This document shows, in pieces, positions 1 through 55,853 of a stretch of DNA of 55,853 nt. The position numbers were made by a program, and so were the translations under genes. Source of the DNA: Deltaproteobacteria bacterium (GTDB lineage: Bacteria; Desulfobacterota; Desulfobacteria; Desulfobacterales; Desulfosalsimonadaceae); contig JAADHK010000061.1 in assembly GCA_013151835.1 (NCBI GenBank), positions 1 through 55,853 of the forward strand, read 5' to 3'. Position 1 is the stretch's first letter. Every line of letters begins with the position of its first letter. The notes beneath the pieces were generated by a model. It made no database searches, was not told the DNA's origin, and worked only from the letters and a program-made list of their open reading frames with translations.

Positions 1-116
1 AGCTCCATATGCAAGGCGCGCGAGGTGGGAAAGGCGGAGGCGTACGTTTTGTACGTTGAGGCCTTTCCCGGCTTGCGCAACGCCGCAGATGGACTTTTTC
101 CGAGTCCGTTAAAATT
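1..116. repeat. Imperfect palindromic intergenic element, left end probably cut
   Basis: The stretch reads as a long imperfect inverted repeat. The left arm runs from TCCATATGCAAGGCGCGCG and the right arm from CTTGCGCAACGCCGCAGATGGA, with a short centre holding GTACGTTTTGTAC. The right end continues into GACTTTTTCCGAGTCC. The element at 35390-35517 has the same design: a TCCAT-type outer end, GC-rich arms and a TA-C-rich centre. It may extend left of the window. It codes for nothing convincing; an upstream extension of the next gene through it is open, but the ribosome site lies after it. Confidence 0.6.
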
Positions 117-132
117 AAAGAAGGAAAAACAG

Positions 133-861
133 ATGCCAGACATCTTATTGGTGGATGATGACCGGAATTTCAGGGATCTGCTCGTAACCGGCCTTAAAGA
201 TTTCTTCAATAAATTACATAAATCCGGTGCTTTGCCGCAGGAAGAAGAATTTAATCTTTTTACGGCCGAAAACGGAAAAGAAGCCATTGCGATATTGCAG
301 AAAAAAAAGATATCGCTTCTGGTGACGGACATTCAAATGCCGGAAATTAACGGCGTCGCATTACTAGGATACATGAATTCCAATCTTCCCGAGGTCCCCT
401 GCATCGCAATGACTGCCCACTCCATTCCCGCCATGAAAAGAGTCCTGATCAAGGATTTGCTGGACTACATCGAAAAACCCTTTAAGCCTGCAAAACTGGG
501 TAACATAATCCTTTCCGAACTTTCGAAAAATAAAGCGGAAATGGGGTTCCGAGGAATATCGGTTGCAAGCTTTCTCCAGATCGTTGCCATGGAAGAACAG
601 ACTTGCCTCCTGGTGATCGAAACCCCGGATGGACTTGAAGGTTCATTTTCTTTCAAAACCGGAGAGCTTTACGATGCTGTTTTCGGGGAGCTTAAAGGGA
701 TGGATGCGGCAATGAAGATGATCCCCATGCAAAGCGAAAAAATAAATATCCTTCCACTCCCCTCCACACGGTTAAAAAAACGGATTCAGGTGAAAAATCT
801 CATGGGCCTTATCATAGAGGCGATTGAGGCTGCGGATGAAACAAACAGCCTGGATGCATAG
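133..861 (+). CDS. Response regulator with receiver and PATAN/DUF4388-like domain
   Basis: A 242-residue protein. The receiver domain (about 1-125) starts MPDILLVDDD and has the phospho-acceptor Asp66 in VTDIQMPEING and a conserved Lys in the IEKPFKP loop. Residues about 145-235 look like the DUF4388/PATAN module (FLQIVAMEEQTCLLVIE, then SFSFKTGELYDAVFGELKG), which is common next to receivers in deltaproteobacteria and probably makes protein contacts; no DNA-binding domain is visible. ATG 133 is chosen over the open frame from 25 because AAGGA lies just before it and the upstream part is repeat sequence. It is convergent with the hybrid kinase at 867 and may take phosphate from one of the neighbouring kinases (inference). 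Confidence 0.85.
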   Translation: MPDILLVDDDRNFRDLLVTGLKDFFNKLHKSGALPQEEEFNLFTAENGKEAIAILQKKKISLLVTDIQMPEINGVALLGYMNSNLPEVPCIAMTAHSIPAMKRVLIKDLLDYIEKPFKPAKLGNIILSELSKNKAEMGFRGISVASFLQIVAMEEQTCLLVIETPDGLEGSFSFKTGELYDAVFGELKGMDAAMKMIPMQSEKINILPLPSTRLKKRIQVKNLMGLIIEAIEAADETNSLDA

Positions 862-866
862 CAGTC

Positions 867-2852
867 TCAAATGCCCGCAGGCCTGCTAATCACTTTTTCG
901 GCCGGGAGGTATTGCGCAAGCATTTCAAAAAGCGCCTCTTTTGTGACCGGTTTGTTCAAATGGTCATTGCATCCCGCATCAATACTTTTTTGCCGGTCTT
1001 CGGACAATGCAAAGGCGGACAGGGCAATGATCCGGGTGGACGGCAACCCCTTCGATTTTTCTATTTTCCTGATTTCGCGCGTGGCGGAATAACCATCCAT
1101 GACCGGCATCTGAAGATCCATGAGTATCAGGTCATATTTTTTGTCCGTGAATTTTTCAACCGCCTGGGCGCCGTTTTCGGCCATATCGAGTTCAAAGGGT
1201 GTATCCATAAGAAAGTGTAAAACAATCAGGCGGGTATATTTATAATCCTCAACCAGAAGTATCCGTGCGGGTTTTGTGAATTTAAAGGTGACATTGGGCG
1301 CCGCCTGGTTTTCACCTTCCTTGCAAGAAGGCGGGGCACTTGCGGTTTTACTTGCCTGAACATGTTCGAAACGGGTTGTAAAATAAAATGTAGAGCCCTT
1401 ATTTAATTGGCTTGTCACGGATATCCGGCCTCCCATGAGTTCCACAAGACGCCTGCATATGGCAAGGCCCAGGCCGGTACCGCCGAATTGGCGCGTGGTG
1501 GATGTATCGGCCTGAGTAAAACTCTTGAATATGATTTCCTGTTTGAACCCGGAAATCCCTATTCCGGTATCACTTACGGAAAAAAGGATATTATCTTTAT
1601 TGTCCTTTTCATATCCGCACGAAACGCTTATGTGTCCCTGGGTCGTGAACTTGACGGCATTGCTGACGAGATTAATCAGTACCTGCCGGATACGGGAAGG
1701 ATCGCCTTTCACGGCCAGGGGCAAATCAGGATCAATGCGCCGGTTTAGCGTAAGTCCTTTTTTACGGGCATTGACTTCGAATATGTTACAGACTTTTTCA
1801 ACAAGATTTTTTAAATTAAATTCAATGTTTTCCAGGTCAATTTTACCTGCCTCTATCTTTGAGATATCTATAATATCATTTACGATATTTAATAAATACT
1901 CACTGTTTACAGAAAGCATGTCCACGATTTGCCGCTGCTCTTTGGTCATTGAAGTTCCGGACAGTATTTCCGCAGCCCCGATCACCGCATTTAAAGGGGT
2001 TCGTATTTCGTGACTCATGTTGGCAAGAAACTCACTCTTGGCTCTGGTTGCGACTTCTGCGGCCATCTTGGCGCGGAACAATTCTTCCTCTATCTGTCTG
2101 CGCACGGTAACGTCACGTATATATTCTATGACCCCGGTAACTTGTCCGCTTTCAGGGCTTTTAATCGGATAGGCAAAGAGTTCGATCCATTTGGCATCGC
2201 AGCCGGGAGGAGCGGGCAGGATGGCTGATTCCGTTTCGCGGGATTCGATACAGCGCAGGCTGGGACTGTTTTTCAACGGTTCAGAGGCCCCAAAATAGCA
2301 CTCATGACTCTTTCGGCCCGTAACCGGTCCGCCGCCCGCGTATTTTTGCTCAACTACCGGATTGACAAACCGGATGGTGTGGTTTAAATCCGTCACGCTT
2401 ATGCCGTCCTGAATGGAATTAAATATTTCCTTAAGGAAATTCCGGCTCTCCAGAAGATCATTCATGGTGCGGGAAAGCCCGGTGACATCTTCAACGGAAA
2501 AAAGCGCGCCAAACCTTTTGTCCGGCTCAATGGTAATAGCTGAAACCGTAGTCTTGTGAATACGCGGTTCTCCATTGGGAAGTTTTACCGGGAAAATGTC
2601 CTTGTGAAGTCGGGAAGAAAATATAACAGGTATTCCGTCGTCAAACAGCGAGTTTAATCGATTTATACAAATCGGCCGGTCAAGGCCCGGACAAGTCATT
2701 GTAATGTTCTTCCCAAGCATTTCCTTTGCCGGCATGCCCGTCCATTCTTCCATGGTTTTGTTCCAGAAGATCACGGAAAAATCGCTTCTTATGACACAGA
2801 TGCTTATGGGGACCAGATCAAAAATAGAAAATCGCTGGTGATTTTTTTCCAA
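867..2852 (-). CDS. Hybrid sensor histidine kinase (PAS-PAS-HisKA-HATPase-REC)
   Basis: A 661-residue kinase without an evident membrane segment. There are two PAS domains (about 10-125 and 135-255). The second has the Cys pattern seen in many PAS kinases ([19 protein letters not shown]). The dimerisation/phosphotransfer box has His281 in [16 protein letters not shown]. The ATPase domain (about 375-495) has the N box [17 protein letters not shown] and [11 protein letters not shown]-terminal receiver (about 528-645) carries Asp578 in [13 protein letters not shown]. The start is TTG at 2852, preceded by AAGGAG. The kinase core is closely similar to those at 4922 and 9006, so the three are paralogues. 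It has no HPt of its own, so the free HPt at 4098 could complete its relay (inference). Confidence 0.92.
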
Positions 2853-2877
2853 CTCGGCTCCTTATCACTATATGTAG

Positions 2878-2890
2878 TTACGAGTGCATC
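2878..2890. repeat. 13-bp copy of a repeat end sequence
   Basis: TTACGAGTGCATC in the gap between the kinase and cheC is identical to 52460-52472 and one base different from the copy at 52334-52346. It looks like the outer end of the palindromic element family in this window. Confidence 0.35.
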
Positions 2891-2899
2891 GACCTTATT

Positions 2900-3511
2900 C
2901 TACAGGTTTTTACGATATCGCTCGATCGCTTCCACCAGTTTCCGGAGCGAATCTATTCCAAGAAACATGATAATATCGCCCTCGATTTTGAGTTCAGCCA
3001 CTACAAAGTGGACGCAGGCGTGAAGAACTCCCTCGTGAGTGCCGGCAATGTCTCCACCGACAATGTTTTCAAAATTTCCCTGCATACAGCAGGGAATTGA
3101 AAATTTCATGCTCAAATTCAGCTCGTTGCTGATCGTGCCGATGATTGAGTTGATAACGATATTGCCCACCTCATTGAGGGTCTCGGCCCTCAGGGAATCC
3201 ATGTCGTCAAGCCGGGTTTCAACGCCCACGCCCAGGAGGGCATGAACCAGCTTACCGGCGCATTCATGGGAAAAAATAAGTTGCGCATCTCCATTAAAAT
3301 CGCCGTAAAAACTCATTTGAGCGGCAAATAATTCCTGGTTAAGATATTTGTTTAATGCGCGTTTAAGATCCGCCTCCCTGACAAGCGTGATAACCGGCGC
3401 ATTGAGTGTGATATGCGACTCAAGGAGACTATTGAGCATGGCCGCTCCTTTTCCCATGCCGATGTTGACGAGTTCGGAAATATCATCGAGATTTTCCTTT
3501 GAAATATGCAT
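2900..3511 (-). CDS. cheC: CheC-family CheY-P phosphatase
   Basis: A 203-residue protein of the CheC/CheX/FliY family, which removes phosphate from CheY-type receivers. Both active-site copies expected of CheC are visible: ELVNIGMGKGA near the N terminus (ExxN in the first helix) and LNEVGNIVINSI in the middle (ExxN), followed by a Pro in KFSIP. The start has a GGAG-type ribosome site. It lies just downstream of a stand-alone receiver (3557-3919), the natural substrate. No CheA, CheW, CheB or CheR gene is nearby, so it probably serves the local phosphorelay rather than a classic chemotaxis operon. Confidence 0.85.
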   Translation of the reverse strand: MHISKENLDDISELVNIGMGKGAAMLNSLLESHITLNAPVITLVREADLKRALNKYLNQELFAAQMSFYGDFNGDAQLIFSHECAGKLVHALLGVGVETRLDDMDSLRAETLNEVGNIVINSIIGTISNELNLSMKFSIPCCMQGNFENIVGGDIAGTHEGVLHACVHFVVAELKIEGDIIMFLGIDSLRKLVEAIERYRKNL

Positions 3512-3556
3512 TTGTGTGCTCCGTCGGGATTTAGGAGTATGTATAAATTTACCGCC

Positions 3557-3919
3557 CTATGGATTTAAGGAAAACGTATCAACGGCATCAAGCAGATCCA
3601 GCCTGTTCGGGGGCTTGTTTAAAAAGACACGAACACCCAGATCAATACATTCCTCCCGGGTGGTTTCCTGGATATCAGCCGTACAGATGATAACGGGAAT
3701 ATCAATTTGCATCTTATTCATGTGGCGCACAACATCCGTCCCGTTTAAATCCGGCATCAAAAGGTCTAAAACAATACACTCCGGATTTTCTTTTTTCATT
3801 TTAAGCAGACCTTCCCGCCCTCCTGAAGCTTCGATGACATCATGGCCCCTTGCTTCAAGTATGCTTCTTACTTTAAGGCGCATGAGCAACGAATCATCAA
3901 CTATAAGTATCCGGGCCAT
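3557..3919 (-). CDS. Stand-alone CheY-like receiver
   Basis: A 120-residue single-domain response regulator. It opens MARILIVDDSLLM (acidic pair for Mg2+), has Asp52 in IVLDLLMPDLNG, a Thr in VIICTAD and Lys in FLNKPP. No output domain follows. AGGAGT precedes the ATG. The gene sits 45 bp upstream of cheC on the same strand, suggesting co-transcription and a phosphatase-substrate pair. Confidence 0.9.
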   Translation of the reverse strand: MARILIVDDSLLMRLKVRSILEARGHDVIEASGGREGLLKMKKENPECIVLDLLMPDLNGTDVVRHMNKMQIDIPVIICTADIQETTREECIDLGVRVFLNKPPNRLDLLDAVDTFSLNP

Positions 3920-3935
3920 TTTCAGACTCCTGATC

Positions 3936-3983
3936 TTAAGGGTGCATTAATATTTAAATACAATATTGCTATTTTACCCTTAA
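3936..3983. promoter_or_regulatory. Inverted repeat in divergent intergenic region
   Basis: TTAAGGGT at 3936-3943 is repeated in inverse orientation as ACCCTTAA at 3976-3983. The 32 bp between them are very AT-rich. The region separates the leftward receiver-cheC pair from the rightward HPt gene, so it may hold divergent promoters or an operator. The role is inference. Confidence 0.3.
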
Positions 3984-4097
3984 TTCAAATAACATCAATA
4001 ACAATTCAGCGACTTTTTGTTGCCATTAAGGCTGGAAACGGATATTATCGACGATAATTCATTCGTAAAAAATCCCATATAAATCAGGTGAAATATT

Positions 4098-4445
4098 ATG
4101 CCGGACAATTCCGAAATCTTTGACCGTGAAGCGTTTTTAAACCGGATGATGGGAGATAAAACAATAGTAACTAAAATTATTTCAGGGGTGGCAAACGATA
4201 TGCCAACCATGTTTTTCGACCTGAAACAATCGATAAAAGCTAAAAACCCCAGGGAGGCCGGGCGCCATGCCCATACCATGAAGGGAGCGGCATTGAACCT
4301 GATCTGCCCCTTGTTTGCAAAAGCGGCCCTGGATGTGGAAAAGGCCGGGAAATCAGGAGATTTAGATGCCGTAATCCGCCTGCTCCCGCAAATGGAAAAC
4401 CAGTGGGAGAAACTCGCGCCTCAGCTCCGCAAGGCGTGCGAATAA
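4098..4445 (+). CDS. Free HPt (histidine phosphotransfer) protein
   Basis: A 115-residue protein with the HPt signature HAHTMKGAALNL; the first His of HTMKG is the expected phosphorylated residue. The rest is helical with no catalytic domain. AGGTGA precedes the ATG. It is the only stand-alone HPt here and lies between two receivers and three hybrid kinases, so it could pass phosphate from the HPt-less kinase at 867 to the free receivers (inference). It is convergent with the receiver at 4467, 21 bp away. Confidence 0.85.
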   Translation: MPDNSEIFDREAFLNRMMGDKTIVTKIISGVANDMPTMFFDLKQSIKAKNPREAGRHAHTMKGAALNLICPLFAKAALDVEKAGKSGDLDAVIRLLPQMENQWEKLAPQLRKACE

Positions 4446-4466
4446 TCGAAAAATCCCCGGCCTCCA

Positions 4467-4871
4467 TCAAGCCACCAGTGAATTAACCACATTGAGCAGT
4501 ACGCCGAGGTCAAACGATTTTTTAACAAAGGCGCAGCGATTGCTCAACATTTTATACATTTTCACAAGATGCTCATCCGATTCAACGCCTGATATAATGA
4601 CAAATTTCGCTTGTTTTACTTTTTGCGGGATAAAATATTTTTCTGTAATGGATAAAATTCGTAACAATGCAGTCCCGTCCATGCCGGGCATTAACTCATC
4701 GACTGCAATAACATCATAGGGAGCCTCATCGGATATTGCCGCACAGATTTTTTCAAAGGCATCAAAGGAATCGACCGCCGTATCACAATCATAAATATTT
4801 TTTAAATCAAACACGGCAATTTCCCGGCTCGAGCTCTCATCATCAACGATTAGTACTCTTTTCTTTTTCAT
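4467..4871 (-). CDS. Stand-alone receiver protein
   Basis: About 134 residues, a single receiver domain starting MKKKRVLIVDDESSS, with the acceptor Asp in VIAVDELMPGMDG and a conserved Lys in AFVKKSFD. The spacing before the acceptor is slightly longer than in CheY. A start four codons upstream (4883) is possible, but GGGGGA lies just before the ATG at 4871. It ends 21 bp from the HPt gene and is the next gene downstream of the large kinase at 4922. Confidence 0.85.
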   Translation of the reverse strand: MKKKRVLIVDDESSSREIAVFDLKNIYDCDTAVDSFDAFEKICAAISDEAPYDVIAVDELMPGMDGTALLRILSITEKYFIPQKVKQAKFVIISGVESDEHLVKMYKMLSNRCAFVKKSFDLGVLLNVVNSLVA

Positions 4872-4921
4872 TATATCCCCCATGCGAATTATGTTTATAA
4901 ATATATCCGATTTGCCACCGA

Positions 4922-7612
4922 TTACCGGTAGACGACTTTTACCTGATTAAGATAGTTTAAAAGCGCCTTTACTCCATTCTCGGCCATGCGCCTGTCTTCG
5001 TCCTTTGCTGCGGATTCAAGGGCTTTTCCTATTTCACTTATTTTGTTAAACCCGTACCCGCCACCCGAACCTTTTATATTATGCCCCATTTTTCTTATGC
5101 CATCATACCCACCTGTTTTCAACAGGGATTCCATGCTTGAAGCGTCCTTGCGAAGATCATCGAGATAGCGTGGAATCAGTTTTTCGTAAATTTGTTCGGC
5201 ATATACCACCGGGTCTCCGGATGCCTCTGACTCCCTTTCCGGGCCTTTTTCCACGGTATTGTGCTCTGTAAGACCGGTTTCGGCTTTTTCCATTGACAGA
5301 AATTTTGCAATGGTATCGATCAGGTTCTCCCTTTTTACGGGTTTATTCAGATGGGCGTCACATCCCGCTTCCCGGCTTTTGTCTCGTTCTTTTTTCAGGA
5401 CAAACGCGGACAGGGCGATGACCGGGGTCCGGCCCGCATCCCGGTTTTTTTCTATTTTTCTCATGGCGCGCGTGGCTGTATAACCGTCCATCACCGGCAT
5501 CTGCAGGTCCATTAAAACAAGATCGTATTGTTTGGCTTTAAACTTTTCCACCGCAACGGCCCCGTTTGATGCAAGGTCGATGTCAATGGGCAGTCCCTTT
5601 AGAAAATACGATATAATCTCTTGGTTATAAGGATAATCATCTACCAGCAGAATGCTTGCATGGTTTATAATCCCAGACAAACCAGTTTTGCCTGTGTTTA
5701 TTTTTTCATTCTCTTCAAGCCCCGGGTTCACATTCTCGGAAGAAACCATAACATGAGGAAATGTAAAATAAAATGTGCACCCCTGTCCGGGTACGCTCTC
5801 AACCCAGATCCGTCCACCCATCAATTCAACCAGGTGTTTGGAAATGGAAAGCCCGAGACCGGTTCCCCCGAATTTGCGGGTAGTTGACGTGTCCGCCTGG
5901 GAAAAGCTTTCAAAAATCGTTTCTCTTTTATCATCGTCCAGGCCGATGCCCGTATCGGCAACCGAGAAAAAAAATTCGGCCGTATCGGCCATAAACCAGC
6001 AGCCGACGGTTATATGCCCATGGTAAGTAAATTTTAAGGCATTGCCGATCAGGTTTATGAGCACCTGCTGGATACGGACGGGATCGCCCGCTGTTTGTTG
6101 TGGCAGATCTTGATCAATGCGGCGTTTAAGCTCGATCCCGCTTTTATGTGCGCTGCTTTCAAATGACGCGCATGTTTTTTCAATCAGGGAGGACACATTA
6201 AATTCAATATGCTCCAGGTCTATTTTTCCGGCCTCGATTTTGGAGATATCGATAATATCATTTATGATTTTTAAAAGAACGTCGCCGTTTGCGCGGAGCA
6301 TCTCCACGAGATTTCGGTTTTCACCGGCCAGCCCGCTTTGTTCGAGTATTTCCGTCGCACCCATCATCACATTGAGCGGCGTGCGGATTTCGTGGCTCAT
6401 ATTGGCTAGAAAAGCGCTCTTGGTTTTGTTGGCCGACTCGGCGGATTCTTTTGCCAGCTCAAGCTCCGCTTCTTTCTGCTTGAGCTCCGATACGTCCGCA
6501 ATTATCCCTCGCACAGCGCACGGTTTGGCGTCCAAGAGAATAGGGGTTGAATACATGATGACCGGGAATGTGGAGCCGTCCTTCTTTAGAGCGGTATACT
6601 CCGATTTATCCATATCCCAAGCCTTTACAAATCCGGTAAAGGCATCTGAAACCTTTTTTCGCTCATCTGTGGAGACAAGTTGAAAGATATAAATACCGCT
6701 CTTAAAGTCATCATTATTGTAGCCGAACCGGTAAAACAGCGCACGGTTTGCAAAGGTTAGAATGCCGTTTAAATCACACTCGAAAACGGCTTCAGGCAGC
6801 AGGTCCGTCATGTTCCTGAATTTTTCCTCGCTTTGTAGTACCTGTTCTTCAGCCTGTTTACGGGCTGTAATATTATTTAACGACAGGAGAACATAGTGAA
6901 TCCCCCTTAACATTAAAGGGCTTGCATTCACCTCAAGCCACCTGGTGGTCTCCTTTCCGTTAAAAAGGAATTGTTTGCGAATATTCATGTCGTGAATCGG
7001 TTTGCCGGTTTTAAAGACTGTTGTTATGATTTCCCGGAACAGACAATTTGCACAGACTTCGGATGTTCCACATCCCCCTGGCGAGTTTAGGGCATGGATA
7101 CAGCAGAGGCCGTTTCCAAAGGGGATATTCAGCATTTCCGGAAAATCCGAATCCAACATTTGCCCTGCGGCCCGGTTCGCCTCGGCAATTTTTATGTTCT
7201 CGTCAACCAGTACCATCGATATCTTGACCGAATCAAAAACAGTCCGTAAGTTTTCTCTTTCCTTTTCAATTATAAGCGCCTTTGCGTCGGCGTCCTTCGC
7301 CATTATCAGGGCGGCCTGTTGGCTGCTTTCCAGCTCGGCGGCTCGGTTTTTCAGCATCTCAAAGGCTTCTTTGCTTTCAAGGCGCAGTTTATCAATGCTT
7401 AATAATTGTCCATGGACATATTTAGCCGTCTTTTTTGAAATAAAGAAAAGCGCCAAAAAGATCAGGATCAGCCCGGCTGCCGGCAGCGCGCCGATTTTTT
7501 CATTATACACCAGGCTATAATCGGATACAAGGATCAGGCCGAGCAGGATAAATATGTAAATTATTATTATATTACGCCGTACCAGACGGCTGACGTCTTG
7601 TTCTTTTTTCAT
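4922..7612 (-). CDS. Membrane hybrid histidine kinase (TM-PAS-PAS-HisKA-HATPase-REC-HPt)
   Basis: An 896-residue sensor. Two hydrophobic helices (about 14-31 and 44-60) are followed by a coiled-coil stretch (about 75-120). The first PAS domain (about 122-250) has a Cys cluster: C170, C171, C181, C187 and C190. A second PAS follows (265-380). His407 is in [15 protein letters not shown], then come the ATPase domain and a receiver with [20 protein letters not shown]-terminal HPt has His844 in GHNIKGSGGGYGF. It therefore holds a complete His-Asp-His relay and needs only an external receiver, such as the one at 4467. The Cys cluster could sense redox state or metal (inference). Confidence 0.93.
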   Translation of the reverse strand: MKKEQDVSRLVRRNIIIIYIFILLGLILVSDYSLVYNEKIGALPAAGLILIFLALFFISKKTAKYVHGQLLSIDKLRLESKEAFEMLKNRAAELESSQQAALIMAKDADAKALIIEKERENLRTVFDSVKISMVLVDENIKIAEANRAAGQMLDSDFPEMLNIPFGNGLCCIHALNSPGGCGTSEVCANCLFREIITTVFKTGKPIHDMNIRKQFLFNGKETTRWLEVNASPLMLRGIHYVLLSLNNITARKQAEEQVLQSEEKFRNMTDLLPEAVFECDLNGILTFANRALFYRFGYNNDDFKSGIYIFQLVSTDERKKVSDAFTGFVKAWDMDKSEYTALKKDGSTFPVIMYSTPILLDAKPCAVRGIIADVSELKQKEAELELAKESAESANKTKSAFLANMSHEIRTPLNVMMGATEILEQSGLAGENRNLVEMLRANGDVLLKIINDIIDISKIEAGKIDLEHIEFNVSSLIEKTCASFESSAHKSGIELKRRIDQDLPQQTAGDPVRIQQVLINLIGNALKFTYHGHITVGCWFMADTAEFFFSVADTGIGLDDDKRETIFESFSQADTSTTRKFGGTGLGLSISKHLVELMGGRIWVESVPGQGCTFYFTFPHVMVSSENVNPGLEENEKINTGKTGLSGIINHASILLVDDYPYNQEIISYFLKGLPIDIDLASNGAVAVEKFKAKQYDLVLMDLQMPVMDGYTATRAMRKIEKNRDAGRTPVIALSAFVLKKERDKSREAGCDAHLNKPVKRENLIDTIAKFLSMEKAETGLTEHNTVEKGPERESEASGDPVVYAEQIYEKLIPRYLDDLRKDASSMESLLKTGGYDGIRKMGHNIKGSGGGYGFNKISEIGKALESAAKDEDRRMAENGVKALLNYLNQVKVVYR

Positions 7613-7627
7613 GTTCAGGACCTGTTC

Positions 7628-7940
7628 TTAGATGGGAATATTAATTTGAAAAAGCACACCTTTTCCGGACGTGATGCCAAGGCCGAGGGGCGTGTTGATT
7701 TCATGGGTGGCCCCGGCCACAAGTTTTCCCAGGGCCGCCATTTATTTATCTCATTTTTCAATGCCAGGATCGAGCGGATCCTGGCAAGAAGCTTGCCTTT
7801 TTTTCTTTATCCATGCCCAGGCACCCGAAGGCTTCACGGGCACCTGGTGCAAACAAGAGGTCCAAAAAGCCGGCCATGGCCAAAATCTGACTCAATTGAG
7901 CATGGATATGCGGGGAATCATCTGCGATAAGAATGCTCAT
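7628..7940 (-). pseudogene. Remnant of a receiver-histidine kinase gene with internal deletions
   Basis: On the minus strand, 7940-7758 encodes about 45 residues of a receiver N terminus (MSILIADDSPHIHAQLSQIL), close to the start of the diguanylate cyclase just upstream, then runs into nonsense and a stop. From 7741 a 37-codon frame encodes a kinase H-box (MAALGKLVAGATHEINTPLG) joined directly to what looks like the end of an ATPase domain (GKGVLFQINIPI), with the catalytic core missing. The simplest reading is a dead receiver-kinase gene that lost most of the receiver and ATPase domain. Confidence 0.75.
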
Positions 7941-7958
7941 TTGTTTCCCCTGATCCCC

Positions 7959-8966
7959 TCATGAGTCCGGTGAGATTTCAACCCTGTTACGCCCCTTGGA
8001 TTTTGCCGAATACAGGGCCTTGTCCGCAAATCCGATCAAAGCGTCAAATTCCTTATTCCGATCCGGTGTCATCGCTGCGACACCGATACTGATCGTGACG
8101 TATTTATTGACCTGCGAGCTTTCGTGGGGAATCCTCAGGCCGGCCACGTTTTCCTGCATTGCCCTGGCCACTTCAAAGGCGCCGTCTTTGTCCGTATCGG
8201 GAAGCAGTGCGATAAATTCTTCGCCGCCGTATCGCGCAACAATATCCAATGGGCGCTTTATAGCATCTTTTAATGCCGTTGCGATGAGCTTAAGGCAGGT
8301 GTCTCCTCGTTGATGTCCATAAGTATCATTATAATTCTTGAAAAAATCGATATCCACCATGCTTGCCGAAATCGTCCGGGATAAGCGGACCGCGCCGTTC
8401 CATTCTCTTTTGATAAATTCGTCAAAATAACGGCGGCTCGCAATGCCGGTCAGGCCGTCGATATCTATTGCGTGCTGCAGGCTCTCATTTGCCGCCTGGA
8501 GTTTAATGGTCGTCTCTTCAAGCTGTTTTGTCATGCCCAGGAGTTCATGTTCACGAGCTCTGCGAATGGCCGTTTCCTGCCTCAGGTTTAAATGCAGGTT
8601 TACCCGGGCGATTAATTCAACGGATTGCATGGGCTTTTTAATATAATCGTTTGCGCCCGCCTCGAAAGCGGCCTTAAGGCTTTCAGAGCTTGAATCGCCG
8701 GTCACCATGATGATGGGGATGTCCCGGGAATCCGGATGCGCCTTGATCCTGCGACAGGCCTCAATACCGTTGGTTCCGGGCATGATGATATCCATTAGGA
8801 TTAGTTCTATCCCGGTGTAAATATTACCCGCGCCGCTTAACCCCAGATAATGAAACGCTTCCTCGGTGCTTTGCGCGAAAAGAATCCCGGCAAATCCGCC
8901 GGCCTCAAGAATCGCTTTTAGCTGGATGCGCATATGGGGTGTGTCGTCGACAACTAGTATAGTCAT
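7959..8966 (-). CDS. Receiver-GGDEF diguanylate cyclase (PleD/WspR-like)
   Basis: A 335-residue response regulator that should make cyclic di-GMP from two GTP. The receiver (1-125) has Asp59 in LILMDIIMPGTNG and Lys in DYIKKPMQ. A coiled coil follows (about 130-165), then the GGDEF domain with an intact active site RYGGEEF. The inhibitory I-site RPLD lies five residues before GGEEF, so product inhibition is expected. AAGGAT precedes the ATG. It lies 39 bp downstream of the large kinase at 9006, probably in the same transcript, which suggests that kinase or its relay controls c-di-GMP output. Confidence 0.93.
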   Translation of the reverse strand: MTILVVDDTPHMRIQLKAILEAGGFAGILFAQSTEEAFHYLGLSGAGNIYTGIELILMDIIMPGTNGIEACRRIKAHPDSRDIPIIMVTGDSSSESLKAAFEAGANDYIKKPMQSVELIARVNLHLNLRQETAIRRAREHELLGMTKQLEETTIKLQAANESLQHAIDIDGLTGIASRRYFDEFIKREWNGAVRLSRTISASMVDIDFFKNYNDTYGHQRGDTCLKLIATALKDAIKRPLDIVARYGGEEFIALLPDTDKDGAFEVARAMQENVAGLRIPHESSQVNKYVTISIGVAAMTPDRNKEFDALIGFADKALYSAKSKGRNRVEISPDS

Positions 8967-9005
8967 GTTTTATCCTTGTACATATTGATTGGTTACCCGT
9001 ATAGC

Positions 9006-12000
9006 CTACTCGCGATATTCCACCTTCAACGCCGCCATATAAAGTGAAAGCTCATTGATTCGCTTTTCCATATCCTGCTTATTTTCAGCCTTTGCGGCAT
9101 CCTCGATCGAATTTCCGATGCGGCTTATTTCGTTGAATCCGAATCCGCCGCCGGAGCCTTTAATGTCATGGGATTTCAGTCTTATGGCCTCAAAATCATC
9201 TTCTTTAAGGGCTTCAGCCATATACTCTACATCATTTTTAATATCTTGTAAATATTGCGGGATTATTTTTTTAAACACCGGATCAACCAGGACTGCGGGA
9301 TTCCCGGAGCCCCCTCCCGGTTCCGTGCTTTGGGGTGGCAACGCATCGCGCGCGCAACCGGCAATCGGCATCCCGGATGTTTCGGTTTCCTTTTCTGCTC
9401 CTGGAATATATTTTGCCATGACCTCAAGCAGTTCTTTCTTTTTTAAAGGTTTGTTTAAATGCACGTCACATCCGGCTTCAATGCTTTTCACCCGATCTTC
9501 CCTAAGGGCATATGCCGACAACGCAATTACAGGGGTATGATCAAGATTTTTTTCCTTTTCTATCCGCCTGATCTCACGGGTTGCATCATACCCGTCCATC
9601 TCCGGCATCTGGAGGTCCATTAATATAAGATCGTATCCGCCCGACCCGAAATTCTCAACAGCTTCGGAACCATTTTTTGCAATATCTATTATTAATGGTG
9701 TATCTTTAAGATATTGCATAATAATTGTTCTGTTGTGCACATAATCATCAACCAGAAGAATATGCGCCGGATTGGATACTGAAAAAACAGGAGCCTTGTT
9801 TTCATGGTGTTTTTCCGCTTGATCCGAAAGCCTGTGTGCCTCGGTTTTCGTGACCTTCTCAAGCTTGGCCGTAAAATAAAAGGTGCTGCCAAGTCCGGGA
9901 CTGCTCTTCACCCATATCCGACCCCCCATGAGTTCGACAAATTTTTTGGATATGGTAAGCCCGAGACCCGTTCCGCCGAATTCCCGGGTAGTGGAGGCGT
10001 CGGCCTGGGTAAAACCCTCGAAAATTTTCTCCTGCTTGTTCTCGGGTATACCGATGCCTGTATCCGATACTGAAAAAAGAAACTCCGATGCATCTTTTTG
10101 GCCATATCCGCACCGGATGCTTACCTCTCCACGCAGTGTAAACTTGACCGCGTTTCCAGCCAGATTGATAAAAACCTGCTGCAGAAGGGTCGGATCACCC
10201 TTTACAATCGCCGGCAGATCAGGTTCAAAATAACGATATAGTGTAAGCCCTTTTTCGCGCGCCCGGCCTTCAACTACCCGACAGGTGTTTTTTATCAGTG
10301 TCTTTAAATCAAATTCAATATGTTCCATATCGATTTTTCCGGCCTCGATCTTGGAGATATCGATAATATCGTTTATTGTGGTCAGGAGGATTTTACTATT
10401 TACATTAAGCATGTCGATAATCTCGCGTTCTTCCCCGTGCCGGTGGTTATCCTTAATAATTTCAACAGCCCCCATCAAGGCGTTTAACGGCGTGCGGATT
10501 TCATGGCTCATGTTGGCCAGAAATTCGCTTTTTGCCTTATTGGCGGATTCGGCATCCCTGCGCGCGGTCAGTAATTCAATCGTGCGGTCCTTCACTTTTT
10601 TTTCTATGTTTTGGAGCAGGTTGACATTTTCAAGATATGGCCCAAGCGATAAGCCGAAATCATGGATGAATTCCGTTTCATCACGCGAATAATCCGTGCC
10701 GTTGATTTTATTTCCGAAAAAAAGAAGGCAGTTTAAGTTGCCTTCAAAATATACTGGGAGAATGAACTCCGCAGGATATAAGGGATCGTCAGGGGCAAGA
10801 CAAATCCCGTACTCCATCATAAATTCTTCAATCTGTTCTCTGGTGACCAGATCCTGGTGTTTGTCAAATATCATCAAAAGCGGGTGATCCGATGCCAGTG
10901 AAATGGGGGTTTCACGTCCCTGAATCATGTTGTTTGCCGAAAAAAAATCCTTTTTCGGGTTCACGGCATTTAATCCGTAAAATGCAGCTTCGGCCGCATG
11001 CTCTTTGTGCAGGTCCGGAGAAAAAAGACCTGCAGACGTCAGCATGCCTAACTCCGCGCTCAACAATTCCGAAAATACGACATCCCGGGATATTTGAAAC
11101 ACCGACCAGGATGTCCGCGCCCTGGATAAACCGTCAAGAACATTTTCAAGCGCCTGTTTGAGCCTGTGCCTCTGCTCGCCGAAAAACAGGGCCAGAATAT
11201 TTCCCCATGCGAAATAGACGGCCCGCAGGATCAGCAGGGATAAAATAATGCCCGCCAGATATATTTCATCCGGCCGGTCACTAGGGCAGATTTTTTTAAA
11301 AATAATTGCGAGTATAAATGCCGTAACCAGAGTACCTGTGTATAAACAAAGCGTTTTGGTCTGTTGTAACGCATCCTGCAGGTTTTGCCTGAAAAACGCG
11401 TATGCCCATATCAAAAGTGGAATAAACACGAAATTGCCGGGCGGATATATTTCATACCCCATCAGGATGAGGGTATTTCCCATATAAAGTGTTCCCATAA
11501 CGGCAAAGCCCAGGGCAAGATAAAAGAGGCGGTGTTTCTGGAACCGGTCGTCCGTTTTCCGATATGCATTGGCAAGAAGAATCGTTCCATAGATGATGGT
11601 AACCAGAAAGAAAATAGAGAAGACATCAAACAGCACGGCGCCATCGGCAAAAAAACCCCAATAGTAATGATACATGCCGTGAATATAGTATCTTGTCTGG
11701 GTCATGGGCATCAAAAACAGGGCGAAAAGGTAGGCGCAGGAAACCTGCCACCAGAGTTTTTTTCGGCCGATTATCAGGAAAACAAGATGAAGGGAAAATG
11801 CAGGCGCAAAGACTAAGAAAAGATGGTCAAGCCGGCTTATGTGAAGCCCGATAGCCTCGTGAACTAAGATGTTGTTTAAAAGAATATCGCAGCTTACAAA
11901 AGCCATGAGAAGGCAGAGCATGCCGAAAATAAGCGCTTCTATTTGATGCTTGCCCACGCGGATTGTAAGCATTGATATGTATGCCGCGCAGATTATGGCG

Positions 12001-13670
12001 ATCAGCGGGGGAATGCCGAACGGGTATATCCTGGAAAATATATATAAAGGATCAAGCGCGTGCCATGGCCCCGACAGTTGAGCGCCCATTATATGGTCAT
12101 TAAAAAGGGCCCAGTAGCATACGGGAATCAGGGCCGTGTATCCCAGAATCAATATTGCTTTAACAATTTTGTCCAAGATCCGTCTTCGGGTATAGATGTT
12201 TATTTTTAAGATGTTATAGCGGAATATGCCGTATCCCATGATAAGTATGGGAATAAAGGTGAAGTTTCCTATGGGGTAAAGACCAATTCCATAGAGCGCC
12301 GGCAAATTGCATAAATTAAAGAGAGCCGTGATCAGCACGCCGATAAACACATAAAAATAGGTCTTTTTTATATCCGCATCTGCTTCGGCCCGGATTGATG
12401 AAAAAAGCAGGAACATACCCCAGATAAGGACCATGGCCGAAAAAAGACTGAAGGAATCAAATGCAATATTTCCTTGGGCAAAAAACCCCCAGAAATATTT
12501 ATGGACACCGTTAAAATACCAGTTAGTAAGTGTCAGCGGCATCAAAACAATGCCGAGAAAGTAGCAGGGATAGACAAATGTCCAGCGCTTTTTCCGGCCG
12601 ATGATGGAATAGATGAAATGGATCGAGATCCCCAGTTGATTGACCAGGAAAAAATGGGCGAGCCGGCTGATATAAAGGGCAAGGTGTTTATCCGGGGTCA
12701 TCATGACCAGCATGATACCCAGGTTGAGAAAGCCCCAGAGTGTACAAATTAAACCAAAAAGAATGGAAATAAGTCGCGGTGTCTTTTGTAAAAAACATAT
12801 TGTGGCAAGGATGAAACAGGTCAGAAAAGAAATAATGGGTGGAAGTGCGTATGGAAAAATTCGATCATGGAGGTTGGAATAAAACAGGCCGAAAGGGGCG
12901 ATAAACAAAAATAATAACGCCAGTACCAAAGGACTCCAGGTGAATATGGTTAGCAGTCCCGGGATGAACTCGTGGGTAAGTCCGTCCTTGGCGGTTTTAA
13001 TGATTTCGTGCCGCAGGAGGCCATAGGCCATCAGGCCCATTGGGATAAAGCTGAAGTTGCCCGGCGGATATATCTCGACGCCAAGGACCGGCAATATGTT
13101 TGCGACCGTTAAGGCCGCATTCGCTATGATACCATAGAGGATGAATCGGGCTTTTAATTTTTGGGCCGGATCCTTTGACGCCTTTAACATGACCCATATG
13201 ATTTTTGCCGTGTAAATCGTGGCTGCAAGTCCGATGAGGCCGAAGACTTGAAAAACCGGGCCGCCTATGGGGAAAAAACCGAAAAAATATTCATGCATCC
13301 CGGAATAAAAATAATGGGTCAGGGATAGAGGCACCAGGGCCGTGCTGAAGAGATAAAGTAGCCTGATAAGGTTTTTACGATGCTTGATTTGTGCGACTTC
13401 AAGGATGAAATGAACGAAGATCGGGATAATAAAGACATAAAACAGGTGAACAAAGCGACAGATGGACAGCGCCAGATCTTTTGATGAAATGATTGTATAG
13501 ACTGTATTTAACAGGTATAATGCGGCCTGAAATAAACAGATAATTGCAAAAAGCTGGATTTCCCGCCTGGTTTTTCCAGCCTGAATCGTCAATGCCGCCA
13601 GAACAAAACAGACCAGGGCGGTCAGGGCCGGGGCAATGGCGTATGGGTAAAAAAGATCGAAATGAAACAA
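9006..13670 (-). CDS. Giant hybrid histidine kinase with triplicated multi-helix membrane sensor
   Basis: A 1554-residue kinase. Residues about 5-228, 270-490 and 548-770 are three copies of one hydrophobic domain. Each ends in YPPGNFSFIPMG, YPIGNFTFIP or YPPGNFVFIP (at 201, 465 and 742), and each has a mid-domain motif of the type HYFYSGMHEYFFGFF (at 119, 383 and 660). Two more membrane helices (about 773-830), a GAF-like region (about 840-1015) and a coiled coil follow. His1056 is in [16 protein letters not shown], then come the ATPase domain, a receiver ([18 protein letters not shown]) and an HPt with His1501. The start is TTG with only a weak upstream GGGAT, so it is uncertain. The repeated domain resembles 7TM-type N-terminal sensor domains; the ligand is unknown. 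Confidence 0.9.
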   Translation of the reverse strand: MFHFDLFYPYAIAPALTALVCFVLAALTIQAGKTRREIQLFAIICLFQAALYLLNTVYTIISSKDLALSICRFVHLFYVFIIPIFVHFILEVAQIKHRKNLIRLLYLFSTALVPLSLTHYFYSGMHEYFFGFFPIGGPVFQVFGLIGLAATIYTAKIIWVMLKASKDPAQKLKARFILYGIIANAALTVANILPVLGVEIYPPGNFSFIPMGLMAYGLLRHEIIKTAKDGLTHEFIPGLLTIFTWSPLVLALLFLFIAPFGLFYSNLHDRIFPYALPPIISFLTCFILATICFLQKTPRLISILFGLICTLWGFLNLGIMLVMMTPDKHLALYISRLAHFFLVNQLGISIHFIYSIIGRKKRWTFVYPCYFLGIVLMPLTLTNWYFNGVHKYFWGFFAQGNIAFDSFSLFSAMVLIWGMFLLFSSIRAEADADIKKTYFYVFIGVLITALFNLCNLPALYGIGLYPIGNFTFIPILIMGYGIFRYNILKINIYTRRRILDKIVKAILILGYTALIPVCYWALFNDHIMGAQLSGPWHALDPLYIFSRIYPFGIPPLIAIICAAYISMLTIRVGKHQIEALIFGMLCLLMAFVSCDILLNNILVHEAIGLHISRLDHLFLVFAPAFSLHLVFLIIGRKKLWWQVSCAYLFALFLMPMTQTRYYIHGMYHYYWGFFADGAVLFDVFSIFFLVTIIYGTILLANAYRKTDDRFQKHRLFYLALGFAVMGTLYMGNTLILMGYEIYPPGNFVFIPLLIWAYAFFRQNLQDALQQTKTLCLYTGTLVTAFILAIIFKKICPSDRPDEIYLAGIILSLLILRAVYFAWGNILALFFGEQRHRLKQALENVLDGLSRARTSWSVFQISRDVVFSELLSAELGMLTSAGLFSPDLHKEHAAEAAFYGLNAVNPKKDFFSANNMIQGRETPISLASDHPLLMIFDKHQDLVTREQIEEFMMEYGICLAPDDPLYPAEFILPVYFEGNLNCLLFFGNKINGTDYSRDETEFIHDFGLSLGPYLENVNLLQNIEKKVKDRTIELLTARRDAESANKAKSEFLANMSHEIRTPLNALMGAVEIIKDNHRHGEEREIIDMLNVNSKILLTTINDIIDISKIEAGKIDMEHIEFDLKTLIKNTCRVVEGRAREKGLTLYRYFEPDLPAIVKGDPTLLQQVFINLAGNAVKFTLRGEVSIRCGYGQKDASEFLFSVSDTGIGIPENKQEKIFEGFTQADASTTREFGGTGLGLTISKKFVELMGGRIWVKSSPGLGSTFYFTAKLEKVTKTEAHRLSDQAEKHHENKAPVFSVSNPAHILLVDDYVHNRTIIMQYLKDTPLIIDIAKNGSEAVENFGSGGYDLILMDLQMPEMDGYDATREIRRIEKEKNLDHTPVIALSAYALREDRVKSIEAGCDVHLNKPLKKKELLEVMAKYIPGAEKETETSGMPIAGCARDALPPQSTEPGGGSGNPAVLVDPVFKKIIPQYLQDIKNDVEYMAEALKEDDFEAIRLKSHDIKGSGGGFGFNEISRIGNSIEDAAKAENKQDMEKRINELSLYMAALKVEYRE

Positions 13671-13692
13671 TGAGTTTATCCCGGATTTGTGA

Positions 13693-13911
13693 ATGATCCG
13701 TGAATTTTTCGAAAAAGATATTTATCTCTTTGTAATACAAAAGCATCTGGCAGTCAAGATAAAGGCATGCACCGGACAGGAATCAGTTTTTTACGAGACC
13801 GTCACTCCTGACCGCCTTGCCAAAACCCTTATTTCAAGCCTGGGCCGGCAGATTGCAAAAACCGCTATCCCGGAGGCATTGTCCGATCCGGAGCTTTTTA
13901 CGGATATTTAA
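13693..13911 (+). CDS. Small hypothetical protein, doubtful
   Basis: A 72-residue open frame in the 330-bp gap between the giant kinase and hipB. It starts MIREFFEKDIYLFVIQ and ends IPEALSDPELFTDI, and the composition is not absurd for a protein. There is no good ribosome site and I recognise no family. It may be a gene remnant or a shadow of the region upstream of the kinase. Confidence 0.25.
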   Translation: MIREFFEKDIYLFVIQKHLAVKIKACTGQESVFYETVTPDRLAKTLISSLGRQIAKTAIPEALSDPELFTDI

Positions 13912-13939
13912 AGTGCGCCATTAAGTCTAACCCCGAGCG

Positions 13940-13997
13940 GGAATATTTGTCTTTACAAGTGAATTTTCTATGATATTATTCCCGTAAAGGAATATTT
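13940..13997. promoter_or_regulatory. Candidate HipB operator region
   Basis: GGAATATTT occurs twice (13940-13948 and 13989-13997), 49 bp apart. The second copy overlaps an inverted repeat ATTCC-CGTAAA-GGAAT at 13978-13993. It lies directly upstream of hipB, where HipB-type repressors normally bind spaced operators. Binding is inferred from position and symmetry only. Confidence 0.45.
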
Positions 13998-14012
13998 AGC
14001 GTGGGAGGCTTC

Positions 14013-14258
14013 ATGCAAAGCAAGAAAATCCCGATCAGGACTGTTTTGTCCACAAAAGACATTGGAAAGGCTATAAGAGCCAGGCGCAAGGCGGATGGTC
14101 TGACCCAGGCCGACGCAGCAGCGTTTTGTGGCGTCGGCACGCGATTTCTTGGAGAACTGGAACGTGGTAAAGAAACAGCACAGGTCGGCAAGGTGCTCCG
14201 GATACTGCGGGGGCTGGGTTTGACGCTTCAAATCACTTTAAAAGGCGTTTCGCGCTGA
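14013..14258 (+). CDS. hipB: HipB-like antitoxin, XRE-family HTH regulator
   Basis: About 81 residues. The helix-turn-helix spans about residues 18-75: IGKAIRARRKADGLTQADAA, then CGVGTRFLGELERGKE, the usual Cro/C1 fold, and the end (ILRGLGLTLQITLKG) is typical of HipB. ATG 14013 is preferred because GGGAGG lies six bases upstream; an in-frame GTG at 14001 has none. It overlaps hipA by one base (TGATG), so the two are translationally coupled. It should bind HipA and repress the operon. Confidence 0.9.
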   Translation: MQSKKIPIRTVLSTKDIGKAIRARRKADGLTQADAAAFCGVGTRFLGELERGKETAQVGKVLRILRGLGLTLQITLKGVSR

Positions 14259-15499
14259 TGGCTCAACTCAGGGTTTACCTATGTAATGATTATGCGGGTC
14301 TTTTGTCATGTGACAATCAGCAGCGGTTTTCGTTTCAATACGACCTTAAATGGATTGCGAAAAAAAACGTCCCGCCCCTTTCTCTTTCAATGCCTCTAAG
14401 GGAAGATGCCTACTCCAACGAAAAGGCGCGCCCCTTTTTTACCAACCTTCTGCCGGAATCCACTGTGCGCGAAGTCGTTGCCAGGAGAATAGGGGTTTCA
14501 CCGCGAAATGAATTCGCACTGCTCGAAGCACTTGGCGGTGAATGCGCCGGAGCTGTCAGCCTCCTTCTGCGGGGAGTGTCGCCTGAAAAACAATCCGGAT
14601 ATCGTGAGCTTTCACCTGAAAAGTTCCATGAAATTATTCAGGAGCTTCCTAAAAAACCATTTCTGGCCGGCGAGGATGGCATCCGCTTATCGCTGGCCGG
14701 CGCTCAAGACAAGCTCCCTGTATACATGAAAGGAGAACGGGTATTTTTGCCGCAGGGCTCATCGCCCAGTTCCCATATCATCAAGCCCGGCATCAAAGGT
14801 ATCGGGGGGAGCATACGCAACGAGGCATTTTGTATGGCGCTCGCCGAAAGGATCGGCTTAACGGTGCCTCATGTGCATGTGATAACAACCCCGGACGAAC
14901 TTTATGTAATTGAACGTTACGATCGCTTTTGCGACGAAAAAGGAAAGGTGTCCCGCATTCATCAGGAGGACTTCTGTCAGGCAATCGGCCTCATGGCCGA
15001 AACCAAGTATGAGGCCGAAGGAGGACCTTCCTTGGCCGATTGCTTTTCTTTGATTGATCGGTTTTCAACCAACCCTGTCCTTGATAGAAAAGCGTTACTC
15101 GAGTGGATCATGTTCAATTATTTCATTCATAACGCCGATGCCCATGCAAAAAATATTTCATTGCTACTGACGCCCGATAAAATCAGGCTTGCTCCATTTT
15201 ACGATCTCATGTGCACAGGGGTATACGAGGGGATCAACGAAAGGCTGGCAATGAAAATAGGCAATGAAAACAGGTCGCAGTGGATCCGGTCCCGCCATTG
15301 GGAACGCATGGCAAAGGAGGTAGGCATCGGGGCTAAGTTTGTCTTGCGGGCAGTAAAGGAAATGGCGGATCAAATAGAGCGCGCCGCTGCGGAGATTGCG
15401 GTAAGGCAGCAGGCAATTTGGGGACCTTCGTTAATTGTTTCGCAAATTCAAAAAATCATCACAAGGCAAGTGAAATACACGCGGTCTTCCATGGGTTGA
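14258..15499 (+). CDS. hipA: HipA-like serine/threonine kinase toxin
   Basis: A 413-residue protein with the HipA N-1 and kinase domains. LSLAGAQDKLPV (Ser145) matches the autophosphorylation loop of E. coli HipA, whose target is glutamyl-tRNA synthetase. The catalytic motif HNADAHAKNISL has Asp294, and the metal-binding motif LAPFYDLM has Asp316. The length is normal and all key residues are present, so the toxin is probably active. It is coupled to hipB and followed by a strong GC-rich hairpin at 15562. Confidence 0.93.
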   Translation: MAQLRVYLCNDYAGLLSCDNQQRFSFQYDLKWIAKKNVPPLSLSMPLREDAYSNEKARPFFTNLLPESTVREVVARRIGVSPRNEFALLEALGGECAGAVSLLLRGVSPEKQSGYRELSPEKFHEIIQELPKKPFLAGEDGIRLSLAGAQDKLPVYMKGERVFLPQGSSPSSHIIKPGIKGIGGSIRNEAFCMALAERIGLTVPHVHVITTPDELYVIERYDRFCDEKGKVSRIHQEDFCQAIGLMAETKYEAEGGPSLADCFSLIDRFSTNPVLDRKALLEWIMFNYFIHNADAHAKNISLLLTPDKIRLAPFYDLMCTGVYEGINERLAMKIGNENRSQWIRSRHWERMAKEVGIGAKFVLRAVKEMADQIERAAAEIAVRQQAIWGPSLIVSQIQKIITRQVKYTRSSMG

Positions 15500-15561
15500 T
15501 GGAAAACCGCGTTATTGTTATCCCGATTTAATGAACCCGGAAATGATTAATCCCCTCTGAT

Positions 15562-15586
15562 GCGGGCGGGGTTTGCCCCCGCCCGC
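15562..15586. terminator. GC-rich hairpin after hipA
   Basis: GCGGGCGGGG and CCCCGCCCGC form a perfect 10-bp stem around a five-base loop. A T-rich stretch follows on the plus strand (TTATTTTCGTTTGGTTTTTT), which suits termination of hipBA. The sequence also resembles one arm of the repeat at 23492-23546 (GGGCGGG-ATAAAC-CCCGCCC), so it may come from the same repeat family. Confidence 0.6.
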
Positions 15587-15654
15587 TGCCCTCTTATTTT
15601 CGTTTGGTTTTTTCTTTGTCTTCTGTTTTTCCTGCTCGTGACTGGAGCTCGTCC

Positions 15655-16305
15655 TTAGTTCAAATTAGTGTAGACATCCTTTATCATACGCCCTGAAATT
15701 TTCGACAGGCATTGGCTCATGGCCCGGGCAAGGCCTGCCGGGTTTTTACGGCCCAGCTCTTTTGTTGCCTCGTAGGTTTTTTCATATATCAGTTTGGAGG
15801 GCCCGGCGGGATTTTCCTTTACAAGCCTTGTTGTCAGCGAGAGTATGGCTGACCATGAATTTTTGCCGTCTTTTTCATAAAACTTATTTATAACAATCTC
15901 AAGCGAGTGCGTGGGTGCAATCCCGGATGGCCCGGTGATCACGGCGTCTGCGATTCCTGATTGTCGAAAGTCCCGCTCGATCATGTTAAATATCATGTCG
16001 GCCGGGAATGCCACCCACATGTGATAGCGATAAAACGCCTGTTGATAGGGGCCCGTGGAATATACGATTTTTATTGAATCATAGGGAGGTCTTGCGATCG
16101 GCGGTTTTATGCGGATAACGGCCGGCGCTTTTTTTATGCCTGATGCCTTCGGTGCATCATAGGAAAGGGTGTAATAATGGACTATGCGCGCTTGTTTTTT
16201 GGGAAGGCCGCACCCGGAAAACATCAGCGGGCAAACGATTGTCCCGATAATAAAAAAATAAAAGAACGGCGAGAGTTTACATCCGGCATTTTTATTTATC
16301 ATCAT
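15655..16305 (-). CDS. PqiC-like auxiliary lipoprotein of an MCE transport system
   Basis: A 216-residue lipoprotein. A hydrophobic signal segment (about 12-30) ends in a lipobox-like LMFSGC, with acylation expected at that Cys. The mature part begins ARIVHYYTLSYDAPKA and fits the ABC-type transport auxiliary lipoprotein family (PqiC/DUF330), outer-membrane partners of MCE proteins. Its start overlaps the end of mlaD by 14 bp, making it the last gene of the mlaEFD operon. It probably helps move phospholipid between the membranes. Confidence 0.8.
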   Translation of the reverse strand: MMINKNAGCKLSPFFYFFIIGTIVCPLMFSGCGLPKKQARIVHYYTLSYDAPKASGIKKAPAVIRIKPPIARPPYDSIKIVYSTGPYQQAFYRYHMWVAFPADMIFNMIERDFRQSGIADAVITGPSGIAPTHSLEIVINKFYEKDGKNSWSAILSLTTRLVKENPAGPSKLIYEKTYEATKELGRKNPAGLARAMSQCLSKISGRMIKDVYTNLN

Positions 16306-17314
16306 GCGGATCCTCCTCCGTGGGCGAGGGGGGCAGGGGGTCTATGGCCTTGGCGGGTGCGGGCTTACTGAAAAAAATCAGAGACGGTTCCCCTTTAAGC
16401 TCATAAACAAGTGCGTTTAATCCCGATGTTGCTTCCCTGATATTGTTTAAAATATCCGAAAGCCGGGCCTCATATTTGCTTACATGCGTGCCGGCCTGAC
16501 CGATCGCGCCCCTTGTTTCGATGAACATGGCATTCGCGCTGTCTGCGGCAGCCTGAACAGAGCCGATGGCCGTGTCTATTTTTGGGCCCTTATCCTTTAA
16601 AAGCCGGTTCGCACCCGTGACGGCTCTGTCGGTATCTTCGAGGACCCGATCGAGGGTTTTCGACGCCTTGTCCATGGATGAGACAAGGCGGTTCCATTTT
16701 CCAGGCGCCATCACCTCGGACGCATTTTCAATGGCGGCTTTGAGGTCGGCGGATATGGTCTTTACGTCCGCCTCGCCGATCGATCGGTTTGCATTATCGA
16801 GCGTTAATGAGAGCTTTTGGGAAATTCCCTTAAAATCAATCGACTTGAGTTGGGCGAGGATGCCATAGACGTCGGACAAAAATCGTTTTATCTCGGACGG
16901 TCTTGTTGTGATAACAGGGTAGTTCGGGGTAAAGGAGAACCGTTGTCTGGCGGTTGTCTTGCCCCGGCCGACCCTTTCTAGCTCCACAAACATGATTCCG
17001 GTGATGCCGACTGATTTTAACTGCGCCAGGACCTCTTCCGGGTGCTTGATCTCCTCGTTTGCCGTAAACACTATTTTGATGAGTCTGCCGTCGGGCGCAA
17101 CCCCTATGCTGTTGACCCGCCCGAAGTCAACCCCGCGGTATTTCACGGCCGAGTCCCGGTTTAATCCCTGTACCGATTCATCGAAATATGCGACGTATTT
17201 ACGGCCCTTGTGAAAAAATTCGGACATACCCAGCCATAGGATAAATGCCACTACCAGGCTGATGCCGAGTATCACAAACAGGCCTACTGAAAATTTAGTC
17301 TTTACCGAGGCCAT
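16292..17314 (-). CDS. mlaD: MlaD-family MCE substrate-binding protein
   Basis: A 340-residue protein. An N-terminal membrane anchor (about 8-28) is followed by one MCE domain (about 38-115, with VQGLNRDSAVKYRGVDFGRV and SVGITGIMFVELE). A long helical tail (about 135-300) looks like a coiled coil or periplasmic needle. The end is Pro-rich (KAIDPLPPSPTEED). MCE proteins carry lipids across the periplasm. AAGGAA precedes the ATG, 15 bp after the ATPase gene. Confidence 0.9.
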   Translation of the reverse strand: MASVKTKFSVGLFVILGISLVVAFILWLGMSEFFHKGRKYVAYFDESVQGLNRDSAVKYRGVDFGRVNSIGVAPDGRLIKIVFTANEEIKHPEEVLAQLKSVGITGIMFVELERVGRGKTTARQRFSFTPNYPVITTRPSEIKRFLSDVYGILAQLKSIDFKGISQKLSLTLDNANRSIGEADVKTISADLKAAIENASEVMAPGKWNRLVSSMDKASKTLDRVLEDTDRAVTGANRLLKDKGPKIDTAIGSVQAAADSANAMFIETRGAIGQAGTHVSKYEARLSDILNNIREATSGLNALVYELKGEPSLIFFSKPAPAKAIDPLPPSPTEEDPHDDK

Positions 17315-17329
17315 GAAACTTTTCCTTAT

Positions 17330-18094
17330 TTATGAAGTTGCGATCGCTTTGCGCATGAAAAATCCTTTTACCACGGGGTTTGTGCTCTTTTCCTTTAAAT
17401 CGTCGGGAGAGCCTTCCGCGATGATTCCTAGCGTCGATTTGTCGATCATGATGGCACGGCCGGCAACGGTAAATATGCTGCCCAGGTCATGGGTGACGAT
17501 AATGATTGTGGTGCCGAGCCGTTTGTTTATCCGTAAGATCAATTCGTCTATTTCGGACGCGGTAACCGGGTCGAGCCCGGCCGAGGGTTCGTCTAAAAAG
17601 AGTATGCCCGGATTTAAGGCAAGCGCCCTTGCAAGTCCGGCTCTTTTTTTCATTCCCCCGCTGATTTCAGACGGCAGGTGGTTTTCATAGCAGTCAAGGC
17701 CAACAAGACCGAGCTTTACACGGACCATGGCGGTTACTGCATCGCGGGGCAGGCCGGTGAATTCGGTTATGGGGAGGGCCACGTTTTCTCCCACCGTCAT
17801 GGACCCGATCAGGGCGCTGCCCTGGAAAAGTACGCCGATATTTTTAAGTGTTGCGAAAAAGGCCGTTTCGTCCGCGCCTGTTATTTCGTATCCTTTTATC
17901 CATATCCGTCCGTTTTCCGGTCGTTCAAGCCCTATGGCATGGCGCATGATGGTGCTCTTGCCGGAACCGCTCCCCCCGAGAATGGCAAAAATTTCACTCT
18001 TAAAAACAGTGAAGCTCACATCTTTTAAAATAAGATCGGGACCGTAACGGACCGTCAGGCCGTCCACCCGCAGGTCCGGCGCCTGTTTTTCCAT
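17330..18094 (-). CDS. mlaF: MlaF-family ABC transporter ATPase
   Basis: A 254-residue ATPase with Walker A GGSGSGKST, Q-loop VLFQGSALIGSM, signature SGGMKKRAGLARALA, Walker B GILFLDEPSAGLDP and the switch His in IIVTHDLG. It powers lipid movement with the MlaE permease. The frame is open upstream to 18277, but ATG 18094 is chosen because it overlaps the mlaE stop by one base (TAATG) and the homologous part starts there. Confidence 0.93.
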   Translation of the reverse strand: MEKQAPDLRVDGLTVRYGPDLILKDVSFTVFKSEIFAILGGSGSGKSTIMRHAIGLERPENGRIWIKGYEITGADETAFFATLKNIGVLFQGSALIGSMTVGENVALPITEFTGLPRDAVTAMVRVKLGLVGLDCYENHLPSEISGGMKKRAGLARALALNPGILFLDEPSAGLDPVTASEIDELILRINKRLGTTIIIVTHDLGSIFTVAGRAIMIDKSTLGIIAEGSPDDLKEKSTNPVVKGFFMRKAIATS

Positions 18095-19236
18095 TACCAG
18101 TAGCTCCTGATGACCGCAAAAAGAGAGTCGAAAAGCACAATCAGAAAGATGGAGGAAACAACTGCGGATGTCGCGGCGCTTCCCACGGCATCCGCGCCGC
18201 CTCTTGCCTGGAAACCTCTCAGGCATCCGGTGATGGCGATTAGGATCGCAAACACGCACGATTTGAAGAGTCCCCATGAGAATTCAAAGAGTGAAAGGGC
18301 TTCCATGGTCTGGGTGACATATGCCGTGACAGACAGGTTTAACATGGTGATGCCGATGACCAGTCCGCCGGCAATGGCGAACAGGTTTGCAAAAGCCGTC
18401 AGCAAGGGGACGACAAGGGCGGCCGCGATGAGTCTGGGAATGACGAGAAACAGGTTGGGATCAAAGCCCATGACGAAAAGAGCGTCTATCTCCTCGGATA
18501 TTTTCATGGTGCTTATCTCGGCGGCGTAGGCCGAGCCGGACCGGCCCGCAACAACGATGGCAGTCATGATGGGACCGAGTTCCGACACCATGGCCAGTGC
18601 CACGAGGGATGCCACATAGATGTTGGCCCCGAAAGGTTTGAGCTGCAGCGAGGACATGAACGCCATGATCAGCCCCAGAAGAAAGCTTATAAGCGCCACA
18701 ACCGGAACCGCGTCCACGCCCGTGGTTTTCATGTGGGTAAGAACATCGTCAAAGCGAAGGGCTTTCGGGGACCTGATGACCCGTAATAGGGATAATACCG
18801 TAGATCCGATAAAGGCGATAAAAAACCTGATGTCAAAAAGAGTGTTTATGGCGGTCCCGCCAAACTGGGCAATTATATTTTCGGGCTTTCTTCTGGCAAT
18901 GGCGCACTTGCTATTGTAATCCACCTCTATTTGGGACAGGGTTTGTTCGAGAAACGTCGGGCTGTTTTTTATTTCAATCCCGTCATCTGGCAGGTTTAGA
19001 AAATAGCGTATCTTTGCCATAAGCATGACCCCGTAGTCGTCCATCGTGTTGACTGCGCCTAGGTCGATGACGGCCCTATGGGTAGAAATCTTCTTCAGTG
19101 CCCCAGGCATGGTTTTAAAGATGGACGGCACCGTTTTTATGTCCAGCGGCCCGGAAAACGTGATTACAAGACCCGAGTCAGGGGCCTGCGATATCCGGTA
19201 TTGAGGGTATGAAACCGGGCGGAAAGCCGTCGTCAT
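18094..19236 (-). CDS. mlaE: MlaE-family permease with N-terminal STAS-like domain
   Basis: About 380 residues. The first 110 look like a STAS domain (GLVITFSGPLDIKTVPSIF, then HRAVIDLGAVNTMDDYGVML), the part played by the separate MlaB protein in E. coli. The rest is the MlaE permease with five or six membrane segments and the motif ELGPIMTAIVVAGRSGSAYAAEI. ATG 19236 is preferred over 19257 because AAAGGAG lies just before it. It heads the operon mlaE-mlaF-mlaD-lipoprotein; the fusion would replace a separate mlaB. Confidence 0.9.
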   Translation of the reverse strand: MTTAFRPVSYPQYRISQAPDSGLVITFSGPLDIKTVPSIFKTMPGALKKISTHRAVIDLGAVNTMDDYGVMLMAKIRYFLNLPDDGIEIKNSPTFLEQTLSQIEVDYNSKCAIARRKPENIIAQFGGTAINTLFDIRFFIAFIGSTVLSLLRVIRSPKALRFDDVLTHMKTTGVDAVPVVALISFLLGLIMAFMSSLQLKPFGANIYVASLVALAMVSELGPIMTAIVVAGRSGSAYAAEISTMKISEEIDALFVMGFDPNLFLVIPRLIAAALVVPLLTAFANLFAIAGGLVIGITMLNLSVTAYVTQTMEALSLFEFSWGLFKSCVFAILIAITGCLRGFQARGGADAVGSAATSAVVSSIFLIVLFDSLFAVIRSYW

Positions 19237-19257
19237 GATACTCCTTTTGCCGATCAT

Positions 19258-19466
19258 CTGAATTGCGGATAATGTCTGCTGCAGAAGATTATTGTAACAT
19301 CATAGCATATCTGAATGTACGATTTCAGAATTTATTATATTTATAGCAGGAATGGATGCTTGCGTCAATAAAAGGGATATTCGATACGCGCCCCTCCTTG
19401 CCCGTATCTTTGCCCTGTGCTACAGCCATGCCGTAAATAATTCCAGACAGGAGATGGACAGACCGG
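19258..19466. promoter_or_regulatory. Divergent intergenic region between mlaE and MBL hydrolase
   Basis: 209 bp without a gene. The left half is AT-rich (TTTATTATATTTATAG around 19330) and probably holds the promoter for the mla operon. I see no clear repeat or operator. Confidence 0.3.
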
Positions 19467-20306
19467 ATGCGAATACTAAAAAAACATGATTATGGTCCTG
19501 TGACCGGGTATGAGTTCGGCTGGTCTCCGGTGGGGCGACCGTTGATGACCGCCTATGTTTACAGGATCGGCCCGGTCTTGATAGACACGGCCTTTGCCCA
19601 TGTGAGAAAAGACATTATAAATATTCTTAAAGCAGATCCTCCGGATTCGGTGTTTCTCACGCATCACCACGAGGACCACGGCGGAAACGCCTCTGCCATA
19701 AAGAAAAGATTTAATGTCCCGGTGTACGGCCACCGGCTGACTGCTCAAAAGCTTGAAAAAAAATATCGTATTTTACCTTATCAGCGCCTGATCTGGGGCG
19801 CGGGCGAGCCAGTGGAGGTAACACCGTTTGATGATAAATGGGAGGGCATGGGATTCACGCTTGTCCCGGTACACGCACCGGGACACAGCAAGGATCATAC
19901 GGTATACCTGGAAACCCGGAATGGCTGGCTTTTTTCAGGAGATATTTATCTCGGGGACCGGATTCGGTATTTCAGGTCGGACGAGAAGATCGCCGACCAG
20001 ATTACTTCCATTAAAAAAATCCTTTCACTCGATTTTGAGGCGCTCTTCTGCGGCCACAATCCCCGGCCGGAAGACGGGAAAAAGTTTCTTGCCCGAAAAC
20101 TTGCCTTTCTCGAGGATTTTTACGGCAATGTCGCGGCCCTGGCGATAAAAGGAATGGAAGAAAAAGAGATCATGCACACACTGAATCTCACAGAGGACAG
20201 GTTTATTCTTTGGCTTTGCTTTGGAAACGTCAGTATGAAGCACATGGTAAGATCGGTTATTGACAGCCTTATGGATCAGCAGCATTTTCCCTCAATGCCT
20301 CCCTGA
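19467..20306 (+). CDS. MBL-fold metallohydrolase
   Basis: A 279-residue enzyme of the metallo-beta-lactamase fold. The zinc motif is THHHEDHGG, with further ligands in APGHSKDH, FSGDIYLGD and LFCGHNP. The substrate cannot be read from sequence; the C-terminal helical part resembles MBL thioesterase/glyoxalase-II-like enzymes. The 3' end overlaps the convergent M48 peptidase gene by 38 bp, with coding sense on both strands. Confidence 0.88.
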   Translation: MRILKKHDYGPVTGYEFGWSPVGRPLMTAYVYRIGPVLIDTAFAHVRKDIINILKADPPDSVFLTHHHEDHGGNASAIKKRFNVPVYGHRLTAQKLEKKYRILPYQRLIWGAGEPVEVTPFDDKWEGMGFTLVPVHAPGHSKDHTVYLETRNGWLFSGDIYLGDRIRYFRSDEKIADQITSIKKILSLDFEALFCGHNPRPEDGKKFLARKLAFLEDFYGNVAALAIKGMEEKEIMHTLNLTEDRFILWLCFGNVSMKHMVRSVIDSLMDQQHFPSMPP

Positions 20307-22107
20307 ATCTTTCTAACTGTTTTATGTAATACCCCCTGTTTTTATCGGCCGTGTTCGCGGCCCTTGTTGAAACGATGACCGCCGGGCCGTAAAACCGGTT
20401 CGCATAAAGGGCTTCGGCCAGCGTGTCTAAAACATGGGGCGCCTCGGACAGGCTTGCGGCCCGCTGCGCGAGTTTGAGCGCCGTCGCCGGCCGCCTGAGC
20501 CCTTTTGTCGGGCAGGTGGTATACAACCATGCAAGGTTGTTTAACGCGCGCAAATTCCTTTTATCAACGGCCAGCGTTTTTTTGTAGGTTTTTACGGCAT
20601 CTGCGTACCGATTTTCGGAATAATAGAAGTCCGACAGGGCAGCCAGGTGAAAGGCCTTGTCCGGATTCCGGGCTGCGGCAAATACAAGCGCTTTTTCAAT
20701 AATGTTTTTCGAAACCCTCCGGCCCGTTTCACCGAAATTCATCTGAATGCATATTGTCCCGAACAGGGTCATTGTGATGAGATATGCCGCAACCGATACC
20801 CTTACTTTCTTGTGATGCCTTTTAATCCATTTTTCATCCTGCTCGCATTTTTTTAAAAAGCCTATCCGTTCATTGATGCTGAAATGATGCCAGTTGGGCC
20901 GGTCCGGGGATTGCCCTGAAAAAGAGGCTATTTTATAAAATGTGGAAATCAGGGGAATCGCGCTTCCCATGAGGGGATAGACGGCAATGTCGGCCTGCCG
21001 CTCGAAGTTGCGCATGAAATAACCGAATCCGTACCTGAAGTATAAGACAAAGGTGAGGACCAGGCAGGCCCCGAAGGCAAATGAAGCAAGGCCAGTGCTT
21101 GTCGAAGAAGAAGGCATGGGCGTAAAAAATGCGATCTGCGCGAATAGTGTTAAAAGGCTCGTAAGGTTTAAAAGCGTATATGAGATAATGATGTATCCGG
21201 CAAGAAAGATGAAATAAAAGAACATGTGGTGGTGGAGGACGTGCCCGATTTCGTGCGATATGACGCCATCGATTTCATCCTCGGAAAGCACTTCAAGCAG
21301 GGCGGGGGTGATCAGGAGATAGCGAAATTTTTTAAAAATTCCCATGACGCCGGCAGTCATTATCCGTCCTCCGGCAAGGGGCCAGTTCATGATCCCCGCA
21401 AATGATATTTTTGCTTTTTTGCACAGGCCGGTGATTCTTTTTCTGGCGGGACCAATGGGAAGCGGGGCGCATCCCCATGTTTTAATAATAAGCCAGGGCC
21501 CGGCAAGGGCGATGCCGGATAAAAAGATCATAAAGACTGCAATCTGTCCGAAAGTCGAGTCATAAAAAGGCTTGAAACGGCCGAGCGGCAACACCCCTAT
21601 GAGGTCCAGGATCAGAGAGAGGAGAAACCACGGCAGGATTACCGGGATCGCAAACATCAGGTTTGTTGAAAGAAATTGTCTTCGCGTGATCCCCGTGCCG
21701 TGTATGCGGACCTGGGCATCATGGGTCATTGTCCACACGACCGCCATGTACAGGGTAAAAAGAATGAAAAAAAGAGCCACGCCAAGGGTGGGAATCAGCT
21801 TGAATATCTCAGCCTGTTCGACATATGCCGGCAGATTCAGGCCGTAGATGTCTATTGTAAAGACCATGATGGCCATGACCGACTGCCGGGTCGCGGCGTT
21901 TGCGAGCGAAAGATCGAAGATGCGCCGGGATTGCCGCGCGCCGGATATCAGCCGCGAAAAAGTCCTTTTGGTTACTAAGATAAAAAAGAGTGCAAACACA
22001 ATAAAGAGGGCCAGGGTTTGCATTGGATTTAAAAAGGGCGTCCCGGGCGGCTGGTAGGTTGAATATACCAGGATTGCGACTATAAAATAGAGGATGTTTT
22101 CATACAT
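20269..22107 (-). CDS. Membrane M48-family zinc peptidase with C-terminal TPR region
   Basis: A 612-residue protein. Several membrane helices (about 5-25, 30-48, 70-90, 100-120, 150-170, 190-215) are followed by the M48 zinc site SHEIGHVLHHH and the third-ligand motif NFERQADIAVYP, with more helices around the site. About 430-600 holds TPR-like repeats (KAFHLAALSDFYYSENRYAD, RALNNLAWLYTT). HtpX/Ste24-type enzymes degrade damaged membrane proteins; the TPR tail could bind substrates (inference). It is the last of a run of leftward genes and overlaps the MBL gene end to end. Confidence 0.88.
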   Translation of the reverse strand: MYENILYFIVAILVYSTYQPPGTPFLNPMQTLALFIVFALFFILVTKRTFSRLISGARQSRRIFDLSLANAATRQSVMAIMVFTIDIYGLNLPAYVEQAEIFKLIPTLGVALFFILFTLYMAVVWTMTHDAQVRIHGTGITRRQFLSTNLMFAIPVILPWFLLSLILDLIGVLPLGRFKPFYDSTFGQIAVFMIFLSGIALAGPWLIIKTWGCAPLPIGPARKRITGLCKKAKISFAGIMNWPLAGGRIMTAGVMGIFKKFRYLLITPALLEVLSEDEIDGVISHEIGHVLHHHMFFYFIFLAGYIIISYTLLNLTSLLTLFAQIAFFTPMPSSSTSTGLASFAFGACLVLTFVLYFRYGFGYFMRNFERQADIAVYPLMGSAIPLISTFYKIASFSGQSPDRPNWHHFSINERIGFLKKCEQDEKWIKRHHKKVRVSVAAYLITMTLFGTICIQMNFGETGRRVSKNIIEKALVFAAARNPDKAFHLAALSDFYYSENRYADAVKTYKKTLAVDKRNLRALNNLAWLYTTCPTKGLRRPATALKLAQRAASLSEAPHVLDTLAEALYANRFYGPAVIVSTRAANTADKNRGYYIKQLERFREALRENAADP

Positions 22108-22143
22108 CAGGTCTGGGTCCGCGAGTGTTCGTGCAAAAACTTT

Positions 22144-22725
22144 TTACAGGACATCGTAAGTGTTCTGCTTATTGCCGTCTTTGGGCCTGTTTTTCGGCGG
22201 ATGAAAGAACCTCTGCTTTTCGCTGTATATGCATCCGCAATATTGCTGACGGTACATGGCAAGTTTTTTTGATTCCTCGATTCCGTACTTCCAGCCTGTC
22301 CGAAAATCCGAGTAATAAAAGGGAATGCCGATGCTTTTTCCTATCGACTCCCCGATTTGCCTTATCAGTTCGTGGTTCTGGAATTTGCTGTACAGGAGGG
22401 TGGAGGAAAAACAGTCAAATTTTCCGTGGCGGGCAAGTTTTGCTGTTTCATTCAGGCGTTCAAAATAGCAGATGCGGCAACGGTCCTGTTCACGGAAAGC
22501 CGCTTTTCGCAAAAAACCTTCAAGGTCATATCCGGTCTGGTAGATAAGCTTAAGCCCGATCCTTGCGGCATGCTTCTTAAGGGATTCTTCCCTTTTAAGA
22601 CATTCGGTGTATGGATGGATGTTGTGCCTGAAGAAAAACCCCCTGACCTCGAAATTTTCATCGCGTAATTGCTCGACCGGGAAGATGGAGCATGGCGCGC
22701 AGCAGATATGGAGTAAGATTTTCAT
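22144..22725 (-). CDS. queH: Epoxyqueuosine reductase QueH
   Basis: A 193-residue protein of the DUF208/QueH family, which performs the last step of queuosine synthesis in tRNA. It starts MKILLHICCAPCSIFPVEQL with the diagnostic Cys-Cys pair and third Cys; further Cys lie in CRICYFERLNETA and YCGCIYS, together suited to an Fe-S cluster. It overlaps yggS by an ATGA junction and is probably co-transcribed with it. Confidence 0.93.
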   Translation of the reverse strand: MKILLHICCAPCSIFPVEQLRDENFEVRGFFFRHNIHPYTECLKREESLKKHAARIGLKLIYQTGYDLEGFLRKAAFREQDRCRICYFERLNETAKLARHGKFDCFSSTLLYSKFQNHELIRQIGESIGKSIGIPFYYSDFRTGWKYGIEESKKLAMYRQQYCGCIYSEKQRFFHPPKNRPKDGNKQNTYDVL

Positions 22726-23447
22726 TTTCTTTGTCCAAAAATGGCCGTGCCAATCCTGACCATAGTCGCCCCTTCCGTGATCGCAGCTTCAAAGTCGCCG
22801 GTCATGCCCATGGAAAGATCAGCCATGAACTTTTCTCCGGACTGATGGGAAATTTTTGTCCGGGCGATACGCTCCCGAAGCCCGGCAAGTGCCTTGAAAT
22901 AAGGGCGGGCCGTCTCCGGATCGTCGAAAAATGGTGGGATTGCCATGAGTCCCCTTACGATAAGATTCGGCATTGCCGCAGCTGCACGGACCAGTTTTTC
23001 AGCGCCGTTCTCGTCGATGCCCGACTTGGATGCCTCTTTTCCAACGTTCACCTGGATGAGTATAGCCTGGCGCTTATCAAGCTTTTTCGCCTGCCGGTCA
23101 ATCTCCCGGGCCAGTTTTTCGCTGTCAACCGAATGGATGAGATCAAACCGGGGCACGGCATACTTGACCTTGTTGGTTTGGAGGTGACCGATAAAGTGCC
23201 AGGACACCCCAAATCGGGATAGTTCATCAACCTTGGCACGGGCTTCCTGGATGTAATTTTCGCCGAAGGTCGATATTCCGGCATCGATTGCCTGACTGAC
23301 CCTATGTGCGGGCATGGTCTTGCTCACGGCCACAAGGGTTATGGAAGAGGGCTCCCGCCCGCACGAAAGGGCCGCATTTTTTATCCTGTCTTTTACGACC
23401 CGTATGCGCGAATCAATCGTTTTTTCTGTTTTTACCGCATTATTCAT
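22722..23447 (-). CDS. yggS: YggS/PLPBP pyridoxal-phosphate homeostasis protein
   Basis: A 241-residue protein of the YggS/PROSC family. The PLP-binding Lys is in SITLVAVSKTMPA, followed by the family motifs FGENYIQEA, WHFIGHLQTNKVKY and LMAIPPFF. The C terminus LSMGMTGDFEAAITEGATM is also diagnostic. It buffers free PLP and influences amino acid metabolism. It overlaps queH downstream and has the 55-bp repeat upstream. Confidence 0.95.
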   Translation of the reverse strand: MNNAVKTEKTIDSRIRVVKDRIKNAALSCGREPSSITLVAVSKTMPAHRVSQAIDAGISTFGENYIQEARAKVDELSRFGVSWHFIGHLQTNKVKYAVPRFDLIHSVDSEKLAREIDRQAKKLDKRQAILIQVNVGKEASKSGIDENGAEKLVRAAAAMPNLIVRGLMAIPPFFDDPETARPYFKALAGLRERIARTKISHQSGEKFMADLSMGMTGDFEAAITEGATMVRIGTAIFGQRK

Positions 23448-23491
23448 GTGTCAGAGTCTTTTTTGGGCCATGGTCATCGTTTCGGCCATGT

Positions 23492-23546
23492 GTAGGGGAG
23501 GGCTTTACGCCCTCCCGTTTTCGGGCGGGATAAACCCCGCCCCTAC
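23492..23546. repeat. Double-hairpin REP-like element
   Basis: The outer ends are a perfect inverted repeat GTAGGGG (23492-23498) and CCCCTAC (23540-23546). Inside are two hairpins: GGGAGGGC with GCCCTCCC (23496-23516) and GGGCGGG with CCCGCCC (23523-23542). This is the layout of REP-type extragenic palindromes. It lies between maf and yggS, both leftward, and could attenuate read-through. Confidence 0.7.
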
Positions 23547-23561
23547 GACAACCGAGGCTCG

Positions 23562-24170
23562 TCAATCCCTGTCGACAACCCCATTTGCGTAAAGATGTTC
23601 GACGACCTCGCAGACCGGAAGCCCGACCACATTTGTATATGATCCGGATATGGACTTTACAATAAAGGCGCCGGTTCCCTGGATGGCATAGCCGCCGGCC
23701 TTGTCATAGGGTTCGGGAGTCCTTGTATACCAGTCGATTTCAGCCTTATTCAGTTTTTTAAATGTAACGCCGGTCTCAACAATATCGGTAAATAGATGAT
23801 TCCGTGCGTGGCAGGCGATGGTATAGCCGGTGATCACAATGTGTGTTCGTCCGGAGAGCATGGACAGCATTTGCTTTGCATGGACCCGGTCGTCAGGTTT
23901 TTCCAGAATTTGCCCGTCAATCACCACGATGGAATCGGCGCCGATCACCCAGGCATTTTCAAAATTTTCACAAACGGCTAATGCCTTGGCCCGGGAAAGC
24001 CCGGCTGCGTATTTGCCAGGGATATCGCCGTCGGCCTGCAATTCCTCGATGCCGCTTGTTACGATTTTAAACTCAAGGCCGGCTTGTTGCAGCAGCATTT
24101 TTCGTCTCGGCGATGCCGACGCGAGGATAATGCCGATATAGGTTGTTTGATCTGATTTTTTATTTTTCAT
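23562..24170 (-). CDS. maf: Maf-family nucleoside triphosphate pyrophosphatase
   Basis: About 202 residues. The signature near the N terminus is IILASASPRRKMLL, followed by GADSIVVIDGQILEKP and RTHIVITGYTIA. The C-terminal half has the family pattern YDKAGGYAIQGTGAFIVKSI. Such enzymes hydrolyse non-canonical or modified NTPs (dTTP/UTP or m7GTP). Both possible starts, TTG 24197 and ATG 24170, lack a good ribosome site; I chose ATG. A perfect inverted repeat flanks this start (see 24138-24202). Confidence 0.92.
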   Translation of the reverse strand: MKNKKSDQTTYIGIILASASPRRKMLLQQAGLEFKIVTSGIEELQADGDIPGKYAAGLSRAKALAVCENFENAWVIGADSIVVIDGQILEKPDDRVHAKQMLSMLSGRTHIVITGYTIACHARNHLFTDIVETGVTFKKLNKAEIDWYTRTPEPYDKAGGYAIQGTGAFIVKSISGSYTNVVGLPVCEVVEHLYANGVVDRD

Positions 24171-24202
24171 GGGGTTTTTCTCTACCAGATCAAACAACCT
24201 AT
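24138..24202. promoter_or_regulatory. Perfect 17-bp inverted repeat around the maf start codon
   Basis: On the maf strand, ATAGGTTGTTTGATCTG in the leader (24202-24186) is exactly complementary to CAGATCAAACAACCTAT (24154-24138), which encodes residues of the Maf N terminus. The 31-base loop contains the ATG at 24170. The mRNA should fold into a long hairpin with the start codon in the loop. It may control translation or be a scar of a local inverted duplication. Confidence 0.65.
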
Positions 24203-24316
24203 GACAAGCCGGAAAAAATTACAAATTCTCCGTGTTGGTCGATGTATCGGGCGCTTTGTATTTTTCCTTGCAAACCTTTGCTTTTTAAAATAAGAGAAGC
24301 GGTAATTATCTGCAAA

Positions 24317-24405
24317 GCCTGGGTGGCGGAACAGGTAGACGCAAGGGACTTAAAATCCCTCGGCCCATAGTGGCTGTACGAGTTCGATTCTCGTCCCAGG
24401 CACCA
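24317..24405 (+). tRNA. tRNA-Leu(UAA)
   Basis: Acceptor stem GCCTGGG pairs with CCCAGGC; discriminator A and an encoded CCA end follow. The anticodon stem AGGGA/TCCCT encloses the loop CTTAAAA with anticodon TAA, reading UUA (and UUG by wobble). There is a long variable arm (GCC...GGC, about 24363-24374), as in class II tRNAs, and the T-loop TTCGATT. No integrase or duplicated 3' end is visible, so there is no sign that it serves as an attachment site here. Confidence 0.95.
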
Positions 24406-24421
24406 GGAATTTTAAAGGCAT

Positions 24422-24443
24422 TACTATTTGAAACAATAGTAAA
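24422..24443. promoter_or_regulatory. Inverted repeat between tRNA-Leu and qrcA
   Basis: TTACTATT-TGAAAC-AATAGTAA is a perfect 8-bp inverted repeat 17 bp after the tRNA and about 80 bp before qrcA. It could help end or process the tRNA transcript, or be an operator for qrc. An AT-rich stretch at about 24483-24508 follows, a possible promoter region. Confidence 0.4.
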
Positions 24444-24525
24444 AAGTTTCCCGTATGAACCGGATTAGATTTACGGCAACCATATTATATTATTAATATA
24501 TTATTAACGACGCGACGGAGAATTC

Positions 24526-25242
24526 ATGAGCACGCAAGCTGAACCCCAGGCGGCAATCCCGGCGGACACCGTTTCCGGGTCGGGACCAGTATCTGATGGC
24601 ACAGGCAATATTACAGGGGGCAATACGGGACCGGGCGCCTCATCCGGATGGATGGTGCTGCTTTTTTTTATCATCGGGCTTGCCGGATCGCTTCTGGTGG
24701 GGTGGATCGCATTCCCCCATCTATTGTACGAAAAAAAGGAGCAGCCGGTCCGTTTCAGCCACGTTATCCACATGGATCAGGTGGATGACGGGTGCAACAG
24801 CTGCCATTATTTCCGTGATGACGGCACGTTTGCGGGCGTTCCCGACCTGGCTTCATGCGAGGACTGCCATTCTGACGAGGCCATGGGTGAAGACCCGGCG
24901 GAGCAGCTTTTTATAGATGATTACCTTTCAAAGGAAAAGGAAATCCCCTGGCTGATTTATTCCAGGCAGCCGCCCTGTGTCTTTTTCTCACATGCGGCCC
25001 ATGTAAAAGGTGCTGACATGAGCTGCGAATCGTGCCACGGAGATTATGCCAACTCAAAAACATTGAAGACCTACGAGCAAAACCGGATTTCGGGTTACAG
25101 CCGCGATATCTGGGGATATAGTATTTCCGGGCTGGGATCCGGCGCGCCAGACGGTCCCAGGCCGATGAAGATGAATGACTGCGCGGCCTGCCATCTCAAG
25201 GAAACCGGGAGCAAGGGGGCGTGTTTTCAATGCCACAAATAG
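24526..25242 (+). CDS. qrcA: QrcA, membrane-anchored multiheme cytochrome c
   Basis: A 238-residue cytochrome. One membrane helix (about 42-64) anchors a periplasmic heme domain. I count five CXXCH motifs: CNSCH, CEDCH, CESCH, CAACH and CFQCH. QrcA of Desulfovibrio vulgaris is described as hexaheme; the segment PPCVFFSHAAH keeps a Cys and His but not the canonical spacing. It passes electrons between periplasmic cytochrome c3 and QrcB/QrcC. GGAG precedes the ATG, and it is the first gene of the operon. Confidence 0.93.
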   Translation: MSTQAEPQAAIPADTVSGSGPVSDGTGNITGGNTGPGASSGWMVLLFFIIGLAGSLLVGWIAFPHLLYEKKEQPVRFSHVIHMDQVDDGCNSCHYFRDDGTFAGVPDLASCEDCHSDEAMGEDPAEQLFIDDYLSKEKEIPWLIYSRQPPCVFFSHAAHVKGADMSCESCHGDYANSKTLKTYEQNRISGYSRDIWGYSISGLGSGAPDGPRPMKMNDCAACHLKETGSKGACFQCHK

Positions 25243-25262
25243 ATAAATACAGAGGTATGTAA

Positions 25263-27542
25263 ATGAAAATAGATCGCAGGTGTTTTTTGTCTTTTGGGCT
25301 TGGGGTAACTGCGGGAACGCTTTTTTCCCCCCTTCCGTGGAAGCTGATGGATGATGCTTCCATATGGACCCAGAACTGGTCCTGGACCCCCGTGCCGGAA
25401 CCGGGAGAAGTCTCGGAGGTAAATACCGTATGTACGCTCTGTCCCGGCGGATGCGGGATCAGGGTCCGCAAGGTCGGGAAAAGGGCCGTAAAAATCGAGG
25501 GCCTGTCCGATTACCCGGTAAATCATGGGAGCATATGTCCCCGTGGTTTTTCAGGCCTCCAGTATTTGTACGGGCCCACGAGGATCAAGTCGCCCATGAA
25601 GCGCGTTGGGCCGCGCGGATCAGGCAAATTTAAAAAGATCAGCTGGGATGAAGCCCTTGCAACCGTTAAGGATAAACTCCAGGACCTGCGCACAAAAGAT
25701 ATGCCTCATACCCTTGCCTGTATTGCCGGATCGGACCGGGGAACGGTCTCCTACCTTATCGACCGGTTTTTAACCGCCTATGGTTCGCCCAATTATATCC
25801 GGGACGCATCTTCCCGTGATGCCGATGAACTGGCCCTTTATCTTACCCAGGGTCAGGACGGAAGCATGGGGTTTGACTTCGAAAATACGAACTTTATCCT
25901 GAGCTTTGGAGCAGGGCTGATGGAAGGCTGGGGTGCACCCGGGCGTATGCTTAACCTGGTTGGCTCAAATGTTGATAAGACCGTGGTCCAAATTGAACCC
26001 CGTCTGTCCGATAGCGCGGCCCGGGCCGATAAATGGCTTGCCGCACGGCCGGGAACCGAGGGAACCCTTGCCTTGGGCATGGGCCATGTGATCGTGCGCG
26101 AGGGGCTTTATAACCGGGATTTTATCGATAATTTTTCATTCGGATTTGAAGACTGGTCCGATGAAGCGGGAAATACCCGGCAGGGATATAAGGCGCTTGT
26201 CCTGAACCATTACGCTCCTTCCCATGTGGCCGACATTACCGGAATTTCTGCGGTTGAAATAGAATCAGTCGCGCGCGCCTTCGCCGGCGCGGCAAAGGCC
26301 GTTGCAATAAGCGGCCGCGGGCAGGGCAGGGCTTCCGACGGCGTTGATGAATGCCTGGCCGTCCTTTGCTTGAATGCACTTAAGGGGAATATAAACCGGC
26401 CGGGCGGCATCCGCGCGGTTGCCGAGCCCGATTACCTGACCTGGCCCGAGATGAATGTGGATCTCACGGCCTCAAAGGGTCGGCAGCAGCCCCGGATCGA
26501 CGGAGCCGGCACCGGCGCGTATCCCAATACCCGTTACCTTATAAACAGACTTCCCGCAGCCATTAATTCAGCCAAAGGAGATTCTCCGGTTCAGGCCCTT
26601 TTTGTGACCGATGCAAATCCTCTATATACCATGAATGATCCCGAAGCCGCCAAAAAGGCATTTTCGCGGATTCCGTTTATCGTAAATTTTTCGTCTGTCA
26701 TGGACGAGACGGCCATGTATTCGGACATCCTTCTTCCGGATCACTTTTTTCTTGAAAAAACCCGTGACGTGCCATCCCCCCCGGGTGTGCCTGTCCCGGT
26801 AATCGGGCTTGCAAAACCGGCTGTGGAGCCCCTTTATGACACCCGTCACCTGGGGGATACCATTATAACGCTTGCAAAATCGTTTGGCGGCTTTGTTGAA
26901 ACCGCCTTTCCCTGGGAAGATTACGGGACTTTTTTAGAGCAGACCCTGGCCGATGTATGGTCCGACCTGGATGAAAATGGTTTCTGGATTGATGAAAAGG
27001 CGGCGCCAAAGCCCTGGCTTGAGGCCTTTAACACCGGCTCCCGGAAATATGAATTTTATCCCGCAGCCCTGGCGAATTCAGATGGCCATGGATACCATCC
27101 AAAAGTTCTGGAGGGGGCGGCATCGCTTCCCGGCGGTGAAAAAGATTATCCGCTCGTGCTGATACCCTATGATTCCATTCGGCTTTCATGCGGGATTCTT
27201 GCCCCATCGCCGTTTATGATGAAGATCATCGACGATACGGTACTTGTCAAAAACAACGGATTGGTAGAGATCAACCCGGAAACAGCGGCCCGTTTTGGCC
27301 TGTCCGAAGGAAGCGGCGTTGTTCTGAAAACACCTGCCGGCAGAGCACGTGTTCGTGTGCACCTGTTTTCGGGAATAATGCCGGGTGTTGTGGCGCTGCC
27401 TCACGGCCTGGGGCACCGGGCCCCGGATAAGTACACGAACGGGAAGGGGATTAATATTAATGCCCTGATTAATGATGTATCGGATCCGGTTTCCGGGATG
27501 AACATGGCATGGGGGATAAGGGCCACCCTTGAAAAAGTGTAA
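25263..27542 (+). CDS. qrcB: QrcB, molybdopterin-oxidoreductase-like subunit
   Basis: A 759-residue protein of the DMSO reductase superfamily. The N-terminal twin-Arg signal MKIDRRCFLSFGLGVTAG directs Tat export. A [4Fe-4S] site is formed by C57, C60, C64 and C92 (VCTLCPGGCGIRV ... ICPRG). In characterised Qrc this subunit is reported to carry an Fe-S centre but no active molybdenum cofactor, acting structurally and in electron transfer. The later motifs (PRGFSGLQYLYGPTRIKSPM, FVTDANPLYTMND) follow the superfamily. Gene order with qrcA, qrcC and qrcD supports the name over formate or thiosulfate reductase. Confidence 0.93.
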   Translation: MKIDRRCFLSFGLGVTAGTLFSPLPWKLMDDASIWTQNWSWTPVPEPGEVSEVNTVCTLCPGGCGIRVRKVGKRAVKIEGLSDYPVNHGSICPRGFSGLQYLYGPTRIKSPMKRVGPRGSGKFKKISWDEALATVKDKLQDLRTKDMPHTLACIAGSDRGTVSYLIDRFLTAYGSPNYIRDASSRDADELALYLTQGQDGSMGFDFENTNFILSFGAGLMEGWGAPGRMLNLVGSNVDKTVVQIEPRLSDSAARADKWLAARPGTEGTLALGMGHVIVREGLYNRDFIDNFSFGFEDWSDEAGNTRQGYKALVLNHYAPSHVADITGISAVEIESVARAFAGAAKAVAISGRGQGRASDGVDECLAVLCLNALKGNINRPGGIRAVAEPDYLTWPEMNVDLTASKGRQQPRIDGAGTGAYPNTRYLINRLPAAINSAKGDSPVQALFVTDANPLYTMNDPEAAKKAFSRIPFIVNFSSVMDETAMYSDILLPDHFFLEKTRDVPSPPGVPVPVIGLAKPAVEPLYDTRHLGDTIITLAKSFGGFVETAFPWEDYGTFLEQTLADVWSDLDENGFWIDEKAAPKPWLEAFNTGSRKYEFYPAALANSDGHGYHPKVLEGAASLPGGEKDYPLVLIPYDSIRLSCGILAPSPFMMKIIDDTVLVKNNGLVEINPETAARFGLSEGSGVVLKTPAGRARVRVHLFSGIMPGVVALPHGLGHRAPDKYTNGKGININALINDVSDPVSGMNMAWGIRATLEKV

Positions 27543-27563
27543 TTTAAAGCAAAAGAGGCGCAG

Positions 27564-28349
27564 ATGACGGAAAATAACCAGCATAAAAAAGTCAGACGGT
27601 ACGGAATGGTCATTGACCTCGATAAATGTACCGGTTGCGGGGCCTGCATGGTAGCCTGCTACTCGGAAAACAACGTGCCGTTTAGAACAGACGAGACAAA
27701 AAAGCTTGACAGCCTCAATTGGCTCAGGGTTTTTAAGGTAAGCAACAACAAGTCGTTTCCGGATGTGGATATTTGCCATATCCCCATGCCGTGCATGCAA
27801 TGCGACGGCATGCACGGCCACGGCCATGCTCCGTGCGTGTCCGTATGCCCCGCCGTTGCCACGGATTACGATCATGAAACCGGAATCGTGAGTCAGATAT
27901 ATACCCGGTGTTTTGGGTGCCGATACTGCATGGCCGCCTGTCCATACCATGCCCGTACATTCAACTGGTGGGACCCGGTCTGGCCGGCCGACATGAAAAA
28001 ATCGCTTAACCCGAGCGTGTCGGTCCGCATGCGCGGTGTGGTCGAAAAATGCTCGTTTTGCTTCCACCGGTACCAGCAGGCAAAGGAGAAGGCTTTTGTG
28101 GAGGAGCGCATGCAAGTCGAGGAAACTGAATACCAGACCGCCTGCGCCGAGGCATGCCCGGTGAAAGCCATAACCTTCGGGGACCTGAATAACCCGGATC
28201 ACAAGGTTCACAGCCTGAAAAAAGATAAAAACGCCTTCAGGCTCTTAGAATCGCTCCATACCAACCCCAAGGTATATTATCTTACCAAAAGGGACTGGGT
28301 CCGCCGTCAATGCGATAACATAGACAGTCATACAGATATCAAGGAGTAG
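27564..28349 (+). CDS. qrcC: QrcC, periplasmic iron-sulfur subunit
   Basis: A 261-residue ferredoxin-like protein with four Cys groups: CTGCGACMVAC, CMQCDG...CVSVC, CFGCRYCMAAC, and CSFCFH...CAEAC. These fit up to four Fe-S clusters of the NrfC/PsrB type. It relays electrons between QrcD-bound menaquinol and QrcA/QrcB. There is no signal peptide; export probably rides on the Tat signal of QrcB. It lies 21 bp after qrcB and 7 bp before qrcD. Confidence 0.93.
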   Translation: MTENNQHKKVRRYGMVIDLDKCTGCGACMVACYSENNVPFRTDETKKLDSLNWLRVFKVSNNKSFPDVDICHIPMPCMQCDGMHGHGHAPCVSVCPAVATDYDHETGIVSQIYTRCFGCRYCMAACPYHARTFNWWDPVWPADMKKSLNPSVSVRMRGVVEKCSFCFHRYQQAKEKAFVEERMQVEETEYQTACAEACPVKAITFGDLNNPDHKVHSLKKDKNAFRLLESLHTNPKVYYLTKRDWVRRQCDNIDSHTDIKE

Positions 28350-28356
28350 ATGTATA

Positions 28357-29592
28357 ATGACGACTTCAGCAATTCCTTCGGGAGTGAAACGCTGTTCGAC
28401 CGCCCAATTTATGCTCTGGATTACGGCCATCGGCGCCGTGCTGCTCTGGGGCGTTTACGCCATGGGCCTGATCTGGTGGAAAGGCCTGAACCAGACCAAC
28501 ATGAACGACGCCTACGGGTTTGCCCTCTGGATATGGGCTGACCTTGCGGTGATCGCCCTGGGCGGCGGCGCCTTTTTTTCCGGGTTTCTTGTCTATATCA
28601 TAGGGAAAAAGGAATTAAAGAACATCATAAACTACGCGGTCGTTCTGGGTTTTATCTGTTATAGCTCGGCCCTGTTGATCCTTGCTATCGACATAGGACA
28701 GCCCTTGCGCGGATGGTTTATCTTCTGGCACGCCAATGTCCATTCCATGCTTACCGAGGTGGCGTTCTGCCTTTCATGCTATTTTCTGGTTTTGACCATA
28801 GAGTATATTCCACTTATTCTGGAAAATCCAAAGATAGACAGAGTGCCGTTTCTTCATCATCTCGGGCACAATATGCACGGCATCATGGCGGTGTTCGCGG
28901 CTGTTGGCGTCTTTCTTTCCTTTTTTCACCAGGGGTCTCTTGGCGGGGTTGCCGGGGTGCTTTACGGCAGGCCGTTTGCCTATCGTTCCGGGCTTCTGAT
29001 CTGGCCCTGGACCTTTTTTCTCTTTACCTGGTCGGCGGCTGCGGTTGGCCCGTGTTTCACCATACTGGTCACTTGGCTCACGGAAAAGATCACCCGTAAA
29101 AAACTGGTCAAAGACAGCGTTTATCAGCTTCTGGCAAAGATTTCCGGCTGGATGCTCTTAACCTACATAATAGCCAAGATTATCGATACCTGGTACTGGG
29201 CCGCTCATACGGCCCCGCAGTTCGGTTTTCATCTCATGGATTTTTATTCCAATAATCCGGTATACGGCATATGGATTCTGATAGCCGAGATATTGGTCTG
29301 CGGGGTGCTTCCGGCCCTTGTCCTCATTACAAAAAAAGGGCGGGAAAACGGCTTTTTACTCATAAGCGCTGCCATACTGGCCGTTATCGGGATTTGCATC
29401 AACCGGTGGGTGATGGTGCTGCAGGTAATGGCTGTCCCGCTCTTCCCCTTTCACAAATGGTATATGTATTCGCCGAGCTGGCAGGAGGTCGCCACCACGA
29501 TTCTTCCCGTTGCCTACGGGATCATCCTTTTGTCAATTTCTTACCGATATTTGCCGGTATTTCCCCAGGAAAAGGAATTAAACCCGGTTTAA
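28357..29592 (+). CDS. qrcD: QrcD, NrfD/PsrC-like membrane subunit
   Basis: A 411-residue integral membrane protein with about ten helices, of the NrfD family, which binds menaquinone. Typical parts are GFALWIWADLAVIALGGGAFFSGF near the second helix and DIGQPLRGWFIFWHAN, plus a late YSPSWQEVATTI. It exchanges electrons with the quinone pool, linking periplasmic H2/formate oxidation through cytochrome c3 to sulfate reduction. The start is ATG 28357, ten bases after AAGGAG. Confidence 0.93.
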   Translation: MTTSAIPSGVKRCSTAQFMLWITAIGAVLLWGVYAMGLIWWKGLNQTNMNDAYGFALWIWADLAVIALGGGAFFSGFLVYIIGKKELKNIINYAVVLGFICYSSALLILAIDIGQPLRGWFIFWHANVHSMLTEVAFCLSCYFLVLTIEYIPLILENPKIDRVPFLHHLGHNMHGIMAVFAAVGVFLSFFHQGSLGGVAGVLYGRPFAYRSGLLIWPWTFFLFTWSAAAVGPCFTILVTWLTEKITRKKLVKDSVYQLLAKISGWMLLTYIIAKIIDTWYWAAHTAPQFGFHLMDFYSNNPVYGIWILIAEILVCGVLPALVLITKKGRENGFLLISAAILAVIGICINRWVMVLQVMAVPLFPFHKWYMYSPSWQEVATTILPVAYGIILLSISYRYLPVFPQEKELNPV

Positions 29593-29602
29593 GGAGGAAA
29601 AT

Positions 29603-29767
29603 ATGTTTCCGTTTTGTTTTGAATGGTCATGGGATATCGGGCACATGGTATTCATGGGCGGGCTCTGGTACGCCCTGTCGATTATCGGCATGGGCATGAC
29701 GTTTTGCATCATAAAGTCGGTCGTTGATTGCACAAAGAAAAGTGAAGGAGACGATAAAGGTCACTGA
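29603..29767 (+). CDS. Small single-helix membrane protein downstream of qrcD
   Basis: A 54-residue open frame that begins 10 bp after qrcD, with a perfect AAGGAGG before the ATG. It starts MFPFCFEWSWDIGHMVFMGG, has one hydrophobic helix (about 15-40, GLWYALSIIGMGMTFCIIK) and ends in a charged tail (CTKKSEGDDKGH). The strong ribosome site, tight spacing and following terminator make it the last gene of the qrc operon. It may be a small accessory subunit or assembly factor of Qrc (inference); no known family is recognised. Confidence 0.75.
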   Translation: MFPFCFEWSWDIGHMVFMGGLWYALSIIGMGMTFCIIKSVVDCTKKSEGDDKGH

Positions 29768-29812
29768 ACGCCGGTCCGGCTGTTTGTGCATAAGGCAATG
29801 GGGTTTTAGCGG

Positions 29813-29853
29813 CGCCGCGCCGGTCTGAAAACGGGCCGGAAGCGGCGTTTTTT
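29813..29853 (+). terminator. Rho-independent terminator of the qrc operon
   Basis: CGCCGC at 29813 pairs with GCGGCG at 29842, with an inner GCCGGTC/GGGCCGG-type stem, followed at once by TTTTTT. It lies 45 bp after the small protein gene and just before the murA ribosome site. Confidence 0.85.
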
Positions 29854-29872
29854 GTATTAGGAGGGCACTTTT

Positions 29873-31135
29873 TTGGACGAAATAGTTATTAACGGCGGAA
29901 AATCCCTGGCAGGGGAGGTTGCCATCAGCGGGGCCAAGAACGCGGCCCTTCCCATGATCGCGGCGTCAATACTTACCGGCGGAGTTTTTTCATTTTCCAA
30001 TGTTCCGGCGTTAAAAGATATTAAAACCATACTGGCGCTTATATCGTGTCTCGGGGCTGAGGTTTCGCGAGAAGAGGACACCGCCGTAATCGACACCTCG
30101 AACCTTAGCGTTTTTGAGGCCCCCTATGATCTGGTCCGTCAGATGCGGGCGTCCATACTCGTCCTTGGCCCTCTTTTGGCCCGTCTGAAAAAAGCCAGGG
30201 TGTCGCTTCCCGGGGGATGCGCCATAGGAGCGCGGCCCATTAATCTACATCTCAAGGGCCTTGCCAGGCTCGGCGCCGATATCAAACTCGAACATGGATA
30301 TGTTGAAGCTTCAGCCGACCGGCTTGTCGGTGACGAGATATTTTTCGACATTCCGACTGTCACCGGGACCGAGAACCTTATGATGGCCGCAACCCTTGCT
30401 AAAGGGACGACTGTTTTGCGAAATGCCGCACGTGAACCCGAAATCGTGGCCCTGGCCGATATGTTAAACAACATGGGCGCCGAGATAAGCGACGCAGGCA
30501 CGCCGGCAATAACCATACGGGGCGTTGAAGGGCTTAACCCCGTTTCGGCTGAGATAATACCCGACCGGATAGAGGCGGGCACATACATGGTGGCCGGAGC
30601 CCTTACCCAGGGGCGGGTATTGATAAAAGACTGCGAGCCCGATCATTTAAAGGCCGTTATTTCAAAGCTCCGCGAAGCGGGCGCGGATGTTTCGGTGAGT
30701 GGGAAAAACATTGAGGTGCACGGCAATACGCCAATCAAAAGCATTGACATCAAGACCCTGCCGTATCCCGGCTTTCCCACCGACATGCAGGCCCAGTTCA
30801 TGGTGTTGATGGCAGTTGCCGGGGGCCTGAGCGTTATTTCGGAAACGGTTTTTGAAAACCGGTTCATCCATGTAAGCGAGCTGAAAAGGATGGGTACCGA
30901 TATTGCCATCTCGGGAAGTCACGCCATGGTCAAGGGCGGGAAAAGGCTGTCCGGAGCGCCCGTTATGGCCACCGATTTAAGGGCCAGCGCGTCCCTGGTG
31001 CTGGCAGGATTGGTGGCCGAAGGAACAACCCGGATATCCCGTATCTATCACCTTGACCGTGGATATGAAAGGCTTGAGGAAAAATTCTCCGGGCTCGGGG
31101 CCGATATCCGCCGGGTGCCCGGGGGTGGGGCATAG
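29873..31135 (+). CDS. murA: UDP-N-acetylglucosamine 1-carboxyvinyltransferase
   Basis: A 420-residue EPSP-synthase-like enzyme for the first committed step of peptidoglycan synthesis, adding enolpyruvate from PEP to UDP-GlcNAc. The substrate motif [15 protein letters not shown] is near the N terminus. The catalytic Cys is in [16 protein letters not shown], so fosfomycin sensitivity would be expected. It has the normal length and a complete C-terminal half ([27 protein letters not shown]). The start is TTG, with AGGAGGG seven bases upstream. It has its own transcript after the qrc terminator. Confidence 0.96.
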
Positions 31136-31146
31136 AGGCTGTTGGC

Positions 31147-31554
31147 TCAATGTTTTTGTATGTATTCTTCAATAGAGACGGCTGTTTCCCTGAATCTGCC
31201 AAGTATTTTTTTGTCCATGGTAACAAGGGGGATGTCCATATTCTGCGCTAAATTGACGAACTCACAATCATAAGCTGAACAACCACTTGAATGTGATAGT
31301 GTTAACACCTGAAAGGAATTGATTTCATATTCGTTATCCTGCAATAAAGTCGCTGCCTCCTCAAAAATAGAAATGGCATCATGTAGATTAAGTATTTTTT
31401 TTCTGATATAAAATGACAGCACATTTCTAAACTCGCTTCGCCATAGAATCGGTGCCGCCCAATAAGGCATTTTTTTAAATAATTGCTCGGCCAATTCGGA
31501 ATACTCAGAGGAAAGATAGAAGTAGCTGATAACGTTTGTGTCAACAACTATCAT
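31147..31554 (-). CDS. vapC: PIN-domain toxin VapC
   Basis: A 135-residue PIN-domain ribonuclease. Acidic residues typical of the active site are visible: MIVVDTNVISYF (Asp5), WRSEFRNV (Glu), YDCEFVNLA (Asp/Glu) and VTMDKKIL (Asp). VapC toxins usually cut tRNA or rRNA. It overlaps the upstream antitoxin by four bases (ATGA) and ends 11 bp from murA on the opposite strand. Confidence 0.9.
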   Translation of the reverse strand: MIVVDTNVISYFYLSSEYSELAEQLFKKMPYWAAPILWRSEFRNVLSFYIRKKILNLHDAISIFEEAATLLQDNEYEINSFQVLTLSHSSGCSAYDCEFVNLAQNMDIPLVTMDKKILGRFRETAVSIEEYIQKH

Positions 31555-31793
31555 GGCCTTGCCTCATTTTTTGCTTCTGTGAGTGTCGTGTCGTTTATTA
31601 TATTTTTTTTTGTTTTTTTTCGGAATTTTCTTGCTTCAATAAGGTATTGATTAAGATCTATTTTTGTGCTTTTAGATGCTTTTTCGATAAGATGTATGAC
31701 TTCGCCGTTGATGCTGCGGTTATGCCCGGCTGCAAGTTCCTTTAGTGATTTATAGGTTTTATCATTAATGTTTTTCACTGTGATTGTTGCCAT
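31551..31793 (-). CDS. vapB: VapB/FitA-like antitoxin
   Basis: An 80-residue protein with an N-terminal ribbon-helix-helix of the FitA type (MATITVKNINDKTYKSLKEL, HNRSINGEVIHLIEKA) and a basic C-terminal tail expected to neutralise the PIN toxin. GGAGG precedes the ATG. It is translationally coupled to vapC. It should repress its own promoter in the gap 31794-31933, where I see no clear operator. Confidence 0.9.
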   Translation of the reverse strand: MATITVKNINDKTYKSLKELAAGHNRSINGEVIHLIEKASKSTKIDLNQYLIEARKFRKKTKKNIINDTTLTEAKNEARP

Positions 31794-31933
31794 AATTAGC
31801 CTCCATATGCTTGATGATTGGCATTCAATTTGGTTCCATTATGGTTGTTTGAAAGGGAAATGTCAATAGTCTCTCATTGCTTTGGATGTTTGGTCAAATA
31901 CGTCCATAAATCAAAATCAACCGGGACGGCAAC

Positions 31934-34537
31934 ATGAATTATTTCCGGCCGTTAATCCCGCTTCTATTGTCATATGCCGCAGGCATTGCATTATTTGGGA
32001 TGATTCCGGAACATGCGGGTGCTCGGATTTTTCAAATTTTCTTTTTCGCGGCTGTTTTTATCGCAATCTTCTCTCTTGCCCGAGTGATTTTCCATGTTTT
32101 CAAAAAAACGGGCTCCTTTATTTCACCCATTGTCCTGATGTTTGCGGCCGGCATCCTGTCCATGTCCCCCTGGTCTCCCTTGTTTTTTCCTCCGGGCCAG
32201 GCAAAACCTCTTATCGACGCCCATGTAGTCCGGATCTGCGGAACGGTTTCCGGTTTATCTGTAAAACCTTCGGGCCGTATCGTTTGTGTGCTTGATGATA
32301 TTCTGGCCGCAAAACAGGGCAGTGCGGAGGCCCGGATTCCGGGCCGCGTAAGGGCGGTGTTTCGCGGTCGCCTGCCGAAAATATTGCCCGGGGATCGTAT
32401 TGCCGTAAACGGAAAAATTCGGGGGTTTAAGAATTTTAACAACCCCGGAGGCTTTGATTATAGGCGCTTCATGAAGTTTAAGAACATCTGGGGGAGTGTT
32501 TATGCGGATGCACCTAAAATCAAGGTGATATCACGCGAAAAAAGAGGCGGGTATAAGAGTCGTGTGGAGAACTTCAGAGCCGGTGTTAATTACGATATAA
32601 ATACGGCCTGTGAGAATTTTTCAACAAGGTTAGACAAATATTTTAAATTATTCGGCAGTTATAGCAAATATTTTTCTTTTGAAAAAACCGCTGCCGTGCT
32701 GTCGGCCCTTGTTGTGGGGAAAAAAGACCGGATAACCCCGGACCTGCGTGATGATTTCAGCCGGGCAGGGGTGAGTCACCTTCTGGCCATATCAGGGCTT
32801 CATGTGGGTATTGTCGCGGCAGCCTCGTTTTTTTTCTTTAAATGGCTTTTCTCGTTTTCATATTATCTTCTTTCCCGGGGAGCCACCGGCAGGTGGGCCG
32901 CTCTTTTTTCAGGGGGCATCGTCCTTTTTTACGGCCTGATATCCGGGATGTCGCCTTCGACCCAGCGGGCTGTTTTGATGGTCATGGTTTTTCTGATCGC
33001 TTTTTTTATCCGCAGGGATTATGATTTGTTAAATACAATTGCGGTGGCGGCGTTTGTAATATTGATTCTTTTCCCCCCGGCTTTGTTTGATATATCCTTT
33101 AAGCTCTCCTTTGCCGCTGTCTGTGCCATTTTCTACGGGCTTTATCATCGGCACGGCGGCCGGCGGCCATATATTGAAACCGGTTTTTTGCACGGGCTTT
33201 TTTCCCGCCTTCGCACATTTGTTTTTGTTTCCATGTGCGCCATCATAGGTACCGCGCCCCTTGTGATGCTCTATTTCAACCAGGTATCCATTGCCGGCAT
33301 ATTTTCAAATATCATCCTCGTGCCCGTCATAGGGTTTATAGTGGTCCCCTGCGGTCTTTTTTCTGTTCTGCTCCATATTTTGTTTCCAGGGGCCGCTAAA
33401 ATCGGGTTTGAACTTTGCGCGGCCGTTCTTTCGCCTTGTCTATCCCTGGTGCATGCCATTTCCCGCATCCCTTATGCATCCTTTAAGACGATCACACCGT
33501 CAATGATCGAGATAATCTGCTTTTACATGATTGTTGCCGGTGTTTTTTTCCTGATCGGCAACAGGAATAAAAATAAAGATGTTTCGGATGCCCGGTCAAT
33601 AATTTTGCCGGGAAAAATACCGGGTCGTCGTGCTGCCATGGCCGTCGTTGTTCTCGGCCTTCTTGTTTTATGTGGCGATGCTTTCTACTGGATGCGCATA
33701 AGATTTTATCATGATGATCTGCGGACAACCATTATCGATGTGGGCCAGGGTAGTTCGGCCCTGGTGGAGTTTGCCGGCGGGAAATGCATGCTCATTGACG
33801 GGGGAGGGTTTTACGGAAATTCGGTCTTTGACGTCGGGAAAAACATTGTCGCCCCGTTTCTCTGGCACAAAAGGGTATTAACGGTAGACACGCTTGTCCT
33901 GTCACACCCTGACGCAGATCATTTAAACGGGCTGGTTTATGTGGTAAAATACTTCAATGTGGGCCAGGTCATTGAAAACGGTGATCCATCGGACACTGAC
34001 GAATATACGGAGTTCAAGCGGATCATAGGGGAAAAATCTATCCCGTGCCCTGATTTTTCAAGGGTAGCACGAAAATGGAGCGAGAACGGAGCAGAAATAA
34101 ATATCCTGTATCCCGCCGAAACTTTTGTTCACGCGCTGCCGAAAGAACGGGAAAATAACCGGAACAACCATTGCGTTGTGGTTAAGGTTTCATTTAAAGG
34201 AAGGTCAATCCTGTTTCCGGCAGATATCGAGGTGCCGGCTGAAAAGGCCCTGGTTTTATCGGCAGGGCCGGGCCTGCTTTCAACCGTCCTTGTCTCGCCC
34301 CATCACGGGAGCCGAACCTCTTCTACCCCCGGCTTTTTAGATAATGTACGGCCGGAAACGGTCATAATCTCCGCCCGGGGAAACAGGCCGGGGCTTCCGT
34401 CAAAGACCGTGCTTTTCCGGTATGCGGTGCGTGGATACCAGGTGTTCCGCACTGATTTAAACGGCGCGGTTCTAGTTACTATCGGTGACGCCGGGATGCG
34501 CATAGTTCCGACAATTTATGATTCGGTTGGTCCATGA
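31934..34537 (+). CDS. comEC: ComEC/Rec2 DNA-uptake channel protein
   Basis: An 867-residue protein with the three expected parts. An N-terminal membrane and OB-like region runs about 1-230 (VRAVFRGRLPKILPGDRIAV, NPGGFDYRRFM). The competence membrane domain is about 250-540 (FSRAGVSHLLAISGLHVGIV, SGMSPSTQRAVLMV). A C-terminal MBL-fold domain has VDVGQG-like IIDVGQGSSALVEF, LSHPDADHLNG and SPHHGSRTSS. It imports single-stranded DNA in natural competence. The length and motifs are intact. It overlaps the convergent trmJ gene by 22 bp. Confidence 0.93.
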   Translation: MNYFRPLIPLLLSYAAGIALFGMIPEHAGARIFQIFFFAAVFIAIFSLARVIFHVFKKTGSFISPIVLMFAAGILSMSPWSPLFFPPGQAKPLIDAHVVRICGTVSGLSVKPSGRIVCVLDDILAAKQGSAEARIPGRVRAVFRGRLPKILPGDRIAVNGKIRGFKNFNNPGGFDYRRFMKFKNIWGSVYADAPKIKVISREKRGGYKSRVENFRAGVNYDINTACENFSTRLDKYFKLFGSYSKYFSFEKTAAVLSALVVGKKDRITPDLRDDFSRAGVSHLLAISGLHVGIVAAASFFFFKWLFSFSYYLLSRGATGRWAALFSGGIVLFYGLISGMSPSTQRAVLMVMVFLIAFFIRRDYDLLNTIAVAAFVILILFPPALFDISFKLSFAAVCAIFYGLYHRHGGRRPYIETGFLHGLFSRLRTFVFVSMCAIIGTAPLVMLYFNQVSIAGIFSNIILVPVIGFIVVPCGLFSVLLHILFPGAAKIGFELCAAVLSPCLSLVHAISRIPYASFKTITPSMIEIICFYMIVAGVFFLIGNRNKNKDVSDARSIILPGKIPGRRAAMAVVVLGLLVLCGDAFYWMRIRFYHDDLRTTIIDVGQGSSALVEFAGGKCMLIDGGGFYGNSVFDVGKNIVAPFLWHKRVLTVDTLVLSHPDADHLNGLVYVVKYFNVGQVIENGDPSDTDEYTEFKRIIGEKSIPCPDFSRVARKWSENGAEINILYPAETFVHALPKERENNRNNHCVVVKVSFKGRSILFPADIEVPAEKALVLSAGPGLLSTVLVSPHHGSRTSSTPGFLDNVRPETVIISARGNRPGLPSKTVLFRYAVRGYQVFRTDLNGAVLVTIGDAGMRIVPTIYDSVGP

Positions 34538-35322
34538 AAATCGTTATCAATGCCAAGAGCCGGGTCGGGCAAAAGGCCTTTTCTGCCGTCTGAATAGCAT
34601 TTTTTCGCATACCAGTTGACCTGACGGCATATCCCCCTGATTATTGAGACCTCGGCAGCCTTAAGGGAGACGCGTGAAAGGGCCTTTCTTATTTTATGCA
34701 TCCAGTGGTCCGGGTTATCCGGCTGTATATAGCTGATCCTGACCAGCAGGTCCGTGAGCTGCCCGTACATGGGGTCCAGTTCAAAGCGGGTGGCGAGCCG
34801 GGGCGCAAATTCTTTTGGCGCGGGAATCCCGGCCCTAAAAAGTTCGTATGAGATTATCATCACGGCCTGGGCAAGGTTTAATGAAGAAAAGTCTGCGGTG
34901 GGTATGGTTACAAGGCTGTGGCAGTAAGACAGTTCCGGGTTTGTAAGCCCCCGGTCCTCGGGCCCGAAGACAATGGCGACCCTGTTTGCGGCCGAGATAG
35001 GCACGAGCTTTTCCGCAAGCCGGGCCGGGGTGGACAATGCCTGCCTTTTGTCTCCAAGTCTTGCCGTTGTGCCCACGACGTAAGAAAAGGGGGCAAGCGC
35101 TTTGGCAAGCGTGTCAAACAGCCGGATGTTTTCAACCACATCCAATGCAGCATGCGTGGCAAGGGCTTTGACGCGGCCTTTATCAAAAATCTCGGGAGCA
35201 ACCACCACAAGGTCTGAAATCCCCATGTTTTTCATGGCCCGGGCCGCAGACCCGATGTTTTCAGGAAAACGGGGCCTGTTTAAAACAATGCTTATATTTT
35301 CTTTTGTTACACCAGTGTGCAT
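34516..35322 (-). CDS. trmJ: SpoU-family RNA methyltransferase TrmJ
   Basis: A 268-residue SPOUT-fold 2'-O-methyltransferase. It opens ISIVLNRPRFPENIGSAARA with the motif-1 Asn and Arg, then has IVFGPEDRGLTNPELSYC and IPTADFSSLNLAQAVMIISY, the knot motifs for SAM binding. The C-terminal helical part (about 170-268) matches TrmJ, which methylates position 32 of tRNAs. A family-level error (another SpoU member) is possible. Confidence 0.9.
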   Translation of the reverse strand: MHTGVTKENISIVLNRPRFPENIGSAARAMKNMGISDLVVVAPEIFDKGRVKALATHAALDVVENIRLFDTLAKALAPFSYVVGTTARLGDKRQALSTPARLAEKLVPISAANRVAIVFGPEDRGLTNPELSYCHSLVTIPTADFSSLNLAQAVMIISYELFRAGIPAPKEFAPRLATRFELDPMYGQLTDLLVRISYIQPDNPDHWMHKIRKALSRVSLKAAEVSIIRGICRQVNWYAKKCYSDGRKGLLPDPALGIDNDFHGPTES

Positions 35323-35389
35323 GGTATTTAACTGTCCGCTTATGTTGGCCGCTTATTGACAAGCGTGGGGGTTGTTATTAGAATAATTG

Positions 35390-35517
35390 CATTGGCGTCG
35401 TAGAAAGTCCCATCTACTGCGTTGTAGCGGGTCGCGAAATGCTCGGAATACTCTATGTATGCCTCCGCTTTCGCGACCTGCTACGCCTTGTATATGGAAC
35501 TTTCTACTTAGCCAACG
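35390..35517. repeat. 128-bp imperfect palindrome (MITE- or REP-like)
   Basis: The outer arms TTGGC-n3-GTAGAAAGT and ACTTTCTAC-n3-GCCAA are exact inverted repeats (35392-35408 and 35499-35515). The inner arms GTAGC-n-GGTCGCGAAA and TTTCGCGACC-n-GCTAC also pair. The centre is short (GAATACTCTATGTATGCC). There is no coding sequence. It shares its overall design with the element at 1-116. It lies between trmJ and the FmdB-like gene, which face away from each other. Confidence 0.75.
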
Positions 35518-35599
35518 TAACAGAGTTGACGGACTCTTTACTAATCTGTCACATTTAAGAAATTGTACCTTACATTCATGATAGCCGGGAGCTTGTTTT

Positions 35600-36094
35600 A
35601 TGCCTATCTACGAGTTCTATTGCAGCAATTGCCACATGATATTTAACTTTTTTTCAAAAAGGGTCAATACGAAAAAGGCGCCGATCTGCCCCAGGTGCGA
35701 TACCTGCAAGCTTACCCGGAAGATGTCGGTATTTGCAACCGTTTCCGGGGGGGGTGACGAAGGGGGCGATGACGACATGCCGGTCGATCCGTCGAAAATG
35801 GAAAAGGCCGTTGAAATGCTTGCAAACGAATCCGAACACATCAATCCAGATGATCCCCGGCAGGCGGCAACGCTTATGCGCAAGCTTTCGGGCATGACCG
35901 GCATGGAACTCGGCTCCGGCATGGAAGAAGCCATACGCCGTATGGAGAAGGGGGAAGACCCGGAGCAGATCGAGGCGGATCTTGGTGGTCGGCTGGAAAA
36001 CGAGGAGCCCTTTTTTGCTAATGGAAGGCGCGGCAAAAGGGCGGGGCGGAAAAACAGCCCTCCCGGGCATGATGATACCCTCTATGACCTTTGA
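35600..36094 (+). CDS. FmdB-type zinc ribbon protein
   Basis: A 164-residue protein. Residues 1-45 form the FmdB/CxxC zinc ribbon: MPIYEFYCSNCHMIFNFF, then CPRCDTCKLTRKM. The remainder is acidic (GGGDEGGDDDMP) and helical (MRKLSGMTGMELGSGMEEAI) and ends in a basic stretch. FmdB-like proteins are small and often called putative regulators, but their function is unsettled. GGGAG precedes the ATG. The nucleotidyltransferase gene follows 50 bp later on the same strand. Confidence 0.8.
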   Translation: MPIYEFYCSNCHMIFNFFSKRVNTKKAPICPRCDTCKLTRKMSVFATVSGGGDEGGDDDMPVDPSKMEKAVEMLANESEHINPDDPRQAATLMRKLSGMTGMELGSGMEEAIRRMEKGEDPEQIEADLGGRLENEEPFFANGRRGKRAGRKNSPPGHDDTLYDL

Positions 36095-36144
36095 TGGCGC
36101 CGGAGACTTGAAGATTCATAAATACAACAACCAGGCAGGAAAAA

Positions 36145-36876
36145 ATGAAACAAAAATTTATTCAATGCGATAATTCGCAATGCGAATTGCTGGCAGATGA
36201 TTTTTTCGCCAATGTCTATGGAAATTCGAACCAGAGCCGCTTTAACAATGCGATATCAGACATTGTTGATGTCTATCCAAAAGGGATTCTGATCGGCGCA
36301 ATTGCCGCCTCAAAGTATATCCGTTACCCGATCATTCCCAGGATGACTTATGATGTGGATATTCTTCTTCCCGAAACAGAGTTTGAAATGTTTCTTGACG
36401 ATGAAATACCGGATTCGGTCCGTGAAAAACTGGAAACCCATTTTGCGGATTCCGACTCGGCAATGCACAGCATGAAACACCGGCAGACCGGGATTTATGT
36501 TGATTTTCTGTCCGTACAAAGCAAGCCGGTTAGAAAAAAGCTCATCCGTTATATTTTAAATAACAGGAAACAAACAACCAATATTCTTAAAGTCGGCGAG
36601 ACACGGATCGAAATAGTCAAACCCGAAATTTTGATTGCCTTGAAGCTGCACCGCTACAATAAAAACCGGAATACCGAAAAAGGATTGTCCGATCGGTTGG
36701 ATATAATAAAAATTTTAAAAACCTTGTGCACAAATGATATCCCGCTTGAAATTTCTGAAATCTGTGAACGCGTAACAAAAGAGGAGTTTAAACAGTATAA
36801 TCAGATCGCTGCGGATGTTGAATGTGAAATGACATGCGAAGAATGTATGGATAAGGACAATCCATGTACATTATAG
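36145..36876 (+). CDS. Nucleotidyltransferase-like protein (MNT/AbiEii type) with Cys-rich tail
   Basis: A 243-residue protein. The metal-binding pair of the nucleotidyltransferase fold is in MTYDVDILLPE, preceded by GAIAASKYIRYP in place of the usual GG/GS loop. A later acidic residue lies in GIYVDFLSVQ, and a Lys/Arg-rich part follows (IALKLHRYNKNRNTEKGLSDRLDIIK), as in AbiEii and similar toxins. The C terminus holds four Cys (CEMTCEECMDKDNPC), a possible metal site. It overlaps the next gene by 13 bp. The substrate is unknown; a toxin, defence or tRNA-modifying role is possible. Confidence 0.75.
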   Translation: MKQKFIQCDNSQCELLADDFFANVYGNSNQSRFNNAISDIVDVYPKGILIGAIAASKYIRYPIIPRMTYDVDILLPETEFEMFLDDEIPDSVREKLETHFADSDSAMHSMKHRQTGIYVDFLSVQSKPVRKKLIRYILNNRKQTTNILKVGETRIEIVKPEILIALKLHRYNKNRNTEKGLSDRLDIIKILKTLCTNDIPLEISEICERVTKEEFKQYNQIAADVECEMTCEECMDKDNPCTL

Positions 36877-37379
36877 ATTTTGAGGCATCGGGCTTAAGCA
36901 AGTCTTCGTATCCCATTGAGGTTGCGTGGGGGAGCAGCGTAAAAACAGTGGCGTCATATCTGCTGAACCCTGATAAAATGGATGGCTGGACGGACTGGAA
37001 CCCCAAAAGCTATGAATTTCACCAGATACCCAGGGAGAAACTTTTAGTAAACGGAAAAGATCCCCGGCGGGTTGCAAAACTCATGATCGATGACCTTGCC
37101 GGGCAAACGGCTTATTCCGACGAACCCCGGTTTGACAATATGTGGAAAGAGCGGCTGCTTGTCGATTCCGGATATGATCCCGGCTTGATAAAGATAAAAA
37201 ATTTAAAATATTTTTTAAACAAAAAGATCAAAAGCAGATTCCCAAAAAAGAGGCTCATTGACCTTTTTCAGGAATTTTCAGCAAACAAATCAATTCACCA
37301 CCGGGCCGGGGCGGATGTTATCTGGTTGTTCAAATTTGTCGAATTCGTTGAGGATTTAAGCACTTCTTCGGCCAACTAA
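36864..37379 (+). CDS. DEDDh 3'-5' exonuclease-like protein
   Basis: A 171-residue protein with RNase H-fold exonuclease hallmarks: IIDFEASGLS at the N terminus (first Asp and Glu), an Asp in AYSDEPRFDNMWKERLL, and HRAGADVIWL near the end (His and last Asp of the DEDDh set). It lacks any extra domain. It overlaps the nucleotidyltransferase gene by 13 bp, so the two are made together. The usual partners (DNA polymerase, Orn, RNase T context) are absent. Confidence 0.75.
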   Translation: MYIIDFEASGLSKSSYPIEVAWGSSVKTVASYLLNPDKMDGWTDWNPKSYEFHQIPREKLLVNGKDPRRVAKLMIDDLAGQTAYSDEPRFDNMWKERLLVDSGYDPGLIKIKNLKYFLNKKIKSRFPKKRLIDLFQEFSANKSIHHRAGADVIWLFKFVEFVEDLSTSSAN

Positions 37380-37462
37380 TGCCTGAATGCCCCCCCCGGT
37401 TTATGGTTCAGGTGACCGTTAAATTCACAAATTTTTTGCGATAATGGAAAGATGATACCCAT

Positions 37463-38380
37463 ATGAATAAGCAGTTTGAATCGATTATAAAACAGATCAG
37501 CAGCGTTTTAATTGGCAAGGAACCCCAGGTCCGCCTGGCCCTCACCTGTCTTTTTGCCCGGGGGCATCTGCTGATCGAGGATTTGCCCGGGATCGGCAAA
37601 ACCACGATGGCCAAGGTCCTGGCCAAATGCCTGGGGCTTGATTTTCAACGGATTCAGTTTACCAGCGATATGTTGCCCGGAGATATCTTAGGGGTATCCA
37701 TTTTCGATCAGAATGCAGCGACATTTCATTTTCATCCCGGTCCGATTTTCACCCAGGTCCTTCTGGCTGATGAGATCAACCGGGCCACGCCTAAAACCCA
37801 GAGCGCGTTGCTCGAAGCCATGGAAGAGCAGCAGGTGACCACCGAGGGCGAAACCCGGGCGCTGAAGCAGCCTTTTTTCGTGATCGCTACCCAGAATCCC
37901 CTCGAACATGCCGGTACGTTCCCGCTGCCCGACTCCCAGCTCGACCGGTTTCTGATGCGCATCAAGCTGGGATATCCGAACCGCGCGGCCGAAAAAAGGA
38001 TTTTAATCGGGGAAGGGGCCCAAACGGTATTGGATGCCATGGGCACCTGCACGATGCATGATGCGGTCTTCGATATTCAGGCGAAAATCAGCCAGGTGAG
38101 CGCATCGGATAAATTTATCGACTATCTGCAGGATATTATCCATTTTACACGAACATCCGCCCTGTTTCATGTCGGGCTGTCGCCGAGGGCCGGACTTGCC
38201 CTTCAGCAGGCATCCCGGTCATGGGCCCATCTGCAGGGGAGAGATTACATGATTCCCGAAGACCTTCAGGAGGTGATGCCCTGGGTCGTCGGTCATCGCC
38301 TGCGGACGCGGACCGAAGGGCTTGAAATACCCCAAAGCCGGCTCATGGAAATTTTTTCACAAGTGCCGGTACCGCTTTGA
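37463..38380 (+). CDS. MoxR-family AAA+ ATPase
   Basis: A 305-residue AAA+ protein. Walker A is LPGIGKTTMAK, Walker B is VLLADEINRATPKTQ, the sensor motif is FFVIATQNPLE, and the arginine finger region is PLPDSQLDRFLM. MoxR ATPases act as chaperones maturing metal- or peptide-processing complexes. It overlaps the DUF58 gene by four bases; the trio MoxR, DUF58 and transglutaminase is a widely conserved operon. Confidence 0.93.
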   Translation: MNKQFESIIKQISSVLIGKEPQVRLALTCLFARGHLLIEDLPGIGKTTMAKVLAKCLGLDFQRIQFTSDMLPGDILGVSIFDQNAATFHFHPGPIFTQVLLADEINRATPKTQSALLEAMEEQQVTTEGETRALKQPFFVIATQNPLEHAGTFPLPDSQLDRFLMRIKLGYPNRAAEKRILIGEGAQTVLDAMGTCTMHDAVFDIQAKISQVSASDKFIDYLQDIIHFTRTSALFHVGLSPRAGLALQQASRSWAHLQGRDYMIPEDLQEVMPWVVGHRLRTRTEGLEIPQSRLMEIFSQVPVPL

Positions 38381-39324
38381 CACCGCCCCAAAAACAGAAA
38401 ATCGCGAAAGCCGGTAAATCCGCGACCCTGCCATTGACCTTCAACCGCAGGCAGGTCTACATCCTTCCCACGTCTTACGGATTATTATTTCTTCTGATCC
38501 TTTTTGCCATGCTCCTGGGCTCCATTAACTACAACAACAATCTCGGCTTTCTGCTGGTGTTTCTCCTCGGCAGTATTTCACTGATTTCCATGATTCACAC
38601 GTATCGAAACCTGCTGGGCATAAAAATTCTTTCCGTATCTGCGGAACCGGTATTTGCGGGAAAGACCGTCCTGTTCATGCTTGCGGTCCGTGCGGAATCC
38701 GGCCATCGCCGGGCCATAGGGTTTATGATGGAAAAAGAACATCCGGCACTTGAAAATATCGACGTTAAAACCGATGAAACCGTATCCGTTAACTGTCCCA
38801 CCCGCTCCCGGGGGATTTTCAGAGCCGGGCGGATCACCGCCTGGACCCGGTATCCCCTCGGTCTGTTCCGGGCATGGACGGTGATATCTCCGGATGTTTC
38901 GTATGTGGTCTACCCCAAACCAATAGCCGGTCCCATGGGGTTTGGAGTAAGTCCGGGCGGCGACGAATTCGATGGGATTCCGGTTCAGCAAGGGGCAGAT
39001 GATTTTTCAGGCTTGAAGCAGTATCAGCCCGGCGACCCGGTCGGCAGAATTTCATGGAAAAGCCTTTCCCGGGGGCTGGGGGTATTTACCAAGGAGTTTT
39101 CCGGCGCCGGCGGTATTTCGGTGATGCTCGATTATGATGCCGTGAGGGATGCGGACCGGGAACATAAACTGTCGCGCCTGACGGACATGGTGCTCAAGGC
39201 CCACAACATGAATGCGGAATACGGGCTTATGCTACCGGGACGGACCATCGCGCCGGGCAAAGGCGAGCGGCACAAACACACGTGCCTGAAGGCCCTGGCC
39301 ATTTTCGGCTTAAATGAATCATGA
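38377..39324 (+). CDS. DUF58 membrane protein
   Basis: A 315-residue protein with two adjacent membrane helices (about 30-72). The DUF58 core (about 190-250) has DFSGLKQYQPGDPVGRISWK and VFTKEFSGAG. The VWA-like C-terminal part seems short. The start is TTG, overlapping the moxR stop (TTGA). The function is not established; its constant partnership suggests it works with the MoxR ATPase and the transglutaminase at the membrane. Confidence 0.9.
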   Translation: MTPPQKQKIAKAGKSATLPLTFNRRQVYILPTSYGLLFLLILFAMLLGSINYNNNLGFLLVFLLGSISLISMIHTYRNLLGIKILSVSAEPVFAGKTVLFMLAVRAESGHRRAIGFMMEKEHPALENIDVKTDETVSVNCPTRSRGIFRAGRITAWTRYPLGLFRAWTVISPDVSYVVYPKPIAGPMGFGVSPGGDEFDGIPVQQGADDFSGLKQYQPGDPVGRISWKSLSRGLGVFTKEFSGAGGISVMLDYDAVRDADREHKLSRLTDMVLKAHNMNAEYGLMLPGRTIAPGKGERHKHTCLKALAIFGLNES

Positions 39325-41288
39325 ACGAACCCTACAAAACCATCTTTCCCATCCTTACCGCCCTGATTGTGGCGATTTTTCCGCACATCGGCAACCTCCC
39401 CGTGTGGATCATCCTCTGGTGCGTGGTCATGTGGGGGTATCTGCCGCTGTCGTTTAAGTTTAAGTGGCCCCGGCCCGGGATAAAGATCCGGCGTTTGCTG
39501 ACGGCAATCGGCATTATCGGGCTGCTGTTCACCTACAGTCGCCGGCTGGATCAGAACGCATACCTTGGATTGCTGGCGGTGATGGCCGCATTGAAGCCCT
39601 TTGAGATCGCGTCTCACCGCGACCGGATGATTACCGTTTTTCTGGCCTATTTTATCGTGATTACCAGCCTTTTTCTTGCGGAAACGCTGGCGATTACCCT
39701 GTATATGCTCCTTTCCGTCGGAATTACCACGGCCGTGCTGATCCGGATCAACGATCCTGCCGGTCGGTTTAAGGATAATTTCAAACTTGCGGCTCTGATC
39801 ATGGCCCAGGCCATTCCGCTCATGATTTTACTTTTTTTGCTGTTTCCAAGAATTGAGGGCAGCCTGTTCGGATTATCGCTGACCAATACCGGAAAAAGCG
39901 GATTTTCAGACACCCTGGCGCCGGGCAGCGTGACAAATCTTGTCAAAAACGATGATGTGGCGTTCCGGGTATTGTTTGAACGAAGCATTCCACCGGCCCC
40001 ATTGCTCTATTGGCGCGGTATTGTATTTCAGGATTTTGACGGCCGCAAATGGCATGTCGACAAACAGACCAGGCAATGGCATGCGCCGCCGGAAGGTAAA
40101 AATCCTGTTTCGTATACCATAACCCTGGAACCCCATAATAACCGGTGGTTGTTCGCCCTTGACATGCCGGCAACAATCCCGCGTTCGGCAATTTTTTACA
40201 AGGACTATACCCTCCGCACCCGGCGGTCGATCAAGCGCAAAATGAGGTATTCGATGATATCCAACACCCGATATCATCCTGCGGGTGAAAACGGGTGGAC
40301 GCTTCGCAAGTCAATCCGACTCCCGGAAGGTGTTAATCCGAAAACCCGTGCGCTGGCGGCGCGGATTACAAAAAACGCGCGCACAGTAGATGAAAAAGTC
40401 GGCCGAATCCTGGATTATTTCAGGACTGGCGGATTTTCCTATACTTTAAAGCCGCCGCGACTGGGCGCAAATTCAGTGGATGATTTTATCTTTCAATCAA
40501 AAAAAGGATATTGCGAGCATTATGCGTCGGCATTTGCCTTTATGCTGCGGTCAATCGGCATTCCTGCCCGGATTGTCGGCGGATATCAGGGCGGTGAGGT
40601 CAATCCGTATGCGGATTATCTGATTGTCCGTCAGTCCGACGCCCATGTATGGGTGGAAATCTGGTATCCCAAAACAGGCTGGAATCGGGTGGATCCCACG
40701 GCTGCGGTGGCCCCGGAACGAATTTCCAAAGGGATACGGGGGACGCTATCGCCGGACGATCTGCCGGGCTTTTTCGGGCGGCGATATCTCGGCGCTTTAT
40801 CCGGGGTCATTGAACAGATCCGGTTCGGATGGGATGCGATCAACACGAGGTGGAGTGCGTTGTTTGAAGGATATTCCTATTCTAAGCAAAGAGCATTACT
40901 TGAAAAAATCGGTATCACCTCCGGGGGGTTGGCGGTATCACTCAAGGCATTGCTGCTGCTTTTGGTTGTGATCGGCATGATTGTCGGCGCTTATGCCTGG
41001 TTTGCATTAAAGTCCCCTTGCCGGAAGCCCGATAAAGTGAAAAAATATTATGCCCGATTCTGCAAAAAACTATCCCGGGCCGGGCTTGCGCGCAAGGCTG
41101 CACAGGGGCCCATTGATTATATGAACCATGTGTTAAAAAACCGACCGGATTTAAAAGATGAGGTTACGGAGATTACGGAACTCTATGTTAGGCTCCGGTA
41201 TCGCGGTCAGACGTCAAGGTCGGTGCTGTCGGACTTTATTCAAAAAGTGCGGGTGTTTAAGCCGGCCAGGAAAGAGTCGAAAGATTAA
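39321..41288 (+). CDS. TgpA-like membrane transglutaminase
   Basis: A 655-residue protein. The N-terminal DUF3488-type region (about 1-190) has roughly six helices. The periplasmic transglutaminase-like domain (about 350-480) has a Cys-His-Asp triad in KKGYCEHYASAFAFML, SDAHVWVEIW and WNRVDPTAA. One more helix (about 545-565) is followed by a DUF4129-like tail. It overlaps the DUF58 stop (ATGA). The role may be cell-envelope protein processing or crosslinking. Confidence 0.92.
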   Translation: MNEPYKTIFPILTALIVAIFPHIGNLPVWIILWCVVMWGYLPLSFKFKWPRPGIKIRRLLTAIGIIGLLFTYSRRLDQNAYLGLLAVMAALKPFEIASHRDRMITVFLAYFIVITSLFLAETLAITLYMLLSVGITTAVLIRINDPAGRFKDNFKLAALIMAQAIPLMILLFLLFPRIEGSLFGLSLTNTGKSGFSDTLAPGSVTNLVKNDDVAFRVLFERSIPPAPLLYWRGIVFQDFDGRKWHVDKQTRQWHAPPEGKNPVSYTITLEPHNNRWLFALDMPATIPRSAIFYKDYTLRTRRSIKRKMRYSMISNTRYHPAGENGWTLRKSIRLPEGVNPKTRALAARITKNARTVDEKVGRILDYFRTGGFSYTLKPPRLGANSVDDFIFQSKKGYCEHYASAFAFMLRSIGIPARIVGGYQGGEVNPYADYLIVRQSDAHVWVEIWYPKTGWNRVDPTAAVAPERISKGIRGTLSPDDLPGFFGRRYLGALSGVIEQIRFGWDAINTRWSALFEGYSYSKQRALLEKIGITSGGLAVSLKALLLLLVVIGMIVGAYAWFALKSPCRKPDKVKKYYARFCKKLSRAGLARKAAQGPIDYMNHVLKNRPDLKDEVTEITELYVRLRYRGQTSRSVLSDFIQKVRVFKPARKESKD

Positions 41289-41367
41289 AACAGACGGCGT
41301 GTTTATCGCCATCGGATATCTTCCGTCTGTGGGCCTGCTGAACGATAAAGCCGAATTTTCACGTTGA
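41284..41367 (+). pseudogene. C-terminal scrap of a thioredoxin-reductase-like flavoprotein
   Basis: Right after the transglutaminase stop, another frame encodes KIKTDGVFIAIGYLPSVGLL, then a few more residues to a stop at 41365. DGVFIAIGY-P-n-LL is the typical FAD-binding tail motif of thioredoxin-reductase-like proteins. Nothing upstream in the frame belongs to such a protein, so this is a remnant. It also carries an 8-bp inverted repeat, ACAGACGG (41290) and CCGTCTGT (41333), which might act as a terminator stem. Confidence 0.55.
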
Positions 41368-41658
41368 TTTATGAGTTATGTCTCTAAACCCTCTGAGATG
41401 CGCCCAATTCAAATTTATTTTGCATATGCAACTAAAAAATAATTTTTTCAAGTTGTTAACTACAAAAAAAAGGGCCGTTTTCATGGCCATGGAATAAGAA
41501 ATTTACATGCGCGATGTCGCGCATGTAAAAAAAATAAGCGCCGATCAAGGGGGGCGCTTTCCCGGCTTTCCGCGATAAATGGTGCCGGGTCTTGAGGTGT
41601 GCATCCTATGACAATCCCTGCCGGGAAAGGCCCGTCAATATAAAGGCCTGTCAATATC
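41368..41658. other. Gene-free stretch with a perfect palindrome
   Basis: About 290 bp with no convincing gene on either strand. It is AT-rich at first, then holds the palindrome at 41502-41529 and a mixed GC part. Together with the scraps on either side it looks like decayed or inserted accessory sequence. Confidence 0.4.
41502..41529. repeat. 28-bp perfect palindrome
   Basis: TTTACATGCGCGA and TCGCGCATGTAAA flank a two-base centre, perfectly symmetric. A run of A follows on the plus strand, so on the minus strand the hairpin follows a run of T rather than preceding one. It could be a terminator stem or a binding site for a dimeric protein. It lies 130 bp downstream of the leftward nucleotidyltransferase gene. 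Confidence 0.6.
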
Positions 41659-42165
41659 TCATTTTTCCTCCAACTGCCGTAATGTTTCTTCAAGAACAGG
41701 GAGTCGCTGCATTTCTTTAGGATCTTTGGACATTTTTTTAAGTTCCGTTAACTTCTTAAGGGCAAGGACACGGATCGAATGTCCTCTGAATTCTATTTCT
41801 ATTGTGTAATTGAGAAGGTCTTCATAAGTTTTTCCATCTTCGATGATTGCCAGAACGTCAAGTGGCCCTATGCGGGTGTTAAAAAGTGCATGTCCCATAG
41901 CCGAAAGATCACCCTCTTTTGGTTCTATTACTTTATCATCCGGGCGACGATAGGTAGCGTTAACCGATTTTAAAAACGCAAAGAGTTTTGCAATGTTTTC
42001 AGAGGATCGTGCATGTACAATGTCCACGTCAATCGTTGCAAGCGGTGCCCCCTGAACGACTGCGGCAAGGCCACCGACAAGAATAAAATCGACGTCCGCC
42101 TTTATGAGTCCTTCAAGAATTGAGCTTAAATCCGCGATTATTGATTTTTTGCCGTTTATATGCAT
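41659..42165 (-). CDS. Nucleotidyltransferase of toxin-antitoxin type
   Basis: A 168-residue protein with the minimal nucleotidyltransferase fold: FILVGGLAAVVQG, then APLATIDVDIV (the GG loop and the metal-binding Asp pair) and LDVLAIIEDGKTYEDLL. The tail LRVLALKKLTELKKM-like part (RVLALKKLTELKKMSKDPK) matches the nucleotidyl transferase AbiEii/DUF6036-type families. It overlaps the upstream small gene by about 53 bp. It is likely the enzyme half of a two-gene module. Confidence 0.82.
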   Translation of the reverse strand: MHINGKKSIIADLSSILEGLIKADVDFILVGGLAAVVQGAPLATIDVDIVHARSSENIAKLFAFLKSVNATYRRPDDKVIEPKEGDLSAMGHALFNTRIGPLDVLAIIEDGKTYEDLLNYTIEIEFRGHSIRVLALKKLTELKKMSKDPKEMQRLPVLEETLRQLEEK

Positions 42166-42301
42166 CTCTCAGCTCCAGAATAGTACGTGCTGCATTATCA
42201 TTTGCTGCCAGACGTTCCTCTGGTGACATCTTAAGGAACATAGCCACAAGTCCTTTATCCACACCCGAACAATTTTTGATTACAGTTTTTTCAGTCATCA
42301 A
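42113..42301 (-). CDS. Small partner protein of the nucleotidyltransferase
   Basis: A 62-residue protein, MMTEKTVIKNCSGVDKGLVA at the start and FLKMSPEERLAANDNAARTI in the middle, then LRDAYKRQK. The SPEERL-A-ND-A pattern recurs in small genes placed before nucleotidyltransferases in many genomes (from memory). Its 3' part overlaps the nucleotidyltransferase start by 53 bp in another frame, which argues for co-expression. It is probably the antitoxin or a chaperone-like partner (inference). Confidence 0.65.
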   Translation of the reverse strand: MMTEKTVIKNCSGVDKGLVAMFLKMSPEERLAANDNAARTILELRDAYKRQKINNRGFKLNS

Positions 42302-42662
42302 TCACCTGTTCTATCGTAAGGAATTACAAGTTGCGGGAAGATAATTAAAACATCCTGACAATAAAGGGATTTCACACTTGAATACAAGTAAAATATTGCC
42401 GGATGATTTTACCCTTTTTTCTGATACCTTTACAATAAGTTGCAGAACTTTTGTGCGGCACCTGTCTATAGAATTTAGGGCTTTCCGGCGACAGGGCCGC
42501 TGGCGAGGCGACCAATATGCTCGATATCGTGACCGCCATGCAGGTTGCAGACAAGGTCGTCAACATTTAATCACTATGCAACATAATGTCCCTGGCTCCC
42601 GTTGTTTCCCGTTCTGTCGATATTGGATGCCTGCATCTACTAACCGGCCAACAACACCTCTT
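42302..42662. other. Gene-poor stretch with an unidentified coding remnant
   Basis: 361 bp without an intact gene. On the plus strand 42472-42565 reads LSGDRAAGEATNMLDIVTAM then QVADKVVNI and stops; it looks protein-like with an upstream stop at 42469, so it may be the C-terminal end of a lost gene. I cannot name the family. The rest shows nothing clear. Confidence 0.35.
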
Positions 42663-43580
42663 TTACACCACCACTTCCAGCCCTTCCGATGCCAGGATAT
42701 TCTTACACCTTTCCACGGATTCGCGGCTCATCCATTCAGACAAAACTAAGTTGCCTGAAATTGGGAGTTTCATGCCAATTTTAGCGTTTTTTTCTATCCA
42801 CATGGGATGGTAGGCCATTATCTGAATTTTTTGAACATCCCGGCTGGCAAGCCATGAGCCGATGGCGCGTAGATTTCCATCAGTGTCGGTTATTCCGGGA
42901 ATCAGCGGAGTCCGGGCCAGCACGGGTACGCCGCCGTTCGCGTATTTCTTCTGGAGGGCGGAAAAATTTTTAAGGATTATAGAATTATCGGCACCGCAGT
43001 ATTTTTTATGAGCATCGGTATCCATGAGTTTGATATCAAAATAGATCATGTCAATATAAGGGTAGATATGCTTGTAAAATCGATTGATGTCAAACAGGCC
43101 GCAGGTTTCAAGAAGCACATGGATGTTATTTTTTTTTAATTTTCTCGCGGTCTGCCCGGCAAATTTCATGTTAAAGGCCGGTTCTCCGCCGGACAGGGTC
43201 ACCCCGCCATGCGATGTGTCGAAAAAGGGCTTGTCCACAATGACCCGGTCTAAAATTTCATCGTGGCTCATCTCCATTCCCACCCGTGTGAGCGCGCCGG
43301 ACGGACAAGTTTCCACGCATGCAAAACACAGATCGCAGGCATCCCGATCTATGAAAAACGGGTTGGTTTCGGCAATGGCCTTGTTCGGGCAGGTCGTGAT
43401 GCAGGTTTTACACCCGATGCAGACCTTTGAATCATAGGATATCTCGACTTGCGCCCGCTTGCTTTCCGGGTTGTGGCACCATTTGCAGTCAAGGGGGCAT
43501 CCCTTGAAAAATACGACCGAGCGGATTCCCGGGCCGTCGTCCAATGAGTTTCCCTTTATTTCAAGCACAAGCGGCTTCAT
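42663..43580 (-). CDS. Glycyl radical enzyme activase (radical SAM)
   Basis: A 305-residue PflA-type activating enzyme. The radical SAM cluster is bound by C28, C32 and C35 (KGCPLDCKWCHNPES). An inserted ferredoxin-like part carries two more Cys groups (CIGCKTCITTCPNKA and CDLCFACVETCPSGA), typical of activases for the dehydratase/lyase-type glycyl radical enzymes rather than PFL itself. GGVTLSGGEP binds SAM. It overlaps the enzyme gene by ATGA and should install the glycyl radical on its Gly995. Confidence 0.95.
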   Translation of the reverse strand: MKPLVLEIKGNSLDDGPGIRSVVFFKGCPLDCKWCHNPESKRAQVEISYDSKVCIGCKTCITTCPNKAIAETNPFFIDRDACDLCFACVETCPSGALTRVGMEMSHDEILDRVIVDKPFFDTSHGGVTLSGGEPAFNMKFAGQTARKLKKNNIHVLLETCGLFDINRFYKHIYPYIDMIYFDIKLMDTDAHKKYCGADNSIILKNFSALQKKYANGGVPVLARTPLIPGITDTDGNLRAIGSWLASRDVQKIQIMAYHPMWIEKNAKIGMKLPISGNLVLSEWMSRESVERCKNILASEGLEVVV

Positions 43581-46500
43581 AATCCATATTCCGTCCGTTC
43601 TATCAATTCCGTCTGGATATCGCGATTCAATGTGACAAAATATGCGTTATACCCTGAAATCCTCACCATGAGGCTCCGGTAGTTTTCCGGGTTTGCCATG
43701 GCGTCTTTAAGAGTTTCGGAGGTCACCACGTTAAACTGCATCTGCATGCCGCCCAGATTAAAATACGTCTTCACATAGGCGTGCATGTCGTCAATGGTTT
43801 TTTCGCGTGATTCTCCCGGTTTGGGGGAGAGTTTTACGTTAAACGCGATATTGTTATCCATGTTTTCAGGGTCAAGTCCGGCTACTGCTCGTATATTGTC
43901 GAGAAAATTTAAAGACGCGTTCGGGCTGGGCGTAAGGCCGGGCGTAAACGCCTTGGCCGAAAGCCGTCCCGAGGGGAGGGGGCCGGAAAGGGTCCCGTAG
44001 GCCACGTGTTGGGACATGGACCAGAAACCTACCGTGTACGGCCCGCCACGATAATTTAAATGTTTTTTGTAGCAGTCGTGAATTGTATTTGTCACACGAT
44101 TGGCCATGGCAACAGCCGAAGGGTCGCCCGATCCAAAGAGCGGAACCCGGTTCTTTACCATTGCAAGAAGCTGAGGGTCGTTTGCAAAATCAGTGTCCAC
44201 CACCTGTTTTAAACGTTCAAACGAGACAGCCTTGTCCTCGAACACGAGTTTTTTTATGACAAGAAGGGAATCGGTTACATCCACAAGCCCGATGTTGGAC
44301 GTGCCCGAAGAGTTATAAAGCGCGCCGCCGTGAACAAGGTCTTTGCCTTTTTTTATGCACCCGTCGATAACGGCCGAAAGATACGGGGTGGGTCTTATCT
44401 CCTGGTGTACCTTGCCGTAAAGGTTGTTTAACGCCACGGCCTGGTCGATGATAAACCCCTGTTGCGCGGCCCATGCCGTGTAAAACTCGTCGAAGGTTTT
44501 GAAATCCCCGTCTTCCACACGCCCGGTTTCAGGGCCGACCGCCCATCTCATTACGGGATGAGTTCCGTTGTGAAGGGCCATCTCCATTGCCGCAACAAGG
44601 TTTAATAGTATCGAGCCGGTATGTGCAAAATGGCGGCCCGAAAGGGTCGGCTCCACGCATCCGGTGGCAGACCAGTTTCTGATGTCGGCCTCGGGATACC
44701 CGTGCTGGCGCAGCGCCGCAAATACCGCCAAATCATTGTGCATGATCGGGGTTGCGGCCGTGATGAGATTGACTTCGCAGAGGCGTTTTAAATAATGGTC
44801 GCTGTTTTTTCCCGGGTGAAACCGGCAATTAACGTTGGCATCCCTTATGGCGAGCATTTCAGTGACCTTCAGGAGAACATAGGTCATGTCGTTTACGGCG
44901 TCTTTTCCATCCGGCGTAACCCCCCCCAAAGTGATCGCCTGGGTTGAGCCGGCCCCTCCGAACAGGTAATTTGCAATGTCCGGAAGCACCGGCACCTGGT
45001 CTGTCATGCGCATGTAAAAACAGCCGCAGATTTCAATGGCATGTTTGATATATTCCTCTTTTTCAGCGGATGTTAAAAGCGTTTTCATGTCCATTTCAAA
45101 ATAGGGCTGAAGCAATTGGTCGAGCCGTCCGATGGAAAGCCCGGTGTTGGTGTTTTCCATGTTGACCGCAATCCAGCAGATCCAGATGGCGTTTAATGCC
45201 TCATCAAGGCTTTGGGCCGGGCCTGACGGGACTTTTCCGCAGATCCGGGCCATGTGAATCAGTTCCGCTTTCCTTTTTTTATCTGTCTCCTTTGCCGCAA
45301 GCCGAAATGCGTTTTCAGACAAATGGGCCGCATAGGCGATGACGCCCTCAAGGCTTGTTTTCATTGCGGTAAGCGAATTTTTCTGATCCGGCGAAAGCCT
45401 GCTTTCCAAAAGCCTTGCATCGATATCGGCGATTATGCCGGCCAGCCCCTTTTCAAGCACCCGTTTAAAATCCGGGATGGTGTGCGATATTCCCACTGAT
45501 TTCCAGACAAAGTAGGCCACGAAACGCTCGTCTATGAGAAGGGGAAGGGGGGTATTGTATTTTTCTCGCATTACTTCCCGGAAATTCCTGTGCGTCCAAA
45601 AGGGAAAGACCTCGTGATGGAGAATGTCGGCGGTTTTGGGAGTACAGGCAAAAGGATTTAATACCCGCTTTTCGGAAGATTTGAGTTCTCCCCAGATCAT
45701 GGCGCCGTGGGCATCGGGAAAAAGAAGCACGCCAACCGGTTTTGTGGTGGTGCATCCGGCAAGAAGATCGTTTTTCCCTATGACGGGCGACTTGTTTTCC
45801 ATCAAATATTTAAACGACTCTGCCTGGCGCAGTTCCGGAACCCATGGCTTGCCGTTAACATCGGTTTCAAACCCGTTTTTCCTGAACCATCGGGTAAGAA
45901 GCAAAGGCCGTTCCGGGCAGACCTCGGGCTTTTGTGTAAAATGCCGGTCGAGACTTGCGGCAAGCCGGGGGAATTGTTCAATCCCGTAGGACGAAAGATA
46001 AGGATCAGTCAAAAATTTTACGCCTGCATCGATTCCGGGCGCTGCTTTCATCCGATAAGCCTTTCTTGCGGCCAGTTTCTCAGCAAGCTGCTTATTGCAC
46101 GGCCCCACGGCTTTTTTTCTCTCCCTGATATCGGCGGTGTTCGTCCTGTTTAACATGTGCTGGTGAATACGGCCGAGAACAAGGGAGAGATAGAAATTAA
46201 AAAGCTGCATAAAAACCATGTTGCCGTCTATTACAACCTGGTTTTTAAGTATATAATTTAAAAGTTCATTGGGGGTACTCATGGCCATTTTTTTAAGTAT
46301 GGATTCGTCCTTTAAGATTAAAGTAACATCAACATGATCGGAAATAGAGTCGGCAACGTTTACGTGTCCGTTGGAAAAGATGATGGATGCCGCAACGCTT
46401 TGGTCTTCAGTCCGTAATCCAACCGAAAAATTTATCCATCCATCGGCCCATTTGAGATATTTACGCAGTCCCGGCCGGAGGTTGAACTGCGTGGCAAGGC

Positions 46501-46636
46501 CCTTTAACGCAAGGCGGGTTGCGGTGTTCAGGAGAACATTTTTCATTTTCCCGAGCCCGTTTTTATGTTCGGGCGACCGGGTTTGTGTTACCAGTAAATT
46601 TGTGCACACTTGCTTTAGCGCCTCTTTTGTTTTCAT
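43577..46636 (-). CDS. Glycyl radical enzyme with N-terminal SCP2-like domain
   Basis: A 1019-residue protein. The C-terminal 800 or so residues are a PFL-like glycyl radical enzyme: catalytic Cys660 in NWSATGCVEPTLSGRH and radical Gly995 in MVRISGYNAYFVTLNRD. GCVEP points to the dehydratase/C-N or C-S lyase branch (glycerol or diol dehydratase, CutC-type, isethionate lyase), not to PFL. The extra N terminus (about 60-165: INFSVGLRTEDQ, SIIFSNGHVNVADS, LLNYILKNQVVIDGNM) resembles an SCP2 sterol/acyl carrier domain. AGGAGG precedes the ATG. The substrate is unknown; the extension hints at a hydrophobic substrate or CoA/lipid binding (inference). Confidence 0.9.
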   Translation of the reverse strand: MKTKEALKQVCTNLLVTQTRSPEHKNGLGKMKNVLLNTATRLALKGLATQFNLRPGLRKYLKWADGWINFSVGLRTEDQSVAASIIFSNGHVNVADSISDHVDVTLILKDESILKKMAMSTPNELLNYILKNQVVIDGNMVFMQLFNFYLSLVLGRIHQHMLNRTNTADIRERKKAVGPCNKQLAEKLAARKAYRMKAAPGIDAGVKFLTDPYLSSYGIEQFPRLAASLDRHFTQKPEVCPERPLLLTRWFRKNGFETDVNGKPWVPELRQAESFKYLMENKSPVIGKNDLLAGCTTTKPVGVLLFPDAHGAMIWGELKSSEKRVLNPFACTPKTADILHHEVFPFWTHRNFREVMREKYNTPLPLLIDERFVAYFVWKSVGISHTIPDFKRVLEKGLAGIIADIDARLLESRLSPDQKNSLTAMKTSLEGVIAYAAHLSENAFRLAAKETDKKRKAELIHMARICGKVPSGPAQSLDEALNAIWICWIAVNMENTNTGLSIGRLDQLLQPYFEMDMKTLLTSAEKEEYIKHAIEICGCFYMRMTDQVPVLPDIANYLFGGAGSTQAITLGGVTPDGKDAVNDMTYVLLKVTEMLAIRDANVNCRFHPGKNSDHYLKRLCEVNLITAATPIMHNDLAVFAALRQHGYPEADIRNWSATGCVEPTLSGRHFAHTGSILLNLVAAMEMALHNGTHPVMRWAVGPETGRVEDGDFKTFDEFYTAWAAQQGFIIDQAVALNNLYGKVHQEIRPTPYLSAVIDGCIKKGKDLVHGGALYNSSGTSNIGLVDVTDSLLVIKKLVFEDKAVSFERLKQVVDTDFANDPQLLAMVKNRVPLFGSGDPSAVAMANRVTNTIHDCYKKHLNYRGGPYTVGFWSMSQHVAYGTLSGPLPSGRLSAKAFTPGLTPSPNASLNFLDNIRAVAGLDPENMDNNIAFNVKLSPKPGESREKTIDDMHAYVKTYFNLGGMQMQFNVVTSETLKDAMANPENYRSLMVRISGYNAYFVTLNRDIQTELIERTEYGL

Positions 46637-47313
46637 AATATTCCTCCTGTTTTTGCGGAAAGGCTGTTTTTAATATACGGCGTCAGCCGTTCCAAAAGGG
46701 TCGATTCGATCATGGCCGTCACCTTTGCCACATCAGGTTCAACTTCCTGAAGAACACGGCTGTTCACAAGGGATACCAGCCCGTGGAGGGCGGTCCATAC
46801 GCTTATGGTGAGAGGCGCGGCGTCAGGGCCTGCTCCGGGTATCTTTGATAATACACGCCGGCAGGTTTCAGCTACTCTCATGGCGGTCTCTTTTTCGATC
46901 CTTGCCGCCGGTTCCAGTGGTGTGCCAAGGTAGTCCGCATATTTGGGAGTGTTTCTCGTGAACATGATCTCATACTGGTCCGGGTTTGACGTTCCGAAAT
47001 CGATGTATGCGCTTATCATTTTCTTTATGCCTGCAACCGGGTCCTTTTCTTTTTTTTCGATCTTGCGAAAGGTGCGGAAAAGTTTGGCAAATCCACGGGT
47101 CTGGATGGCAAGGTAAATTTCGTCCTTTTTCTTAAAATAATTGTAGATGTTTGCCGCCGTCATCCCGGTTTTTTTTGCGATTTTTCGCATGCTTAAACTT
47201 GCGAATCCCTCCTTGTAGAGGATTTCAAGCGCGGCATCGAGAATATTTTTCCTCACCTGGTCCACTGCTTCCTGTGGGCGTGCGGGTTTTGGCATGGTTT
47301 TTCCTTTTTCCAT
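46633..47313 (-). CDS. TetR-family regulator of the glycyl radical operon
   Basis: A 226-residue repressor. The N-terminal helix-turn-helix has ILDAALEILYKEGFASLSMR then KIAKKTGMTAANIYNYFKKK; the C-terminal part (about 90-225) is a ligand-binding helical domain resembling TetR_C groups (IMFTRNTPKYADYLG). It overlaps the enzyme gene by four bases (ATGA), so regulator, enzyme and activase form one transcript. A 27-bp palindrome lies 7 bp upstream. It probably senses the substrate of the enzyme. A start at the seventh codon is also possible. Confidence 0.93.
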   Translation of the reverse strand: MEKGKTMPKPARPQEAVDQVRKNILDAALEILYKEGFASLSMRKIAKKTGMTAANIYNYFKKKDEIYLAIQTRGFAKLFRTFRKIEKKEKDPVAGIKKMISAYIDFGTSNPDQYEIMFTRNTPKYADYLGTPLEPAARIEKETAMRVAETCRRVLSKIPGAGPDAAPLTISVWTALHGLVSLVNSRVLQEVEPDVAKVTAMIESTLLERLTPYIKNSLSAKTGGIL

Positions 47314-47319
47314 GATGAA

Positions 47320-47346
47320 TGAACACCGTTAAATTAACGCTGTTCA
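47320..47346. promoter_or_regulatory. 27-bp palindromic operator candidate for the TetR regulator
   Basis: TGAACACCGTTAA and TTAACGCTGTTCA are inverted copies (12 of 13 positions) about a single central A at 47333. It begins 7 bp upstream of the tetR start codon and lies in the divergent gap with the protease gene. Size, symmetry and position match TetR-family operators, so autoregulation is likely and control of the protease possible. Confidence 0.75.
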
Positions 47347-47444
47347 AAATGAATGTCAAGAAAAACTTTAATGTCTTGATTCCATGGCTCAACCCGAGTA
47401 AATTCAACTCCACATTAAAAAACCCACAAATTTTTGCGGTGAAT

Positions 47445-49808
47445 ATGAAAATAAGGCTTTATAAAATTTATAAATATTTCATGGCCGTTACAACCATGTT
47501 TGTCATTATTTATTCCTGCCCGCAGGTTTACGCGGGCTCTTCTTTCAGGCCTGCGGGCCTGAATCCGGAAAAATGTCGACAACTCGATATTTCCGTTAAA
47601 AACGACCTTGTTTTCATGGACGTAAAAGATGCCCCCTATGAATGCGTTGTCCGGCAGATGCTTGAAAAATGCGGGGTCGGGTTTAAGGTCTGGGACGCGG
47701 GGAATCGCAGGGTCACCCTGAAGCTCGAAGGCGTTTCCATCGAAACTGCGGTAAAATCAATTTGTGTAAACTACGCCATTGTCTATGATTATCTGCCGCA
47801 AACCAGGCAATACCGGTTTGCGGCCGTGGCTGTCGCGCCAAAGAGCCGGGCCAGTTCACCGGGTTTTTCCGACAATGGCCGGGCTTTTCATGCGCATCCT
47901 GAAAAGTCGGCGCCTGTTTCAGCAAGGCAAATAAAAAATCAGGAGGCCGATAGCGAACTCGCCGAGACACTTGAAAAAACAGTTAAAAAATCTTCCCGGC
48001 CGAAATACAGGCCCGGTGAAATCATCGTAAGGTTTAAGCCGGAAGTGAGCATTGCCCGTATAAATGAGCTGAACGCCTTTATCGGCGCTAAAGTTAAAAA
48101 AAAGATCGGCCGCTCCAATATTTACAATCTCTACCTGGATGACGACGCCCATGTCCCAAAGGCCATGGAGTTCTATAAAGCCTCGGGGCTGGTTGTTTCC
48201 GTCGGCCGGAATTTAATACGATATAAAATGTCCGGACCCATTCCCGATGATCCCTATTTTTCCGATAAATGGGGGCTTGCCATTGCGGATGCAACCGATG
48301 CGTGGAAAATTGAAAAAGGAGACTCATCGGTTGTGGTGGGCGTGATAGACACCGGCGTCGATTACACGCATCCGGACCTGGTGGACAATATCTGGATAAA
48401 TGTCGTTGAGAAAAACGGCCAGCCGGGCGTGGACGACGATGGAAACGGTTATATTGATGATATTTACGGCTATGATTTTGCTGACAACGATGCCGACCCC
48501 ATGGATAATGACGGGCACGGCACCCATGTGGCCGGTATAATCGGCGCAATTGCGGATAACGGGGTTGGTGTTGCCGGTGTCTGCCGGCATGTCCGGATTA
48601 TGGTCTTAAAGGTGCAGTCCGATACGCCCGACGGTCTGGGGGAGTTTGAAATCATAGAGGCCATGGAATATGCAAAAGAAAAGGGCGTACATATATTTAA
48701 TTGCAGCTACGGAGGTCCGATTCCAGATAATACTGCTCCTGATTCTACTGATGAATACGTTGAAATGGAAAGTTTCAGGGCGATAAACGGAATATTCATC
48801 TGCGCTGCGGGAAACGACGGTATAAATACGGATATCCCTGGAAAAGAAGAGTACCCGGCGGATTATAACCTGGACAATATCATATCCGTTGCCGCATCGA
48901 CCGAATCGGATACGCTGGCCGGGTTTTCTAATTACGGTGCGGCCACCGTTGATTTGATGGCCCCGGGCGTCGATATCCTGTCGACATATCCGACAATTTT
49001 AGCTTCTACGAATTCAGGGGCAATAATAGAAGCTGTGATAACGGTTAAAGACAGTAGCGAGCGGATACTGGGGGAAAGTATGGAGTTTGCCGGTACAATC
49101 GATAGTAGCGGCATACATGGCAAGTTGTACAACTGCGGGTATGGGTATCCTGATGAGATTCCGTCCGAAGTCAGCGGAAACATCGCGCTTATCAAACGAG
49201 GAGGCAGTGCAGAGGATGTGGCTTTATTTTTTTCCCAAAAGGTTGAAAATGTTCAGTCAAAGGGCGCTGTCGGTGCGGTAATATATAACAATATTGGTGG
49301 AAATTTCAGCGGGACACTGGGGAGTGCGGGGAATTGGATTCCAGCCATATCCGTATCCGATGAGGACGGGCTTTTACTCCTTGGTTTCCTTGCCACAGCA
49401 GTTGATATTAATTCGGATGCTTATGCGCGCTTAAGCGGCACTTCCATGGCCACACCTTTTGTAACCGGGCTTGCGGCATTGCTGGTTTCCAAAAAGCCGG
49501 ATATCAAGTATCTTAAAATCATATCCGACATCCTGGATAATGTTGATCCGATCTCAGGTGTTGAGGGAAAAATTCTTACCGGCGGCAGGGTTAATTTTTA
49601 TCACACCCTTGGCGCACTTCTGACCCCTGGTGACCTGACCGGAGACGGCAGGGTAGACCTTGACGATCTTGTTTTATGCATGCAGATTCTTGACGATTGT
49701 GCGCTTAAGGACTCATTTGTCTTTCATCCGGTCAGCTCGGATGTGAACGGTGATAAAAAGATCGGCTTGCAGGAGGAAACGTATATTTTCAGGAAACTGG
49801 TGGAATAA
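47445..49808 (+). CDS. Secreted subtilisin-like protease with STN-like, PA and dockerin-like parts
   Basis: About 787 residues. A signal peptide (1-30, VTTMFVIIYSCPQVYA) is followed by an STN-like domain (about 45-130, ISVKNDLVFMDVKDAPYECV) and a fervidolysin-type propeptide (about 188-262, YRPGEIIVRFKPEVS). The S8 catalytic triad is Asp302 (GVIDTGVDYTHP), His358 (GHGTHVAG) and Ser667 (SGTSMATP). A PA-type insert lies before the Ser. The C terminus has two calcium-loop repeats (DLTGDGRVDLDD, DVNGDKKIG) like a type I dockerin. The frame is open to 47319, but that start overlaps the operator; ATG 47445 gives a proper signal peptide. Confidence 0.9.
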   Translation: MKIRLYKIYKYFMAVTTMFVIIYSCPQVYAGSSFRPAGLNPEKCRQLDISVKNDLVFMDVKDAPYECVVRQMLEKCGVGFKVWDAGNRRVTLKLEGVSIETAVKSICVNYAIVYDYLPQTRQYRFAAVAVAPKSRASSPGFSDNGRAFHAHPEKSAPVSARQIKNQEADSELAETLEKTVKKSSRPKYRPGEIIVRFKPEVSIARINELNAFIGAKVKKKIGRSNIYNLYLDDDAHVPKAMEFYKASGLVVSVGRNLIRYKMSGPIPDDPYFSDKWGLAIADATDAWKIEKGDSSVVVGVIDTGVDYTHPDLVDNIWINVVEKNGQPGVDDDGNGYIDDIYGYDFADNDADPMDNDGHGTHVAGIIGAIADNGVGVAGVCRHVRIMVLKVQSDTPDGLGEFEIIEAMEYAKEKGVHIFNCSYGGPIPDNTAPDSTDEYVEMESFRAINGIFICAAGNDGINTDIPGKEEYPADYNLDNIISVAASTESDTLAGFSNYGAATVDLMAPGVDILSTYPTILASTNSGAIIEAVITVKDSSERILGESMEFAGTIDSSGIHGKLYNCGYGYPDEIPSEVSGNIALIKRGGSAEDVALFFSQKVENVQSKGAVGAVIYNNIGGNFSGTLGSAGNWIPAISVSDEDGLLLLGFLATAVDINSDAYARLSGTSMATPFVTGLAALLVSKKPDIKYLKIISDILDNVDPISGVEGKILTGGRVNFYHTLGALLTPGDLTGDGRVDLDDLVLCMQILDDCALKDSFVFHPVSSDVNGDKKIGLQEETYIFRKLVE

Positions 49809-49818
49809 GGAGGTAAAA

Positions 49819-51516
49819 TTGAGCATAAAGCTTGTTGTCATAGGGGGCGTGGCAGGAGGTGCGACTGCTGCGGCAAGGGCAAGACGGCTTGACGAACATG
49901 CAAAGATAGTAGTTTTTGAGCGCGGAGAGCATATCTCCTTTGCCAATTGCGGACTTCCCTATTACATCGGAGGCGTCATAAAAAACAGGGATGATCTTCT
50001 CGTAACCACTGCCGATGATTTCAGCAAAAGGTATTGCATAGACGTGCGGAGCCTTTCCGAGGCGGTGGCCATAAATCGAAAAGAAAAGACGGTTGTCATA
50101 AAAAATGTGATGACCGGCGAAACTTACGCGGAGCCCTACGACAGGCTCATCCTTTCTCCGGGCGCGGAACCGATTCGGCCGCCCATTAAAGGAATCGACA
50201 ATGAACTCATATTTCATTTGAGAAACATACCCGACACCGATCGGATCAAAAACCACGTGGACACCCATCATCCGAAATCGGCCGTCATCGCCGGGGGCGG
50301 GTTTATCGGCCTTGAAATGGCGGAAAATCTGGTTTTACGAGGTGTTGCAACCACCATTGTCGAAAAGCAGGAGCAGGTCATGGCCTCCCTTGATTATGAA
50401 ATGGCAGGCCTTGTCCATGCACATCTGGCCGAACATGGTGTGACCTGTGTACTTGGAGAGGCAATATCCGCGTTTGAAAAAAAGGGCGAGAGCCTGGTTG
50501 TGAAAACAGATAACGGAAACGTTTTTGATTGCGACATGGTGGTCATGTCCGTTGGCGTTAAGCCCGAGCGCAGGCTTGCGCGAGAGGCAGGCCTTGAGAT
50601 CGGGGATCTGGGCGGAATCAGCGTAAACGCCGCCATGCAGACATCCGACCCTGACATTTATGCAATCGGAGACGCAGTGGAGGTCTTTGACGTAATTACC
50701 GGTGCGGCAACTCGTACTCCCCTTGCCGGGCCGGCCAACAAGCAGGGCAGGATCGCTGCGGATAACGCCATGGGAAGGCGCAGTCTCTTTAGGGGCACCA
50801 TTGGCACGGCGATTGTGAAGATATTCGATTTGACCGTCGCGTCCACGGGCGCCAATGAAAAGGGGCTAGTTGCAAGGGAGATTGACTTTATGACGAGTCA
50901 CACCCATTCAGGGTCCCATGCCTCGTATTATCCGGGCGCTGAAATCATGTCCGTGAAACTCCTTTTTTCGCCGTCGGACGGAAAGATCCTGGGTACCCAG
51001 ATCGTTGGATTTCATGGTGTGGACAAGCGGATCGATGTCTTGGCCACCGCGATCAGCGGGAACATGACGGTTTATGATCTCGAAACCCTGGAGCTGGCCT
51101 ATGCCCCTCCATATTCTTCCGCAAAGGATCCGGTGAATATCTCGGGCTTTGTTGCCGCAAACCGACTGAAGGGTGATAGTGAAGCGATTTCCTGGAATGA
51201 GATGGCGGCCCTTGATCCAGCCTGCGACGTTCTGATCGACCTGCGTAATAAAGACGAACTGGATGAGTCCGGCCGGATTGACGGGGCTGTTCACATCCCT
51301 TTGGATGAACTCCGGAGCCGTCTGAGCGAACTGGATAAAAATAAGCGATATATCCTTTTCTGCGCGGTGGGTCTTAGAGGCTATATCGGGTGCCGGATAC
51401 TTTCCCAGCACGGGTTTGACGCAAGAAACCTGAGCGGCGGTTTTAAGACCTGGCTCGGGGCTTCGGAAAAGATCATGGCCGAATCGTGTGATACTCCGCT
51501 ATGGCGGGCGGAGTGA
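49819..51516 (+). CDS. CoA-disulfide/persulfide reductase with C-terminal rhodanese domain
   Basis: A 565-residue flavoprotein. FAD binding is by LVVIGGVAGGATAAARARR; the active Cys44 is in ISFANCGLPYYIGG; the NAD part has AVIAGGGFIGLEMAENL; the second FAD motif is DIYAIGDAVEV. A rhodanese domain (about 470-550) ends the protein, with its Cys in YILFCAVGLRGYIG. This is the CoADR-RHD / NADH-dependent persulfide reductase layout, acting on CoA persulfides or polysulfide. The start is TTG 49819, with AAGGAGG just upstream, 11 bp after the protease gene. Confidence 0.94.
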   Translation: MSIKLVVIGGVAGGATAAARARRLDEHAKIVVFERGEHISFANCGLPYYIGGVIKNRDDLLVTTADDFSKRYCIDVRSLSEAVAINRKEKTVVIKNVMTGETYAEPYDRLILSPGAEPIRPPIKGIDNELIFHLRNIPDTDRIKNHVDTHHPKSAVIAGGGFIGLEMAENLVLRGVATTIVEKQEQVMASLDYEMAGLVHAHLAEHGVTCVLGEAISAFEKKGESLVVKTDNGNVFDCDMVVMSVGVKPERRLAREAGLEIGDLGGISVNAAMQTSDPDIYAIGDAVEVFDVITGAATRTPLAGPANKQGRIAADNAMGRRSLFRGTIGTAIVKIFDLTVASTGANEKGLVAREIDFMTSHTHSGSHASYYPGAEIMSVKLLFSPSDGKILGTQIVGFHGVDKRIDVLATAISGNMTVYDLETLELAYAPPYSSAKDPVNISGFVAANRLKGDSEAISWNEMAALDPACDVLIDLRNKDELDESGRIDGAVHIPLDELRSRLSELDKNKRYILFCAVGLRGYIGCRILSQHGFDARNLSGGFKTWLGASEKIMAESCDTPLWRAE

Positions 51517-51560
51517 TAAGGGAATAATGAAAAAACTTTTCGCCTGCAAAAGGAATCATC

Positions 51561-52232
51561 ATGGAAAATGGAAAAGAAATTGTTTACTGCTCCGGACCTC
51601 TCTTCTGCCCGGAGGAAATCGGAGGAATGAGTGCGATCGCCGGGATATTGGAAAATGAAGGATATGGGACCTTCCTTCCCCATCGTGATGGCCTGGAGTA
51701 TTATTTAATGAGGCATGTCAACTCTCCTGTGGCCAATTTGCCCGCCCCGAAAAATTTATTGGCGAGAGTGGTTTTTGCCCTGGATGTTTATCAAATTGTA
51801 GAGAGATGCGACTCTTTTGTTCTTAATTTTAATGGCCGGGTTCCCGATGAAGGAGCCGTTGCGGAAGCCGGAATTGCCTATGCTTCCGGAACACCGATGA
51901 TTATCTACAAAAATGATAATCGAACGGTATTTAATGGTTGTGATAACAGCATGGTCGTCTGTCTTTCTCATGCTCCTCTGGTATCGGATATTCAAAAAAT
52001 TCCCGGGGTGCTGAAAAAAGTGATGGAAAAAGCGCAGGGTGTATCTCCTTACAGGGGAGATAATATTCCTTCAGTGATGCGGGATACCTTAAAATTAGGC
52101 AGAAAAGTCTGGAAAACGATGAAGACGTTACACCTGAATGGCGGGGAGCCGGGACAAGATGCTGAGCTGATTAATCAAATCGCTGATATTTGCAAAGAAC
52201 ATCCGGACCTGAACCCAACTAAAGACGTATAA
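51561..52232 (+). CDS. Nucleoside 2-deoxyribosyltransferase-like protein
   Basis: A 223-residue protein. IVYCSGPLFCPEEIGGMSAI at the N terminus and GRVPDEGAVAEAGIAYASGT in the middle match the nucleoside deoxyribosyltransferase family (substrate loop and catalytic Glu in E-AGIA). The C-terminal 70 residues are an extra helical part. Related enzymes exchange or hydrolyse bases of (deoxy)nucleosides or nucleotides. AAGGAA precedes the ATG. It follows the reductase gene by 44 bp but has no obvious functional link. Confidence 0.75.
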   Translation: MENGKEIVYCSGPLFCPEEIGGMSAIAGILENEGYGTFLPHRDGLEYYLMRHVNSPVANLPAPKNLLARVVFALDVYQIVERCDSFVLNFNGRVPDEGAVAEAGIAYASGTPMIIYKNDNRTVFNGCDNSMVVCLSHAPLVSDIQKIPGVLKKVMEKAQGVSPYRGDNIPSVMRDTLKLGRKVWKTMKTLHLNGGEPGQDAELINQIADICKEHPDLNPTKDV

Positions 52233-52329
52233 ACGCAGTAGGTGGGGTTTCCAAATAACTAAATTTTAACAGTTTGAAATAAATGATAAGTTATTTTCAC
52301 ATATAGTGGTGATCCTTCACCATGAAAAG

Positions 52330-52369
52330 CTTTTTACGAGTCCATCAAGTTTGACGGGCTCGTAAAAAG
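52330..52369. terminator. Strong hairpin between convergent genes
   Basis: CTTTTTACGAGTCC and GGGCTCGTAAAAAG form a 14-bp stem (one G-T type mismatch) with a 12-base loop. It lies between the convergent deoxyribosyltransferase and glpD genes and could end both transcripts. The left arm is part of the direct repeat described at 52330-52479. Confidence 0.6.
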
Positions 52370-52479
52370 TCGGACAATAAAATTTTGATCGCAATATATA
52401 GCGCACATATAAACACTGAACCACTGTATATTGTGTCTAAAAATTTGGATTTGGACTTTTTACGAGTGCATCAAGTTTG
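52330..52479. repeat. Direct repeat pair, one copy inside the glpD 3' end
   Basis: CTTTTTACGAGT-C/G-CATCAAGTTTG occurs at 52330-52353 and again at 52456-52479, differing at one base. The second copy runs into glpD and supplies its stop codon and last two residues. The 100 bp between are AT-rich (ATATATAGCGCACATATAAA) with no gene. The sequence matches the outer end of the palindromic element family at 1-116. Confidence 0.55.
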
Positions 52480-54084
52480 CTTTTCTTTAAAATATTCGTC
52501 AAATTTCGCCTGGGCCTGATCTTTAAAAAGTATCTCGCATGTTTCCATCAATCCTTCGGCCTTACGGATGTCTTCATGATGGACAACCAGAGCGATTTTA
52601 GATCGCCGACGAAGGAAATCCGAAAGCTTGGTGACCATTTCCCGGCGGGCGGCATGTTGTATTTCACAACGGATATATTCGGTGCCTTTAATCAATAATT
52701 CCGCTTCACGCGGATCTTCGCGGATGGTTTCCAGCATTTCAATTGCCCGCGAACCATAACGGCGCCAGAGCCGGGTGGAGAGTTTTTCGCTGGAGGTCGA
52801 CGCGGTGTAGCCGTCAAGATCCATCAGTCTTGCCTGATGAAAAAAATCCGCCTTGACCTGAGGATGGGGGTCTCCATACCATTTATGGGCCGGGTAGGGG
52901 ATGCGAATATCCATGTTTCCGATGATTTCACTTACCTCGTCGCCGACGTTAAGACAATCGGTCAATTTGCCCCCGAAAATGGAAATATGCGGTTTATCGT
53001 AATTGGCCTCAACGGCGTGTTTCCGCGAGAGCTGCACCCATTCAACTTCCTTGCCTACATCGCTACCCTCGACCACCAGCGGTCGAACCCCGCACCGTTC
53101 CGCTATAACATCGGACCGGGTAAGCGGTTTTGCTAGATTGAGTCGTTTGTTGATATTATCCAGGACAAATTGACGATCTTCATCGGTTACCTTTACATGC
53201 GGGGTTTCCACGCGCTCATCGGTTGTTCCCAGGCAGGTCCTGTTACCCATGGGAATTGCAAAAAACAGTCTGCCGTCGTCAGCGAAAAATGTAAGCACTC
53301 GTTTATGCGGGGTGATCTGGTCTACAAGGAGATGAATTCCCTTGGAAAAAACATGGTGATGGTCGGTTTTCTGCCCGGTGATCAGGTTGTGCTGGTCCAC
53401 AAACGGGCCTGCGGCATTGATCAGCACCTGGGCTGAAATATTGAAGTAATCTCCGTTTAAGGTATTTTTGGCGTTCATGATCCATTGCCCATCACGATAA
53501 GCCGCGCCTGTTGATTCGATATAGTTGGCTGCAATACAGCCATTATTCATGGCTGTGCGTATGAAATTGAACACGAAGCGGGCATCACAATCATGCAGAT
53601 AGGCGTCGGAATATTCAAAGCCGCCGGAAGCCTCGGCCGTGTTGACCACCGGTTCTTCCCTTTGGATACGGTTTGGTGTCAGATACCTCGGTTTTTTGGT
53701 AAATCCCCTGCCGATCAGCCAGTACAGCCAGGTCCCCATGTATATCATGGCCGGATGAAACCGGAATCCTTTTTCAATGGTGGTAAAAAAACGGATTTCC
53801 TCCACAATGGACGGATAGGAATCAATTAAGTGGTTACGGCATTTGCATAGTTTCCTGACCAGTTCGAATTCAAAGGTTTCCAGATATTTAATTCCGCCCC
53901 AGGCCAGGTTGGATGACTCCTGGCTGGTAAAACCGGCAAAATCACCCTTATCGATCAGGCCGACCTTTACGCCCTTGCCGGAAAGCGCCGCTGCGGATAC
54001 GGCCCCGTTGATCCCGCCCCCTATGATGAGGACATCAAAATGCTGAGTTTTCAATTTTTCAATATTACTATTTCTGAGTTGCAT
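52471..54084 (-). CDS. glpD: Glycerol-3-phosphate dehydrogenase, FAD-dependent
   Basis: About 537 residues. The N-terminal FAD motif is DVLIIGGGINGAVSAAALSG, followed by LIDKGDFAGFTSQESSNLAWGGIKYLE, the hallmark of GlpD. Later motifs include NAAGPFVDQ, TCLGTTDERVE and FGGKLTDCLNVG. GlpD oxidises glycerol-3-phosphate to dihydroxyacetone phosphate and passes electrons to quinone. ATG 54084 is chosen over 54138 because AAAGGAAAT lies just before it and the extension is hydrophobic filler. No glpK or glpF is nearby. The last codons come from a repeat copy. Confidence 0.92.
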   Translation of the reverse strand: MQLRNSNIEKLKTQHFDVLIIGGGINGAVSAAALSGKGVKVGLIDKGDFAGFTSQESSNLAWGGIKYLETFEFELVRKLCKCRNHLIDSYPSIVEEIRFFTTIEKGFRFHPAMIYMGTWLYWLIGRGFTKKPRYLTPNRIQREEPVVNTAEASGGFEYSDAYLHDCDARFVFNFIRTAMNNGCIAANYIESTGAAYRDGQWIMNAKNTLNGDYFNISAQVLINAAGPFVDQHNLITGQKTDHHHVFSKGIHLLVDQITPHKRVLTFFADDGRLFFAIPMGNRTCLGTTDERVETPHVKVTDEDRQFVLDNINKRLNLAKPLTRSDVIAERCGVRPLVVEGSDVGKEVEWVQLSRKHAVEANYDKPHISIFGGKLTDCLNVGDEVSEIIGNMDIRIPYPAHKWYGDPHPQVKADFFHQARLMDLDGYTASTSSEKLSTRLWRRYGSRAIEMLETIREDPREAELLIKGTEYIRCEIQHAARREMVTKLSDFLRRRSKIALVVHHEDIRKAEGLMETCEILFKDQAQAKFDEYFKEKQT

Positions 54085-54138
54085 CGATATTTCCTTTGGA
54101 TTGGATGAGGTGATCAGAAACAGCAAACTCCCTATCAC

Positions 54139-54304
54139 ATCCTGACTGTTTAATCAAATTAATTCGAGGGACATCCATACTTATTTATTGACTTTTCATT
54201 CTATTCAGTTATTGAAAAATTCATGCCAAGGATTGTAAAAATGGTTGTTTCGAGTTGTCCGCATCACCTGACCGGGAGTGTAAATAGACGTCAACTGCCC
54301 TTTA
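54139..54304. promoter_or_regulatory. Divergent gap between glpD and radical SAM gene
   Basis: About 166 bp, AT-rich near 54170-54230 (TTATTTATTGACTTTTCATT), a plausible promoter region for both genes. No clear operator symmetry seen. Confidence 0.3.
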
Positions 54305-55853
54305 ATGCTAAATGACAGCATAAATATGAATTTGAAAAAAAAATCCATACTCCTGATATATCCCCCGATATCCAAACCCTGTGAACCGCCGGCAGGGGTT
54401 GCGAAACTGGCAGGGGCGCTTGTTGCTTCCGGTATTGACTGCCGGGTTTATGATGCGAATATTGAAGGAATACTGTCCCTGCTGGAAAACCCCGCGACAG
54501 CCGGTGACACATGGTCGAAAAGGGCGATTGGCGGCATTAAGGCAAATCTGCGATCTGTAAAATCCAAAAAACTCTATTCAAGTATGGACCGCTACAAACG
54601 GGCGATCATGGACATCAACCGCGTGCTTCACAGCACGGGCCAAAAGGCAGGTGCCCAAATCTCTCTTTCCAATTACACTTCACAGCAATTGTCGCCGGTC
54701 CGCAGCGCCGACATGATAAGAGCGGCAAAACGGTTTTACGAAAATCCCTTTTACGATCATTTCCAAAAAAGACTTACACAACTTTTTTGTGATCAGGAAG
54801 CCGATATCATCGGCATTTCAGTCAATTTTATGAATCAGGCCCTATGTGCCTTTGCAATGGCCGGGTTTATCAGAAAAAGATTTCCCGGAACACGGATTGT
54901 ATTCGGTGGCGGGCTTATCACCTCATGGAGGGCCATCCCGGGTTTTGATAATCCGTTTTCCGGCGTGGTGGATGATCTTGTGGCCGGTCCGGGGGAGTCT
55001 GCATTGCTTGCCATGTGCGGGAAGGATATCTCCTCCGAATCGATATTTACCGGTTGTGCCTATACCCGTTTCCGGCTTGATCAGTATCTGGCTCCCGGGT
55101 TGATTCTTCCCTACAGTACATCCAGGGGCTGCTATTGGCAAAAATGTAAATTCTGTCCTGAAAAATCCGAAAAAAGCATTTATCAGCCCATGGATATAGA
55201 CCATGTCATGGAAGATATTCATAGCCTGGTTCAAAGAACAGGCCCATGCCTGATTCATTTTATGGACAACGCTCTGTCTCCAAGGTTCTTAAAACATTTG
55301 ATTCAATATCCGCCCGGGGTTCCATGGTATGGATTTGTCCGGGTTTCCCGGCACCTGGCAGACCCTGATTTTGTAAAGTGTTTAAAAACCTCGGGATGCG
55401 TCATGCTCAAGCTTGGAATAGAGTCAGGGGATCAGGCGGTTCTGGATTCACTGGAAAAGGGGATAGATATCAACATTGTGTCAAAAGCGCTTAAGACACT
55501 GAAAGCCGCCGCCATTTCAACATATTGTTATCTCCTTTTTGGAACACCGGCGGAAACGGAAGCAAGCGCCCGTAAAACCCTTTATTTTACGATGGCCCAC
55601 ATAGATGCCATAGATTTTCTCAACCTGGCGGTGTTTAATCTGCCGGCATTTGGGGAAGACGCCAAAAAGCTTGAAACATCGAATTTTTATAAGGGAGACC
55701 TGTCGCTTTATCGGGAGTTCATCCATCCAGGGGGATGGAACAGGGATCGTGTCCGGCGATTTCTGGCAAAAGAATTTAAACACCAGCCCGCCATACGATC
55801 AATCTTAAATAATGATCCGCCTTTTTTTACCTCTAATCACGCGCCGTTTTTTT
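54305..55853 (+). CDS. B12-binding-type radical SAM protein, cut by window end
   Basis: At least 516 codons without a stop up to the window end. It starts (after MLNDSIN) MNLKKKSILLIYPPISKPCE; the Rossmann-like cobalamin-binding type domain runs through about residue 250 (ADIIGISVNFMNQALCAFAM, then RIVFGGGLI). The radical SAM motif is TSRGCYWQKCKFCPEKS, with C-X4-C-X2-C spacing rather than CX3CX2C, a variant seen in some B12-type members. Further parts: LKLGIESGDQAVLDSLEKGI and LLFGTPAETEASA. No good ribosome site precedes either ATG (54305, 54326). The substrate is unknown. Confidence 0.85.
   Translation, partial: MLNDSINMNLKKKSILLIYPPISKPCEPPAGVAKLAGALVASGIDCRVYDANIEGILSLLENPATAGDTWSKRAIGGIKANLRSVKSKKLYSSMDRYKRAIMDINRVLHSTGQKAGAQISLSNYTSQQLSPVRSADMIRAAKRFYENPFYDHFQKRLTQLFCDQEADIIGISVNFMNQALCAFAMAGFIRKRFPGTRIVFGGGLITSWRAIPGFDNPFSGVVDDLVAGPGESALLAMCGKDISSESIFTGCAYTRFRLDQYLAPGLILPYSTSRGCYWQKCKFCPEKSEKSIYQPMDIDHVMEDIHSLVQRTGPCLIHFMDNALSPRFLKHLIQYPPGVPWYGFVRVSRHLADPDFVKCLKTSGCVMLKLGIESGDQAVLDSLEKGIDINIVSKALKTLKAAAISTYCYLLFGTPAETEASARKTLYFTMAHIDAIDFLNLAVFNLPAFGEDAKKLETSNFYKGDLSLYREFIHPGGWNRDRVRRFLAKEFKHQPAIRSILNNDPPFFTSNHAPFF

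Follow-up and report, generated by a model that had tools for sequence, protein, structure and literature searches.

A glycyl radical enzyme subfamily with a predicted SCP2-like domain as fused or separate partner

Glycyl radical enzymes (GREs) are among the main tools with which anaerobes break difficult bonds; those GRE eliminases that have been characterised act, to our knowledge, on small water-soluble substrates. The B12-independent glycerol/diol dehydratases (PDB 1r8w and 5i2a) share the PFL-like barrel, the Cys-x-Glu motif, His164 and the glycine radical with the GRE encoded in the window (the whole stretch of 55,853 nucleotides analysed here). They differ from the subfamily of the window GRE, which lacks His281 and Asp447, has an invariant Trp for Tyr640 and an SCP2 partner, and forms a separate clade. 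The top PDB sequence match of the window GRE is choline TMA-lyase CutC (9f3w, 380 bits).

The best structural match of its SCP2-like domain is to the alkylsulfatases Pisa1/SdsA1 (Z 13.4), which we take to combine an enzyme with an SCP2-like domain for alkyl substrates; their catalytic domain is presumably a metallo-beta-lactamase-type sulfatase, unlike the GRE. The SCP2 domain of UbiJ serves hydrophobic quinone precursors, and the same has been proposed for UbiT; the pathway of UbiT is O2-independent and includes Fe-S enzymes, and ubiT also occurs fused to ubiU (PMC6747719). UbiJ and UbiT resemble the window system in that the SCP2 partner is either separate or fused (PMC6747719), whereas UbiT is partnered by the hydroxylase pair UbiU-UbiV and the window SCP2 part by a GRE. 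The limonene GRE (PMC12583861) and the enzymes of a review on alkanes (PMC3653055) are different from the window GRE.

The TetR-linked locus and its palindrome

The locus consists of the following features:

42663-43580, minus strand: activase, 305 residues (ORF list), a radical SAM protein with 4Fe-4S ferredoxin-type motifs (TIGR02494, 276.7 bits, cut-off 174.35)
43577-46636, minus strand: GRE, the SCP2-GRE fusion protein, 1019 residues (ORF list)
46166-46546, minus strand: SCP2-like domain of the GRE, residues about 31-157 (predicted model)
43994-45937, minus strand: PFL-like barrel (PF02901), residues 234-881, 531.6 bits, above cut-off
43634-43948, minus strand: glycine radical domain (PF01228), residues 897-1001, 83.9 bits, above cut-off
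46633-47313, minus strand: TetR-family regulator, 226 residues (PF00440, PF13305); start may be 47295
47320-47346, no strand assigned: 27-bp palindromic operator, TGAACACCGTTAA-A-TTAACGCTGTTCA, probably read by the local TetR

ATGA overlaps occur at both the TetR/GRE and the GRE/activase junctions. Coordinates and sequence thus agree with a sequence-only reading of the window, which had placed the three genes, joined in this way, behind the palindrome; the DNA bears out the self-contained module that it proposed insofar as the TetR-linked genes are compactly arranged and have a putative operator of their own. The activase scores above the TIGR02494 cut-off, which we used as the mark of a cognate activase for PFL-like GREs. 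For the regulator, Met7 (47295) is a possible start, and a purine-rich stretch lies 5' of that ATG. The genome of the window holds a second fused SCP2-GRE copy.

The palindrome has 13-nt arms, 92% complementary, around a 1-nt spacer. Its arms pair at 12 of 13 positions; when the upstream region was shuffled 20 times, no palindrome exceeded 10 of 13. A search of 36 genomes with the consensus AACRNYGTTANNNTAACRNYGTT, drawn partly from the sites that it then finds, gave 14 sites, all of which adjoin a TetR of the window regulator's family; the reversed control gave none. A perfect site was present in only 12 of the 36 genomes, and the N-domain in 23. Many palindromes in the 43 upstream regions, some of them repeated, were no better than their own shuffles. 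On this sequence pattern the 27-bp palindrome is a conserved candidate operator, through which TetR would control the module. When we searched the window's genome for a wider regulon, allowing at most 2 mismatches, we found the module's own site and one between unrelated genes; a control pattern gave the same number of sites.

The predicted SCP2-like domain

The SCP2 profile PF02036 matched residues 65-147 of the full-length GRE (E=0.013, 16.3 bits) and, when residues 1-225 alone were searched, reached E=0.0012 and 19.6 bits, in both cases below the Pfam gathering score of 21.3. Because the domain lies under this cut-off, it could escape routine annotation. An AlphaFold2 model built for residues 1-225 (mean pLDDT 69) matched UbiJ-SCP2 in Foldseek (E 1.9e-6), and VIA aligned it with alkylsulfatase 4axh (Z 13.4, 2.2 A, 105 residues) and with 8af3 (Z 12.8, 2.4 A, 112 residues). 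As predicted by these models, the N-terminal domain of the GRE is an SCP2-like fold. The sequence-only reading had likened the N terminus to SCP2 and proposed a structure prediction as a check; the model bears it out at Z 12-13 despite the sub-cut-off Pfam score, and the fold is not unrelated to SCP2. Predicted models of the separate SCP2 proteins of split forms are likewise SCP2-like, and the fused and separate parts are homologous (hhalign probability 98.9, E 2.8e-17). PF02036 matches 8 of 17 separate homologues (best E 9.2e-6), and profile searches with fused or split SCP2 parts returned no SCP2 entries among PDB sequences; the SCP2 signal came from fold comparison and, weakly, from Pfam.

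These comparisons also bear on the possibility that the protein is a biosynthetic enzyme that modifies membrane lipids by acting in situ on their chains, in the manner of cyclopropane fatty acid (CFA) synthase, which also has an N-terminal domain. Both VIA lists include CFA synthase 7qos (Z 7.6 over 82 residues at 2.8 A and Z 6.4 over 80 residues at 3.1 A), and 2 of the 17 split SCP2s match DUF7884, which we take to be the CFA-synthase N-terminal domain. Z values below 8 are weak, however, and catabolism is better suited by the TetR linkage, by the two to five matches held by 14 of the 39 genomes with a match (see below) and by the patchy presence of the subfamily. We consider a lipid-modifying enzyme quite unlikely.

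A subfamily with fused and split forms

A GRE-core query against 194 genomes of the window's order gave 60 matches of at least 597 bits in 39 genomes; a first look scored at most five candidates per genome, which makes its counts lower bounds, and the genome sets were even draws. An SCP2-like domain is fused to 46 of the 60 GREs, another 12 have a separate small SCP2 gene and 2 are cut by contig ends. The fusion noticed in the window is thus not a one-off. The SCP2 gene lies directly behind the GRE in 11 of the 12 split cases, the remaining pair being parted by contig ends. An alignment query gave 88 relatives, and we retained the 80 best, representing 78 loci; a scan of the named genomes with the single N-terminal sequence gave no match. 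Hosts include Desulfosudis and other Desulfobacterales, and relatives also occur in records labelled Myxococcota, Spirochaetes, Mogibacterium, Caldilineales and others.

Sequences were labelled fused, split or other by presence of the SCP2 part. Five rows, L151, L228, L236, L237 and L238, received the split label manually; it was later borne out for L151, L236 and L237 and, by coordinates, for L238, and the SCP2 gene of L228 lies on another contig (L229). For comparison we used 27 other GRE alignment rows (26 genes), mostly from one phylum, and three PDB sequences. In trees of the GRE part, built by quick searches with SH-aLRT as the sole support measure from 145 sequences thinned to 72, leaving out rows with a core below 700 residues, the fused forms make one clade (100) and the split forms another (99 and 97). 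These are sister clades, apart from other sampled GREs. On the sequence evidence, the putative SCP2-like domain is a constant partner of the whole subfamily, fused or split.

The possibility raised at the outset, that the enzyme would cluster with a characterised group, does not fit these trees, in which the window GRE belongs to its own clade; it also scores below the cut-offs of all 13 NCBIfam models that it matched. The equivalog models for CutC, HypD, HpsG, HpfG, PFL and the indoleacetate and HPA decarboxylases are among them, HypD being the best (404.7 against 1100); for CutC (TIGR04394) the score is 383 bits against 1050. Hosts such as Desulfosudis and other Desulfobacterales, and a score of 330 bits, near the dehydratases, for 8iof (deposited as benzylsuccinate synthase alpha subunit), could point to hydrocarbon activation by fumarate addition of the alkyl- or benzylsuccinate synthase type. 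The two other chains deposited under that name, MasD (9o8u, 226 bits) and TutD (4pkc, 169 bits), however, score below glycerol dehydratase (362) and CutC (380), 8iof groups with L201, a row over the CutC cut-off (97, a long-branch join), away from the subfamily clade, and the ORF list shows no further subunit gene in the window operon. We regard fumarate addition as highly improbable.

In most loci that we read, the GRE gene is followed by the split SCP2 gene and then by the activase gene, separated by short gaps or overlapping. This placement would be apt for an assembly factor, and would suit a structural, activase-docking or radical-shielding module on an ordinary small-molecule eliminase. 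Other sampled GREs, such as L201, have no SCP2 part, which indicates that it is not generally needed by GREs; most of the PDB matches are to lipid carriers or to domains of alkyl-chain enzymes, roles that we assume partly from general knowledge. A structural role appears unlikely to us.

Catalytic residues and a proposed reaction

We compared residues across 99 fused, 19 split and the 27 other rows (all positions on the minus strand):

45482-45484: His385, aligned with glycerol dehydratase His164; His in 99/99 fused, 19/19 split and 17/27 other rows
44657-44659: Cys660, thiyl radical residue, in GCVEP; invariant in the 118 and also in the 27 other rows
44651-44653: Glu662, proposed general base; 118/118, and 26/27 other rows
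44021-44023: Trp872, aligned with glycerol dehydratase Tyr640; 99/99 fused, 19/19 split, 0/27 other
43652-43654: Gly995, radical glycine, in RISGYNAYF; invariant in the 118 and also in the 27 other rows

The equivalents of glycerol dehydratase Cys433, Glu435, His164 and Gly763 are thus invariant in all fused and split sequences, and the alignment confirms the catalytic residues reported from the sequence alone, Cys660 in GCVEP and Gly995 in RISGYNAYF. Because the other sampled GREs conserve Cys, Glu and Gly equally well, these residues alone indicate neither a lipid substrate nor a particular elimination. Trp872 is, on this alignment, apparently subfamily-specific among sampled GREs, and the residue aligned with His385 is Asp in L201. 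His281 and Asp447, presumably substrate-site residues of glycerol dehydratase, are replaced by Thr498 and Gly674 in the window GRE and kept in 0/118 subfamily sequences; their loss is common in other GREs too (retained in 1/27 and 7/27 rows).

Extended SDRs (10 loci), classical SDRs, aldo/keto reductases and one FA_hydroxylase recur beside the subfamily. These carbonyl- or lipid-type neighbours speak for the reaction proposed below. We found no single activity common to the neighbours, which vary across loci; 36 of 89 loci have a same-strand run without any gene of at least 100 residues besides GRE, activase and TetR, and an MFS transporter, which would suit a soluble substrate, is present in at least three operons (L074, L077, L094).

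From the residues we infer elimination chemistry, and from fold and context a hydrophobic substrate. We suggest, with somewhat better than even confidence, a TetR-controlled anaerobic module in which the SCP2-like part binds the hydrophobic substrate and the GRE carries out a dehydratase-like elimination. The radical SAM activase would generate the radical on Gly995, which would pass to Cys660, and the Cys660 thiyl radical would take a hydrogen from the hydroxyl-bearing carbon. Glu662 would remove the hydroxyl proton and His385 would assist the departure of the leaving group, most probably water, so that a carbonyl results. The substrate may be drawn from the membrane or from a pool of lipids, bound through its hydrophobic portion by the SCP2-like domain and handed to the GRE barrel; in relatives a separate small SCP2 protein would do the same. 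Our guess at the most plausible substrate class is long-chain vicinal diols or compounds resembling mono-alkyl/acylglycerols. The lipid, sterol or acyl-CoA substrate, the membrane placement and the inducible catabolic role put forward in the sequence-only reading are likewise conjectural.

A more far-reaching version, which we hold as a long shot, is a GRE subfamily devoted to lipids, in which SCP2 lifts long-chain vicinal diols or 1-O-alkyl/acylglycerols from membranes for dehydration by the GRE. If true, anaerobes would gain a radical route into long-chain diol and alkyl- or acylglycerol lipids, and the product from a 1-O-alkylglycerol could break down, freeing the alkyl chain, which would amount to anaerobic ether-lipid cleavage. 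A subfamily that is common in the window's order and coupled to a lipid-carrier fold would extend GRE chemistry to lipid substrates, and its fused and split forms are clear targets for biochemistry.

The TetR-linked module and possible activase sharing

Open reading frames and sequence confirm that the window encodes three genes joined by an ATGA overlap at each of the TetR/glycyl radical enzyme (GRE) and GRE/activase junctions, together with a 27-bp palindrome:

42663-43580, minus strand: radical SAM activase gene
43577-46636, minus strand: GRE gene, 1019 residues
46633-47313, minus strand: TetR gene
47320-47346: palindrome, 27 bp

The sequence-only reading had taken this arrangement for a self-contained module. 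We derived an operator consensus, AACRNYGTTANNNTAACRNYGTT, from the upstream regions of related TetR genes; built partly from sites later found, so that their recovery is partly circular, it recurs 14 times, in 12 of 36 genomes, each time beside a TetR of the window's TetR family. Its reversed control gave no sites in the 36 genomes. The finding that no perfect site lies beside any other gene in these genomes is not circular, and this confinement to TetRs of one family supports a self-contained unit, in which we infer repression and induction by TetR.

The window's genome has two fused copies, GREs with an SCP2-like N-terminal domain (N-domain), on contigs C138 and C32. Within the 16 kb read around the second (contig C32, L038:7634-10606, plus strand, 990 aa) there is neither an activase nor a TetR of this family, and this enzyme may depend on activation in trans, possibly with the window's activase. 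At loci L081 and L161, two or three SCP2-GRE paralogues surround a single activase and a single TetR, suggesting that one activase can serve several GREs. Contig C74 of the same genome (L041:5925-9281, minus strand) encodes a 1118-aa protein with a radical SAM activase-like part ahead of a GRE in a single chain; an assembly error is unlikely, because the protein recurs near full length, at 92-93% identity, in relatives G030 and G031.

Predicted fold of the N-terminal domain

In the window GRE, Pfam places a PFL-like barrel at residues 234-881 and a glycine radical domain at 897-1001, and its SCP2 match falls below threshold (16.3 bits versus a cut-off of 21.3). An AlphaFold2 model of residues 1-225, built from 13 sequences, has a mean pLDDT of 69, with blocks of ten in residues 41-110 averaging 82-89. 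Foldseek matched it to UbiJ-SCP2 (E 1.9e-6), and VIA to alkylsulfatase 4axh (Z 13.4, 2.2 A, 105 residues) and the human SCP2-like entries 8af3, 1ikt, 6z1w and 6z1x (Z 12.3-12.8, 2.4-2.5 A, 111-112 residues), with non-SCP2 entries scoring Z 7.6 at most. These matches of a predicted model to solved SCP2 domains bear out the proposed SCP2-like N terminus, the predicted fold applying to residues about 31-157. The small SCP2-like proteins encoded separately beside other GREs (the split form) are homologous to the fused domain (hhalign E 2.8e-17); 8 of 17 have a Pfam SCP2 match (best E 9.2e-6), and their predicted model likewise aligns with SCP2 structures, at best with Z 13.4 (2.3 A over 107 residues).

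Full-text searches of mainly open-access literature on GREs with SCP2 or sterol carrier protein yielded a single fungal genomics paper. In function, the nearest precedent we found is UbiT: this small SCP2 protein acts in O2-independent ubiquinone synthesis, and a fused form of it exists (PMC6747719).

Active site and genomic neighbours

All 99 fused and 19 split sequences keep the residues matching glycerol dehydratase Cys433, Glu435, His164 and Gly763, which favors the earlier suggestion of intact chemistry. These 118 sequences have A/T/V/S/I/M for His281 and N/G/A/S for Asp447, which we take to be the diol-holding places, and all have Trp for Tyr640. Among 27 outgroup GRE rows, Cys, Glu and Gly are also near-invariant, His281 is kept in one and Asp447 in seven, and none has the Trp. 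With the catalytic equivalents kept and His281 and Asp447 replaced, the elimination machinery is retained and the window GRE is no glycerol dehydratase; small side chains at these two positions would fit a larger substrate, without naming which.

We surveyed 89 non-redundant loci, many of them truncated at contig ends: 53 have an activase within six genes of the GRE, 37 a TetR and 14 an SDR cluster. Extended SDRs with 3Beta_HSD matches occur in 10 of these loci (40 chosen neighbours scanned), and the four of them scanned with NCBIfam match HpnA or OleD best, far below cut-off; L163 has an extended and a classical SDR, the same two being one fused protein in L128. Neighbours elsewhere include AMP-binding acyl-CoA ligases, aldo/keto reductases, Zn-ADHs, FA_hydroxylase, BKACE, CoA transferase, and FGGY kinase with DAO oxidase (presumably glycerol kinase and glycerol-3-phosphate dehydrogenase), but at least three SCP2-GRE operons contain MFS transporters. 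Such neighbours are in keeping with a carbonyl product and, in some loci, with a lipid context, leaving the substrate unfixed. A lipid substrate and dehydratase chemistry are inferred. Behind GRE and activase, L137:13946-17008 and L148:11027-14170 encode a protein of 1020-1047 aa containing a class III aminotransferase region (Pfam scan of L137 only).

Fused and split forms of one subfamily

The N-domain was matched in 23 of 36 genomes of the window's family and in 39 of 194 drawn from its order, the latter by open frame fused in 29 and stand-alone in 13, three of them having both. In a named-genome scan, the best 80 of 88 relatives represent 78 loci, with titles (mostly MAGs, some possibly misbinned) naming Desulfobacterales, Smithella, SAR324, Spirochaetes, Mogibacterium, Myxococcota and others. 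The GRE core, an independent query for the split form, gave at least 60 matches at 597 bits or more in the same 194 genomes. Of the 60 listed, 46 have the N-domain in the same frame (by coordinates), two are fragments truncated by contig ends, and the remaining 12, frames of 814-881 aa, lack it (597-696 bits at 40-44% identity); the GRE ranked next scores 461 bits. The genomes of all 12 also encode a stand-alone SCP2-like protein: in 11 its gene comes immediately after the GRE on the same strand, and in G182 the two genes sit at the termini of separate contigs. In G047, the 13th stand-alone genome, the SCP2 gene follows a GRE whose reading frame is broken in two.

A 297-genome phylum sample added 13 genomes with a stand-alone match (weak fragments G289:C89 and G351:C44 left out), of which 12, all but G367, were examined. 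An intact GRE adjoins it in nine (G226, G240, G277, G312, G340, G352, G364, G449 and G475; G312 and G340 from coordinates only) and a broken one in G366; G391 has a GRE remnant only, and in G227 the SCP2 gene adjoins an activase without a GRE. The SCP2 gene is still open near broken split-type GREs or a remnant at L155:1847-4331, L239:4450-7038 and L240:3301-3519. An activase follows the split SCP2 gene in L152, L153, L155-L158, L226, L227, L229, L231, L234, L235, L237, L238 and L239 (in L157: GRE, 17 bp, SCP2, 4-bp overlap, activase) and does not adjoin it in L150, L151, L154, L236 and L242; L225 and L241 end too early to show this. A protein of ~360 aa starting MQ(I/L)D(F/M)H lies beside the split genes in L153, L155, L226, L236, L237, L238 and L242.

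On a GRE-core tree with the N-domain removed (37 fused, 12 split, 23 other GREs), the fused and split forms each make one clade (support 100 and 99), together set apart from the other 23 (support 100). Adding glycerol dehydratase, archaeal PFL2 and 8iof left the same clades (support 100 and 97). The window GRE also falls below cut-off in all 13 NCBIfam models matched; neither these models nor the trees place it within a characterised group. Fusion in one clade and gene linkage in its sister is a classical sign of joint function, and here it argues that the SCP2 part and the GRE cooperate. The association first noticed in the window is real and extends wider than claimed, to a separate GRE subfamily whose SCP2-like partner is constant.
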